64,000 nt of DNA from Meghimatium bilineatum (lineage: Eukaryota; Mollusca; Gastropoda; Stylommatophora; Philomycidae). The position numbers were made by a program, and so were the translations under genes. The stretch is taken from contig CM067309.1 in assembly GCA_034231615.1 (NCBI GenBank), forward strand, positions 28,909,860-28,973,859, read 5' to 3'. Positions within the stretch are counted from its first letter, which is position 1, and each line of letters opens with the position of its first letter. The notes beneath the pieces are model-generated. The model made no database searches. It worked only from the letters and a program-made list of their open reading frames with translations, and was not told the DNA's origin. This document shows, piece after piece, positions 1 to 64,000 of this stretch.

Positions 1-290
1 GGATTTAATATGGCAGTAAAGTTTACCATTACTGCACATTTCTTGACCCAGACTTGTGTGTACACTTTGCAATCCTTGTAGGTTAAGAAATGTCTGGGTC
101 ACTCTACGCAACAACGTTCAAAGTATAACATGGATTTACCCTCCAGGTCATGCAGGGGCCCAAAGGCAAAGAAACAGCTGATGCATGGATTTATTTAAGT
201 TGAGGGGTGGGGGTGGTGGCACAGTGATATGACGAGTTCGGAGATGAATTACTTGGGGGGGGGGGGTGTGTTGTAGTTATGGATGCACTA
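1..290. other. no gene seen
   Basis: Non-repetitive AT-rich sequence with a short G run near 257. No open frame, tRNA-like box or transposon similarity was recognised. Confidence 0.5.
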
Positions 291-292
291 CG

Positions 293-600
293 GAATGACG
301 AAGAGGTTGAAAGAAAAGCATGTTCAGGTAATGATGAAGAGAAGGTTGACAGAAAAACATGTTCAAGTAATGATGAAGAGAAGGTTGACAGAAAAACATG
401 TTCAAGTATTGATGAAGAGAAGGTTGACAGAAAAACATGTTCAAGTATTGATGAAGAGAAGGTTGACAGAAAAACATGTTCAGGTAATGATGAAGAGAAG
501 GTTGACAGAAAAATATGTTCAGGTAATGATTAAGAGAAGGTTGACAGAAAACATGTTCAAGTATTGATGAAGAGAAGGTTGAAAGAAACGTGTTCAAAGA
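293..600. repeat. 39-bp tandem repeat, about 7-8 copies
   Basis: The unit contains GATGAAGAGAAGGTTGACAG followed by AAAAACATGTTCA. Because 39 is a multiple of three, all three forward frames and one reverse frame stay open, giving spurious peptides such as a DEEKVDRKTC repeat. The last copies lose bases and break the frame. I read it as a minisatellite, not a gene. Confidence 0.9.
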
Positions 601-940
601 ATGATAGAAATTAGAAGAACTAGGAAAGATAGTGTTTCATCTCCGGAAATATCTGAAGAGTACACAACCACAAATTAACAGGGACAATGAGATGGATGAT
701 TGAATGGCGAGCTAAGCATTTATGGCAATGTCATTTGTACCTCTTTACTCCCGATATACCCGACCAACAGCAAAATTCGTCTCCCAATTCACACGTTCAC
801 TCTGAGTAATCTGTTCTTGTCTATGTTAATACATACCTCTGTGTCCATCTGTCTGTCTATCTGTCTGGTCTGGTTTGGTCTGATCTGTCAGTCCACCTAC
901 CAACCAATCTATCTAACTGCATACCTACCTATATATTTAC

Positions 941-1503
<563 letters not shown>

Positions 1504-1759
1504 TCCATATGTAGGCCTACTTATATCCACGAATCTATTCATCAATCCACGAACCTGCCTATCTTCTTGAATACCTCCTTAGTGAGATAGCCAACCAACT
1601 ATCCATGTATTCAGCCATCTATGTTTCTGCAACGCCGAACATTGCAGACGCCGAACGTTTGTGCATAGGGCACAAACCAGAGTTCAATAGTTCTATCGAT
1701 GTGATGCCACTGCGTGTAATTCGTGCATGTTTTACAGACATATAATCATTCACTGAATA

Positions 1760-2034
1760 TGAAGAAAGAACTACTAAGAGAAATAAAGATCAGGCAAATA
1801 AAATACTTTGGACACATTAAAAGACATGACACCCTATTGAAGACCTTACTTGAGGATAAAGTCAAAGGGAAGCGAGCAAGAGGTAGGCAGAGATACACGT
1901 GGGAGAGTAACATTACACGATGGACAGGTTACAGTCTAGCAGAGTGCACCACCAAGAGAAGAGACAGGAGATGTTGGAGATACGGTGCAGCCAACCTTCG
2001 TTGCGGAGACGGCACTTGATGATGATGATGAATC
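1760..2034 (+). pseudogene. LINE-B 3' end (5'-truncated retrotransposon)
   Basis: The translation at 1760-2019 reads IKIRQIKYFGHIKRHD..., then a basic GKRARGRQRYTW segment and an ITRWTGYSLAE segment, ending CGDGT. This is the familiar C-terminal tail that follows the reverse transcriptase of many non-LTR elements. The stop is immediately followed by a TGATGATGATGATGA tail. Related ends lie on the minus strand at 51490-51640 and 61980-62290. Only the last ~90 residues remain, so this is a truncated, non-autonomous copy. The clade (RTE- or CR1-like) is not certain. Confidence 0.8.
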
Positions 2035-2436
2035 ATTCACTATTTGATAGTTGTTCTGTGAAGAATCTCCCTTGGTCTTACCCTATTCCGTTTGCGATCG
2101 TGTACCCATAATGCCTGTAGTAGTTCATTGTAGGTACATGTCCGATATACCTATATCTCTATCGTTTTCATCTTATTGCTATAGAAACATATCTCTGTTT
2201 GGTATGTTCTCTTACTTGCTTATTTGACTAGAATTTTTGTCCAAGATTTTTCTAAGAACATTCAGCCATATCCAGCTATTTGTCACTATCTTCTACGTCC
2301 AGTTATAATTTGTAACACCATAGAAGGGCTTGATCAAAGTTTCAATCATCTCCCCCCCCCCACACACACACGCATCAGTTACCACCGTCCTTTCAATGGT
2401 CAAAATATGAAAGGGTATCTACAAGTTCTGCCCTCG

Positions 2437-2765
2437 TGGCTCAGATGTAAACGCCACTGTGCGTTTTGCATCCTGAATCCACTCACGTTAACGCCACTGG
2501 GAGGGTTAAACCGTGGCTCTAAATTCACAGGCCTTCCAGCTGACTTAATGAGGCCTTCATTCAGTACGTTTTTTTTAAATTATAGTCACACATTGGTTAC
2601 TATTTATATACTTGGAGTAGCCTTGGCTATTTTGGAATGCGATTCTAAGTATATAAATATTGAGCAACGGAACACACGGGAATAATCAAGAAAAGGAACG
2701 AATGAAGGCCTCATTAATTTAGCTAGAAGGGCTGTACTGCCGAGAGCCACGGTTTAACCGAACGA
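2437..2765. mobile_element. foldback (palindromic) element, copy 1
   Basis: Inverted repeats nest around a central hairpin. 2506-2520 is the exact reverse complement of 2743-2757 (15 bp), and 2545-2562 of 2700-2717 (18 bp). The apex near 2592-2665 contains TATATACTTGGAGTAGCC and its mirror. The same apex and recognisable arm sequence recur at 4490-4740 and 42320-43229. The left edge near 2437 has a GTGGCTCAGATG string resembling a tRNA A box. No coding capacity, so probably a non-autonomous DNA element. Confidence 0.75.
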
Positions 2766-3180
2766 TACAGTACATAACCGGTTCAGGCGGTGTGAAGAAT
2801 GGAGTGCGTTGATGTTAATTACCCATTAGAAAATGAAAGTCCCAGTTAGCCAAGTACTGCAACATCTAGATGTTAGCAGATACAACGACAGTTTTGTGTG
2901 AACAGGGGAGGGGAAGGTGGTTGTTTTTCTACTTTAATATAGTACAGGTATGGTCATGTTAGGTGGTGTGCTATGTGTGTACAGAAATCATTGTGTGTAG
3001 TTGTGTGTAAGGAAAACATTAATTGTAGTGATGTGTAAGAAAATCATTGAATGCAGTGATGTATTGTGTGTAAGGAAATCATTGTGTGTTGTGTGTAAGA
3101 AAGGCATGTGTGTATGATGTATTGTATGTAATTAAATCATTGTGTGTAGAAATGTATTGGGTGTAATGAAATCATTGTGT
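2766..3180. other. no gene; GTGT-rich lead-in to array
   Basis: Unique sequence to about 2940, then increasingly GTGT-rich degenerate repeats that grade into the 35-bp array. No coding signal. Confidence 0.5.
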
Positions 3181-3655
3181 GTATTAAAGTATTATGTGTA
3201 AGGACGTCATTGTGTGTAGGAATGTATTGTGTGTAAGGAAGTCATTGTGTGTAGGAATGTATTGTGTGTAAGGAAGTCATTGTGTGTAGGAATGTATTGT
3301 GTGTAAGGAAGTCATTGTGTGTAGGAATGTATTGTGTGTAAGGAAGTCATTGTGTGTAGGAATGTATTGTGTGTAAGGAAGTCATTGTGTGTAGGAATGT
3401 ATTGTGTGTAAGGAAGTCATTGTGTGTAGGAATGTATTGTGTGTAAGGAAGTCATTGTGTGTAGGAATGTATTGTGTGTAAGGAAGTCATTGTGTGTAGG
3501 AATGTATTGTGTGTAAGGAAGTCATTGTGTGTAGGAATGTATTGTGTGTAAGGAAGTCATTGTGTGTAGGAATGTATTGTGTGTAAGGAAGTCATTGTGT
3601 GTAGGAATGTATTGTGTGGAAGGAAGTCATTGTGTGTAGGAATGTGGAGTGTGCA
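3181..3655. repeat. 35-bp tandem repeat, about 13 copies
   Basis: The unit is GTCATTGTGTGTAGGAATG followed by TATTGTGTGTAAGGAA. Copies from 3241 to about 3620 are nearly identical and the flanking ones diverge. Each unit is two related half-units around a TTGTGTGTA core. Confidence 0.95.
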
Positions 3656-3929
3656 GCACATTCTTGTGTGTTTAGGACGGTGATGTGTGTGGCACTGTAA
3701 TGTTATTGTAGAACTATGGAGTGTGGTGTGTGTAGGACAATGGTGTAGAATTGAGGCCAGTATATAACTTGGGGGGGGGGGTGGAGTGTTGAAGACCCCC
3801 ACCCACAAATAATTTAACATTTACCTGCTGATAAAATAACAACATTCAGTATTATGTACTTTGACAAAAAGGTCGTTTAAAAACCCCTCGCTTAGCGATT
3901 TTTCACAACAACGTTCTCCCGATCTCCCG

Positions 3930-4135
3930 TCACATATGAAAGTTACACACATAGTAAAGGACTTCTTTTTGTTATACATGTATACTCATTCATGCCTTGA
4001 TGTAGAACATTTTTCTGGAGATTGCGTTATGGTTGTGTTTTATATATGTTTGTTTTTGGTGGTTCTTTTATTTCTGTTATCCATCGTTTGCAAGGTCTGC
4101 CTTAAATTTGTATCCATCGTGTCTGTATAGTAATG
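3930..4135 (-). pseudogene. LINE-D 3' fragment, strongly decayed
   Basis: On the minus strand this matches the end of the copies at 29040-29310 and 11330-11935. Landmarks in order on the plus strand are GTAGAACATTTTTCTGGAGA, TCTTTTATTTCTGTTATCC and ATCGTTTGCAAGGTCTGCC. It has no intact frame and only the last ~60 codons can be traced. Confidence 0.6.
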
Positions 4136-4234
4136 CATTTTAAGTTTGATGGTATTTTGAAAGCAACTGGAAACCACTTAATCTGTTGTCTTCTGATTTA
4201 ATAATAGAATTGGCATTGTGTTTGTTAAACTTCT

Positions 4235-4455
4235 GATGTTTTTATTTCTAATTCCGTCGCGTAATGATGTTTTTATTTCTAATTCCGTCGCGTATTGATG
4301 TTTTTATTTCTAATTCCGTCGCGTATTGATGTTGTTATTTCTAATTCCGTCGCGTATTGATGTTTTTATTTCTAATTCCGTCGCGTATTGATGTTTTTAT
4401 TTCTAATTCCGTCGCGTATTGATGTTATTATTTCTAATTCCGTCGCGTATTGATG
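4235..4455. repeat. 31-bp tandem repeat, 7 copies
   Basis: The unit is GATGTTTTTATTTCTAATTC plus CGTCGCGTATT. Copies start at 4266, 4297 and 4328 and continue, with single-base variants such as GTTGTTATT and GTTATTATT. Confidence 0.95.
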
Positions 4456-4489
4456 CTCCGAGAATTCCGCGTAGACAAGACATTTCTGA

Positions 4490-4740
4490 CATGACAAGGG
4501 TGCAGTAGAAGATCTGTTCGCTAAATTAATTTGGACCCAGTTCGTCGCGTGTTTTGATTATTGTTTGCCTTGTATTTGGTTACTATTTATATACTTGGAA
4601 TAGCCGTGGCTATTTTTGGAAAGCGATACCAAGTATATAAATGGTAACCAACTAAAAGGCAAACAATCAAATCACGTAACGAACTGGGTCATAATTAATT
4701 CAGCTAAGAGGCTTGCCCGTATATGAGCCATGTTTCTGTT
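4490..4740. mobile_element. foldback element, copy 2
   Basis: A long imperfect hairpin. 4534-4545 pairs exactly with 4679-4690, TTGATTATTGTTTGCC pairs with GGCAAACAATCAA, and the apex TTTATATACTTGG pairs with CCAAGTATATAAA. The outer right arm (GCTAAGAGGCTTGCCCGTAT onward) resembles the outer arm of copy 1. No frame of note. Probably a palindromic MITE-like family. Confidence 0.8.
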
Positions 4741-4834
4741 ATAACAAATTACACAATGACGGGAACAGGACGAAAGTCCTATTTATTAAGTAAAATTCTA
4801 TTCTAAAGTTAGTCATGTCTACGTTCCTTGTAGG

Positions 4835-5320
4835 ACTGTGAAAGCGTGTAGAGCTATGTTGTGTGTAGGATAGTGTTGTGTGTGTCTGATATTCTTATGT
4901 GTAGAATATTGTTGTGTGTAGGATAGTGATGTGTATAGAATATTGTTGTGTGTAGGGTAGTGTTGTGTTTACGATAGTGTTGTGTGAAGGATAGTGTTGT
5001 GTGAAGGATAGTGTTGTGTGAAAGATAGTGTTGTCTGAAGGATAGTGTTGTCTGAAGGATAGTGTTGTGTTTATGATAGTTTTGTGTTTATGATAGTGTT
5101 GTGTTTATGATAGTGTTGTGTTTATGATAGTGTTGTGTGAAGGATAATGTTGTTTGAAGGATAGTATTGTGTTTATGATAGTGTTGTGCGAAGGATAGTG
5201 CTGTGTGTAGATTAATGGTCTGTGTATGAAATAGTGTGTGTATAATAGTAGTGTGTTTATGCCTTTGGTGTGTAGGATTTTGTTGTGTATAATGCAGTCG
5301 TGTGTAGGATAGTGTTATTT
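4835..5320. repeat. degenerate 17-bp tandem repeat
   Basis: Units of the form GGATAGTGTTGTGTGAA, with variants ending TTTAT. Spacing is 17 bp in the core (for example 4987 to 5004) and becomes irregular at both ends. The minus-strand frame across it is spurious. Confidence 0.85.
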
Positions 5321-6326
5321 GTCTGACTGTAGGATTTGCACTTTGATCCACTGCATATTTTTTTGCAGTCCTTTACATTTATTTAGGCGTTTGAACTTTC
5401 AACCATGTGTTCCTAAGCGGCGACAGCTTTCTCTTCATCTTGAGACTTGTGAGATTTGATTGAGCTATTGTCAGACATCAAGGAAATCTAGTGGCAAACA
5501 GCTTTATATTCAGCTATTGACATTCATGTTTGTGTCTTGATTTCATAATTTCCAATTTGTCATTACTATGCATCGCGTTTTACACAGTTCGGATCTGATA
5601 GCTTGTGATCTGATATTTCACTGCTGAGTGGACCATTCATGTAGTGGTTTTAAATATTTATACGCAGTGGGGGGGCAGAAAAGAATACTTTCATGACCAA
5701 ATTTTTCCCACAGGCTATATTTTTCCACCTATTTTTTATTGTTATTCTTGTGGTCATCAAGTGTTGAGAATAAGAATTCCTTGTATCATGTGCAATATGC
5801 AGTATTCTAGAGTGTTATTTCATACCCAGTAGCCATGTAAGAAAGTTAAGTACATAAATATGTACCTATATCTATATACAAATGTACAATATCTATAAAT
5901 ATGTGTAATATAATATCTATAAATATGTATATTTATAGTACATTTTAGTTTGAGGCGAAATACTCGGAAGAAGTAGGTAACTCAACGGGTACATAGGCGC
6001 TAACAGCAGAGCTGTGTGTACAGCATAGGGCACAGCTAGACACATAGTACGCTCTGGCTATCCATTGCACCTGATTTTCTCCCAGTTGTCTCGACTTTGT
6101 CTTGCCAGATAAAACTCAGGAGAGAGAGTGTGGTTGACGATTAGCACAACTCTTCCACACTATAAACCAACTTCAGCGCTAGTCATTTCTCAACCCAATT
6201 AGTGTTAGTCATTTACAAACGCACTATTAACTTTATTATTTTTATTACTTATTGTTATTATTAATATGGTTGAGTTTTTGGTCATCGGCCATTACGACGG
6301 ACGAACAATATCATATATGTATATAT

Positions 6327-6387
<61 letters not shown>

Positions 6388-6999
6388 CAGAGTGAGGTCT
6401 AAATCTGCAGTAACGTATTAATTACATTAAGACACTAGTTTGTAAATTTAGTGAGATTATTTTCTTGCAAAGTCGCCCATGTTAAAACACGTAACTCGTG
6501 TTGAAGTCAGACAATTATTCTACATTTCGTAGAATTCGGTTCCATAAACATCTTACTGTCTGCACAATCCCCTGTATTCTTGCATGTTATTTTACTATCA
6601 CTTTCCATTAACAAATGTCTTCTATTTTTGGTCCACAATTCTTTGCGTTCACAGTTTTTCATATTTTTTAATTTTTTTTTTTACTTTTTTTGTGTAGATA
6701 TAAACCAGCCTTTTTCAACGTGGACTGCTTGATCTCGGCGGCAACAATGTTTTACTGAGGAGCAGGGGATTTCTAATTTTATAAAGGGATGGAGTACGGA
6801 CTCATCCTCGGGGCTAGAGAAAATTAACTATCTCAGGATATTTAGTAAGATAAATAATAGTAAATACTCTAGTCGGTTGAGTTATTTCTTTATTGTTCTT
6901 CTTCTTATTTTTTGGCTATCATCATCTTTATGGTTCGACGGACTCCAAATTAGAAAAAAATAGCTTGAAAGAAGTCTGCAGTCGAAGGAAAGAATGAGA
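5321..6999. other. no gene seen; (AT)n and (GA)n runs
   Basis: AT-rich sequence with no recognisable coding segment. It holds short ATATTTATA-type runs at 5850-5950 and an (AT)n-(AG)n microsatellite at about 6318-6390. A CTTCTTCTT string near 6898 could be a retrotransposon tail but nothing upstream supports that. Confidence 0.5.
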
Positions 7000-7112
7000 A
7001 CACGTCAGTAGTTTTTTATTGCTTTCTGAGCTGCCTTGATGCACAATTGCTTGCGACGGAATTCGAGCCCGGTACCTTAGCCGTAAGAGACACGCTCTGT
7101 CAGACAATAATG
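7000..7112 (-). mobile_element. tRNA-derived SINE, partial copy
   Basis: On the minus strand the order is a degraded A-box region, then a B-box match (CGGGCTCGAATTCCG), then TTGTGCATC and AGCAATAAAAAACTACTGA. The order and spacing match the SINE copies at 23150-23362, 29455-29635 and 39650-39850. It abuts the LINE-A copy that begins near 7140. Confidence 0.7.
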
Positions 7113-7139
7113 TCAGACAATTTAAAAGACAATAGAGTC

Positions 7140-9660
7140 TTTTAAACAAGTTGCCGAAGTAGCAAAGAAGATGTGTTGGAATAAATTCACCGAGGAGGTC
7201 ACGGCGGACAAAGCATTACACAAGTTTTGGAAACTACATAGGTCAATGAAGCGAAGAACAGAATCGAAACCCAGTACAAGTGTGAGGGACGACACAGGGC
7301 AGACATTGATATCGGATGATATGAAAGGTAGAGCTTTCTTTGATAGATATCTTCAACAAACTAATCATGGTGACTTAGATCAGCGCAAAGAAATGCTGCA
7401 TATCCTGACATCCATCACGGATTTTAGGGCCAAAGAAGACCAGCTTGCAGATGTTAAAGAAGTGCAACTGGCTATTAAGAATGCATCCGATGGCGCTCCA
7501 GGTCCGGTACAGCTTACTCAAGGACATTGAGGAGAATATGCTAGCTAAAATAACAGACGATTATAATACGAGTCTGAAAACAGGAGTAGTACCAGAGGAG
7601 TGGCTACATAGCTATCTTATACCCGTGCCAAAACCAGGCAAAGATTCTACGGACATAAAAGGTTATCGCATCATCACACTGCAGAATGTATACGGTAAGA
7701 TTCTGGAACGAATTGTGGCTAGACGCATAACCAGGGAACTAGAGATAAAAGGCGTTCTCCTAAATAACCTACGTGCATACAGACCTAGACGAGACACAGT
7801 CACAAATGCAGCAGTTCTTGCATATGAAGTTTATGAAGGTTTTCAGAACAAAGAAGAATCTGCAGCTGCAGTGATAGACATGGAAGATACATACAATAGA
7901 GTTAGCTACACCCATCTCATCGACATGCTAAGGGAACAAGATATCCACCCCTGGATCATACGCTGGATAGCAAATGTGCTAATCTGTAGAAAAGTCGCTC
8001 TGATGTGTGGATCCTGGACGTCTGAGATCAGAACAATAGCACCTGGTCTGCCACAAGGATCTCCTCTGTCCCCAGTACTGTTTAATGTGCATACGTTGAG
8101 AATTGCTCAATTGCAAACCTCCAGCAATGGTACAGTTCTAACATACGCTGGCGATATCCTACTATACAACATGGGCAGGAACAGAACATATATCGCTGAT
8201 AGTGTACAGAATGTTCTAGATCAATTGTCGATACGGTGCAGAACATACAACGCTGTGATCAATCCCTCGAAAGCAAAGGTCGTCTGGTACTCCTTAAATA
8301 ATAATCTGGTCAATGACACACTGCCAGCTGTTAGTTGCATGGGCTCATTCATTGAAAGAGAACAGGACCTTAAATATCTTGGGATAATCTTTGATAGAAG
8401 TCTCTCATTCAACAAGCACGTCACAAATATGATTCAGAAGGCTAGAAGAGGGATCAGTGTTATCAAGGCTATGGCGACCTTCGACATGCAGCAATGGGTA
8501 CTTTTTATGCTCCTGCAAGTAGTGGTGCTATCTGTAATAGATTATGGTCTCGGCCCACTAACTTTGTCACAGACACAAGTCGATAGATTGGAAAAAGTTC
8601 AAAATGAGGCAATGAGAGCGGTACTGGGGTGTACTAGAGATACACCCATCTCTGCTATGGGATTTTTGCTTGATCTCCCCAGCATTAGAGTGCGACATCA
8701 GGTAGTACAAGTTAAGTCGTACCTTAAAGTGACAGAATACAACCACCACACATTACACCATCGTCTAGATGAGTCAAAGGGAAAACGAATCAAGCGTGGC
8801 AGATCATGGATGACAGAGGCTGAAGACACACTGCGAATAGTATGTGAATTGGAAGAAATAGGAAAGGGCAGTGAATGGGTGGAGGTAGACACTGAGAAGA
8901 AATCACTGACTAAAGTAATAATACAACTAGATACATCGTGTCGAAAATGGACGGCAGTCAGGGTTCAGGATACAGTGCAAGAACTCGCCCAACTACACTC
9001 GAAACCACAAGACATAATTATATACACAGATGGCTCTATTAGTAGAAACACAAATAAAAGCGGTTGGGGTTTTGTTGCCTACAGAAATGGCGTGAAGTTG
9101 GTTGAGAAATCTTCAGCATATTCTACTGTCACATCGAGCATGAGGATGGAGATAGAGGGAGTTACAGCATCTCTTAATTGGATGATAACTGATACATCAA
9201 CACGCGGTAATACTCACAGACTCTCAAAGCATGTTGCGCAAGATAGAAAAGTTCATGCTAAGAAAAGAATGGTGGGACTTATTGAACATCTCAGTTGTCC
9301 AGAGCATTACATGGATATACTGCCCTGGTCATGCTGGGGTCAGAGGAAACGAGAGAGCCGACTTACTGGCAGGCTATTTGGCGATAGACAGCACATTTCT
9401 GAGAAGAGATAAAGCAGATTTAATAAAGGCAGTAATAAATTCATTTCAAGATGCAGATGATGTCAATGAGGTTGAGAACGTACACATACAGAGAATGTTC
9501 GAAATGGGAGTATTCAGAGGTGAGGGGAGGAAAAGTACATTTTTGGAAAGTCCCGAAGATCACACAATCAACACCTGACCGGAACTATGAGTCTACATAC
9601 ACTGGGATGGCTGCTGGAGCGGAGGGCGGATCACTTATGGGAATGTCCCGCGTGCTGTGA
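7140..9660 (+). pseudogene. LINE-A retrotransposon, RT and RNase H
   Basis: Longest LINE-A copy: the linker before RT, the RT domain, then an RNase HI domain. Reading begins FKQVAEVAKKMCWNKF at 7140. A frameshift with lost codons lies at about 7505, after DGAPGP. RT landmarks in the 655-residue frame are PVPKPGKDST, GYRIITLQNVYGKILE, VIDMEDTYNRV (motif A), GLPQGSPLSP (motif B) and YAGD at 8144-8155 (motif C). Motif C is normally YADD, so a catalytic Asp is replaced by Gly. RNase H keeps IYTDGS, the Glu of RMEIEG, ILTDSQS and GNERADLLAG, but a one-base shift near 9208 separates them. The end shows LWECPACC, a Cys motif shared by the family. The endonuclease is missing. Resembles I/R1-group elements; the clade is inference. 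Confidence 0.9.
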
Positions 9661-9719
9661 AGCCAGTTTCTAATCAAGAATCAAGACACGCTCTTTAACT
9701 CGCTGTCACAAACGCTTTC

Positions 9720-10005
9720 TGTACCACGGTGTCACAAGACTCTTTCTGTACCAGGCCGTCACAGAGGCTTTCTGTACCAGGCCGTCACAGACGCTTTCTG
9801 TACCAGGCCGTCACAGAGGCTTTCTGTACCAGGCCGTCACAGACGCTTTCTGTACCAGGCCGTCACAGAGGCTTTCTGTACCAGGCCGTCACAGACGCTT
9901 TCTGTACCAGGCCGTCACAGACGCTTTCTGTACCAGGCCGTCACAGACGCTTTTTGTGCCAGGTCGTCACAGACGCTTTCTGTACCAGGCCGTCACAGAG
10001 CCGAA
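9720..10005. repeat. 26-bp minisatellite derived from the SINE head
   Basis: About 10-11 units of GCCGTCACAGACGCTTTCTG plus TACCAG. The last unit runs into CACAGAGCCGAACATTTCTG, which matches the outer end of the local SINE (39830-39855: CACCGAGCCGGACAAATCTG). The unit also matches the SINE A-box region (GTCACAGACGCACTCTGTAC at 39810). The array therefore looks like an amplification of tRNA-like head sequence. Its open frames are spurious. Confidence 0.85.
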
Positions 10006-10054
10006 CATTTCTGTACTACAGCATTGTCATGATTTACAGTTGTTGCTCATATAT

Positions 10055-11330
10055 ACTGTATGTTTGATCATTTCTACTGTAAGCTTGATCATTTCTACTG
10101 TATGTTTGATCATTTCTACTGTATGTTTGATCATTTCTACTGTATGTTTGATCATTTCTACTGTATGTTTGATCATCTCTACTGTAAGCTTGATCATTTC
10201 TACTGTATGTTTGATCATTTCTACTGTATGTTTGATCATTTCTACTGTATGTTTGATCATTTCTACTGTATGTTTGATCATTTCTACTGTAAGCTTGATC
10301 ATTTCTACTGTATGTTTGATCATTTCTACTGTTTGTTTGATCATTTCTGCTGTATGTTTGATCATTTCTGCTGTATGTTTGATCATTTCTGCTGTAAGTT
10401 TGATCATTTCTACTGTATGTTTCATCATTTCTACTGTATGCTTGATCATTTCTACTGTATGTTTGATCATTTCTACTGTATGTTTGATCATTTCTACTGT
10501 AAGCTTGATCATTTCTACTGTATGTTTGATCATTTCTACTGTATGTTTGATCATTTCTACTGTAAGCTTGATCATTTCTACTGTATGTTTGATCATTTCT
10601 ACTGTATGTTTGATCATTTCTACTGTATGTTTGATCATTTCTACTGTATGTTTGATCATTTCTACTGTAAGCTTGATCATTTCTACTGTATGTTTGATCA
10701 TTTCTACTGTTTGATCATTTCTGCTGTATGTTTGATCATTTTTGCTGTATGTTTGATCATTTCTGCTGTAAGTTTGATCATTTCTACTGTATGTTTCATC
10801 ATTTCTACTGTATGCTTGATCATTTCTACTGTATGTTTGATCATTTCTACTGTATGTTTGATCATTTCTACTGTATGTTTGATCATGTCTACTGTATGTT
10901 TGATCATTTCTACTGTATGTTTGATAATTTCTACTGTATGTTTGATAATTTCTGCTTTATGTTTGATCATTTCTACTGTATGTTTGATCATTTCTACTGT
11001 ATGTTTGATCATTTCTACTGTATGTTTGATCATTTCTACTGTATGTTTGATCATTTCTACTGTATTTTTGATCATTTCTACTGTATGCTTGATCATTTCT
11101 ATTGTATGTTTGATCATTTCTACTGTATGTTTGATCATTTCTACTGTATGTTTGATCATTTCTACTGTATGTTTGATCATTTCTGCTGTTTGTTTGATAA
11201 TTTCTACTTTATTTTTTGATTTTTCTACTGTATGTTTGATCATTTCTACTGTATGTTTGATCATTTCTACTGTATGTTTGATCATTTCTACTGTATGTTT
11301 GATCATTTCTACTGTTTGTTTGATCCGGAA
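10055..11330. repeat. 21-bp satellite, about 60 copies
   Basis: The unit is GATCATTTCTACTGTATGTT plus T, with AAGCTT and TTTCTGCTG variants. Period 21 is seen between 10087 and 10108. Being a multiple of three without stops, it opens long frames on both strands (FDHFYCM and MIKHTVE repeats). A four-base loss near 10706 shifts the frame. The variant block at 10330-10445 recurs at 10705-10820, an offset of 374 bp. A satellite, not a protein gene. Confidence 0.95.
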
Positions 11331-11935
11331 ACAAGGGGCATAATTCACATACCTAGGAAGCAATACAGCAACAGACGGCAGGAGCAGCAAAGAAATACAC
11401 AATAGTAAATCATACAGATAAAGCTCTAAGGTAAATCAACCAATCTACAGAAATAGAAATCTTGATTTAAACACTAATACAACAATATGCAAAACGATCA
11501 TTATGGCACTGCTGTGCTGCCAAAGCCAAACATGGACATCAACACTATAAGGCAAGAGTAAGCTTGTGACATCTGAAATGGCATGTTTACGCATAATCCT
11601 AGAAATACCGCTAAGAGACAGAATGAAAAATGAGGACACTAGACAAAGAACCGGCACCGTCCCAATCATTGAATATATTAACAGACAAAGGTCAAATGGT
11701 TTGCACACATCAGCAGACTACCATCAGACACCATACTATAGCAAGTCATGCTATACAGATACAGTGAAGGCAGACGTAGAGGCCGACCACGAAAACGTTG
11801 TACCACCGAAATTAAAGAGGGGACAAATTCTACAATGCTCAGCACACACGAGGGCCATCTCCAGAAAACTCTTCTACCCCTGACGTTTAAAGGCACCAAA
11901 TGGTTTAGCGAATAGATAGATAAATTTGATCCGTT
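11331..11935 (+). pseudogene. LINE-D 3' part
   Basis: Starts at the edge of the 21-bp satellite with CATACCTAGGAAGCAATACA, coding TYLGSN, the usual post-RT motif of LINEs, and continues TDGRSSKEIHN. The next frame codes VTSEMACLRIILEIPLRDRM and RQRTGTVPIIEYI, the C-terminal thumb region. The last part is frameshifted relative to the copy at 29040-29310, where RYSEGR and KEVTNS can be read. It ends with a GAATAGATAGATAAA tail. 5'-truncated and frameshifted. Confidence 0.8.
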
Positions 11936-11959
11936 TATATTATAGTATTGGCATCCTTC

Positions 11960-12290
11960 CAAATGCAGGCACTACACTACTTATCGTGCTTACTTGTCCT
12001 TGTTTATCTTCCCACATTCAGGATTCAGGTACCGTTCTCCTTGTCTTTTTTACTTACTGGCGTATATCTTTCCATATTCAAGTACCGTTCTCCTTGTCTT
12101 GTTTACTTGCCCGGGTCTAGCTTCTACAACACTAGCACCGTTCTCCTTGTCTTGTTTACTTGCCCGGGTCTAGCTTCTACAACACTAGCACCGTTCTCCT
12201 TGTCTTGTTTACTTGTCTGTATCTATGTTCCCATATTCAGGCACCATTATCCTTGTCTTGCTTACTTCCCGTATCTATCTTCCCAAACAT
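11960..12290. repeat. degenerate ~53-bp tandem repeat, about 5 copies
   Basis: The repeated core is CACCGTTCTCCTTGTCTTGT followed by TTACTTGCCCGGGTCTAGCT. The two central copies (about 12085-12190) are nearly identical and the outer ones diverge. Confidence 0.8.
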
Positions 12291-12299
12291 AAACATTTT

Positions 12300-12984
12300 G
12301 TATAATGTTAAAGAACTAACCGTAAAGGATACCTCTTTTATAACTAGCATCATGGCACATTGTCTTCCCTATAAGTGCTCAGCTGCATAGACTGTGGCTG
12401 TCAACAAATATCCTAACTAGTGTTGTCTACCGTATTTGCTCATTAGCTGTGGCACATTTCCTAGATCTTCCTGAGAATGGATCCTGGTAGCCTACTTTAT
12501 CACGGTCTGGTGAACTAGGTGACTAATTTTTATTTCAGAAACACGAATAATGTGTTAAACTGTAACTCGGGTCTGTTGGACGGCGAGAAAGTGCGTGTTT
12601 AACTTCACTGCAGAGGTGCCCAAATATCAAATCTCTTGTTACAGACGCCAACCAAAATTATACCTTTATCTTACCTTATCACCTTAAACTTAGGAAGAAA
12701 CGTGTGCTCCCTTCCACGTCTTCTTAACAATGAATCACCAGTAATGCTTTTACTTCGTTAAGTCATCTTTCCTCCCCTCAGGATCTTTTGCCTTCCACAT
12801 ACCTTCCAAAACCTCGTCCAATTTCATTAAATTTACAGTCAAACTGGAAGCCAGTACATGTAATTTCTTCTGCAGCTAGAAATAACACCATTTTTTATAG
12901 CTCACGTCTAAGTTTATCCCATTTAGAATAATTTTTCCCCGCATCTATTTTCTATTTTGTTTCTGTTTCTAATTCGGATATCTG
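12300..12984. other. no gene seen
   Basis: Unique sequence. A TTTTTATTTCAG string at 12526-12537 resembles a splice acceptor, but the following frame closes within about 20 codons and matches nothing I recognise. Confidence 0.4.
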
Positions 12985-13260
12985 GAGCAACGTTTAGTTG
13001 TCAAGTCGCAACTACGTATATACGATGGTGGAGCTACACTAACGTTTATTTGTCAAGTCGTAACTGCGTATATACGATGGTGGAGCTACACTAACGTTTA
13101 TTTGTCAAGTCGTAACTGCGTATATACGATGGTGGAGCTACAGTAACGGTTAGTTGCGAAGTCGTAACTGCGCACATACGATGATGGAGTTAAATCAACG
13201 TTTTAAAAAAAAATGTCAGCACGTAATTAGGTACGGACGATGGTGGAGTTAGCTGTTCTG
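12985..13260. repeat. 52-bp tandem repeat, about 4.5 copies
   Basis: The unit contains CGTTTATTTGTCAAGTCGTA and GTATATACGATGGTGGAGCT. Spacing is 52 bp between 12991, 13043, 13095 and 13147. The last copies diverge. Confidence 0.92.
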
Positions 13261-13289
13261 AAGTTACTGTTGGAAGAATCCAGCAAGAA

Positions 13290-14490
13290 ACAATCGGTGT
13301 GGTAATCACAGTCGATGTGGTTATGATAGTCGGTGCGGTTATGATAGTTGATGTGGTTATGATAGTTGATGTGGTTATGATAGTTGGTGTGGTTATGATA
13401 GTTGGTGTGGTTATGATAGTTGATGTGGTTATGATAGTTGGTGTGGTTATGATAGTTGATGTGGTTATGATAGTTGGTGTGGTTATGATAGTTGGTGTGG
13501 TTATGATAGTTGATGTGGTTATGATAGTTGATGTGGTTATGATAGTTGGTGTGGTTATGATAGTTGGTGTGGTTATGATAGTTGGTGTGGTTATGATAGT
13601 TGGTGTGGTTATGATAGTTGGTGTGGTTACGATAGTTGGTGTGGTTATGACAGTCGGTCTGATTATGATAGTCGGTGTGGTTATGATAGTCGGTGTGGTT
13701 ATGATAGTCGGTGTGGTTATGATGGTCGGTTTTATGACAGCTGGTGTGGTTAGGACTGTCGGTGTGGTTATGACAGCCGGTGTTGTGATGACAGCCGGTG
13801 TGGTTATGACAGTCGGTGTTGTGATGACAGCCGGTGTGGTTATGACAGTCGGTGTGGTTATGACATCCGGTGTGGTTATGACAGCCTGTGTGGTTATGAC
13901 ATCCGGTGTTGTTATGACAGCCGGTGTGGTTATGACAGTCGGTGTGTTATGACAGCCGGTGTGGTTATGACAGCCGGTGTGGTTATGACAGTCGGTGTGG
14001 TTATGACATCCGGTGTGGTTATGACAGTCGGTGTGGTTATGACAGTCGGTGTGGTTATGACAGCCGGTGTTGTTATGACATCCGGTGTGGTTATGACAGT
14101 CGGTGTGGTTATGACAGCCGGTGTTGTTATGACATCCGGTGTGGTTATGACAGTCGGTGTGGTTATGACATCCGGTGTTGTTATGACAGCCGGTGTGGTT
14201 ATGACAGTCGGTGTGTTATGACAGCCGGTGTGGTTATGACAGCCGGTGTTGTGATGACAGCCGGTGTGGTTATGACAGCCGGTGTTGTGATGACAGCCGG
14301 TGTGGTTATGACAGCCGGTGTGGTTATGACAGCCGGTGTGGTTATGACAGCCGGTGTGGTTATGACAGTCGGTGTGTTATGACAGCCGGTGTGGTTATGA
14401 CAGCCGGTGTGGTTATGACAGTCGGTGTGTTATGACAGCCGGTGTGGTTATGACAGCCGGTGTGGTTATGACAGCCGGTGTGGTTATGGT
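13290..14490. repeat. 18-bp satellite, about 65 copies
   Basis: The unit is GGTGTGGTTATGACAGTC. The left half is dominated by GATAGTT variants and the right half by GACAGCC/GACATCC variants, so composition shifts along the array. A shortened unit (GGTGTGTTATGACAGCC) recurs at about 13942, 14211, 14372 and 14426 and moves the frame each time. Open frames such as VVMIVG repeats are artefacts. Confidence 0.95.
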
Positions 14491-14689
14491 GCTGAATTGA
14501 GATAGAAGAGGTTGACTTTTTCTACATTTTGTATTGATAAAAATAGGGGGAAAGTGTGAGGGTGGGAGGAGGGACAAGGGCCTACATACGACTTCAGTAA
14601 AGGTTTGTGGAAAACGGAAGTATTACCTGAAAAGAAGTTCATATCCTCGTTTTCGTGGCTATATTCATTGTTTGTAGTCTGATTATGTG

Positions 14690-15240
14690 ATTATAAATGA
14701 TTCAGTGCGTGAGTCATAAGTGATTAAATATGTTAGTTATACGTGATGAAATGTGTGAGTTATAAGTTATTAAATGTGTTACATATAAATGATGAAATGC
14801 GTGAGTTATAAGTGATTAAATGTTTTAGTTATAGGTGATGACATTTGTGAATTATAAGTGACTGAATGTGTTAGTTATAGGTGATTAAATACGTGAGTTA
14901 TAAGTGATTAAATGTGTTAGTTATACATGATGAAATGTGTGAGTTATAAGTGATTAAATGTATTAGTTGTGCGTGATGAAATGTATGAGTTATAAGTGAT
15001 TCAATGTGTGGTAGAAGTGATCCGATGTACGAGGTCTTAGTGATTCAATATTTGAGCTTTTAGTGATTCATTGAGTGGAGACTTAGTGATCCAATGTGTG
15101 ATTTAAAAATGTTTCAATTGTGTGTTATGAATGTTATTGACTGTGTGAGGTATTGGTGATTCATTGTGTGATTTATGAGTTATTCATGGTGTACGGTCTT
15201 AGTGGTTCAATGTGTGAAATTTGAGTCTTTCAATGTATGA
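14690..15240. repeat. degenerate 46-bp (2 x 23) tandem repeat
   Basis: Copies contain GAGTTATAAGTGATTAAATG followed by TGTTAGTTATAC and GATGAAATGTGT. The two halves are themselves related. Order is clear to about 15005, after which units become irregular (GTGATTCAATGTGTG). Confidence 0.85.
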
Positions 15241-15634
15241 TGATTACAAATAAGTTATTGGATTTTGAATACTTGAATCTATGTTGTCTCTTTATCTGGT
15301 GTTTAGAGCAATTCCCGTGAAATCCTATGTCTTCATTGTGCTGGGTTTACGAATATATTGTCCTGATGCGATAGTAATATGAATCGGGCGTGGGACAGGG
15401 AGGTAGGGAGAGATTAAGAATTGTTAATACAATGTCTCAATTGTATGAGCCCTTTATAGCAAGATCACAGTAGGCTGCAGTTTTATGGAACAAATGGAGA
15501 AGGTGGTCGCGAATGGATTGCGATGGTAGATATATGAATTTTATTGTTGTAATGCAGGAGCGGTGTTTGAACCCTCAAAAACAATCCCCTTAATACAGAC
15601 TTGATTGTGCGGTTAGATTCATTCATGCAAACCC
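15241..15634. other. no gene seen
   Basis: Unique sequence with short open frames only. No domain, tRNA-like box or transposon end was recognised. Confidence 0.45.
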
Positions 15635-16235
15635 TATTGATGATACTTTCATACAATTTATCAAATCTAAGATATTTGATGATACTTTCATCAATCATCA
15701 ATAAACCCATAACCCTTCAGGGTCGTAGGGGTACCACATTGGATGCTTCAGCACACAGAGTCCTCCAGCGAATTCTATCGTCAGCGATGCGGATGAGTGT
15801 GGAAATATCTAGCCCTGTCCATTCCTTGATGTTGTCTGTCCATGTCTTTATTTGTCCTCCTCTGCTTCTTCCACCCTCGACAGTTCCCTGCAGTATTGTT
15901 TTTGACAAGGAATCGTGCCTGCATACATGTCCGAACCATGCTAGTTTATCCATTGTAGTATTTCAGTGGGCAAAAGGTTTAGCTAGTGGTGCCCATCTCC
16001 TCTCCAGCTGTCCTTCTAATGTGGTTATATGGATGTGTTTTCTAGATACTTTCATACAATTTATCAAATCTAAGATATTTGATGATACTTTCATACAATT
16101 TATCAAATCTAAGATATGTGATGATACTTTCATACAATTTATCAAATCTAAGATATTTGATGATACTTTCATACAATTTATCAAATATAAGATATTTGAT
16201 GATACTTTCATACAATTTATCAAATATTAGATATT
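15635..16235. repeat. 39-bp tandem array split by a LINE-C insertion
   Basis: The unit contains GATGATACTTTCATACAATT and TATCAAATCTAAGATATTT. One to two copies lie at 15635-15691 and about five at 16045-16235, with a LINE-C fragment between. GATACTTTCAT is present at both junctions (15681-15691 and 16045-16055), as a target duplication would leave, although the array itself makes this ambiguous. Open frames (TFIQFIKSKIF) are spurious. Confidence 0.88.
15692..15962 (-). pseudogene. LINE-C 3' end
   Basis: The minus-strand frame reads KLAWFGHVCRHDSLSKTILQ, then GRSRGGQIKTW, NIKEWTGLDISTLIRIADD and a C-terminal EASNVVPLRP. It is followed by GGGTTATGGGTTTATTGATG as the 3' tail. Over 230 bp it differs from the copy at 42473-42730 at only about five positions. 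Only the last ~80 codons remain. The 80 bp between 15962 and 16044 do not match the other copy. Confidence 0.88.
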
Positions 16236-16539
16236 TGAGATTCGTCTCATTAGTGAAATATATATTTTCCTGCTTCCTTTTATTATTCTCCGTTTCTCTG
16301 AGTAATGCAGTATGAGAGCATAAAATTAACATAAATTCAGTTATTTTGCCAGGGAGCTCATCTCATCTCACCTGACGGGATTTCATGTTACATTCTTGAT
16401 TCAAATCTCATTAGAACACTTGCCAGGTATTCTGAGTGTATTGTAATAAGGTAAATCCTTTGTATATTCCTTCATACCTTAGTCTTTGATTTTGCATTCA
16501 ATCTGACATTCCTACCAGTTAAAAGAGTATGTGTGTGTT

Positions 16540-17690
16540 GTTCGTCCATGACACGTGATGATGACCATTTGTTACATCCACTTTTGAAAATTCAATTTTA
16601 GTTATGTCCTGGATTATGAGTTCGTAGATGGCTAATGAGCCCTATTCGAGCTGTAAATTTCCTTGGACAGTTTGGACATGGAATGACGACTGTAGACGGA
16701 TCTTGGTCTATCCGTGACTTTCTAGCTGCTCTCCGCTGTTGAGCTGCTGCATTTCTCTTCTTTTCACAAGATGATGCGCTCTTTTTTTATTTTAGAACGC
16801 CATGTAGATCTATTTCGTGCAAGTTCTTCCTATGTATCGTCTATTTCAAAGGCTTTCAGTGAGTCCTTTAACGAGTCCTTGTATCGCTTCCTTTGACCAC
16901 CTTGAGATCGTATACCCTTCTCTAGCTCACCATAGAGAAGTATCTTTGGCAGACGATGGTCTGGCATACGCACCAAATGACCTGCCCAACGAATCTGTGT
17001 CTGCATCAGGATCGTGTCAATGCTTGGGATACCAGCTCTATCAAGGACAGTGGTATCTGGAATCTGGTCTTGCCATCTGATGTTCATAACTTTTCTGAGA
17101 CAATTTGTATAAAAATGATTGAGTTTTTTCACATGACGTCTATACACAGTCCAAGTTTAATTAGCGTATAGCAGCACTGGAAGTACCACTGCTCTGTAAA
17201 CTTTCAGCTTAGTCTGTTGGTTAATGCCATTTCTACGCGAAACATTTGCGTACAATCTGCCGAAAGTACTGCTTGCTTTGGCGATCCTTGTATACACTTC
17301 ATCATCAACGATGGCATTTTGTGATAACGTACTGCCTAGATATGTGAATCTATTGACAACTTTCAGTGCTACACCATTTACCTTTATGCAGGGCTCGAGA
17401 TAGCTTTTGTCAAGTGCTGGTTGTAACATGACTTCTGTTTTCTCTGTGTTAATGGTAAGCCCAAAGTTGGTACAGGCTTTGGAGAATCTGTCTATAATAC
17501 ATTGTAGATCAGCCTCAGAGATGGCATTTAGGGCACAGTCATCAGGAAATAGAAGATCCCTGATTGTGTGTGATTTAACTTTGTTTTTTGCTCGAAGCCG
17601 CCGAAGGTTGAATATATTTCCGTCTAAAAGAGTGTAGTCCACCGAACGAAGTCGCATGTTTTGTGGTTGGTTGCTGATCCTACGGTCCAT
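16540..17690 (-). pseudogene. LINE-H RT C-terminal half with C2H2 finger
   Basis: Read on the minus strand: FNLRRLRAKNKVKSHTIRDL, then FPDD at 17538-17549 (RT motif C, normally FADD), FSKACTNFGLTINTEKTEV, FTYLGSTLS and LPVLLY. An in-frame TAA follows at about 17157, then TWTVYRRHVKKLNHF, IRWQDQIPDTTVL, QIRWAGHLVRM and SQGGQRKRYKDSLK. Before the terminal stop there is a classical C2H2 finger, PCPNCPRKFTARIGLISHLR followed by TH (Cys-x2-Cys-x12-His-x3-His; about 16620-16680). The 5' half, with endonuclease and most of RT, is absent. Other copies are at 46380, 55500 and 63475. Confidence 0.88.
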
Positions 17691-18599
17691 TGGTTTCTGA
17701 TATTTGACACAATACCATTGTATCATATACGAATTTGTTTGTGAGCTGTTATTTGTGTCTATAGAATGTGATTTTTGTAATCTGCACTTGAAGGGAAAAT
17801 AATTTTTTTCTGAAATTATCCAGCGCTGGACTTTCATAAATGTGGCGGATAGTTTCGTAAGGATATGTGCACAGCTGGCACTCATGAGTGTATTGTGGTT
17901 GTATTCTGTTCAGGTGATTGTCAACCATCTTTTACACCATTTAAGGTTACTCATGATAAAAATATGTTTACTGGATATTTCAAGGACATTTAGTTCAGGT
18001 ATGCTCAATATGTTTACTGGAGATTTCAAGGACTTATGGGTTCAGGTATGGAGAATATGTTTAAACAAAAATGAAAAGTTGTATATTAACATGTCAATGG
18101 GCGTGATAATACTTAATGGCGTGTACAGTTAACGAATTTGTTTTGTTACGGGTACACAATTTAAGAAGGAAGAGAGAAAAAAAGATCATTTTCTACACAC
18201 GTTAAATACACTAATGTCATATATTCTGTAATAGGAAAACAGTGAACTAAAGTCATATGATTGTGTAAGGAGCAAGCAATTGTACTAAAGTCATAAGATT
18301 CTGTAAGCAGCAAGACAGTGTACTAAGATGATGCACTGGAATAAAATTATTCTCAGGATCGAACTATGTTGGCAACTTTTGGATCTCCTAGTGGTTAAAA
18401 CTTTGAATTTGTCCTCAAGGGGGGGGGGGTTGCTAAAATCCTGCTAACGACACTGTGCTGTACGTATTTTGATATTACAAATCATATTTTGGAACTTTAA
18501 AATAGCAAGTGTCCACATCGGACTTCCTGCTCTCAGTTTTTAAGAAATTTGCGCCCGTCCTTTTTTTAATAATTTTTAATGTAATCGAGGAATGCAATA
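17691..18599. other. no gene seen; possible tRNA-like scrap
   Basis: Mostly unique AT-rich sequence. At about 18383 the string CTCCTAGTGGTTAAAACTTT resembles the A-box part of a tRNA-derived SINE, but no convincing B box follows, only a G run. Short repeats of ATATGTTTACTGGA occur at 17960-18025. Confidence 0.4.
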
Positions 18600-18679
18600 T
18601 TTTGGTGACGTCAATCTCTCAGTTCCTTTCTTTCTGCTAGCACAATGGATGTTGAATGGCTGCCTTCAACTGATAAGGA

Positions 18680-18955
18680 TGCAATACGCTTAGGGTTTAG
18701 GAACGGGGATCACGTTGTAAGGTTACATTTAGTTCTAACACTACTTCTAATACCCACACTCCCAACCAGCCCTTCTTAAATTCTTAAATAGTACTTTATC
18801 TCTTCCGATGTGCACACACACAGTTTAGGAAAGGGTTGCGTTGTAGCGTCAGATTTAGTTCTAACACTACTCCTAACACCCAGACATCTCATCCCTCCTA
18901 AATATCTAGCAGTACCCCTTCTCTTCCGATGCACACACGTACACTATTTAATCTA
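18680..18955. repeat. two diverged copies of a ~130-bp unit
   Basis: GTTTAGGAACGGGGATCACG (18693) through GTGCACACACACA matches GTTTAGGAAAGGGTTGCG (18822) through CGATGCACACACG. Shared internal strings are TTTAGTTCTAACACTACT and CTCTTCCGATG. No coding signal. Confidence 0.75.
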
Positions 18956-19109
18956 CGCTAACAGTAGCCATTTTCATTATTTCTGACGACACGTTCTCTA
19001 GGTGAAGTAATTTCATTGACCGGACGAAAACTGTGCATGTCATAACGCGTTTGTAATGAACCTGTGTGATATCTTAATTCCTGTGGTACATCCTTCTAAG
19101 GCATTCGTA

Positions 19110-20515
19110 ACGTGGTTTTCCTTGAACAATCATATGGTAAAGACATCCATACCACATGTTTCGGTGTCCGGGAAAAGTTTAGAAATAACCAGCACGATGA
19201 GATATATGTGTGTATTTTTGAAAGGAGTCTGAGTTTCAGGGAACATGTTGACCCCGTTATCATAAAGGCAGGCTACGGCTTAGCAGCAATATAGAGTATG
19301 GCTGCTGCGCAGTTTGAGCAGAGGTTGTTATTTCTATTGTACCAAGGTTTGGTGGTGGCTGTGTTGGAATATGCACTGGCAATTCTGACTCTTAGCCAAA
19401 CTCAGATTTAAAGATATAATCCAGAATGCAGCAATGCGTATCATACTTGGGTGCAGAAGACACACATCGACAATAGCTAGGCGGTACCTATTTGATTGTC
19501 CAACAGCAGAGCACAGATTACAGTATTGCCGTGATCGGGCGTACCTTCAAATAAATGGTTGATGAGGACCACTTGTTGTATTCCAAAATACAGAAATTTA
19601 AAGGAAGCAGACTCAAGAGAGGGAGGTCGTGGATTGGACGTGCTGAGGATGTCATGCAAAGCGCGTGCGGATTGCAAGATGTGGCAGCAGGTGCGGAATA
19701 GATAAGTCTACCCACAGATTTAGAAACTTGTTTAAGAGTAGTAATATCACTTAGCAGGGAATGCAGAGAATGGTGTCCCCCAGCTGTGGAGAAAGAAGTA
19801 CAGGCTTTGGTCAATGAGAATGGCAAAGAGGGGGTGTGATTATATACACCGATGGATCTGTGATCAGGCATGTTCACAGTGCTTGGGCATTTACAGTTCA
19901 GTCCGCAAGTAAAACTATCAGGGAGGAGAGTGGTTCCTTTGCGGTTACTACAAGTAGTATGACCATGGTGACTATAGCGATGACCAGGGCATTTGAGTGG
20001 GTATGCATACAGAAGGTAACTCAGGTCTGCATCTTGGGTGACTCTATGAGTATACTTGAAAGGTACAAGTGGGTCTCGTTCACGAACAGTGGATTGAGGC
20101 CTACAGAAAGGCGAGGCTGAAAGTGGTTACATTTATTTTCGTGCGAGGACATATGGGGGTTTGAGGCAATGAACGAGCGGATCAACTGGCGTCATGAGCG
20201 GTTGTGGCACATAGCAATTGGACGGATCGAGTTGATGTTTTGAATTCCTCAAGAGATATAGATCGCGAGAGTGAGATTAGTGTGGGTGATGATTCCTTTT
20301 CAATGGCGAGGATTAACGATCAGGGTTTTAAAAACGGTGTTGCTAAAGGTGAACATTTTTTAAGGGTGCAGAAGAATGATGGTCAGCAAACAGAGGGCTC
20401 GTACTGTCAGCAGAAGTGTAATGACGAATGCACTCAGGGAGAGATCGGAGCAACTATGGACGTGTCCAATTGGCAGTGATGATGATCCTACGACTATCTA
20501 ACTATTCCACGTATA
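19110..20515 (+). pseudogene. LINE-A relic, RT end plus RNase H
   Basis: A more decayed relative of the 7140-9660 copy. FERSLSFREHVDPVIIKA (19216) aligns with FDRSLSFNKHVTNMIQKA, and VLEYALAILTLSQTQ aligns with VIDYGLGPLTLSQTQ. The RNase H region starts IIYTDGS at about 19840 and continues SSMTMV (the Glu is lost), CILGDSMS and GNERADQLA (20170). It ends SEQLWTCP and then DDDPTT, the shared family 3' peptide. Multiple stops and shifts. The RT core is missing. Confidence 0.85.
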
Positions 20516-21404
20516 GAGGAAATATTAGGTAGGCACTTGATATTGTACAATTCGCATATTTCATCAGATATTCTTGGGTTTTAAAGTTTGAAGCTACAGA
20601 GTCGCGTGTTATGAGTATACTCTTAGCAAACGGTTTGATTATCTGTTTAGAGGCAAAGAATACATATGTGGTAACCCGAGTACAATAAAGTCAATCCTCT
20701 ACATCTTCATAGGCTTTTTTAAAACACAATTTTATGAAAAAGCAGTGACAGGTAAGTTAAGGCACTCTAGAATTGAACAGTATACTCCAGGAAGACTTCA
20801 ACAAAACACTTAATATGCACCACTACATAGAGTAAGTTGTAGAGAGACATGATCACCTAAGCAATTTGGCATGACACATGAGGATGATGGGAAATGGGTC
20901 CGGGTAATTATCAACACTTCCCAAGTCATCTTCCCATCTGAGAAATGCGTAGAAACACTTGAATGTGCGTGAAGCCTAATTTGTTTCTACTAAAGTTACG
21001 TATATTCTGGGATACACTGGAGACGATACACCTGTCTGTAGTTGGCAGGTTAATTAAATTACCTATGAACTGACACCAGGCAGGAAACTGATCAGCGTGC
21101 AGTCAGTAAAAGAGAGGCATACCAGGAAGGACCAGGCATTACATATTCTAGAATACGCGGGGATGAAATGAATGCTGTCGGTACCATGGATCAGATGAAG
21201 CGAGGATGCGAATCTGGCTTGAGAAGAATAAGGCGTGACGATATTTGTACTTAAAGAGATTTGGGAAGTTATTTGGAGTCGAACGGGTGTCTAGAGAACA
21301 AGGGAATGTGAGAAGAAAGCAGTTAATTGTGGTTGTTTAGTACGTGTGTTATTAAAATGATAATTTTGTGCTAGAATAGTACGTTGCTAGAACCGGGAAA
21401 AATA
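20516..21404. other. no gene seen
   Basis: Unique AT-rich sequence downstream of the LINE-A relic. An AATAAAG string lies near 20683, but there is no basis to call it a functional polyadenylation signal. Confidence 0.4.
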
Positions 21405-21525
21405 TTCCTAGACAAAATATACGGAACAAAATATTTCCATGACAAAATATTCCCATGACAAAATATTACCATGACAAAATATTCCCATGACAAAATATTC
21501 CCAGGACAAATATTTCATAACAGTC
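21405..21525. repeat. 16-bp tandem repeat, about 6-7 copies
   Basis: Units of AAAATATTCCCATGAC with small variants. No frame of note. Confidence 0.9.
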
Positions 21526-22655
21526 ACAGTTGAAAGCATGAACAATAGCACTTTAAAAAAAAAAAACATTTTCTCACGCGGGCAACGCCGGGTATTACCT
21601 CTAGTTTATCTAAATTTTAAAATAAATTGTTCCATGAAAATGTTTTAATATTTCGTGTTGTTTTTCTTATTATTCCACGATCTTTCAGACCAAGATTTAA
21701 GATCGACATGTTAACCGTGTTGGTCCTTCTTCATTTTATCATAAATATACTTATTATTATCTTTGTGTTATTAGAAGTAGTATACATATGTCACTAATAT
21801 TCCTTTCTTCACTATTTTTACTTTGGTATTTGTGTTACTAAGTCCATACATGGTTGCTGGAGCTTCTCTGATTTTATTGTAATTATATATCATAATTTGG
21901 TAGTCTTCTTGTGTTGGTGTTTGCTTGTACATTTCTTTGTTTCATCTGTTTCTTTTGATGGTAAGTTCTGGTTGGTCCTCAATAGTAATCTCGTCATCCA
22001 TGCGTTATGTTTTGTCCTGTTTGCAATACGATGGTATCAACGTCATGGTTATTTGACGCTGACTGATTAGTTCTGTCAGGAATGCAAAATTACTTACTTT
22101 TGTAACAGGACTTCTTATGTTTTCATCAATTTAAACAAGAAAATATACAAAATTGATACAATTAGTATCTATTTTCGAATGCATTGCCAAAATATAAACA
22201 TCATGACTACAAACGTGTAAAAATAATCAGCATGGCAATCCCGATATAAGGAGAGCATGTGTGATTATGATGTAACTATACATTTAATAAGTAATTCACG
22301 ACCAAAGATCAAACATATTTCTGTTACTTGCTTGTAGATTATCTGTTTATTATGGGACTTAAGATGCGTATTTCTGCTTGAGGAACAGTTGATACGGTTA
22401 AACAACTTCTGACTTTATGCTTCACATTGTAATTAATCTCAATCAGACGGTTGTTAATAATTTAACATTACATGCGATGGCTATCGCAGTTAAATCAGAG
22501 AAACGAATTAATTGTTGGTCGTTTACAAAATCCGGTGTTTACACAAATGCATTACTGGATCATAAAATTTCACACCTGTATGTGTATATCCATTTTTTTT
22601 TTAAAAACATGTCCTCTGTGGTATATGAGTACGTTTGCTATAGTCTTGCAATTAG
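21526..22655. other. no gene seen
   Basis: AT-rich unique sequence with long T and A runs. The open frame starting at 22417 runs into the LINE-C fragment and has no recognisable domain of its own. Confidence 0.4.
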
Positions 22656-22659
22656 TTTT

Positions 22660-22900
22660 AAGATCCATGCTCGTTCTGGACTAACAAGACATTATTCAAT
22701 TTCAAAGAGGATCCTGCATGGAACAGGTGAGGGTGAGAGAAGAAGTAGGACTGAAAATCATGGTCTGATAACATCAAGGAATAGTAAGAGATTGATTTTT
22801 CTACACTTGTCCGCATGACCAAGGATTGGGATGTGTAGCGGGATTTGTGTGCTGGTGTTCCATTGTGAAAACTCTACAACCCTAACTGGGTATGGGTTTT
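22660..22900 (+). pseudogene. LINE-C 3' end, diverged copy
   Basis: LTRHYSISKRILHGTGEGER aligns with the CRHDSLSKTILQGTVEGG of the other two LINE-C copies. After a stop come STLVRMTKDWDV and RDLCAG, parallel to STLIRIADDRIRWRTLCAE. It ends CAACCCTAACTGGGTATGGG TTTT, the degraded form of the family tail. The longer open frame through it is not a gene. Confidence 0.72.
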
Positions 22901-22902
22901 AT

Positions 22903-22945
22903 AATGTTCTTCTTCTTCTGCGTTCGTTCTCAAACCAATGCAAGA
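22903..22945 (-). mobile_element. 3' terminus of a GAA-tailed SINE-like repeat
   Basis: TTCTTCTTCTTCTGCGTTCG followed by TTCTCAAACC is the plus-strand view of the end seen at 27485 (CTTCTTCAGCGTTCATTCTT). Only about 35 bp are recognisable. It sits directly after a LINE-C end. Confidence 0.5.
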
Positions 22946-23149
22946 AAAAGGAATGCGTGGTTTTATGGTTTACATTCTCGGTTGTGGTATTTGTTGCTAT
23001 CGCCCTGACCATCTGATTTGATAATGTCCCCTAGGAAACCTTTTATAGCATGGGACAGCGAACTCCATTCCTATAAGTTCCTTAGAGCGTGGCAGGTCGA
23101 CCTGTGGATATTCATTGTCCCTTCTCTCAAGCTATCACAACACACATCC

Positions 23150-23503
<354 letters not shown>

Positions 23504-23594
23504 ACACATAAGTTATTATCACAATCCCAACTCTCTCAAACAAGCTTGACGTGACAAGAGATTAGATATCTCCCGTAATATCTAATTAGATATT

Positions 23595-23675
23595 ACACAA
23601 TTATATTAAGTGTACTGTTTATATTAGGTGTACTGTTTATATTAGGTGTACTGTTTATATTAGGTGTACTGTTAT
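23595..23675. repeat. 18-bp tandem repeat, 4-5 copies
   Basis: Units of GTGTACTGTTTATATTAG, nearly perfect. Confidence 0.95.
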
Positions 23676-24595
23676 ACTGCTGCAGTGGTTCATTTGCAAC
23701 ATCTTCAGCATGCCCCCATATTGTCAGAAAGTCATTGCATAGTTCCCAAAGTAGCAGAAGCTGGTCCAACTCGTAGCATTATTCCACACAACAACATTCA
23801 GTTAAGGGTAGTTATCGTGGACGAGTTGATTCACTTCTAGATATCCAGACACGATTCCTCAGCAGGTTTATCATAGCAGAGATTATATAGTAATTTAGTG
23901 GAACCTCCACAGTCTTCTCATACAGCGTGCGTGGCAACATGCAGTATTTTTACCTCGTGCTACTTTTAGTGAGACTCAAACACGCATGCTTCGTATAAGT
24001 AGTCAGAAAAATAGCTGAATTTGTGGGTTGTGTGTTTTGTGGGTGTTTATTGTTTGTTTTTGTTTCTTAGTTGTGTTTTTGTGAATGTATGCGGATCCCC
24101 ATGAATTACCATTAACGATAATATTATTTTATTGTGTTCAGTTTTATTTGTGTATGTCAGGAAATTGTTCCAAAGCTATCTTTCATACCCAGAAAACTTG
24201 CTCTCTCAGTGGTATGAAATGCTTTAGGAAAAAAAGACTTCTACTCCAAGGAGGTGATGATTCGATGGGGACTTCGCTCCTGGCTGGAGGTGATAATCCA
24301 GGGATACTGCTGCTCTGAAATGTCCTCCACCCTGTTGGGGACTAAACATCCATCCATAAATCCCATTAACACAAATGCTCTGAGACAACAAAAACCGTAC
24401 ACGAGTTCCAGTGTCACATCTGTTACTCAAGTAACGAGAAGCTGTACTTATTTATAAAGACTATGGGTTGACAAGAGCTAACGACGCTCAGCTAACGGGA
24501 CTACTTCATTATAATCAACACAAGATGGTAGATAACAACACACTTCATCATCAACACCAGAAGGATGAATAACAACACACTATCACATACAAGAC
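23676..24595. other. no gene seen
   Basis: Unique sequence. Short open frames at 24085-24460 have no recognisable domain, signal or membrane segment. Confidence 0.4.
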
Positions 24596-24599
24596 GAAT

Positions 24600-25140
24600 G
24601 ATGTTTTTACACATTTTAACAATGTTTTCTAAAACATGTAATACGTTGTGGCAAAGTAGTAATAATAGCACTAAAGTAATCCTGTTAAGATCATGTTATT
24701 TCTCACTGGCAACATATGGATGCGAGGCTTTGACTTTAAACAAAACAATATCCAAAGGAATAAATTCATTTGACATGAAGTGCTACAGGAAGATTCTACG
24801 AATATCATGGGCAGAGCATTGAAATATAAGAACATTGAAATTTTAAAATTACTGAAACCCTAATGAAGAGTGAATTCTAAATATCATCATAAGAAGGAAG
24901 CTGCAGTATTTTCGACACTTAAAGCGACATGATGGTATCAACAGACTGATTCTAGAGGGCAGAGTGCCATAGAAAAACGAAGGGGAAGGTCTAGAAGATA
25001 ATGGACCAGTTACATCGATGAATGTAAGCACATGTCTCTGGCCAATGTTAGCCTGCTTGGCCGGCACAGAGAGGCGTTCAGATACTCCACGACCAAGACA
25101 ACGTTCTGGAAAGATCATATCACTTGATATATAATATGCT
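24600..25140 (+). pseudogene. LINE-E 3' part
   Basis: The frame at 24640-24820 reads LWQSSNNSTKVILLRSCYFS, YGCEALTLNKTIS and FDMKCYRKILRIS, the C-terminal thumb of a LINE reverse transcriptase. After frameshifts come RRKLQYFRHLKRHDGINRLI and LEGRVP, then the terminal TTKTTFWKDHIT just before TTGATATATAATATG. The same order is found on the minus strand at 59280-60370. 5'-truncated, with stops. Confidence 0.83.
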
Positions 25141-25344
25141 CTATCACATTCAATATATATATATATTATACGCTGCAGTCTCCCCTGGAACCATAATGCC
25201 CACGCTGCAGTCTCCCCTGAGAGCAATATTCTCCACTGTGAGAGTTACTGGCATAGATTATAAAGTCCGACTCTTCTAGTACACACACACGAAGTTGTGT
25301 TATGTTTAATTGTTCATCTACATTATCACTTGTGTTTATGTGTC

Positions 25345-27485
25345 CTATTATTAAAAAAGACAAGGACAAACAGAAGCCCGAAAGTTATAGACCAATACGT
25401 CTAACGAGTTGTGTCTGCAAGACAATGTAAAGGATGGTCAACAGAAGACTAAAGTGGTACCTAGAGTCAGAGAAGCTATTGGTGCCAGAACAAGCTGGGT
25501 TTAGAGAGTGTAACAGCACAGAAGACCAAATAACATTCCTGTCCCAGATCATAGAAGATGTATTTCAAGAAAAGAATAAAAATAGTTTTCACCCTATGGA
25601 TAGATCTTCAAAAAGTTTTCGACAAGGTTTGGAAAGATGGACTGATAATAAAGCTGCAAAGAAACGGAATTGGGGGCAACATGAGCAAGTGGATCCGTTC
25701 CTTCCTACACAATAGGAAAGCAAGAGTTACCATGGAAGGATACAACAGCAAAAAAGTTATTCTAAAACATGGAGTTCCTCAAGGCTCAGTATTGTCTCCA
25801 ACTCTGTTTCTTGTCTTCATAAACGATATAATTTGTGAATTGCCACAAGGTGTAAGAGCTGCAATGTACGCTGATAACTTGGTGGTGTGGTGTGAAGAAG
25901 AATATCTAAAGATCGCCAACACAAAAATACAAAAAGCAGCAGACAACATAGCAGCATGGGCAGATAAATGGATGGTAATGATAAATGCTGAAAAGTCTTC
26001 AACAACACTCTTCACACTTTCAAATAAGGACAAAGCAGGAGATATACAACTCGGAAATGTACATATCCAAACAGAAGACGTGCCGGTGTACTTGGGAACT
26101 ACGCTAGAGAAGAGACTGACATGGAGGCCTCACATTGAGAAAATAGACGCAAAGGCAAGAAAGAAACGTGCCTTCCTGAGGAAATTGGCAGGAAGGGGGG
26201 GAGCAATGAGGAAACTTTGAAGAAGGTATATACTGGTTCAATTAGACCAGTACTAGAATATGGATCAAAAGCATGGACTTCAGCAGCCAACTCCCATCTA
26301 CAAGCCCTGAAAAAAGTACAAAATCAAGCACTTCGCCTTAACACAGGTGCCATGAGGACCTCTCCCATAAATGAAATGGAGAAAATTACAGGCATCACCC
26401 CCTTATCATACAGGCGAGACACTAAGACCATGGACATGCAGAAAAGTACAAGAGCATGCCAGCGCATCCAATGAAGGCCAAACACAGTGACCTAGCCAGT
26501 GGAAGACTGAAGAGGAGCAGTTTTATACACCGATCCAAAAAACTAATCAGAAAATATAAGGATGAACTACCGAACATAACAAGAGAGATATCACCAACAC
26601 TTTTTCCAGTTCAGAGTCCCAAATCTCACTATCAGAACCACCATAAACAACTACCACACTATGATAGAACTGAATAATCTCCAAAAGAAAACAATAGTAT
26701 GCAACATGATTGAAGATATGTACCCCAGAGAACCATGGATGCAAGTATATACTGACGGATCAGCAACCAGAGCAGTGAAGAATGGAGGTGCTGGCGTGTA
26801 CATACAATATCCAGAAAAAGAAAATGAATCCACATGTTCACAAACTGGAATATTCTGCTCCAACTACTCTGCAGAAGTACAGGCTTTAAACATGACTGCA
26901 GAAATAATTAAAAACACAACAAGCCAATGCCAGCAGGTGGTATTTTTTACTAATGCTATGTCTGTCCTACAAGCCCTTGACAGCGATACGCTGACAGGCC
27001 TGAAGAAAGCCATGCGAGAAGTGAGCATCCAAAGAAGGGTAGTACTACAGTGGATACCATCCCACTGTGGCATACCAGGAAATGTATAGGCAGACAGACT
27101 GGCAAAGGATGGAGCAAGACAGGAACAAAAACGACAAAGAAATCACCTACCAAGAAAAGAAGACCCTCATCAAAGCCATCCGGAAAGTGAACCACCCAAA
27201 GGACAATTACCACTATCACGACAGAGCAGTGCATGTTATTATCTTCCGCATCAGAACAGTACACAGCAGATTAAACAGCCACTTAAATAGGCTAAGATTG
27301 GTCCCATCACCATCGTGTCCTTGTGGGCAGGCAGTACAGACCACTGAACATATCCTGCAAGACTTCAGTACACTAAACCAGTTAAGTGAAGAACACTGGC
27401 CCACAGAGATGGATATCCACAGAAAGATGTTTGGGAGCACTGAGGAGAATTCAAATACAGCAGCATTTATTAGGGAAGCAGGACT
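25345..27485 (+). pseudogene. LINE-G retrotransposon, RT and RNase H
   Basis: Reading starts in RT at SYRPIRLTSCVCKTM, has a stop, then NRRLKWYLESEKLLVPEQAG FRECNSTEDQITFL. A shift near 25580 leads to LWIDLQKVFDKVWKDG (motif A), HGVPQGSVLSPTLFLVF (motif B) and YADN at 25867-25878 (motif C, the last Asp replaced by Asn). A one-base shift at about 26205 continues the thumb (TGSIRPVLEYGSKAW). RNase H starts VYTDGSATRAV (26735) with SAEVQA, FFTNAMS (Asp replaced by Asn) and HCGIPGN, then a stop where NE/KADRLAKDGA is expected. The tail has CPCGQAVQTTEHILQD, a Cys/His cluster normal for the family. The endonuclease is absent. Confidence 0.9.
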
Positions 27486-27640
27486 TTCTTCTTCTTCTTC
27501 TTCAGCGTTCATTCTTAAACTCCCACTGGATTTCTCTTGTAACAGGATAATGATCCTACAAGATTTCCAGTTGAATGTAGTCCAGAGAATGGAAATGCGT
27601 TGTGTTGCCGTTTTATTTGCGCCAATGGCCCAACACATCC
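27485..27640 (-). mobile_element. GAA-tailed 150-bp SINE-like repeat, copy 1
   Basis: Matches the reverse complement of 49246-49405 along its length (roughly 88% by eye). On the minus strand it ends TGAACGCTGAAGAAGAAGAA, the same type of terminus as LINE-G. It is inserted at the end of the LINE-G copy. The antisense peptide LPLDFSCNR...VQRMEMRCVAVLF is open in both copies but runs against the element's polarity. Confidence 0.75.
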
Positions 27641-27699
27641 GTATTTGGTGGTAGGACTTGCTGTGTAGACATGTCAAACTCCGAACGAGAAGAAGGAGA

Positions 27700-27978
27700 T
27701 TATCACTTGTGCATTGACTGTATCACAGCTTACTTGGAGGTAGTCAACGAGTCTGACAATAGTGAGGTAGTCTACTTGTGCATTAGCTGTATCACAGCTT
27801 ACTTAGAGGTAGTCAACGAGTCTGACAATAGTGAGGTAGTCTACTTGTGCATTGGCTGTATCACAGCTTACTTGGAGGTAGTCAACGAGTCTGACAATAG
27901 TGAGGTAGTCTACTTGTGCATTGGCTGTATCACAGCTTACTTGGAGGTAGTCAACGAGTCTGACAATAGTGAGACGAG
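27700..27978. repeat. 69-bp tandem repeat, 4 copies
   Basis: Units start CTTGTGCATTGGCTGTATCA and include TGGAGGTAGTCAACGAGTCT. Spacing is 69 bp (27706, 27775 and on) with one to two substitutions per copy. The 127-residue frame over it encodes a 23-residue repeat (LCIGCITAYLEVVNESDNSE), kept open because 69 is divisible by three. No signal peptide or domain is visible and the start Met lies in the preceding SINE-like repeat, so I do not call a gene. Confidence 0.9.
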
Positions 27979-28550
27979 TGACTGATGAACATACAAATAT
28001 CCCTCCTATGTGAGAAACTACGGTCGTTAGTCTAATTTGGTTTAATCAGAGCTTTGACAATCAAAAGGGATGGAGGTCATACTCAAACCCCACCAATCAA
28101 AGTAAGAACATGCAAGCCCTAAGACTCACGCTCGCGGTTTGAAATCAGCTACATACATTTGTACTTTCGGACTGTTCTGCAAATAAACGCAACTTAATGA
28201 ATAACAAATATATCGTGGACTGGCTCGTAGATAAGGGTGGGGGTAGGGGGTAAAGGTATTCTATTCCTCTACCCCCCTCCCTCATTAACAAATCGGAACA
28301 TGACTTTAAGCACTAGGAACGTGGCCAAAAGGAAATGTCTAAACATTTTTTTCTCAACCTGGGGCCCACTCCCCTCAAGCAGGCAATTTGATTGTTCTGT
28401 GGGAAATTCGATCAAGTTGTGATTATACTTTAATTAGGGAATTATTTAAAATTTGAATATATAACAATATGGATATGTTACATAGAGGAAAGTCAGAATT
28501 TAGAAAGACTTAGGCGGGACATGGTAAACAATACATTGGCGTGTCATGCT
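27979..28550. other. no gene seen
   Basis: Unique sequence. Short frames only. Confidence 0.4.
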
Positions 28551-28551
28551 A

Positions 28552-28815
28552 TTACACGATGTCTGAAAACATGTTTAGGGTTTGAAATCCAATTCTGCAG
28601 TGATTTTGGCGATCTTGAGCTACTGTTGTTACACGAGGTTGGCTAGACAATGGACGGCCATTAGTTGTACCTGTAGCTAGAAATATGTAATTCAGACTCA
28701 CTATAGTGGAATGGTCACAATTAAAATGTCTGGCAGCTTCTCTGGTCACCATAACCACTCATCAGCATACCAACAGTCTGCCATCGCTCTTGTGACAAAG
28801 GTCGAGGCTTCACAA
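28552..28815 (-). pseudogene. Tc1-like transposase N-terminal fragment
   Basis: Minus-strand reading: PLSQERWQTVGMLMSG, a frame change, REAARHFNCDHSTIVSLNYI, then FLATGTTNGRPLSSQPRVTT and VAQDRQNHCRIGFQT. This is the helix-turn-helix and linker of Tc1-family transposases (typical phrase: HSTI-x-RL, TGTT-x-DRPR-x-GRPRVTT). The catalytic DDE domain is absent and no terminal inverted repeat was found. A short relic; the closest subfamily cannot be told. Confidence 0.75.
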
Positions 28816-29039
28816 ACACAACAACACTTCATTTCGATGAAAACAAAAGATGACGTTTTACCCCCTGAAATATACTACTAATGTACGCCAAATTTCAAAT
28901 TGATTCAACTAATAATATTGCCATAATTCTGCAATTTGATGTTTTACATGTGAAGCACGAAAATTGTAAGATAATATGACACGACAATAACGTGAAACAT
29001 TAAATTTAACCCGTACATATTCATGCGGTATGTGCTTTA

Positions 29040-29310
29040 ACATCTCTCACTATTTATCTATTCGCTAAACATGTGGTTGCTTTCAGCGTCAGGGGTAGAA
29101 GTGTTCTCTGGAGGCAGCACTCTTGTGTGTTGAGTATATATGGAGTTTGTCACCTCTTTTATTTCAGTTCTCCTTCGTTTTCGTAGTCGGCATCTAGGTC
29201 TGCCTTCGCTGTATCTGTGCAGCATAGATTGATGTTGTATGCTATCTGATGGTAGTCTGCTGATGTGTGCAAACTATTTGATCTGTTGTCTCTTAATACA
29301 TTTCACGATT
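29040..29310 (-). pseudogene. LINE-D 3' end
   Basis: Minus-strand reading aligns with 11690-11935: ATCAAATAGTTTGCACACAT, CAGCAGACTACCATCAGA, ATACAGCGAAGGCAGACC, and CACTTCTACCCCTGACGCT before the GAATAGATAAATAGTGA tail. Encoded pieces include RYSEGR and KEVTNSIYTQHT. Truncated and shifted. Confidence 0.8.
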
Positions 29311-29454
29311 GGACTTGTGCCAGTTTACTAAAATAACAATTCAAGTATGAAAATGTTTCATGTTTGTGTGAGCTTGTAATGACTGCTGGAATAGAAGTGG
29401 ATGTGCTTGTATTCGTACCAGTTTATACAAATTAAAATGTAGCTTCAATATTTA

Positions 29455-29635
29455 AGGACGTAGCCATCAACCCAGTATATTTAGTGATTTTCTAGGCATT
29501 GTAAATACTTTCAGTAGTTTGTCATTGCTTTCTAAACGAATGCACAATTGCCTGCGGCGGTATTCGAACCCGGTACATTGGTCGTCACATAGTCGCACTA
29601 TACCACACCGCCACAGAGCCGGACTCACCATATCA
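29455..29635 (-). mobile_element. tRNA-derived SINE, best-preserved head
   Basis: Minus strand: GTCCGGCTCTGTGGCGGTGT then GGTATAGTGCG (A-box region), CCGGGTTCGAATACCG (B box, near consensus GGTTCGANNCC), body GCAATTGTGCATTCG and TTTACAATGCCTAGAAAATC, ending GTTGATGGCTACGTCCT. The head folds as a tRNA-like 5' part, as in Pol III-transcribed SINEs. No anticodon arm is preserved well enough to name the parent tRNA. Confidence 0.85.
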
Positions 29636-30734
29636 CTTGTGTACTTCACGGTATGATTAAAAACAATTATTCTTCTGAATTTGCTCTCAAACTCCAACAT
29701 ATTATCAGTATATAGACTAGAGAATATACTTGTTAATTTTTGTGGCATTGTTAATAATTTGACTGCGGTATCTACGCCTTCGACCTCACAATTCCTACGT
29801 CAGCATTACTTTTGTGTCACATTAACCCTCCATGGGCAGCCCAAAACCTAGTCATCCTTAAACATGTCTTCTGTCTTTGGTCACACCACATCTCTAAAAT
29901 TGATGCGATTTTAGTTAAGAATTGCAACGTGAATATTCCAAGCTACTATGAATATGGACCTGTTAAACGACACACAGACAATAGCAACACACACACTGCA
30001 CATGTAGATCAACTCCACGAGAGCCGCAGACATTTTAAGCCAGGTGTTCTCAAACTGACCAAACGTTGAGTGCCGTCCACATGTACTCGTTAGTGCTAAA
30101 GAGTACCATAGAGAGATAGGAAGCACTCGCACGAGGCGAGTACATATCGTAACGAGCACAATAAGGTCCTCCCGCGCACCAGGTTTACAACGCTTGGTAC
30201 ACCACACGATATTTTGGCTCAAAAACATAAGCACTACTAACGTATATCCCTGCGGATATTATCAAGTACTAAGAATGTATATAACAATAACACTATTCAT
30301 GTGTGATCAACAAGACCCAAGGGTACATGACATGTAATCCCGACACAAAAAATGTCAGGGGCTAACCAACAAAAGAGTAAGGTTCAAAACTCTTTTATGA
30401 GATCTCATACAGTTACATTCCTCGTTACACCCTGTGCGTTTCTCAAATGGATTGGTGAATGGGGGGTGGGGGTATACTGGTTTAAGGATCCCTTCCCCGC
30501 CTTTTATAAATATAGACACAGTCTTATAAGCCTACTGCTTGAAACTATAGAACATAGAATGTTGATGGTGATGATGCTGATGGAAAGTGTGTGGGTGAGG
30601 GGTCGGGGGGAAGAGGCATTCTAGTGAGGCAGTATTCAAGGATCGTCACGTTTTGCCAGAAGCAGGTGCCGGTTTCTGGGCTAACTAGTTTATCATTCTT
30701 CTGTCAGTTTTGTTGATCTTTTTGTCTATTGTCT
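29636..30734. other. no gene seen
   Basis: Unique sequence with several short frames lacking recognisable domains. The ATG/GTG-rich stretch near 30550-30610 is simple sequence. Confidence 0.4.
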
Positions 30735-30935
30735 TTCCCCAGGCGGTTTGTAACCGACTCTTTCCGTTAAGCGTAGGGGTGGTTGTAACTCGAGCGTGTG
30801 TTCCAAGGCCAGATGTGTCGCCTCTACTGTGCTATGACCGTGTTTTTTTCAAAATGTCCCTGATGTTTTCTATCCATCTTTATCGTGGTCTTCATCTGGC
30901 TTCGTATCCTGGTCTCATTTGGTTATATTTTTGTA
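30735..30935 (-). pseudogene. LINE-F 3' end, copy 1
   Basis: Minus-strand pieces RWIENIRDILKK, THLALE-like and LRLTER correspond to the better copy at 49060-49235 (PRKQWIENIMITLKKHG, AIHLALERQLKLPPLRL). Shared plus-strand DNA includes CCGTTAAGCGTAGGGGTGG and ATGATGTTTTCTATCCA. No intact frame. Confidence 0.7.
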
Positions 30936-31073
30936 CGGGCAATTTGTCGCGATGCATTCTCATAATTTTACAAAACTACTTGATCTGCTGCCTTTCTGTG
31001 CATTATGTGCAACGTGTTTTACCTATTATTTTCCTGATGTATTCATTTCACAACCTATCAAGCCATATTTGAT

Positions 31074-31215
31074 ACACATGACATTTCTAGGATCCATCTG
31101 TAGTGATGGTAAATCTGACAATCCCGGTATCATAAGAAGTCTGTCACAGAAGAACAAAGATGTAATGTCCGCAGGCGTGCATTCTTCGTCATTCATTCGG
31201 ATTATTTTATAGAAG
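31074..31215 (+). pseudogene. LINE RT C-terminal scrap (LINE-C-like)
   Basis: The frame reads MTFLGSICSDGKSDNPGIIR and then MSAGVH. LINE-C at 42830-43110 has FKYLGSSICSDGKCKAEVKI and later ISAGVN. The match is short but ordered. It lies between two minus-strand LINE ends. Confidence 0.6.
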
Positions 31216-31267
31216 TGAGAACAAAGAAATGAATTAAACAATGCGTATTTAACAAAATGAAATACAA

Positions 31268-31460
31268 CGTGAAACATTAACTATCGTCATCACGTGACAT
31301 ATTCTTTCCAGATCGTTGTCTTTGCAATGATGTCCTAAACCCGACTCTATCCTGTACCAATCTGCCAGAATCCTCCAATGATATCTTCATACATTCTTTA
31401 ATATCATCTGTCCATCTCCGTCTATGTCTACCTCTTCCACTACTTCACTGAGTTTTGCCA
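31268..31460 (-). pseudogene. LINE-E-like 3' end
   Basis: Minus strand: GRGRHRRRWTDDIKECMKIS, LEDSGRLVQDRVGFRTSLQR, QRSGKNMS then RDDDS. The last DNA (AGACAACGATCTGGAAAGAA TATGTCACGTGATG) aligns with LINE-E at 25095-25130 and 59290. Only the final ~60 codons survive, but they form one open frame. Confidence 0.72.
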
Positions 31461-31974
31461 TCTAATAGCTATAAAGACGATTATTTCCACTGGAATAGAA
31501 GCCTCACTTAATAGTTGCATCCTTTACTAGATGTATATTACTGCGGGATGCTAGGTCTGGTGGGCACGTTAGCAACGCAGTTTCTATAATATAAATATAA
31601 CTAGAAAATAACTAGAAAAAAAATCGCCTTCTTTTTTGGTGATTCTCTTAAAAATAAATTTCAAAAAACGGAGGAATCCGTGTTTATTTTACCACACCAA
31701 TCTTACTTATGTCGTGTCTACGACCCTGTCCATTTTATCCCTCTAATCTCACTGATGTCCTATCTACGATCATGGGTCTCTTTTACCCTTCTAACCTTAC
31801 TGATATCAGATATCCTGTCAACGATTCTGTCCATTTTAGCTGACAGCTTTTCACTGTCTTACATTCCATCGTTACAAATTCACGTTATACCGACTTACAT
31901 TACTTTAACTTTTCTCATCTAGTTCTTTTTCATTCTATATGAACATTACTTTCTGTCACTTGTCTTCTCTCAAT
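31461..31974. repeat. degenerate ~58-bp repeats, no gene
   Basis: From about 31700 to 31860 three poor copies of a unit with TACGATTCTGTCCATTTTA and CTCACTGATGTCCTATC lead toward the ordered 58-bp array. The rest is unique. The 80-residue frame is a by-product. Confidence 0.5.
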
Positions 31975-32425
31975 AGTAATCTGTCACGCATTCTCTCTCT
32001 ACTCTAAACAGTACTCTCTGCTACATATTCTCTCAACAATACACAGTGTCACCCATTCTCTCTAAACAGTACTCTCTGTTACCTATTCTCTCAACAATAC
32101 ACGGTGTCACCCATTCTCTCTAAACAGTACTCTCTGCTACCTATTCTCTCAACAATACACAGTGTCACCCATTCTCTCTAAACAGTACTCTCTGTTACCT
32201 ATTCTATCAACAATACACGGTGTCACCCATTCTCTCTAAACAGTACTCTCTGCTACATATTCTCTCAACAATACACAGTGTCACCCATTCTCTCTAAACA
32301 GTACTCTCTGCTACCTATTCTCTCAACAATACACAGTGTCACCCATTCTCTCTAAACAGTACTCTCTGCTACCTATTCTCTCAACAATACACAGTGTCAC
32401 CCATTCTCTCTAAACAGTACTGTTT
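31975..32425. repeat. 58-bp tandem repeat, about 7.5 copies
   Basis: The unit contains ACCCATTCTCTCTAAACAGT and CTACCTATTCTCTCAACAAT. Spacing is 58 bp (32051 to 32109). The two halves both carry ACC-x-ATTCTCTC, so the unit is a doubled ~29-bp motif related to the 27-bp array that follows. Confidence 0.93.
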
Positions 32426-32519
32426 GATGTTAAGTTTTTCTCAAATGTACTATCTCTGCCCATTCTGGTAACATTGCCATTGGTGCCTACTTTCTATACA
32501 GATAATACATCTCTATATG

Positions 32520-33155
32520 TTATTTGTACCCATTCTCTCAAAAATTACTACCTGTACCCATTCTCTCAAAATTACTACATGTAAACATTCTCTCAAAATT
32601 ACTATCTGTACACATTCTCTCAAAATTATTATCTGTACACATTCTCTCAAAATTACTATCTGTACACATTCTCTCAAAATTACTACCTGTACACAATCTC
32701 TCAAAATTACTATCTGTACACATTCTCTCAAAATTACTATCTGTACACATTCTCTCAAAATTACTATCTGTACACATTCTCTCAAAATTACTACCTGTAC
32801 CCATTCTCTCAAAATTACTATCTGTACACATTCTCTCAAAATTACTATCTGTACACATTCTCTCAAAATTACTATCTGTACACATTCTCTCAAAATTACT
32901 ATCTGTACCCATTCTCTAAAAATTACAATCTGTACACATTCTCTCAAAATTACTATCTGTACACATTCTCTCAAAATTACTATCTGTACACATTCTCTCA
33001 AAATTACTATCTGTACACATTCCCTCAAAATTACTATATCTACACAATCTTTCAAAAGTACTATCTGTACAGATTCTCTCAAAATTAATATCTGTACCCA
33101 TTCTCTCAAAATTACTATCTGTACCCATTCTCTCAAAATTACTATATATACCCAT
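32520..33155. repeat. 27-bp tandem repeat, about 23 copies
   Basis: The unit is TCTGTACACATTCTCTCAAA plus ATTACTA. Being divisible by three, it opens frames on both strands (LKITICTHS and ILRECVQIV), which are not genes. Copies at the right end (33040-33155) are the most diverged. Confidence 0.95.
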
Positions 33156-33714
33156 TTAACACATATTTACTCGACTTAACACATTCACGTCTATTCTCCC
33201 TCTCACTAACTTATATAATGTACCCACACTCCTCCCTCTGTTATTCATCAAATTACTAGATCGAAACTTTACAGACATTTCTACTAGTACATTGAACTTA
33301 GTACGGCATAGGGACACTTGCGGACATAGCCCTAATGAAATGATTCCCAAATGTGCATCGTGAAGAAGTACTGGTTAATGTGGTGATAATTCGAGTTCCT
33401 GGTCTCCCTACGGGGTTCAGTAATTTATCAGAGTTTCATTTCCTGGAAGTCCTTACGCTGAATACAAATGGCATTCAATTTTTTTTTAATATCGCCCCTC
33501 TATTTTCATATTAATCTTCGTAGCAAGTAAGTAACGTCCTTCTAGTGAGTGAAAGCGAGCCCTGGACAATCAGGATGATAGTAAGGAACTATGTAGAAAT
33601 CTAACAGAAACATATATAATAGAACAGTGTGAACAACTTCCATAGTTTGGTTTGCACTGGAAGCCGTTGGTGATTGGAAACTGTTTGTATCTAACCTGGA
33701 AATGTGTCTTATCA
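33156..33714. other. no gene seen
   Basis: Unique sequence between two arrays. Short frames only. Confidence 0.4.
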
Positions 33715-33885
33715 TCACATCAACACACATAGCACATATAGTGAGAACATATCAACACACATAGCACATATAGTGAGAACATATCAACACACATAGCACA
33801 TATAGTGAGAACATATCAACACACATAGCACATATAGTGAGAACATATCAACACACATAGCACATAGAGTGATAGCTTATCAACA
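33715..33885. repeat. 32-bp tandem repeat, 5 copies
   Basis: The unit is CAACACACATAGCACATATA plus GTGAGAACATAT. Spacing is 32 bp (33721 to 33753). The last copies are altered. Confidence 0.93.
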
Positions 33886-34088
33886 CACAGAGAGCGAGAA
33901 ATTCAGTTAATCACGAATACCCAATGACCAGGTGGACACAGACAACAGGTTGAACGATGTCCAATCAGCGAATATCTTTTATAAAAGTAACTCCAAAAAA
34001 GCTGTGTTTATTTTTAACAGTATAGACGAACTACTAATAATTTTTATACATATTCTTCTTCTTCTTCTTTCGTTCACTTGAAACATGT

Positions 34089-34912
34089 CTATATCTGTAA
34101 TTCTGTCACCTTAATAAAACTCACTGTCTTTTGTAGTTCATTCAGTGTCCCATAGAGTTTTGATTCCAGTGTTGTTTCCTCTGGCCAAAATGTATGCCTC
34201 AGCATTTCATACTCAGAACACTCTTGAAGTATATTTTTGGCACTCTGTGCTGCCTGTCCACATGTACACATCGCCGTGTTGCCAATCTTGAACTTTGTAT
34301 ACATGTGACTGTGGAGTCGGTTGTGTCTTGTTCTGAGACGTAGAATTATAACTTGTTCTGATCTGTTCATAATGTGATAGTCATTTTGTGTTGGTATTTG
34401 TGGCTTTCTTATTGACTTGATCATCTGTTTTTTTTCTGATGGTAGGTGATTGGTATATCTAGTTGGTCTTCGGCAGCACCTTCCTTAGCCAGTTGGTCTG
34501 CTTTTTCATTTCCTGGTATTCCACAGTGAGAGGGTATCCACTGCATGGTTACCCTATACTGGTACGACAATTCGCTAAGTTGTTTTTTCAAGTATGTTAG
34601 TTTTCCATATTGGAGAGCTTGAAGCACTGACCTTGCATCTGTCATGAATACCACAGGCTGTAGGCCAGAGTTGGAGTTCAGCAGTTTTTTAGCTGCCACA
34701 CTAATTGCCTGGATTTCTGCATCATAATTATTGTAGAATTTTCCTGTCGGTGTTCTGATTGTATCTCTAGGCTTGTGTGGATATTCTATATATACACCTG
34801 CACCTCCATTCCTCACAGAATTCTGTGCTGACCCATCTGTGTATACTCTGACCCATATAGCTTGTGGATATTCCTCATCCAGGAAACTGAGGGTGGCTGT
34901 CCTTCGCTGCAC
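34089..34912 (-). pseudogene. LINE-G RNase H domain and terminal Cys/His cluster
   Basis: The frame 34912-34421 holds an RNase HI domain with all four acidic positions: VYTDGS, YDAEIQ, FMTDARS and GNEKADQLA. It hydrolyses the RNA strand of RNA/DNA hybrids during retrotransposition. The frame ends at 34421. The next one (34424-34089) has ILRLRTRHNRLHSHMY and MCTCGQAAQSAKNILQEC, the family's Cys/His cluster with the usual His replaced by Asn. The 163-residue frame is the longest uninterrupted piece of this copy. An upstream stop near 34928 cuts it from RT. Confidence 0.85.
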
Positions 34913-35991
34913 ACTGTTCTGTTCGTCCTAGTTTAGTATTCCTTTCACATGGGTCTGAATGTATATTGACATGCCATGCCTTTCACTCCACGGGGTTTGT
35001 TCTGGTACAGACCTTAAGGGGCTGTCAACTTCAGGTAGGTCTGTAAGTTGTCTACGGAGTCGTTTAGCTTGATGGATAAAGCTGTTTCTTTTCAGTCGCC
35101 CCATTGCTAGATTTTGGAATCTTTCCTTCATTGGATGACTTGGCATACACTTAAATGTTTCTGCTTGAATTAGTATTTGTGCGTCTCTGCGTTCGCCAAG
35201 TGTTTGCATGCTACCCATTTTCTGCATCTCTGCTATGGGTGTTGATTTCATTGCTCCCAACATTATTCTAAGTGCCTGGTTTTGCAATTTATCTAGATCT
35301 TGTAAAGTGGTGTTTGATGCAGGACACCACGCAGCTGAACCATATTCCAGGTGTGGTCTTATGCCTTGCTGGTAAACTTTACTGAGTATATTTCCACTGG
35401 TTCCCCATATCGTTCAACTTAGTTTTCTCAGGATAGCTAACTTCCTCCTGGCTTTTGTTGTTGCTTTGTTTATGTGCTGCTTCCATGTCAGCTTATCATC
35501 AAAAGTAACTCCGAGGTATGTTGGTTGTTTGTCTTCTTTCAAGAGCTCTCCATCTATCTTGATATGACCAGCTTTTTGTTTTGGTGAGATGATAAAGAGT
35601 GTAGTGCTGCACTTATCTGTATTAATGCTGACACACCATCTATTTGCCCATAAGGTTAGTGCTTTAGTAAGGATAGCTCATTGTATTTGTTTAGTGGCCA
35701 CTGTTGCATGTTCTTCCGTGCACCAGATCACCAGGTCGCCAGCATACATTGCCACTTTGATCCCGTGTGGTAGTTCAGCAACTAGGTCATTGGTGTAAAC
35801 CAAGAAAAGTGTGGGTGACAGGACTCCTCCCTGGGGGACTCATGACGCAGTAGAACTTTCTTGCTCTTACGACCATCTAATTCTACACTGGCTCTTCTAT
35901 TATGCAGGTATACTTTTACCCATTTGTACATTCTTGAGCTAACCCTGCAATTTCGCAATTTCTTTAGGAGCCCTTCTTTGTTATGGTGATA

Positions 35992-36149
35992 CAGAGATGC
36001 AGAAAATGGGTAGCATGCAAACACTTGGCGAACGCAGAGACACACAAATACTAATTCAAGCAGAAACATTTAAGTGTATGCCAAGTCATCCAATGAAGGA
36101 AAGATTCCAAAATCTAGCAATGGGGCGACTGAAAAGAAACAGCTTTATC
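35992..36149 (+). repeat. 158-bp inverted copy of the LINE-G thumb region
   Basis: This segment is the reverse complement of 35075-35232 over 158 bp with no gaps and one visible substitution (near 36043). It therefore lies in opposite orientation to the element around it. Both code MQKMGSMQTLGERRD and MPSHPMKERFQNLAMGRL, here on the plus strand and there on the minus strand. It replaces the coding sequence of RT motif A between LRKAF (right side) and KEGLLKKL (left side). Confidence 0.95.
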
Positions 36150-37389
36150 AAATGCTTTCCTGAGGTATATCAATGCTGCTAGTACCAGTTTCTTATCTTG
36201 GAAGGCATCCTCAATCTCTTAGGAGAGGTAGGTTGCCTGATCTTCAGTAGAGTAGCAATGTTTGAAACCTGCTTGCTGTGATACCAGGTTTTCACTTTAA
36301 AGGTACCACTGCATCCTAAGATTTATAATGCGTTCCATTGTTTTGCATAGACAGCTTGCGAGGCTGATGGGCCTGTAGTTGGAGACAGTGTTGCCATCTT
36401 TTCCTGATTTGAGGATTGGTATCATTATTGCTTCTCTCCACGCCTGTGGTACATTTCCTGTGGACCAGCTTGTGTTAAAGATCTGCAGTAGCTTTGCTCT
36501 TGCTGCAATTCCCAGGTTTCTAATCATTTCATTTGACACTCCATCAGCTCCAGGGGACTTTTTCATTTTCAATTTGGATATTGCATGTTCCAGTTCTCTC
36601 ATTGTAATTGGTGTCTCTATGAATTCAGGTATATTTTCGCCTTGTCTAATGTTTTGCTGGTTCTCTCTAACCTCCTGTTGTTTGTCTGGGCTGACTTTGA
36701 CGTTATTGTCTTCTGCAAAGGAATCTGCAAAGTAATCAGCTTCATGTTTACCTGTTAAAATGTTTCTATCTTTATAAAGTGTGATCCTGGTATTTCTCCC
36801 TGTACCTTCATCATTTAGTTGTTTTACAAGTTTCCATAATTTCCTAGTATCTATTTCTAGGTTCAGCGACTCTGTTTTTTTCTTTCCAGCTTCTCCGTCT
36901 AGCTTGTAACTTGGCTCTTTGAAATTTAGCCTTTGTTTGCTGATATTTGTTGTGATGTTCTTGGCTAGGTCTGTTCTCAGCCTGCTGTCTAGATGTTTCC
37001 ATCTCATTTTGCAGCTTTTCCAGTTCATCATTCCAGTAGGGTTTGTAGTTTTTGCGTGCCGCCCTGGGTATGGTTTTACTAGCAGCATGTAGTATACATC
37101 TATTAAATTCACTCACTGTTCTATTGATGTCTTTGTCCAAGTTCATGTCCTTAGCTAGAACTCTGTTTAAATGTTGGTACATTTTCCAGTCTGCCCTTTT
37201 ATAGTTCCACCTAGGGAGCGTGCTGCTGTCCTAGGTAAATTCATTGTGGATTTCCATGAATACTGATCTGTAGTCACTACCCCCAAGCTGCTTTCCAACG
37301 ACACGTGTGATGTTCCATTCCAAGCCTGGTGAGTGAAATGTAGAGGTGGTGTGCCATGCTCTCGAGTAGAAGGTTGGTGAGTCTGCTGG

Positions 37390-37960
37390 CTGGTTAATAA
37401 GGATGAGATTATTTTCATCCTGCCAGCTCTCAAGTTCCTCACCTCACTTGTCGATATGATAGTAGCCCCAGCTCTGAGTGTGGCTGTTGAAGTCACCACA
37501 CACCATACGTCTCTCTTTGTCTGGAATAGTGTCTAGTTCCAATGGTTTATCATTTGGGCAGTAGTAGTTCAGGAGATGGAATTCTGCACTGTCTGTTTTT
37601 AGGTGGAGCATCTGGTATTCTGCCCCTTCCATGTATACTTCCAGCTGACATGCGCTGATATTGTTTTTAACAAGTGTCAGAATTCCACCGTTTCGCCTGT
37701 CCTTTATGCCAGACCGGTAGCACTGGTAGCCTCTGATTTTGAAGGTTATGTCGCTGCTGAGGTGTGTTTCTTGGATACGGCATATATTAACGAGTTCTTC
37801 ACTGAGGACATTTTCAAGTTCCAATTTTTTCTGTATCCATCTCTTTTACTGTTGACACCCTCAGCATTCCAGTGCATTATTTTCATTCGTTGTTTGTTTG
37901 TTTGTCCAGTAGCTCTATTCCCTTGCCTCCTGGCTCCTCTGGGTAATTGAGAATGACTTC
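37390..37960 (-). pseudogene. LINE-G AP-endonuclease domain
   Basis: Starts with MKIMHWNAEGVNSKRDGYRK (about 37885), then a frameshift, then NICRIQETHLSSDITFKIRG, NGGILTLVKN, LNYYCPND and RRMVCGDFNSHTQSWGY, ending at a stop near 37444. IQETH carries the catalytic Glu and GDFN the Asp/Asn of the APE fold. Further on, GSDYR (about 37280) stands for the usual SDH. It nicks target DNA in the family. Here it is split over frames. Confidence 0.85.
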
Positions 37961-38290
37961 CAGTAACTGAGGTATAGGGTCGAGGTATAGGGCCCGGTAC
38001 CGTCCCTGCCTGAACGTCCGCCACAGGGCAGGCACCATAACTATTTATAAATACAGACATGTTTCCATTGTGTTATGTGCGTGGCATCCTGATTATCTTT
38101 GCGCCTTTTGGATGGATGCCTCCGTCGTCAGCACTCTGCTTACTTGGGCAGGACTATGGTCCTGCTCGAGTGGGACTGCCCGACCAGTCTTAGTTTCCAG
38201 CCCCTGATGGCTGAACTAAGCCCCATCACCACTGCACGGTGCTGGCCTCGATGGGGTTTCTACATATAATATTGTATAATATCTTTACAT

Positions 38291-39250
38291 TATAAGACCT
38301 ATGGCTAATGGACACTCACACTTTCTAAAATGACCCATTTAATTATTTTCTTTATTTTTATTGGTGTAATCATAACAAAGTGTAATCATAGTGTTTACAG
38401 AAAACTCCAATAATAGGCAAACGTTTAATTAAGGAGGCCCGATTCCCATTAGCTAGTAGGTCTTCTATTGCAGACGATGTGGACGATACCAATACTGATC
38501 TTCACGGAGGTTCACCTACGAATACTTTGTTATGCATTTTACAAAGCGCGATATTCTTCGTCTATCATGTCTCAGACAAGCTGGGAATCCGGAATCTTTG
38601 ATACAGTTTGTTGTCTTTTTCGTGGCTTATACTCTGACGTACAGCTTCAACAAAGCTGATTGGAATGGGTCATGACTTGCATCTAGAGTCTGCGTGACAG
38701 GGGGCATTCTTGTGAGATATGTTCCACTGCCATATTCGCGAAATTGCAATGTCACAGGCAAGCTATACCTTTTTATATGTGGTGTACATGAGATGTCTCA
38801 GCTTGTTGCGATCAGTTCTGAGGCTCGAAAAGATAACCTGAACTCCACTGAATAGTTGCTGGTACCCGTCATTTGTATTATATTTATGGTGGTTTTTTTA
38901 CTACTGTTTCTTCTAGTTGCCATTGATAATGGTCTTCACTTTCCTGTAGCCGATGAGACAAACTTTCAGCGGCAGATTATTACATTCTTTGGCTCAAATT
39001 TACTTTAAAATTCACTTCCGTTAATGTTGCCGTGTGAAGTTAACCAATGGATCACTAGTCTTTGGAAATTAATATCAGGGCCGTGCTGTGATGTGATGCA
39101 GACAGGTGGTCGCATCAGGCGGCACCAATCAAAATACATTTAAGTAGCGGTATTTCAAAGAAAAACCGCTTAAGGGGATGGCGTTTCAAAAACTTTCATC
39201 ATACTGAGAAAATCGACCGTACAATCATGATTATTATGTATCTTTAAACA
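38291..39250. other. no gene seen
   Basis: Unique sequence. A GGTGGTCGCATCAGGCGGCA string near 39107 resembles GTTCAGCAGGCGGCGTGACA at 40126, part of a diverged pair of repeats. Confidence 0.4.
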
Positions 39251-39254
39251 GGTG

Positions 39255-39335
39255 CTTCTCTCAGTTGAGAAGAACAGAGTACATAGGGGAAATACGAGTA
39301 AAACTAAATTAATCCTCTACGCTATTTCGTTGTTT
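39255..39335. repeat. dispersed ~75-bp repeat, copy 1 of 2
   Basis: AGAAGAACAGAGTACATAGG through TTAATCCTCTACGCTATTTC matches AGAAGAACGGAGTACATATG through TTAATCCCCTACGATATTTA at 40150-40220, same orientation. Probably part of a longer unrecognised transposon. Confidence 0.65.
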
Positions 39336-39649
39336 GAACTTATTCTTGCTTAGAGGTTGTAGCACTTGCTTGGCCGAGAACAATGCGAGATTCTCATTGG
39401 TAATAATCAACGAGTGATTAAGACTAGTGCTTACTGGAGATTCATCGTTTCCGTGAGAGTTTCAACACACAGACTGTTGAACCTCGTGTGGCTAAACGTC
39501 TTTTGTCTCTCTAAGACGTTGCGCCGACGTATCAAATTCATCCCAATTTTAGACTGGAGATAGTCTCGATTCTAATGTCCAGATGGAAAACCGTCTGGAA
39601 AAATAGAGTAATTACAGTAGTGAAGATCGACTGATATAAATCTGTAATC

Positions 39650-39855
39650 GGTAGCGTATCCTAGTCAGGGCACAGCCATAAATTCAGTACTTCTTGGCTG
39701 TAATAATTCTCTAGGCAATATAAATATGTCTACTAGTTTGCCATTGCTTTCTGAACAGCCCGGATGCACAACTACCTGTGGCGGGAATCGTGCTCGGTAC
39801 CTTGACGGTCACAGACGCACTCTGTACCACTGCGTCACCGAGCCGGACAAATCTG
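39650..39855 (-). mobile_element. tRNA-derived SINE
   Basis: Minus strand: TTGTCCGGCTCGGTGACGCA then GTGGTACAGAGTGCGTCTGT (A-box region), GTACCGAGCACGATTCCC (B box altered from GTTCGA to GCACGA), CAGGTAGTTGTGCATCC, and GGCTGTGCCCTGACTAGGAT at the far end. This copy shows most clearly that the 26-bp array at 9720 derives from the same head. Confidence 0.85.
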
Positions 39856-39984
39856 TAATAATATATATATTATTTTGTACGAACAAGAGAGTTATAACGG
39901 AAACTGAGAGAAGAATACAGGATTTTGAAAACAGATTTCACAGACAGACGAGTACTGCCCATCAATTATGTTCCATATAATTGA

Positions 39985-40085
39985 TGGGAAACTCCGTGGC
40001 CTAGTGGTTACGCCGATCGCCATGTTCTTGAAGATTCATGGGGTCTTGTTTACATGGTGAGATTTTTTTCAACGATACGCGGGAA
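39985..40085 (+). mobile_element. second tRNA-like SINE head
   Basis: CTCCGTGGCCTAGTGGTTAC has a good A box (TGGCCTAGTGG). After 40 bases GGGGTCTTGTTTACATGG occupies the B-box place but lacks GTTCGA. Different from the SINE family above. It could equally be a tRNA pseudogene. Confidence 0.5.
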
Positions 40086-40144
40086 TTGTCAATGCCAGGG
40101 TGTTACATGTTGTTACAGCGGTATGTTCAGCAGGCGGCGTGACA

Positions 40145-40225
40145 CTTTGTTTAGAAGAACGGAGTACATATGGAATAACAGGGGTAAAATTAAGTTAATC
40201 CCCTACGATATTTAGTCATTAGACA
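40145..40225. repeat. dispersed ~75-bp repeat, copy 2 of 2
   Basis: Partner of 39255-39335. It is followed by two copies of a 25-bp unit (AAAATAAAACCAATGCATAT) at 40226-40278. Confidence 0.65.
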
Positions 40226-40310
40226 GAAAATAAAACCAATGCATATCTAAGAAAATAAAACCAATGCATATCTAAGAAGCACAATACAAGCGCACACTTA
40301 CAGATCAATA

Positions 40311-41660
40311 CGTGCTATAGAAAACTATGAAAACGGGACTTGTGGATTTATTTAAAAAGTATCATACGCAATTTAATATTTTCAACGGAATTGAACAAAG
40401 CAACCACTTGTGAATAAGAATGCACCTGGGTTCATCAGAAAAAATCTCCGTATGCATTTAGGCAAGCATCCCACTGTTTAGGTAGACGTCGAATGCCGTC
40501 CGAGAAAAAGTTGCGTGGCTGTTCTCTGAACCATGTGGTCACCGCTGTCTTCACGTCTGCGTCGCTGTTGAATCGCTGTCCCTTTAGTGCTTTCTTCAAC
40601 GGTCCGAACAAATGGAAATCACACGGGGATAAATCGGGACTATAGGCTGGGTGATGAAGAACTTCCCAATTCTTCTTTGCCAATGTTTCCTGCACTATTT
40701 TTGCGACGTGCGGACGAGCGTTGTCGTGGAGAATAATCACACCTTGAGAAAGTCTGCCTGGTCGCTTAGCCTTGATGGCCTTATGCAGCTTGTCTAAAGT
40801 GTCTTTATAATGGGCGGCATTGATGTTGACACCAGGTTCCTTAAAATCAGTCAACAAAAGCCCTTCATGGTCAAAAAATGCAGTCACCATAACCTTCCCA
40901 GCAGAAACCTGTGTCTTGAATTTTTTGGGTTTTGGTGAACCTGGATGTTTCCATTGCATGCTGTCAATTTTGCTGCTCGGTTCATAGTGGTGGCACCACG
41001 ATTCATCACATGCCACAATGCTCAACAGAAATGCATCACCCTCTGCCCTGTAACGCATCAGGTGGTTCAAACTCCACCCCATCCGTTCTTCCTTATGGTG
41101 GTCAGTCAACATCCGTGGGACCCACTGTGAACACACCTTCCGATAGTTCAATTTCTTCCGAACAACCATGTGGGCTGTCCCAATTGACATATGGAATTCT
41201 TCTGCAAGCGAACGAATGCTCCGACGACGGTCAGTCAGTACTGCTTTATCAAGCACGGCTATGGCTTCTTCTGTTGCAACAATATGCGCCTGACCTGGCC
41301 GTGCAAGATCTACCGTTAACTCACGTCCGTCTTTAAACATACGCACCCACTCCATCACTCTGGTCCTCGACAAACATTTGTCACCATATGCTGCCTTCAT
41401 TCTCCGATGAATGTCTACTGCTTGACATCCTTCAAATGAAAGAAACTGGATCACAGCACGCTGATTCACTGTGGACGGGTTCGGAATCACACCCGCCATA
41501 TTGTTAACAGTCTTCTGCAGCACATATGCATGCTGGGAAGATGAACACGTGACCGTATGTAAATTATTGGATACTCATTACTAGTGCAAAATGTCATCAA
41601 TATCAGTGCGCTCTATCACGCGTGGTGTAACAAGTCCCGTTTTCATTTGAACACGCCTCG
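40311..41660 (-). mobile_element. mariner transposon, complete
   Basis: A 1350-bp element. The 17-bp string ATGAAAACGGGACTTGT at 40327-40343 is the exact reverse complement of 41630-41646, giving terminal inverted repeats near both ends. The right end extends to CGAGGCGTGTTCAAATGAAA (reading inward from 41660). The left outer 16 bp are diverged. TA dinucleotides at 40309-40310 and 41661-41662 fit the TA target duplication of mariner elements. Size and single gene match the family (about 1.3 kb). It sits just downstream of a LINE end at 41670. Confidence 0.9.
40435..41523 (-). CDS. mariner transposase, intact DD34D
   Basis: 362 residues, about the family's normal 345-360, with no stop or shift. 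It excises and reinserts the element in the nucleus by cut-and-paste at TA sites. N-terminal HTH DNA-binding region: QFLSFEGCQAVDIHRRMKAA (about 26-45) and LSRTRVMEWVRMFKDGR (51-67). A second HTH contains IRSLAEEFHMSIGTAHMVV (103-121). The linker motif is WVPRML (134-139). The catalytic triad is D173 (ACDESWCHHY), D267 (ILHDNARPH) and D302 (YSPDLSPCDFHLFG), with exactly 34 residues between the last two. A second Met at residue 9 may be the true start, because the first eight residues (MLQKTVNN) add nothing recognisable. Resembles the transposase part of SETMAR-like proteins, but no SET domain is present. Activity is inferred, not shown. Confidence 0.95.
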   Translation of the reverse strand: MLQKTVNNMAGVIPNPSTVNQRAVIQFLSFEGCQAVDIHRRMKAAYGDKCLSRTRVMEWVRMFKDGRELTVDLARPGQAHIVATEEAIAVLDKAVLTDRRRSIRSLAEEFHMSIGTAHMVVRKKLNYRKVCSQWVPRMLTDHHKEERMGWSLNHLMRYRAEGDAFLLSIVACDESWCHHYEPSSKIDSMQWKHPGSPKPKKFKTQVSAGKVMVTAFFDHEGLLLTDFKEPGVNINAAHYKDTLDKLHKAIKAKRPGRLSQGVIILHDNARPHVAKIVQETLAKKNWEVLHHPAYSPDLSPCDFHLFGPLKKALKGQRFNSDADVKTAVTTWFREQPRNFFSDGIRRLPKQWDACLNAYGDFF

Positions 41661-41669
41661 TATCTATGT

Positions 41670-41945
41670 GACGTGTTCATTTGCGGAACGTTGTCCTCAC
41701 TACTATTCTGTAAGCCTCTCTGTTCTGTGTGAGCTGCCCAGCTTCTTCCAGTGTCATGTTCAGAAGGTCTTCGATGTCATGTGTCCATCGTATTCTTGGT
41801 CTGCCTCTTGTTCCCTTTACTGAAACTTTCAACTCCATGATTAATCTCTCCAAACCAGTGTGTCTTTTTATATGTCCAAAATATGTAAGTTTACTTTTTA
41901 TATGTCCAAAATGTGTAAGTTTACTTTTTGTGATAGTTTTGAGGA
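41670..41945 (-). pseudogene. LINE 3' end beside mariner
   Basis: Minus-strand reading: SKLTYFGHIKRHTGLERLIM, GTRGRPRIRWTHDIEDLLNM and TLEEAGQLTQNREAYRIVV, then RTTFRK. Typical post-RT tail with the FGHIKRH and R-x-R-x-R-W motifs. A 30-bp stretch coding KSKLT-x-FGHI is duplicated in tandem at about 41870-41935. Related to but not identical with LINE-E. 5'-truncated. Confidence 0.78.
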
Positions 41946-42319
41946 GATAATCTACTAATAAAAATATCTGAAATAAAGATGCCCCAAAAGAATAACACTG
42001 AAAACTATTAACCATTCGCTTTAATATCTTCGTCAGAATACAAACAATAATAAATGGAAAGAAAATAAAGTAGAATATACTAGTAAATCTAATAAGTATA
42101 AGCACTGTGGAAATAAATACAACAAGTAGTGAAATATTGCAAACTTGTATGGTTTGCAGCACTGATAGAGCATGCTTTTTTCTTCCAAGAATGTCATGCA
42201 GTGGACAGAGGCGGTAGAAGAAATGAAATGAAATTATGGGTTGATACTATTAAAGACATGATTCTCAAACATGAAAGCTCAAGTGGGTGTTGATATTTCT
42301 AACGTGGCAGCATTACACA

Positions 42320-43229
42320 CCTGAGGCATGACCTTCTACTATAGTGAACCTCTGCACATAATTCATTAGGCCGTCATGCGTTACAGTTTTGATTATTGTT
42401 GTGTTTCCGTTGATCACTAGTTATATACTTGGAGTCGCATGACAAAAATAGCCACGGTGTCTCCAAATATATCAATCAATATCAATAAACCCATAACCCT
42501 TCAGGGTCGTAGGGGTACCACATTGGATGCTTCAGCACACAGAGTCCTCCAGCGAATTCTATCCTCAGCGATGCGGATGAGTGTGGAAATATCTTGCCCT
42601 GTCCATTCCTTGATGTTGTTTGTCCATGTCTTTATTTGGCTCCTCTGCTTCTTCCACCCTCGACAGTTCCCTGCAGTATTGTTTTTGACAAGGAATCGTG
42701 CCTGCATACATGTCCGAACCATGCTAGTTTTCGTCGTTTCACTATTGAAAGCAATGGCTCCTGGACACCTGCACACATCTCTACTTTATTTCTTACGTAC
42801 ACATTGGTCTTATGTTCCCTATAGTAAATTCATAGAATTCCTCTGTAGCATTTATACTCGAAAGCCTGTAATCTTCTCTCCATGTCCGCAGTGAGTGTCC
42901 AATTCTCACAACCATACAACACAACAGAAAGCACCAGCGAATTATATAGTTTGATGTTCACTCCAGCACTGATGTTGCTCTTCCAAATCACAGTTAGCCT
43001 TGACAAGGACGCTAAATCCATCTCCAGCCTTATTTTTACTTCTGCTTTGCATTTACCATCGCTGCATATACTGGATCCGAGGTATTTGAAGGTATTCATC
43101 ACCTCATATTCACCTCCAAATATATAAATAGTGACAAAAGGAATCATGACAATAATCGACAACGTAACGAACGACGTCCTAATTAATTATGTGCAGAGTC
43201 CCTGTATACAGTAGATGGTCATGCCTGAG
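42320..43229. mobile_element. foldback element, copy 3, with LINE-C in its loop
   Basis: The left arm (42320-42437: CCTGAGGCATGACC, CTCTGCACATAATTCATTAG, GATTATTGT, TATATACTTGGAG) is mirrored by the right arm (43114-43229: CTCCAAATATATAAAT, ACAATAATCGACAACGTAAC, CTAATTAATTATGTGCAGAG, GGTCATGCCTGAGG). Arms are about 75% complementary. The apex sequence is the one in copies at 2437 and 4490. The LINE-C copy separates the arms. Joining them without the LINE gives one hairpin. Confidence 0.85.
42473..43113 (-). pseudogene. LINE-C, longest copy
   Basis: Minus-strand reading starts EYEVMNTFKYLGSSICSDGK, then LASLSRLTVIWKSNISAGVN, YNSLVLSVVLYGCENWTL and RRLQAFEYKCYRGIL (RT thumb). A frameshift region follows, then RTCMQARFLVKNNT in one frame and, in the right frame, GQIKTW-type motifs and WTGQDISTLIRIAEDRIRWR to VVPLRP. 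CTCCAAATATAT is present at both sides (42461-42472 and 43114-43125), a 12-bp target site duplication. No RT catalytic core. Confidence 0.88.
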
Positions 43230-43854
43230 GGGTTATAGATTTGATAAAGATGCTGTTTTTTTTTTTACATCAAATGATATCACGGTACAAACAAATCAAC
43301 AACCACATCATCTGTGTAGAAATTGATTCACATAATGTGTCACGTACTAAATACTTGTCTTTATCAACACGCACAACAAACATTAGCTTGTAGAGCAGCC
43401 CATTTGTTTCAGTGAGATTGAGTACTCAAAGTGTAAGTCGTAAGGGGAACATCTTCTGAGAAAAGTTGATAACCTCTGAACCAATTGCATTCACGTCACA
43501 ATAATGCAGTCAATATTGATAATATTCTCATTCATCACTCAGAAAGTGATTGTCCCCCCTGACTAAATCTCTGTATCTCGGTAATGACCTTCTCAATATT
43601 TTGAGTGCGTTGGCAAGGTCCTATACTTCAGCGGTTCTCATAATATTCTCTTCGAGGTTATCAAAAAAGATATTAGTGTATTTAGGTTGGAATCTAAAGT
43701 ATTATGAGAAACGCTGGTCTATTTCATATCCAAACGGCTTCTAGCTAATGGCAGTCATAAAACAGTGAACAGCTTTTTGTTTGACGGTGCAATCCACTCT
43801 GGATTATTAATTATTCACTTCAAGTTACTGGTAATCTGAGCACTGGTTCCCTCA
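43230..43854. other. no gene seen
   Basis: Unique AT-rich sequence. No domain or repeat recognised. Confidence 0.4.
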
Positions 43855-44135
43855 ACTCGGTAATTATGTGGATTTCTGTGTTTGTTTCTGTTAGAGAGCT
43901 TTTGTGTCTCTTCCTTTTGTATTATGTGGATTTTTGTGTTTGTTTCTGTTAGTGAGCTTTTGTGTCGGTACAATATTTATTATGTGGATTTCTGTGTATG
44001 TTTCTATTAAAGAGCTTTTGTGTTGGTTCCATTTTGATTATGTGGATTTCTGTGTATGTTTTCATTAGAGAGCATCTATGACGGTTCAGTTTTGATTATG
44101 TGGATTTCTGTGTATGTTTCGGTTAGAGAACTTTT
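43855..44135. repeat. ~59-bp tandem repeat, 4-5 copies
   Basis: Each copy carries ATTATGTGGATTTCTGTGTA, TGTTTCTGTTAGAGAGCTTT and TGTGTCGGTTC with substitutions. Spacing is 58-59 bp. Confidence 0.88.
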
Positions 44136-44504
44136 GTGTGGGGATCCATGTTATTTAAATATGATGGTGCTGGCTACAACTGTGACGAGAAACCATGTTA
44201 CATTTAGCAAACGTGTGAAGCAAAATTTCAGATATTGCTTGTTTTAACTTGTTAGTTGTGAGTTTTAAAACACAAATTTACCTTCAGAATGTGTCTTGTT
44301 CCTGGCGAGTGGATTAGTCAGATTCATAGGTGCTAATTGAGGAAATGTGGTGTTTTTTTTAAAAAACAGCACAAGGAATGTCACTGTATATTAATACTGT
44401 TTCAGAAACGAAAATTACACAATGTTCAAAAGGCGTTTATTGATTTAATTGTATTCGTGGTGACCTAAATGTACTTTGTCCCTGTCAATAAAGCAATTCG
44501 TCGC

Positions 44505-45345
44505 TCGCCAAGAGTACAACTTATAATACATAACATGCACCTCCAATCTTCAAGTGCGTCCTACGTCAAGGGTACAACTTATACATGCACCTCCAATCAT
44601 CACGTGCGTCCTACGTCAAGAGTACAACTTATACATGCACCTCCAATCATCACGTGCGTCCTACGTCAAGAGTACAACTTATACATGCACCTCCAATCTT
44701 CAAGTGCGTCCTACGTCAAGAGTACAACTTATACATGCACCTCAAATCATCACGTGCGTCCTACGTCAAGGGTACAACTTATACATGCACCTCCAATCAT
44801 CACGTGCGTCCTACGTCAAGAGTACAACTTATACATGCACCTCCAATCATCACGTGCGTCCTACGTCAAGAGTACAACTTATACATGCACCTCCAATCTT
44901 CAAGTGCGTCCTACGTCAAGAGTACAACTTATACATGTACCTCCAATCTTCAAGTTCGTCCTACGTCAAGAGTACAACTTATACATAACATGCATCTCCA
45001 ATCTTCAAGTTCGCCCTACGTCAAGAGTACAACTTATACATAACATGCACCTCCAATCTTCAAGTGCGCCCTACGTCAAGAGTACAACTTATACACAACA
45101 TGCACCTCCAATCTTCAAGTTCGCCCTACGTCAAGAGTACAACTTATACATAACATGCACCTCCAATCTTCAAGTGCGCCCTACGTCAAGCGTACAACTT
45201 ATACATAACATGCACCTCCAATCTTCAAGTGCGCCCTACGTCAAGAGTACAACTTATACATAACATGCACCTCCAATCTTCAAGTGCGCCCTACGTCAAG
45301 AGTACAACTTATACATAACATGCACCTCCAATCTTCAAGTGCGTT
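44505..45345. repeat. 50/55-bp tandem repeat, about 16 copies
   Basis: The core unit is ACATGCACCTCCAATCATCA plus CGTGCGTCCTACGTCAAGAG TACAACTTAT. Copies to about 44985 are mostly 50 bp. Later ones insert five bases (ACATAACATGC) to make 55 bp and favour CTTCAAGT over ATCACGT. Both lengths leave long open frames that are spurious. Confidence 0.95.
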
Positions 45346-45910
45346 GCCAGAAATCTTGGGGAAAAATCCACCTTTCAGTGAGAAGTTATCGGTTTGTGTT
45401 CATTTTTTTTAGCGCGTTATATACTGCTCTGCAACACTCCTTTCTTATTTCTTTGTTGTTCTCATTCATTATTTGCCTGTGTATCTGCTGGTGTTTGTTG
45501 GTTTCTCCTACTATTATTTACCCCTGTATCCTGCTGTTGTTTGTGTATCCTACTATTACTTGCCTGTGCATTCTGCTGTTGTTACCCTGTGTATTCTGCT
45601 ATTGTTTTGTATGTGGTTGATTGTCTATCTTTTGTCTATACATTCTATTTCTGTAGTTTGTCCATATACTTCCTTCGTCTCAATTGAAATACTTATATTT
45701 CGTTATATGTTTTTAAAACTGACTGCAATTGAACCAAGTCTGTTCTAGCGGCACCGAATCCCTTTGCAACTCAAGTAGATATGTGGTTTTTTACAGCATT
45801 AAGAAACAAAAAACTGCATTTATCCGCATGCTTCCTTCTTGAATTTACTTGTATTATTTATATATGTGTACATACTATTTTTTAATATACACAACAATGT
45901 AATTTTTGTG
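45346..45910. other. no gene seen; probable intron
   Basis: T-rich sequence with degenerate CTATTATTTGCCTGTG-type repeats at 45470-45610. Directly upstream of the RRM exon. Confidence 0.5.
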
Positions 45911-45921
45911 TATTTTTTCAG

Positions 45922-46006
45922 GGGTTTCGGATTTGTCACGTTTATGGACCCCGATAGTATCACCAAAGTTATGGAAAGCAAACCACATCATATAGACTCT
46001 AAAGGA
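45922..46006 (+). CDS. host exon: RRM (RNP1) of a Musashi/DAZAP1-type RNA-binding protein
   Basis: The 85-base exon follows TTTTTGTGTATTTTTTCAG and precedes GTAAGA. After one split-codon base it codes 28 residues, GFGFVTFMDPDSITKVMESK PHHIDSKG, entering in phase 2 (last base of a codon such as AGG for Arg) and leaving in phase 0. GFGFVTF is the RNP1 consensus in beta-strand 3 of an RRM, with the two aromatic RNA-stacking Phe residues. The following D-P-x-S-x-x-KV-x(6)-H-x-(I/L)-DSK matches the Musashi, DAZAP1 and hnRNP A/B group, closest by memory to Musashi RRM1. The protein would bind single-stranded RNA. Other exons were not found nearby, so introns on both sides are long. Too short for an ORF search, but the splice signals, phase and motif agree. 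Confidence 0.82.
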
Positions 46007-46139
46007 GTAAGATAAATGTTGTCGTGTGTATGTTTCATGTAATGTTGTTTTTCCATGCTTATTGCAAGTATTCATATGAGATAAAACTCAGTGTCGGGAG
46101 ACAACCCAATTTTGGAAATTGCGAGGGCTAGTGTAACAT

Positions 46140-46280
46140 TGTCTAATATCTAGCTAGATAAATGGAAATAGATATATCTGTTATCAATATTTATCAATAA
46201 AATATAATAGATATATCTGTTATCAATATTTATCAATAAAATATAATAGATATATATGTTATCAATATTTATCAATAAAA
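46140..46280. repeat. 39-bp tandem repeat, 3 copies
   Basis: AATAGATATATCTGTTATCA plus ATATTTATCAATAAAATAT, three times with one or two changes. Confidence 0.92.
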
Positions 46281-46379
46281 TATCCTGCAACGAAACAGCG
46301 ACATATGACTACGAATACAATTGTTTATATATTACGTCAACAATTTTCTACCCCTTTCATCGACTTTCAACAAATGACA

Positions 46380-46885
46380 AGAATTGAGGAATCCTTCCTA
46401 GATCCTGCGTAATTATATGTCTCAAAAATGTTGACCGTTTGTCACGTCCACTTTTGAAAATCAGTTATACTTGTGTCCTTGATTAGAGTTCGTAGATGGC
46501 TAATAAGCCTTATTATAGTCGCAAATGTTCTTGGATAGTTTATGCATAGATGGCCACTGTTGATAGTTGTTGGACTACCCGAGACTTTATATAAACTTTT
46601 AGCTATTGAACTACTGCATTCACATCATTTCACATGATGCTGCGCGCCTTATTTCTGTGTAGTCTAATTGAGCACAGTGTAATACTATTTTGTGCAAGTT
46701 CTCCCATGTATTTTGGTCTATTTCAAACGCTTTCAGTGAGGTTTTTAACGAATCATTGGAGCGCTTCCTTTGGCCATCTTGAGAAAGTATGCCGTTCTGT
46801 ATTCTACAGGAAGTATGCCGTTCACCATAGAGAAGAATCTTTGGTAGACGAGACTCATTATCGAAACATATTCCCACATTTCGTG
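46380..46885 (-). pseudogene. LINE-H 3' end, diverged
   Basis: Minus strand: SRLPKILLYGE, LSQDGQRKRSNDSLKTSLKA FEID, aligning with RLPKILLYGELEKG and SQGGQRKRYKDSLKDSLKAF of 16540-17690. The distal C2H2 region can be traced only as DNA (TTATTAGCCATCTACGAACTC). About 370 bp downstream of the host exon, opposite strand. Confidence 0.78.
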
Positions 46886-46904
46886 CACCTAAAGTCAGTG
46901 CGAA

Positions 46905-47330
46905 AACCTTTTCCCTTCGAGCGAATTTTCGTGAATGTGAAACTGACTTGACCTGGGAATGTTTATTTAAAGTGAGGAGAAATTGTACACAGCATTGATC
47001 TCACTGTCTTGTCTGACTCATGTTATACTATTGGTCAGACGAATCGAGACTACAAATGAAGTTTGATGCAATAAACGAGCATAGTTTTCTACGTGTCTCA
47101 CCGTGCTCGATAAGTCCACACCGCGTGCTACAACTCGCCTACATACCCGGTGGACATAAGCGTACATTCACTGAAAATCAGACTTTACTAGCTATGGTTT
47201 CCAAGACCGTCATGTTTTTGTCATATTTTTGTTGACCGTCATAATCCCAGCATGGCATCATCAACTTTATGCCTGTCCAACAGACTCTGAGTCGAGCGTG
47301 ATGCTTGAACACGTCCCAAGCCGAGTTACA
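46905..47330 (+). repeat. repeat X, copy 1 (unknown)
   Basis: About 400 bp alignable with 57181-57565 at perhaps 65%. Shared strings: GTGAGGAGAA, CAGACGAATC/AAGACGAATC, GTGTCTCACC, GTCCACACCGCG, CCTACAT with CCGGTGG, ATCAGACTTT and GTCATG. The frame at 47020 reads WSDESRLQ and later AYIPGG, faintly like the DES-R and GG motifs of Tc1-type transposases, but this is weak. It lies directly 5' of a LINE-H fragment, as does copy 2. Confidence 0.6.
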
Positions 47331-47434
47331 TACTGCGTTACATATTTCACAGTTCAGTGTTGTTGATATTAATTTTCAAGTCAATTTTGGTCAAAACATA
47401 AACTTCATATTATTAAATATAACTGATCTTTATA

Positions 47435-47850
47435 TTAGAAGTTGACAGCTTCATCTGCTCTTTATATTAGAAGTTGACAGCTTCATCTGCTCTTTATATT
47501 AGAAGTTGACAGCTTCATCTGCTCTTTATATTAGAAGTTGACAGCTTCATCTGCTCTTTATATTAGAAGTTGACAGCTTCATCTGCTCTTTATATTAGAA
47601 GTTGACAGCTTCATCTGCTCTTTATATTAGAAGTTGACAGCTTCATCTGCTCTTTATATTAGAAGTTGACAGCTTCATCTGCTCTTTATATTAGAAGTTG
47701 ACAGCTTCATCTGCTCTTTATATTAGAAGTTGACAGCTTCATCTGCTCTTTATATTAGAAGTTGACAGCTTCATCTGCTCTTTATATTAGAAGTTGACAG
47801 CTTCATCTGCTCTTTATATTAGAAGTTGACAGCTTCATCTGCTCTTTAAA
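47435..47850. repeat. 32-bp tandem repeat, 13 copies, essentially identical
   Basis: The unit is AAGTTGACAGCTTCATCTGC plus TCTTTATATTAG. Copies every 32 bp from 47439 are identical by eye, suggesting recent expansion or active homogenisation. Confidence 0.97.
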
Positions 47851-47859
47851 ACACGGTTT

Positions 47860-47965
47860 TGTTTTTTTGTCCGGACGTGGTTTTGAACCTGGCACGCTGT
47901 AACCCGGTGATAGCAAGCAAGCTCTCTATGAAATATGCTACCGCGCTCCTCAGCAAATGTTAGGT
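47860..47965 (-). mobile_element. tRNA-like SINE head or tRNA pseudogene
   Basis: Minus strand: TGAGGAGCGCGGTAGCATAT (A-box region), then CCAGGTTCAAAACCACGTCC (B box GGTTCAAAACC). The spacing of about 45 bp fits a tRNA-like Pol III promoter. No body repeat found elsewhere in the window. Confidence 0.55.
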
Positions 47966-48029
47966 AGATAACATGAAAAATCCGACAGCTTCAGAAACAT
48001 CCGACTATCAAAAACACTCTTATCCACAT

Positions 48030-48290
48030 TTCTACCAGGTTCATATAGTAATTTCTACCAGTTAGACATCTAGTACTTTTTACCAGGTTCAGGTAGTATT
48101 TTTTACCTGGTTCATGTAGTAATTTCTACCAGTTCGTCCATTACTTTCTACCAGGTTCATGTAATACTTTCTACCAGGTTCATGTAATACTTTCTACCAG
48201 GTTCATGTAATACTTTCTACCAGGTTCACGTAATACTTTCTACCAGGTTCATGTATTACTTTCTACCAGGTTCATACATTAGTTATAAAT
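48030..48290. repeat. 23-bp tandem repeat, about 10 copies
   Basis: The unit is TTTCTACCAGGTTCATGTAA plus TAC. Regular between 48140 and 48280, irregular before that. Confidence 0.9.
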
Positions 48291-48739
48291 AAACAAAATA
48301 ACCTATTTATGATAAAATATTCCAAAATCACACGTTTCTGTAAATACATAAAACAACTAAGTTGTCAACAGTTGGGGCCCAGATGACACAGTTCTATAAA
48401 TAAACCAAGAAAGTTTTACTCTACTAGGTTTACAGTCATTTTTTCTCTTATTATTTTGGTCATGTTAAGAGACAGTGAGATATGGATAACATAGGTAAAA
48501 CGTGCAAGATTGAAGGAAAGAGAAACAGAGGCGATAACGTGAGAAAATATTGAACATTTTTACAAACTGGCATGGCACTGAGTCAACAAAAAATATAATA
48601 CATACTACTAGTGATAGAGAATTCTGGAGATCCAAGATCGCCTACTTCAGCCGGCACGGCACCTGATAATTATGACGACTTTACGATCTTATTTTTCAGC
48701 TGATTTTATATTTTTTTGTTTGCCATTTTGAATTTTCCT

Positions 48740-48990
48740 GTTCTATTGTAAATAAACCAATCAACCAAGCTATGGTTCACATAACTTTTCTCTAAATAAA
48801 CCAATCAACCAAGGTATGGTTCATATAACATTTTTCTCAAAATAAACCCAACGACCTGGTTATGGTTCATGTAACACTTCTTTCTAACTACATCAAACAA
48901 CCACGTCATGGCCAAATGGTTCATATGACACTATTCTGTAAATAAACTGAACAACAACTCTATGACAAATTTATAATTATCAATAAACCA
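48740..48990. repeat. degenerate ~50-bp repeat, about 5 copies
   Basis: TAAATAAACCAATCAACCAA, then TATGGTTCACATAAC and TTTTCT, repeated with substitutions and small gaps. Confidence 0.7.
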
Positions 48991-49059
48991 GGGAAGATCT
49001 AACAATGGGTTATATTTTGTGTCTATTAATTATCCCAAGATTTATTATGGTTGATAGCA

Positions 49060-49240
49060 TTCACACTTACCGTTAAGCGTAGGGGTGGGAGCTTCAGTTG
49101 TCGTTCCAGTGCCAGATGTATCGCCGTGGTTACATTAATTCCATGTTTTTTCAAGGTTATCATGATGTTTTCTATCCACTGTTTTCTTGGTCTAACTTTC
49201 ACTTTATGTCCGGATATTCTTTTGTTTTTACATGCTCTTA
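49060..49240 (-). pseudogene. LINE-F 3' end, copy 2
   Basis: Minus-strand frame: ACKNKRISGHKVKVRPRKQW, IENIMITLKKHGINVTTAIH, LALERQLKLPPLRLTVSVNA. Pattern RPRK-x-WI-x-N and the basic tail are typical after LINE RT domains. One open frame to a stop at about 49026. Copy 1 is at 30735-30935. Confidence 0.8.
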
Positions 49241-49245
49241 GTACA

Positions 49246-49405
49246 TCCGAAGACGGCTGTGCTGGGCCATTGTCACAAATAAAACGGCAACACAACGCAT
49301 TTCCATTCTCTGTACTATATTCAACCGGAAATCTTGTAGGACCATTGTCCTGTTACAAGAGAAATCCAGCGGGAGTGTGGGAATGAAAGCTGAAGAAGAC
49401 GAATA
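49246..49405 (+). mobile_element. GAA-tailed 150-bp SINE-like repeat, copy 2
   Basis: GGGCCATTGTCACAAATAAA through CAGCGGGAGTGTGGGAATGA AAGCTGAAGAAGACGAA. Reverse complement of 27485-27640. Starts within a few bases of a LINE-F fragment. No Pol III boxes are evident, so it may be an internally deleted LINE rather than a classical SINE. Confidence 0.7.
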
Positions 49406-49589
49406 TGCTCTTATTGGTATTTGGTTTATCTTATCTAGTTTAATAACCATTGCGGATTTTCTCAGATACTCAATTTCACATATACCGATTTATTTCTGCT
49501 GTGAGACTGTTAAAGACCAAGTTTGATATTGGTGCAGTGTTCTGGTATAAAAATTGTAGGTATTACGTCTTTTGATTTATGTCTTGATC

Positions 49590-49965
49590 TTTGGATAGAG
49601 AAGTAATGGTGAAAGTTGGTAAGTCATTGTATTTGCTTTCTGACATCTTGTTTCTATTTCTCAGTCCAGTCTTCCAATTTCGGAAAAAAATGCTGCCTAA
49701 ATATTTAAACTCTTTGGCTTATTTCACATTGATGTTATCTATTGTTTATCCATTGGTTTTGCAGACTTGCAAATTTTCCATAACATTTGTTTTTTCTATA
49801 TTAACTTTCATGTTGTACTTCAACTATGCTAATATCAATGCATCAATGTCTTTTTGCAAATTTTCCTCATTTGGTATATTAGACTGTGATCTTCGGCAAA
49901 TATTAGTTCGTTGATTTCATTAAGTCGCTCAGAAGGTTTATTTGAAATGCAACCAGTTGTTTTCA
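49590..49965 (-). pseudogene. decayed LINE RT fragment
   Basis: Minus strand: ELIFAEDHS (49920-49890, a degraded F-A-D-D motif C), then after stops a segment with GRLD and EIETRCQKAN (49690-49640), the conserved post-RT phrase of CR1/RTE-type elements. Many stops. The plus-strand 107-residue frame is a shadow. Confidence 0.68.
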
Positions 49966-50084
49966 GAAGTAATAACACAATTACTAAAATAAGAGCGTCC
50001 AGAGCTTCGTCTGAAAGAATGAGTTTCTAATACATAAGAAAAACAAAAAGTAATGCCGGAAAATATTACTTTAAAAATATCTTT

Positions 50085-50740
50085 TCTTCTTCTTCTGCGT
50101 TCAGCATCTGTGGTTATGCTATACCGTCAGGCCTGTCGTCAAGACGAAGTCCGCTGTCTTCTCCAGGTCAGAGCGGCTGCCCCATAGCTTTTGCCTAAAG
50201 TCTGTATCCCTGGCCAGGTCTGCTGTCTCTGCTCTTTGTATGTTGGGCAGTCCAGAAGTATGTATTCAGAGGTCTGGGTTCGGGATCCACATGGACATTT
50301 ATCTGTGTATGAGATCCTTAATCGGTAAAGGTGACCCAACAGTCTGCAGTGGCCTGTTCTAATGCGAAATATTGTGGTCTGTTGGTATATTTGGAGGAGA
50401 TGTATTGCATCATGTTCGTATTCCCCTTCGATTTGTTTCTTCCACTTTGCTGTGTATGTGTTGCGGATTATAGTTTTTGCTTCTCCGTAAGACAGTGGGT
50501 GTCTGTGTTGTTCCATTTCACTTCCTGCCTTTGACAGAGCACCCGCTTTCTCATTTCCCATGATTCCACAGTGTGATGGTATCCACTGAAGGGCAATAGC
50601 TGTTGATTTTTGGATCTGTCTTAGCTCATGTCTGATGTTGTGCAGAAGGCTTTCGTTTCTGTTGCTCTGGATTTATTCCAGTATGGATCTGCAATCTGTG
50701 AACATGGCTATCTTCTTTGGTCTTGGCAGTCCTGGTTCGG
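50085..50740 (-). pseudogene. LINE-G 3' part
   Basis: Minus-strand reading: LQWIPSHCGIMGNEKAGALS KAGSEMEQ (end of RNase H, with the last Asp of KAD replaced by Gly), IFRIRTGHCRLLGHLYRLRI, CPCGSRTQTSEYILLDCP (complete Cys/His cluster), then a tail ACGCAGAAGAAGAAGAAAAG at 50104-50085. The 140-residue frame is open to its end. Upstream, an LFTDCRS-like RNase H segment is visible near 50690, where ACAGATTGCAGATCC codes TDCRS. Confidence 0.82.
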
Positions 50741-51489
50741 TGAAGGCTAAAATAAATAACGAATCAGTCAGAGCAACAGCCTGGCGAACGAGCACTTGTA
50801 ACACATATTTACTAACTCACTATAATCAGTTTGTGATCAGATGGTTCACATCCAATAAATATGATCAAGCATAAAGTTTTAAATGTGAAAAAACACATAA
50901 CACCGAATACGAATGATTTTAATCGCATGGGGCACAAAAGATGATAATCATTGCGTCATGCTTGAAATTTTCTGCTCAAATAATAGTCATTATGACAGAC
51001 AGTAATATATAATTAATAGAAAACAAAGAAATATGTTTAAACAGCAAACAATTCAATTACCCTCAAGCTATCATAGCAGAAGACAAACTATGAATCACAC
51101 AAATTAATTGCGTTGTTTTCTAGAAGAATGCGTAAGAAATAAACCGAAAAATATAGGCCTAGACCACTGCGCAAATCGCTGGCAGTATACGTGAGGAAAT
51201 GAGTTTTAGTTTGTTATACAAAACTAATATTGATTCATGGATGTAAATCATGGACATCGATTAAACGAATATATAAAAAAACCACTTACGTTACATAAAC
51301 GAGTTTTTGGAGGCTAAATTTATGATTCATACCGTGTATAGTTCTGAAATTTAAAAAAAAATAAAGTGTTATAAAATGCATCATTACAAAATCAATGCAA
51401 ACAGAAAATTATTTTAAAATACATTCGAAATTTATTGGATCAATTGTTATTTTAAATAAAGTAATAGAAAATATCGTGATATTAATCAT
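50741..51489. other. no gene seen
   Basis: AT-rich unique sequence; only short frames. Confidence 0.4.
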
Positions 51490-51640
51490 TATCAACTGCC
51501 GTCTCCGCAGCAAATGTAGGCTGCCACCTTCATTTGTCTCTTATTATGGTGATTCACTCTGCTAGACTGTATCATCTTGTGATGTTTTCCTTCCATTTGT
51601 ATCTCTGCGTAACCTTTACTCGCTGCTAATCATCAATTTA
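51490..51640 (-). pseudogene. LINE-B 3' end
   Basis: Minus-strand pieces RRYKWKENIT, YSLAE and the DNA TTTGCTGCGGAGACGGCAGT TGATAATGAT parallel the 1760-2034 copy (TTCGTTGCGGAGACGGCACT TGATGATGAT). Stops and a shift in ~50 codons. Confidence 0.75.
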
Positions 51641-51644
51641 TTAA

Positions 51645-51950
51645 GTAACTACTTCAGGGTGTCATGTCTTTGAAGTAACTACTTCAGGGTGTCATGTCTT
51701 TGAAGTAACTACTTCAGTGTGTCATGTCTTTGAAGTAACTACTTCAGGATGTCATGTCTTTGAAGTAACTTCTTCAGGGTGTCATGTCTTTGAAGTAACT
51801 ACTTCAGGGTGTCCTGTCTTTGAAGTAACTACTTCAGGGTGTCATGTCTTTGAAGTAACTACCTACTTCAATGTGTCATGTATTTGAAGTAACTACTTCA
51901 GGGTGTCATGTCTTTGAAGTAACTACTTTAGGGTGTCATGTCTTTGAATA
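51645..51950. repeat. 30-bp tandem repeat, about 10 copies
   Basis: The unit is GAAGTAACTACTTCAGGGTG plus TCATGTCTTT. One copy has an inserted CTAC near 51862. It contains the short palindrome GAAGTAACTACTTC. Confidence 0.95.
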
Positions 51951-52439
51951 TGTCCTTCATTTTTCTTTTAATTTGTATTTCTATTAATATTTTTCTTTCA
52001 TAATCGATGTTGTCACAACATCTTTGCTTTCTTTCTACGAAGTTTTCCATATACTTCTATATATTAACATCTCAAAAGCATCATTTCTTAATTCTTGCTG
52101 TTATTTTATTAGCCACGTTTCTGAGACATACATTATTGTACAATATATGTAATACTTTATAATTCTCATTTTAGATTGTGTATCATGTGTTTATGTAACA
52201 GTATTTTTCTCATGTCATTGAAAGTACTTTTCTCCATTGATATTATCTATTTTAACTTCTGTTTCGCATCTACCAAATGAGTAAAATATATGTCCAAAAT
52301 ATAAATATAGGTCTACTTTTATGCAGTATCTCTCCATATGTTTGTATATTTAGTGTTTGTTCCCCTTTCATTTTGTTGATTATAATATGTATTTGTTGAA
52401 ATTAAACTCATCGTAACATTAACGATGATTTGACAAAGC

Positions 52440-52730
52440 ATTGGCAGTGTATTGGAAGGAATCCGAAAAGGGAGCAAAGAATAAAGACACCGTTACCAAA
52501 CATGAATATCTTAACATGCGACTAAAGAGGTTTCTGGGATAAAGTTATCGGCCATATCTCACCATGGGTCCAAGTGATGCACAGCCTCGCAGAAAGTAGA
52601 TGTGTCAGTCGATAAGCACAGATATCGCAGCCAAGCTGTAAACCATGATACAACGCAAGACATTCACTGGATTACATCTTGCTCTTCTACGAGAGTTTCA
52701 TAATTAACGCCGAAGAAGAAGATGAAAAGC
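52440..52730 (+). pseudogene. LINE-I 3' end with GAA tail
   Basis: The frame around 52540 reads WDKVIGHISPWVQVMHSLAE SRCVS, then a shift to HRYRSQAVNHDTTQDIHWIT. The pattern (W-D-K, then DR-x-x-WR) is a LINE 3' tail. It ends ATTAACGCCGAAGAAGAAGA TGAA, the same terminus type as LINE-G. The short frame 52679-52864 runs across this tail and is not a gene. Confidence 0.72.
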
Positions 52731-53084
52731 TGGAAGTACCAGACGACATATCAGGGTTGTGCGGTACAATTGATAGAGAAAACGTGCATCTAGAGATGAA
52801 ACACGCCACCTGGCAGGTGCCTGTGTGTGAAATTAAACGCATCAAATGGCAGGTCCTTATGTAGCAGATCCTACTTTCTATCCTACTTGCTCAATGTCCT
52901 TAATTGTACCCCTTCTCTATTTTATAACCTCCATTGTCCTGCCAGGTCAAGATTGACAACTTGAATCTGTTTCAATTGATCCTTAAATATCATATTGTAG
53001 TATATGGATTTTGTTGAGCTTAACGTGAAAGGTTGAATGTAAAAATAGTGTAGGGTAGAATTTTATTTTCACTTCATACTTGTT

Positions 53085-53230
53085 TATGACCTGCACTGTC
53101 ATGTGGTAGAAGAGTTCTCTGGAGACTGCTTTTTTGTGTGCTTCGTATGTGTTTGTTTGTGTTGACTCTTTTATTTTTGTAATCCATCGTTTTCAAAGTC
53201 TACAACTAGCTATGTCTCCATATTATTCTA
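53085..53230 (-). pseudogene. LINE-D 3' fragment
   Basis: GTAGAAGAGTTCTCTGGAGA, then CTCTTTTATTTTTGTAATCC ATCGTTTTCAAAGTCTACA, matches 29090-29200 in the same orientation. Too decayed for a frame. Confidence 0.65.
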
Positions 53231-53355
53231 ATAGTCACAAACTAGTGCGCAGTGTAATAATAATCACAAATTGGGTGTAAATAACAAGTTTGCAGTGAAA
53301 TAATAGTCACAAATTGGGTGTAAATAACAAGTTTGCAGTGAAATAATAGGAAATA
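53215..53355. repeat. ~43-bp tandem repeat, 2-3 copies
   Basis: AATAATAGTCACAAATTGGG plus TGTAAATAACAAGTTTGCAG TGA, two good copies and a diverged one. Confidence 0.85.
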
Positions 53356-53599
53356 ATTTAGTGATATACTTTACTATATTCTGCCCGTATAGGCATGTAC
53401 GATCGAGTCTGGCCGTGAAAAGAACTCCGTTCTTTTCATCATAATAGTATTGTCCAGTAAGTAGCGCATAGCCGTTATATCAGTACTCCTGGGTCATCCA
53501 AGAATGACGAAAAGCACAGGTTCATTGTGGATCATGTTAGTCGTCGTGGAACAGGGTTAGAATTCCAGTGAGTGCTCTACTGTTTGTGGCAGGACGAAG

Positions 53600-53815
53600 T
53601 TTTGATATAGCTGTACAAGCAGCTGTTTTGATATAGCTGTACAAGCAGCTGTTTTACTATAGCTGTACAATCAGCTGTTTGATATAGCTGTACAATCAGC
53701 CGTTTTGATATAGCTGAACAAGCAGCTGTTTTGATATAGCTGTACAATCAGCTGTTTTGATATAGCTGTACAATCAGCTGTTTTGATATAGCTGTACAAG
53801 CAGCTGTTTTGAAAA
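53600..53815. repeat. 26-bp tandem repeat, about 8 copies
   Basis: The unit is TTTTGATATAGCTGTACAAG plus CAGCTG. Each unit holds AGCTGTACAAGCAGCT, a near palindrome. Confidence 0.93.
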
Positions 53816-54534
53816 AAAAGCATCGGCGATGACCATGATAGCTGTCAACACTCTTAGGATTATCTAAATTCCTTGGATATTAAAATGCAGATATACATTT
53901 TCCGAACATGCTCTCGGGTACTTTAAAGTTTCTGCTCTCAATACTGTATCTGGGCATAAAATAGTATTCGGCGTAGATGCCTGAACGATGTGATTAATCA
54001 GAGAACTGCGCAAGTGGAGCAGGTGGGTAACTTCGGAGAATAATAAGTTAGTTTAATCAGCGGGCAATGGATGCTATGAATACTCACGCCCGTACATATT
54101 CTGAGGGAGGCTGTACACCTAATGGATTAGCCCAAAGTGAAGTTCTGCCGGTTCAAAATTAATAATCAATATTCAAAGCGGACTCAACAAAAAACATAGT
54201 GGACAGATTATAATCACGTGACTCAGGCGCCAAAGTTCATTTTCTGTTTTATTGTTCATTTACAGTTTTCAAAGAATAATTAGCATATATGTGTTTTTTT
54301 CCAAAGAATGTCTTTTCACCAGAAATAGCTGCAACGGTTATCAATTTTCATAACACTGATTCCATAGATTAGTCCATGGAATGTCTTGTCGCTTCATTTA
54401 ACACAACATTGACTGCGTGGCACTTATAAAATTTAATGATGTTATGTCTGTTTGATAGCGTTCTGTGAATCGATTTGTCAGACGTTTTGTTATGGGGTTT
54501 TATGCTATTTTTACATCGATAATTCATTTGATAC

Positions 54535-54857
54535 TTGTGTAAGTTTATGTTGTGTAAGTTTATGTTGTGTAAGTTTATGTTGTGTAAGTTTATGTTGTGT
54601 AAGTTTATGTTGTGTAAGTTTATGTTGTGTAAGTTTATGTTGTGTAAGTTTATGTTGTGTAAGTTTATGTTGTGTAAGTTTATGTTGTGTAAGTTTATGT
54701 TGTGTAAGTTTATGTTGTGTAAGTTTATGTTGTGTAAGTTTATGTTGTGTAAGTTTATGTTGTGTAAGTTTATGTTGTGTAAGTTTATGTTGTGTAAGTT
54801 TATGTTGTGTAAGTTTATGTTGTGTAAGTTTATGTTGTGTAAGTTTATGTTGTGTAA
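54535..54857. repeat. 15-bp perfect tandem repeat, 21 copies
   Basis: The unit is AAGTTTATGTTGTGT with no visible variation. Being divisible by three, it keeps one frame open on each strand (CVSLC and HKLTQ repeats) plus a second forward frame (KFMLC). Not genes. Perfect identity points to recent expansion. Confidence 0.98.
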
Positions 54858-54889
54858 TGATGATGATGGTGGCGATCATAATGAACTAA

Positions 54890-55170
54890 GTGATTCACAT
54901 TTCTCCGGGAATTTATGTTACTTTCAGCGCCATATGTGTATTTCTCCTGGCATTTATATTAGTTTCAGCGCGATATGTGTATTTCTCTTGGAATTTATAT
55001 TACTTTCAGCGCCTGATTTGTATTTCTCCTGAAATGTATGTTACTTTAAACGCCTGATTGGTATTTATCCTGACATTTATGTTACTTTCAGTACCTGATT
55101 GGTATTTATCCTGACATTTATGTTACTTTCAGTGCCTTATTGGTATTTCTTCTGGCATTTATTTCTATTA
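54890..55170. repeat. degenerate ~40-bp repeat, about 6 copies
   Basis: TTATATTACTTTCAGCGCCT, then GATTGGTATTTCTCCTGGCA, repeated with changes. Adjacent to the 15-bp array. Confidence 0.8.
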
Positions 55171-55499
55171 TTTTCTTAGGGAAATTTTCGACAGTTTTAT
55201 GAAGTCTCATTTCCTTCTACTGCGTAGGGGACTGCAGTGAATTTCATGTAATCATCAAGCATGATGCAAATTAATGTGTGAATTCTGTCGAGCAGTTCAG
55301 AAATATGTCTTTGGCAAAGGAAGTCATGGTGTGACCTAGCTAACACCACGCCTAAATTCCTTATTTGACTTTTGTGACTTTCATGATAAAATACTAATAT
55401 ATTTCTCTTCTCTATCGAGTCTTGGTAACTGGCGAGTGATTGATTTTTATTAGGAAATATAAGCGTATATTGCCGCATTATTCCAGTGTTAAGGAATCT

Positions 55500-57180
55500 T
55501 GTTATGTTCTTCGTCCATCACAAATGATAATGACTATTTGTTACTTTCACCTTTGAAAATTCAGTTATAATTTTTTCTTTGTTTAATATTTCATAGATTG
55601 CTAATAAGCCCTATTCGAGCATGCTCTTGAGCAGTTTGGGCATGGAATTACCACTGTAGAAGCATTTTTATCTATCCATGATGTTCTAGTCACTCTCCGC
55701 TGTTGAGCTGCAGTGTTTCTCCTGTTTTCACAAGATGATACGCCCTTGTTTACTGTAGAGCGCGATGTAGATCTATTTTGTGCAAGTTCTTCCTATTCAT
55801 ACTTACTATTAGCACAGACAAAACAGAAGTTATATTACAGACGGCGTCTGGTAAGGGCTGTCACGAGTTCTGAATAAAGATAGATTATGGGAGCCACGTC
55901 AAAGGCCTCCAGTAATGTTTTTAACGAGTCCCCGAAGAGCCTCCCTTGGCCACCCCGATATCGTGTACAATTATCCAGCTGACCATAGATAAGCATCTTT
56001 GGCAGGTGATGGTCGTACCAAACGATCTGCCGAGATTCCGTGTCCGCGTCAGAACAGTATCATCACCAGGGACACGGGATCTGTTTAATACAGTGATATT
56101 TTGAATTTTCTCTTGCCCTTTGATGTTCTCAACCTATTTGAGACAAGTTGTGTGAAAGTTACTGAGTTTCATCACATGACGTCTAGACACAAACCATACC
56201 AGCTACATCTATAGCAGCATGTAGCATCACTGGAAGTACGATTGATATGTAAACTTTCAGCTTAGTCTGTAGGTTAATGCCATCTTTATGTCGAACATGT
56301 GTGTACAATCTGCAGAAAGCGCTGCCTGCCCCGGCGATACATGTATGCACCTCATCATGAACATTGGTACTTTGCATTAAATTAAAGTGCTACTTAAGTA
56401 TGTGAATTTGTTCATAATCTACAGTGCTACCCCATCAATATTTCTGCATGTCTCAACATAGCACTTGCCAGACATCGCTTGTAACATGTCTTCTTTTTTC
56501 TCCGTGGTAAGTTTAAAGTTGGTACAAGTCATGTAGAATATCTGTGTAATACTTTATAGGTCAACATTGGAGTTGGCATTTAGGGTATAGTCATCAACAA
56601 ACAGGAGATCGCTGATAGTGCGTGATTTAACTTTGCTTTTTGCTCGAAGCCGCCGACGGTTGAACAATTTTCCATCTATGCGATATATGATGTCTACTCC
56701 CAAGTCTGGATCTCCTAAAGCTTGATTCAACATCGCAGAGAACACGATACTAAATAGGATAGGTGCTTATACATATCCCGTTTTACTTCATGTGAGACAG
56801 TAAAAGTTGCAGATAATACTTCATCATCTTGAACTCTAGCTTAAATTCCATCTTGCTATTGCTGCACCATTGTGATAAATTTATGTGGGCATCCATATTT
56901 TGGCATAATCCTCCACAGCACCTCTCTACTTACTGTGTCAAATGCTTCTGCTAAGTCTATGAATGCCATGTACATGTCACAGTGTCGTTCTTGGAATTAT
57001 TCTTGAAGTCTTCTTTCAGCAAAGATCATGTCAGTCGTTTCACGTTCTTTTCTCAAACCACGTTGGCTTTAGCGTAATAATCCTTCATTAAGATGAGACG
57101 GTTCAAAATGAGTCTGGTAAATATCTTCCCAACGATGGACAGTAGAGAGATATCTCTATGGTTATTTCAGGGCTGTCGGT
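55500..57180 (-). pseudogene. LINE-H, copy with RT core
   Basis: Minus strand from 57180: HRDISLLSIVGKIFTRLILN RL-type start (57160-57090), FAERRLQE, then MYMAFIDLAEAFDTVSREVL (motif A) and YGCPHKFITMVQQ. Motif B is damaged. FNRRRLRAKSKVKSRTISDL is followed by FVDD at 56590-56601 (motif C, the Ala replaced by Val). The thumb segment is INLQTKLKVYISIVLPVML. The distal tail and the C2H2 region (CSNCSRAC, 55640) are degraded. Stops throughout. The best view of the LINE-H active-site region in the window. Confidence 0.86.
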
Positions 57181-57565
57181 TGAAGTTTTGTGGATGTGAA
57201 AATAACTTGCACTGAGAATTTTGATGTGAGGAGAAGTTGTGCAAACCGTCGACAACATTCTCGTGTCAGTCCTTATTGGAAACCAGTGGCAAGACGAATC
57301 CTGACGACTGCAAGTGAAGTTCGGTGCAGTGGATTGCCATGGTTTCCAATGTGTCTCACCATGCCAGATGCGGTCCACACCGCGTTGCTTGTGTTTGCCT
57401 ACATTATCCGGTGGGCCGATACATTATCGTACCTCATACGCGTAAATTTGTCCAATATCAGACTTTGCGTTACGTGGTTGACAGGACTGTCATGATTTTT
57501 GAGATAGTCTAATTATGACATCACTGTCTAACATATCAGTCGAGTGTAGAGCTAGAACACGTCTC
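57181..57565 (+). repeat. repeat X, copy 2 (unknown)
   Basis: Partner of 46905-47330. Begins exactly where LINE-H homology stops. Encoded fragments are broken. With one base skipped, DES, RLQVKF and LSGG can be read in the same order as in copy 1. Function unknown. Confidence 0.6.
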
Positions 57566-59279
57566 CAGCAGTTCACTGGTAATGTGTTCACACCACCAAG
57601 GCGAAGCAATAGGTCCATCTTGTTATAAGATGAAACTGACATACCCATCTGAAGATTTTGAGCATGTCTGAAACAAGAAAAGCCTGTTGGTCAAGAAGAT
57701 TTTAACAGCAGGAAAAAAGTATCCACAATGAATATGTTTACGCTATGGTGCCGTTTCTTACCCGTCGTGTTTATGTTGTGTTCTTGAAAGACTTTTCGGT
57801 CGAAACATCGATATATGTGTGTTATTATATGTTACCAGAGATTGTCAAAGCTTCATAACACCTTTCCAAGTTCCGTATGTTGGATAACAGTTTTGATGAA
57901 TTATTACCTATTACATAATGTAACATGAGAAACTGAGCATTAAATTCTACCAGGCATTGACCTCCGCTGCATCGTGCGCAAGTCTAGCTGTCTGTCGGTG
58001 TGTTTTGTTGAGAGCGCAGAAATGAAATCAAACATATGCAGATTTTATGGAGCGCTAAAGTCAACGGACGAGCTGTTCCTTGTTAACCTCATGAGATTTT
58101 CTCACTTTTCAATGTGTCTAGCAAACGGCTTGACTTTTGCTTTTTCTTCTGACATGCTGTCCAGCCGGGACGTTTTCCATAGCTTTCTTAAAATTCCCCT
58201 AAGACGGATTGACTTAATGTGGTTGTAGGATACAATGCCTGAAACTTGACAGTCTTAAATTAGAAAGCAATAGCAAGAAATCTCAAAGACATTTGTCATC
58301 ACCATCTGATCAGTTAAATTGAACAAATATGAATGAACTAGGAGTACGATGGTGTAGTGGTAGACCCCGGAGGAAATTGTGTTCTCTCTATCGTCTGCTT
58401 TCTCGTTCTCCAGTCGGAGTCAAACATGGATATGGATTTCTTCAGTTAACTGTGATATGGTTATGCAGACACTAGAGCACGCCGTAGAGCTTGTCCGTCA
58501 GATATCTTACAGATACCAAAGATTGTGGTGTTCTACAGTTGGCATATTCTATTCAAGATTGGTCGTTTGACATTCGGTTAGACGTGGAGAGTTTTCAGAA
58601 CTTTCGTAAGTATCAGATGATTGAAACAATGTGTCTGTATGTGGTGCACTGCCGCAACCTGAGCTGCCCAAAAAGGATTCAGCAATGACTTTCTTGCACA
58701 CTCGAAGACATCTGGAGATAAACATTGTGCACCATCCCAGCAGCCCAGGTATAGGTCTTCAGCATGATTCATCACACCGGAGATCATGGAATGGCGAGGG
58801 TGGAGGATAGCACGCCTTCACCCAACTTCTTTTGCGCATTTTACGACATTGACTGTAGGTATCAGTGTCAGCTCCCTTCGTGAACACACGTGATGCGATC
58901 GTTCTTGATGAGAAACTAGCATCATAGGAGCATCAACACGGGGCATTCCCATAAGTGCTCTGCTCTCCGATTCAACAGCCATTCCAGTGTATGTATATTC
59001 AAAGATCGAGTCAGGTGTTAATTTCGTGATCTTTGATTCTTGTCAAAAAGAATACACGAGACTGTGTAGATGGTAAGTGATAACCAGCTGTTTGCTTCTA
59101 TCTGTAGAAAATAAGCTCAATGTAGCTCTTCATTCACTTAAATCAGGGGACGTTGTTCTCGGTAGCTCTCAGCAATATAAGACAATTATTGTGTTGTGTT
59201 TTGTTACTGCGACACTCTCCTCTTTGTTGGATATCTTCTATTTGACATATCATATATCAAATATATCTTATATTTGACA
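57566..59279. other. no gene seen; A-box-like string at 58350
   Basis: Unique sequence with several frames of 60-85 residues lacking recognisable domains. GATGGTGTAGTGGTAGACCC (58347) resembles a tRNA A box but no B box follows. CTTTCTCGTTCTCCAG (58398-58413) looks like a splice acceptor, but the frame after it matches nothing known to me. Confidence 0.35.
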
Positions 59280-60370
59280 TATCGTATATCAAGTGACATA
59301 TTCTTTCCAGAATGTTGTCTTCGTTATGGATACTCTGAATGCCTCTCTAGTTAGTTAGTCGTCGGATCATCATCTCTGCAAACTGGACACGTGCATAGTT
59401 GCTCCGATCTCTCCTTGACTGTATCCGCCATTACACTTCTGCTGACAGTACCGGTCCTATGCATCATTCTTCTGCGTCCTCGAAAATATTCAATTCTAGC
59501 AACGCCGCATTTCAATCCCCGAAGTGGACGCCTCTCTGTCCCGGGCAAATAGGCCTGCATTGGCCAGTGGCATGAGTATGCATTCTTGTATGTCGCTGGT
59601 TCATCGTCTTCTTGATCTTCCTCTTCTTCACTCGCCCGGCACTCTGCCCTCTAGAATCAGCCTTCCAATACCATCATGTCGCTTTAAGTGTACAAAAACA
59701 ATGTAGCTGCCTTCTTATAATGGTATTTAGAAGCCACAATTTCCAGTAATTTCAATATTTCAATGTTCTTCTTTTTCTCTATTCATGATATTCGTATGAT
59801 CTTTCTGTAGCATTTCATTTCAAATGAATTTATTCTTTTGGATATTGTCTTGCTTAAAGTTCAAGACTTGCATTCATATGTTGCCAATGGGAAAACACAT
59901 GATCTTAAAAGGGTTACTTTAATGTCGTTATTACTACTTTGCCATAGCTTTTTCATTTGCCCTTAATTTGAGTTTTATAATTGCGAGTGTTCTTCTTATC
60001 TCGACTGAACAATCTCCAAAAATATGTATAACTGCTCCCAGATATTAGAATTTATTTATACATTCTAGTTAATTGTCATTGTTCATTATTGGTTTTATTT
60101 TTATTTTGTCTGCGATCATAATTTTGTTTTCTGTGCATTTAGATATATTTTTTGGATCTCGCTGTATTTCTTTGTTGTTGTGATATGATGTTTCAATCTT
60201 CCAGGATGTGTAGTAAAAAGGACTGTGTCATCTGCATATCTTATTTTTGGAATCTTGTACCCACCGATATTTAATGGATGAAACTCATTTTCCTCTAGTT
60301 CTTCTCTTACATTTCTCATTATATTCTCTGCATATATGTTAAAAAGATAAGGGGATAGAGTGCACCCTTG
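59280..60370 (-). pseudogene. LINE-E, longest copy, with nested LINE-A
   Basis: Minus strand from 60370: WQGCTLSPYLFNIYAENIMR (motif B region), IRYADD (motif C intact at 60227-60238), LKHHITTTKKYSEIQ, then stops. Next WQSSNNDIKVTLLRS, FEMKCYRKIIRIS, LKRHDG, GRLILEGRVP-like and CHWPMQAYLPGTERR. A LINE-A fragment (59347-59527) interrupts, after which FRVSITKTTFWKEYVT closes the element. It is 5'-truncated, starting within RT motif B. Sister of 24600-25140. Confidence 0.85.
59347..59527 (-). mobile_element. LINE-A 3' end nested in LINE-E
   Basis: 181 bp on the minus strand coding CQQKCNGGYSQGEIGATM-like sequence in one frame and KERSEQLCTCPVC, RDDDPTTN in another, ending GATGATGATCCGACGACTAA CTAACTAG. 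The same ending is at 20479-20510 and 61753-61780. Flanks TGCCTCT (59340-59346) and CGCCTCT (59529-59535) are a likely target duplication. Confidence 0.88.
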
Positions 60371-60413
60371 CCATATTAGCTAATAACAAATTAATCCATC
60401 TAAAATGATATAT

Positions 60414-60492
60414 TTAACTATCCCCTTGATTTTCATTGGCTGTCGCACAAAGTATCATCTTAGTGACCAATGAAAATCACGGAGATAGTCAA
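60414..60492. mobile_element. short hairpin MITE-like element
   Basis: The 26-bp arms 60414-60439 and 60467-60492 are reverse complements except at three positions, around a 27-bp loop. Arm: TTGACTATCTCCGTGATTTT CATTGG. No coding. It has no other copy in the window. Confidence 0.7.
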
Positions 60493-61289
60493 ATGAATCA
60501 TTAAAGTGTGTTGGTTTTTATTAGACAGTAGGTCTTATATTGTATACGTTCACGCTTTCTTCAACTTTTTTCATACTAAGAAGGTACCCCAATAACCAAA
60601 GGTATTCAATGCTTTGAGAAGAACACGTCTATTCATAGAATGTCTAATTGTGTATGTAGACTGCATGTTCCAATACTTTCTATGAACACATGTTGATATG
60701 TTGAAAATTACATTCACAGAGAAGTGACTTTATTGTCTTAGGGTTGTACGGTATGTACGCCCTGCTTCTTAACGAAGCATAACGATGCCTGCGGTATCAG
60801 TTATAGCACTTAAGAGTTATGTCATGTAGTTCTGTCTCTTCGTATCATTGACCCATCGCTTATATCATAATATTGACGATGGACATGTTGCTGAATTATT
60901 TTACTATCATGCTTTGTTCGGATATTTGCTGTACTCGTTCATAAATGCGCATCAGTGCGCAAACGTGCACATCACTGCAGACTAGAACTATCCACTACAT
61001 GCTGCTGTTGAGCACGATCAAAGGAAATAGATTAGAAAGGGAACATGCATGTTCTGGCGGAACAAATGCGGTTATTAAACGGATGAGAGCGGACGAGGTT
61101 ATTCAACATTGGGAGAAATAGACCATGGAGAAGAGTGGGAATGTGAGCCTATCAAGTTTACAACGGCTCAATGCAGAGGGTAGTATATTAGGAAGAAAAT
61201 TGGGGCTTTCAATAAAATACAACCATTTGTAGTATGACAATGTATGTGCTGGATGGCGTTGACCAGGTCAATGATATGGCTGGAGTTTC
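60493..61289. other. no gene seen
   Basis: Unique sequence without recognisable features. Confidence 0.4.
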
Positions 61290-61785
61290 AAAATACTATA
61301 TGTGTCTGTTGTCTCACTGTTTCTATGAGTATGCTTCGAACGAGATTCAAGCGGGCTGTCTACGCCGTCAGTAGCTTGAGTCGATGGCGAAATTTGTGAT
61401 GAAGAGAGTTTTCTTCATTGTCGTACATGGACACGTGGATGTTGAAGGAAATTAAAGAGCAGACATACTTGCCAGAGTGACCACATTTACTTAGTGATAT
61501 TTGAATGGGCGTGCTGTTATTTTGAATGCAATGAAATAGGCCAGTTGAATAACATGGGGCGTATTAATTCTTCCATGTCTATGACTAGATTACATGATCT
61601 GGGAATGAAGCGTGGTGTTGAAAGAAACAACGGCATATAGGAAATCACAGAAGAGTTGTCAACCAACAAAGAACAGGAAGAGTTGGTTGAAACTTGCTGA
61701 AGAATATACTGGATATGAGATCCGAACACCTGTGGGCGTGTCCGGAGTGGAATGATGATGATATGACGACTAACTAACTCGCTAT
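61290..61785 (+). pseudogene. LINE-A 3' end
   Basis: VVHGHVDVEGN, stop, RADILAR (61420-61475) parallels YCPGHAGVRGNERADLLAG of 7140-9660. It continues MTRLHDLGMKRGVERN, ILDMRSEHLWACPEW and DDDMTTN before TAACTAACTCG. About 160 codons with several stops. Confidence 0.8.
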
Positions 61786-61979
61786 AGCATTGCCTACCAA
61801 TGAGTCAGCTTATGTCTGAACTGGGTGTTAGATTCATGTGATACTGTGGGCGTTACTGAGAAGTATTAACCAAATCATGTCTTATCATGGACTTCGCTAT
61901 GATATTGTGTTTCTGAAAATCTTCTCAATCTCAGCATCCTCTACCTGTTATCTTCTTCATCATCGTCATTAAGTATCGT

Positions 61980-62290
61980 ATCAGCAACGAAGGTTGGCTG
62001 CATCAGACCTCCAACATCATCTGCCACTTATCTTGGTGGTGCAATCTGCTAGACTTTAACCTGCCTATCTCGCGATTTTACTGTTCCACCTGAATTTCTG
62101 CTTCCTTCTTGCTCGCCTCTAGTGGATAGTTTTAACCTGCCTATCTCGCGATTTTACTGTTCCACCTGAATTTCTGCTTCCTTCTTGCTCGCCTCTCTCA
62201 AATTTACCCTCAAGTAAGGTCTTCAAGAAGATGTCATTTCTTTTAATTTGTTCACAATATTTTATTTGCTTGATCTTACACATGCTTAAT
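61980..62290 (-). pseudogene. LINE-B 3' end with internal duplication
   Basis: Minus strand: IKQIKYCEQIKRND, LKTLLEGKFE and the DNA CAACCTTCGTTGCTGATACG match the 1760-2034 copy. Bases 62055-62120 and 62132-62197 are two identical copies of one 66-bp segment separated by 11 bp, a local tandem duplication within the fragment. Confidence 0.78.
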
Positions 62291-62564
62291 AAGTCCAACT
62301 GTCCTTATGCTTCCATTATTTACTCTTCATCTCCGTTAAACCACTAGAAAAAATTATTTAACCCACGTATCGTTCCGGTAAACAGATGAATCCTTTATGT
62401 TTCTAGTGACTTTCAAATACATTACTGGAAGGATAGAAAAACCAATTATACTATAGAGTTAGCGTTTACGTGTTGCAACTAATATCTACATTGTACTTGG
62501 AATGACATTACGTGGCATTGACAGCCTGTTTCAGATTCTATAACATTCCATTAATAATTTACAA

Positions 62565-62770
62565 ATGTTGGCATCATCACCATCATACATCATAATTGTC
62601 ATCAGTCATATCATCATCCACAGTATCATCACAATTATTATAATCCTTAACATACAAATCATCACCAACACGAGCATTAATTCCATCATCATCAACATCA
62701 TTATATTCATCAGTATTACCATCATCATGAGCATCAATAGAGTCATCATTATCGACATTATCATCATCAG
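62565..62770. repeat. degenerate (CAT)n-rich tract
   Basis: ATCATCACCATC-type simple sequence on both sides of short variants. Open frames over it are spurious. Confidence 0.85.
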
Positions 62771-62774
62771 TCCT

Positions 62775-62890
62775 GCTCTGTGGGGGCGTGGTACAGAGTG
62801 GCCGCGCCAAGGTACTGGATTCGAGTGTAACAATCGAGACATTTTTCTACTGTCCTTGGCAGGGAAGATTTTTCCAGAACCATTTTCAAC
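62775..62890 (+). mobile_element. tRNA-like SINE head
   Basis: GCTCTGTGGGGGCGTGGTAC AGAGTGGCC (A-box region), GGTACTGGATTCGAGTGTAA (B box, ATTCGAG for GTTCGAN). The head matches the SINE family of 29455, but the body (ACATTTTTCTACTGTCC onward) differs. Confidence 0.7.
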
Positions 62891-62894
62891 AGTC

Positions 62895-63435
62895 CTACAT
62901 CTCATCTCACTGAAGGAACATTGCCCGAATCTTACATCTCACTGAAGGAACATTGCCCGAATCTTACATCTCATCTCACTGAAGGAACATTGCCCGAATC
63001 TTACATCTCATATCACTGAAGGAACATTGCCCGAATCTTACATCTCATATCACTGAAGGAACATTGCCCGAATCTTACATCTCATCTCACTGAAGGAACA
63101 TTGCCCGAATCGTACATCTCATCTCACTGAAGGAACATTGCCCGAATCTTACATCTCACTGAAGGAACATTGCCCGAATCTTACATCTCATCTCACTGAA
63201 GGAACATTGCCCGAATCTTACATCTCACTGAAGGAACATTGCCCGAATCTTACATCTCATCTCACTGAAGGAACATTGCCCGAATCTTACATCTCATATC
63301 ACTGAAGGAACATTGCCCGAATCTTACATCTCATATCACTGAAGGAACATTGCCCGAATCTTACATCTCATCTCACTGAAGGAACATTGCCCGAATCGTA
63401 CATCTCATCTCACTGAAGGAACATTGCCCGAATGA
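62895..63435. repeat. 32/37-bp tandem repeat, about 15 copies
   Basis: The unit is ACTGAAGGAACATTGCCCGA ATCTTACATCTC, with or without an extra ATCTC/ATATC. Short and long forms are interspersed, and blocks of the same order recur, so groups of units were duplicated together. Starts at the end of the SINE body. Confidence 0.95.
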
Positions 63436-63474
63436 CAATGGCGTTTCAGAAAATAGCGTGAAACAACTGGTATG

Positions 63475-64000
63475 GACTTTCTGAAAGACAACTTCAAGAA
63501 AATTGTAAAGAACAATACTGTGACCTATACATATTATTCACAGAGTTTACAAAAGCATGTGACAGATAATCTGTGACACACTAATATTGCCCACAGAGAT
63601 TTATCACAATGGTGCAGCAATTGCATGATGTAATGCAAGCTAGAGTTCAGGATGATGGAGAGTTTTCGGCTACTTTCCCTGTCTCAAAATGGAGTTAAAC
63701 AGGGATGTGTATTAGCATCTACCTTGTTTAGCATCATGTTCCCTGCAATGTCAAATGATATTTTCAGAGATCTGTATGATCTGGCATCATATTAATGGAG
63801 AATTGTTCAACCTTTGGCAGCTTCGAATACAAATCTGTGAAATCATGGATGTACAAAGGGATCTCCTATGTGCTAATGACGGTGATAATTGGAGACTCTA
63901 TGACTGATCTACACATTCGTATAAATAGTCTCCGAAAACTGTACATGGTCTTTTCTTACTATTAATGTTGAGAAAACAAACAGAAGTCATGTTACAGCCA
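63475..64000 (+). pseudogene. LINE-H fragment running off the window
   Basis: QENCKEQYCDLYILFTEFTK ACDR is a degraded motif A region (compare QERHCDMYMAFIDLAEAFDT). QRFITMVQQLHDVMQARVQD, then SQNGVKQGCVLASTLFSIMF (motif B, well kept) and LLCANDGDN (motif C, badly altered). TINVEKTNRSHVTA-like sequence reaches base 64000. Frameshifts separate the pieces. Confidence 0.8.

Follow-up and report, generated by a model that had tools for sequence, protein, structure and literature searches.

A 26-bp minisatellite occupies positions 9687 to 9999 of the window (the whole 64,000-nucleotide stretch of Meghimatium bilineatum DNA analyzed here), in which unit-by-unit decoding recovered 12 units, the two leftmost being degenerate (Table 1). 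TRF delimited the array at 9705-9999 as 11.3 copies of the 26-bp unit GTCACAGACGCTTTCTGTACCAGGCC, with 92% matches and a score of 504. The rightmost unit runs on into GAGCCGAAC, which reads GTTCGGC on the sense strand and represents the 5' end of a SINE. The right end of the array matched positions 1 to 45 of the SINE consensus built in this study (82% identity, E value of 2.6e-7), and eight more array matches covered consensus positions 7/8 to 55 with identities of 79 to 82%. The original prediction, made from the letters of the window, had described a 26-bp array continuing into the outer end of a SINE; the continuation is real, although GAGCCGAAC is one base off the GAGCCGGA given there. 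It had also assigned the unit, together with the motif CAGGCC, to the A-box region of the SINE. The array unit does correspond to SINE consensus positions 8 to 33, but CAGGCC is only a normal SINE stretch carrying one substitution (sense GGCGTGG in several other arrays). A chimeric origin of the window unit from two SINE segments joined at GGTAC was likewise considered and rejected, as the step from the GGCGTGG of other arrays to GGCC takes a single substitution.

Table 1. Features of the minisatellite, its interrupted SINE, and ordinary SINE copies in the window
Feature	Position	Strand	Basis or remark
Remainder of the array's SINE (rest of head with B-box region, start of body)	7005..7100	-	Consensus 24-119, 79% identity
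Target-site duplication, left copy, 11 bp AGACACGCTCT	7088..7098	.	Sequence match
Non-LTR retroelement (RVT_1, RNase_H), apparently 5'-truncated	7099..9683	+	Between array and B box, in SINE head
Target-site duplication, right copy, 11 bp AGACACGCTCT	9684..9694	.	Overlaps last array unit
26-bp minisatellite, 12 units	9687..9999	- (SINE sense strand)	Unit TCTGTGACGGCCTGGTACAGAAAGCG; TRF and unit decoding
SINE 5' end	10000..10006	-	GTTCGGC versus consensus GTCCGGC
Ordinary single-head SINE copy	23167..23358	-	81% to consensus
Ordinary single-head SINE copy	29452..29624	-	80% to consensus
Ordinary single-head SINE copy	39650..39848	-	83% to consensus

To obtain the SINE consensus, the slug's own genome (1.6 Gb, 32 contigs) was searched with one copy, yielding 2,538 first-look candidates, 40 of which were scored and the 30 best fetched; the consensus thus represents the 30 best-scoring copies and not a random sample. 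It begins with GTCCGGCTCTGTGGCGAAGTGGTACAGAGCGCGTCTGTGACGGCCAAGGTACCGAGTTCGATCCCCGCCACAGG, and each of the 30 aligned copies has a single head with one 26-bp unit. Comparison by eye with what we take to be the consensuses of the internal boxes revealed an A-box-like TGGCGAAGTGG and a B-box-like AGTTCGATCCC in the 5' head. ARAGORN scans of the window and of 10 loci found no tRNA gene; diverged SINE heads are usually not scored as tRNA genes. Attempts to name the SINE family from the literature gave no result, and no family sequence was obtained. The window harbors three good SINE copies, all with the head to the right, together with fragments, and genome-wide a 35-base pattern of the single head was found at 4,252 sites (2,083 + 2,169), with none for the control.

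The array is separated from the remainder of its SINE, and the SINE match on the far side stops at consensus position 119. Between the two parts lies a non-LTR retroelement, in which a domain scan leaving out the first 310 bases (7099-7408) detected RVT_1 (E value of 1.2e-25) and RNase_H in two frames (E values of 4e-8 and 8.3e-7). The size of this element suggests that it is 5'-truncated; its 5' base is uncertain by 1 to 2 nt, and its 3' end was set by the target-site duplication and by one partial copy at 58902-59049, a second copy of the 3' part on the minus strand with 76% identity. The duplicated AGACACGCTCT corresponds to SINE positions 26 to 36, and both copies share one change from the consensus. 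When the flanks are joined without the insertion, the resulting empty site reads through the SINE 5' end, the 12 units, and the body back in order. Considering that the duplication flanks the element and that the joined flanks restore the SINE order, the body was not lost: the non-LTR element inserted into the head of this SINE, cutting the array off from the body. A deletion of the SINE body beside the array was rejected, since the body was found beyond the inserted element. The consensus match and this displaced body bear out the earlier proposal of a SINE copy seeded at this site, with part of its tRNA-like head amplified.

A genome search with the window array returned 49 matches, and 39 stretches around them were fetched. 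Among these stretches and the window, 23 arrays with at least 3 units were decoded, the longest reaching about 40 units; no array was decoded at L017, L029, L035, and L047, the first of which nonetheless has repeated SINE-head matches. Of the 21 arrays outside the window, 18 have a SINE body within 300 nt downstream, the exceptions being L009 (no SINE-body match), L020 (body sequence farther downstream), and L027 (matching SINE positions 10 to 61), and the SINE 5' heptamer (≤2 mismatches) stands directly before the first decoded unit in 13 of 22 arrays, as judged by eye. Moreover, a 35-base pattern of two units (≤3 mismatches) occurred at 218 sites (117 + 101), compared with 0 for the reversed-pattern control, indicating that its occurrence is not due to chance; a second two-unit pattern, overlapping the first, gave 176 sites (101 + 75; control, 0). 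All 18 further loci fetched with the two-unit patterns contained at least 2 units, and 15 of them showed a SINE-body match; none was seen at L080, L090, and L093, with the L080 stretch ending inside the array. Overall, at least 48 loci with two or more tandem units were present on 22 contigs (the union of loci among the matches listed), or at least 46 when each duplicated pair is counted once. These counts are lower bounds, the loci having been assigned to groups and types by hand; C14:1262 and C8:5605 are counted from their search matches, and C8:40820545 and C10:33785454, found by the second two-unit pattern, look like ordinary heads and were left out. No correlation was found between array size and SINE-body identity (rho of -0.16, n = 27). 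Several blocks of diverged units were observed in the head arrays of L020, L026, and L027, which suggests that these are old arrays.

So many expanded heads could in principle descend from one SINE subfamily whose multi-unit head arose once and spread by retroposition. An expanded SINE would be transcribable in principle, with the A box kept at 7 of 8 positions in 6 of 22 arrays and the B-box region downstream in many. Nevertheless, the arrays argue against such a common descent, which we regard as improbable: the 22 arrays (duplicate L024 dropped) have 21 distinct majority units, 15 of them carry at least one majority-unit substitution private to that array, and identity within arrays exceeds that between arrays in 23 of 23. 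Both flanks are shared only by L023/L024 and L033/L034, which are duplications, and the other flank similarities among array loci span 48 to 272 bases on one side only. It is even less probable, and hardly credible, that the unit is an independent 26-bp satellite that resembles the SINE by chance or was captured by it, as might be supposed from the few loci with little or no SINE body (L009, L027, and L090), given that most decoded arrays precede a SINE body and are in phase with it, and that the 30 aligned ordinary SINEs have one unit each. The unit is accordingly found mostly inside SINE heads and not as a free satellite, in line with the original prediction.

Expansion in place within individual SINE copies is further illustrated by intermediate loci, which the original prediction had named as a check on its account and which do exist: two-unit heads occur at L046, L033/L034, L037, L039, and L085. 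For instance, the first of the two units at L046 has TCTGTGG and the second TCTGTGA; since the first repeat in the SINE reads TCTGTGGCG and the second TCTGTGACG, this pair is the product expected of one slip. The reciprocal product, in which the SINE 5' end is joined straight to the second repeat, was matched at 76 sites (37 + 39; control, 0), 58 of which have a SINE-like 5' end, while the other 18 look like ordinary heads or ties. Both loss sites that were fetched (L096 and L097) read as losses and differ in their upstream sequence. As a rough control, a search for loss at another internal repeat of the SINE (10 bp at a spacing of 78) retrieved 5 sites, each with 3 mismatches and resembling ordinary body, the wider spacing making this an imperfect control. 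Thus, 58 sites look like reciprocal 26-bp losses, which also weighs against a subfamily of single origin, since contracted heads without an A box would hardly be retroposable. Set against 4,252 single heads, the 46 gains counted as independent and the 58 apparent losses suggest that on the order of 1% of readable copies gained units and that a similar share lost one, the patterns not being strictly comparable.

A near-direct repeat, TCTGTGRCG, encloses the segment involved; its copies, at SINE positions 8 to 16 and 34 to 42, are identical at 8 of 9 bases and lie 26 bp apart. With a length of 9, this repeat alone is not exceptional: the longest near-repeat of the SINE is another pair, of 10 bases at a spacing of 78, and 39 of 300 mononucleotide shuffles reach that length. 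The single differing base, base 7 of the unit, left a footprint. In the 30 single-head SINEs, the first copies of the repeat mostly have G (23 copies, with A in another 6 and T in the last), whereas the second copies have A in all 28 that were readable (2 unread). Among 33 expanded loci from two patterns without a preference for A over G, base 7 of the unit was A in 25, G in 7, and another base in 1 (tallied by hand; A versus G, Fisher P of 7e-6); the footprint is quoted from these pattern searches, as the loci found with the window array are biased towards A at this position. Later units therefore mostly carry the base of the second repeat, as exchange within the repeat predicts. SINE subfamilies could be partly behind this footprint, and the predominance of A is also what a single expanded subfamily could account for.

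As single-stranded DNA, SINE positions 5 to 33 (29 nt) are predicted to form a hairpin with a stem of positions 6 to 13 paired with 23 to 30 (-8.2 kcal/mol; z of -4.06; matched by 0 of 200 shuffles). When the complete 74-nt head is folded, the best structure differs and does not contain that hairpin (z of -1.33; matched by 17 of 200 shuffles), and a single window unit folds weakly (z of -0.67), with three units reaching a z of -2.78. Slippage is classically favored where a hairpin lies between closely spaced direct repeats.

Taken as a whole, we consider it very probable that the window array is a minisatellite that grew where it now lies, within the tRNA-like head of a single SINE copy, and that the same 26-bp accident befell dozens of other copies independently. 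Slippage or unequal exchange involving the short repeats, recurring separately in each of these copies, is the likeliest process. Mispairing of the two TCTGTGRCG repeats would gain or lose 26 bp, perhaps aided by the hairpin (positions 6 to 30) that the direct repeat overlaps, and once two units were present, more slippage or unequal exchange would produce a longer and homogenized array. In the window, insertion of the non-LTR element into the head separated the array from the SINE body and left the 11-bp target-site duplication; judged from the present arrangement, array growth may have come before or after this event. More tentatively, and with rather less than even confidence, the head may be an intrinsic instability module, in which the hairpin segment and the 26-bp-spaced repeat make every new insertion a potential minisatellite seed. 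If so, the SINE would, as a side effect of its promoter, have been scattering minisatellites throughout the genome.

The split of the SINE, the genome-wide recurrence of the arrays, and the direct repeat that would seed them lie beyond the original account, which had envisaged that the array could act as a decoy or a source of small RNAs. The half of a Pol III promoter that contains the A box is indeed the source of the unit, and this half alone was amplified. The majority unit of the window, however, matches the A-box consensus, which we take to be TRGYNNARNGG, at 5 of 8 informative positions, the lowest score of the 22 arrays (shared by five others, in some through undecided majority bases), and the B box lies about 2.6 kb off behind the inserted element. 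In the window, none of the Rfam families attained its gathering score, and no tRNA gene was found there. A role as a decoy for Pol III factors or as a small-RNA source thus found no support and, as far as the sequence can tell, is very unlikely; the window array itself most likely serves no function.

Minisatellites seeded by short direct repeats within SINEs are already known from Alu, and the present case is unusually recurrent. According to a review (PMC6947457, with reference to Haber and Louis 1998 and to Jurka and Gentles 2006; also PMC3389668), minisatellites can originate where short repeats of 5 to 10 bp undergo slippage or unequal crossing over, and Alu elements are prone to this. 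Flanking direct repeats were noted in only 300 of 7,276 human TE-derived tandem repeats (PMC3389668). As in the Alu minisatellites cited in PMC3389668 and PMC6947457, a SINE segment between short direct repeats has become a tandem array here, and features of the Haber-Louis model recur: the unit is homologous to a SINE segment, the array lies within a SINE copy, and repeats of 5 to 10 bp bracket the unit. The slug SINE differs in that one segment, the A-box half of a tRNA-type head, was hit repeatedly and in the same phase, and in that reciprocal losses could be counted too.

Other SINE-derived tandem repeats offer partial parallels. The satellites of squamates (PMC10702118) are likewise arrays built from parts of SINEs, bordered by SINE ends and mostly of independent origin, with units of 67 to about 150 nt that vary between taxa, compared with 26 bp here; the portion of that text available to us contained no mention of direct repeats, slippage, short repeats, or microhomology. 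EhSINE1 of Entamoeba, as described in part of PMC2996970, has internal repeats of nearly identical length (26 to 27 nt), for which unequal crossing over or slippage was proposed, and a 26-bp deletion common to a few of its copies, comparable to the losses in the slug. EhSINE1 has at most 4 repeats, and recent transposition seems to account for its two-repeat class; the slug arrays, in contrast, expanded in place and reach about 40 units. In the limpet Patella caerulea, part of a mollusc SINE (Nin-SINE) has likewise given rise to tandem DNA, PcH-sat; PMC11121367 characterizes it as a 179-bp centromeric satellite without A and B boxes that makes up about 10% of the genome, whereas the slug arrays are short, dispersed minisatellites. 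No paper on this SINE head was found among the open-access papers searched.

The first steps of a minisatellite are hard to observe. Here a single known ancestral sequence exists in thousands of copies, and dozens of these have given rise to arrays separately. Heads with one, two, and many units survive next to reciprocal losses, which makes the short-direct-repeat model testable by counting. What gives the system its value is how many independent births a single genome has preserved; it is a natural record of minisatellite birth and not a sign of a new function.

The window is rich in other repeats as well. It contains 41 distinct tandem arrays covering 19.7% of positions 1 to 64000, of which only the 26-bp array matches this SINE consensus. 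A 21-bp minisatellite of 61 copies (TTGATCATTTCTACTGTATGT; 10043-11325) starts 36 bases from the SINE 5' end and has no evident tie to the SINE. Two very homogeneous arrays, at 54535-54857 (15 bp × 21.5, 100%) and 47423-47848 (32 bp × 13.3, 99%), look recent. In addition, two inverted repeat arms of 158 nt (35075-35232 and 35992-36149), 99% complementary and 759 nt apart, are perhaps a recent foldback or inverted-repeat element.
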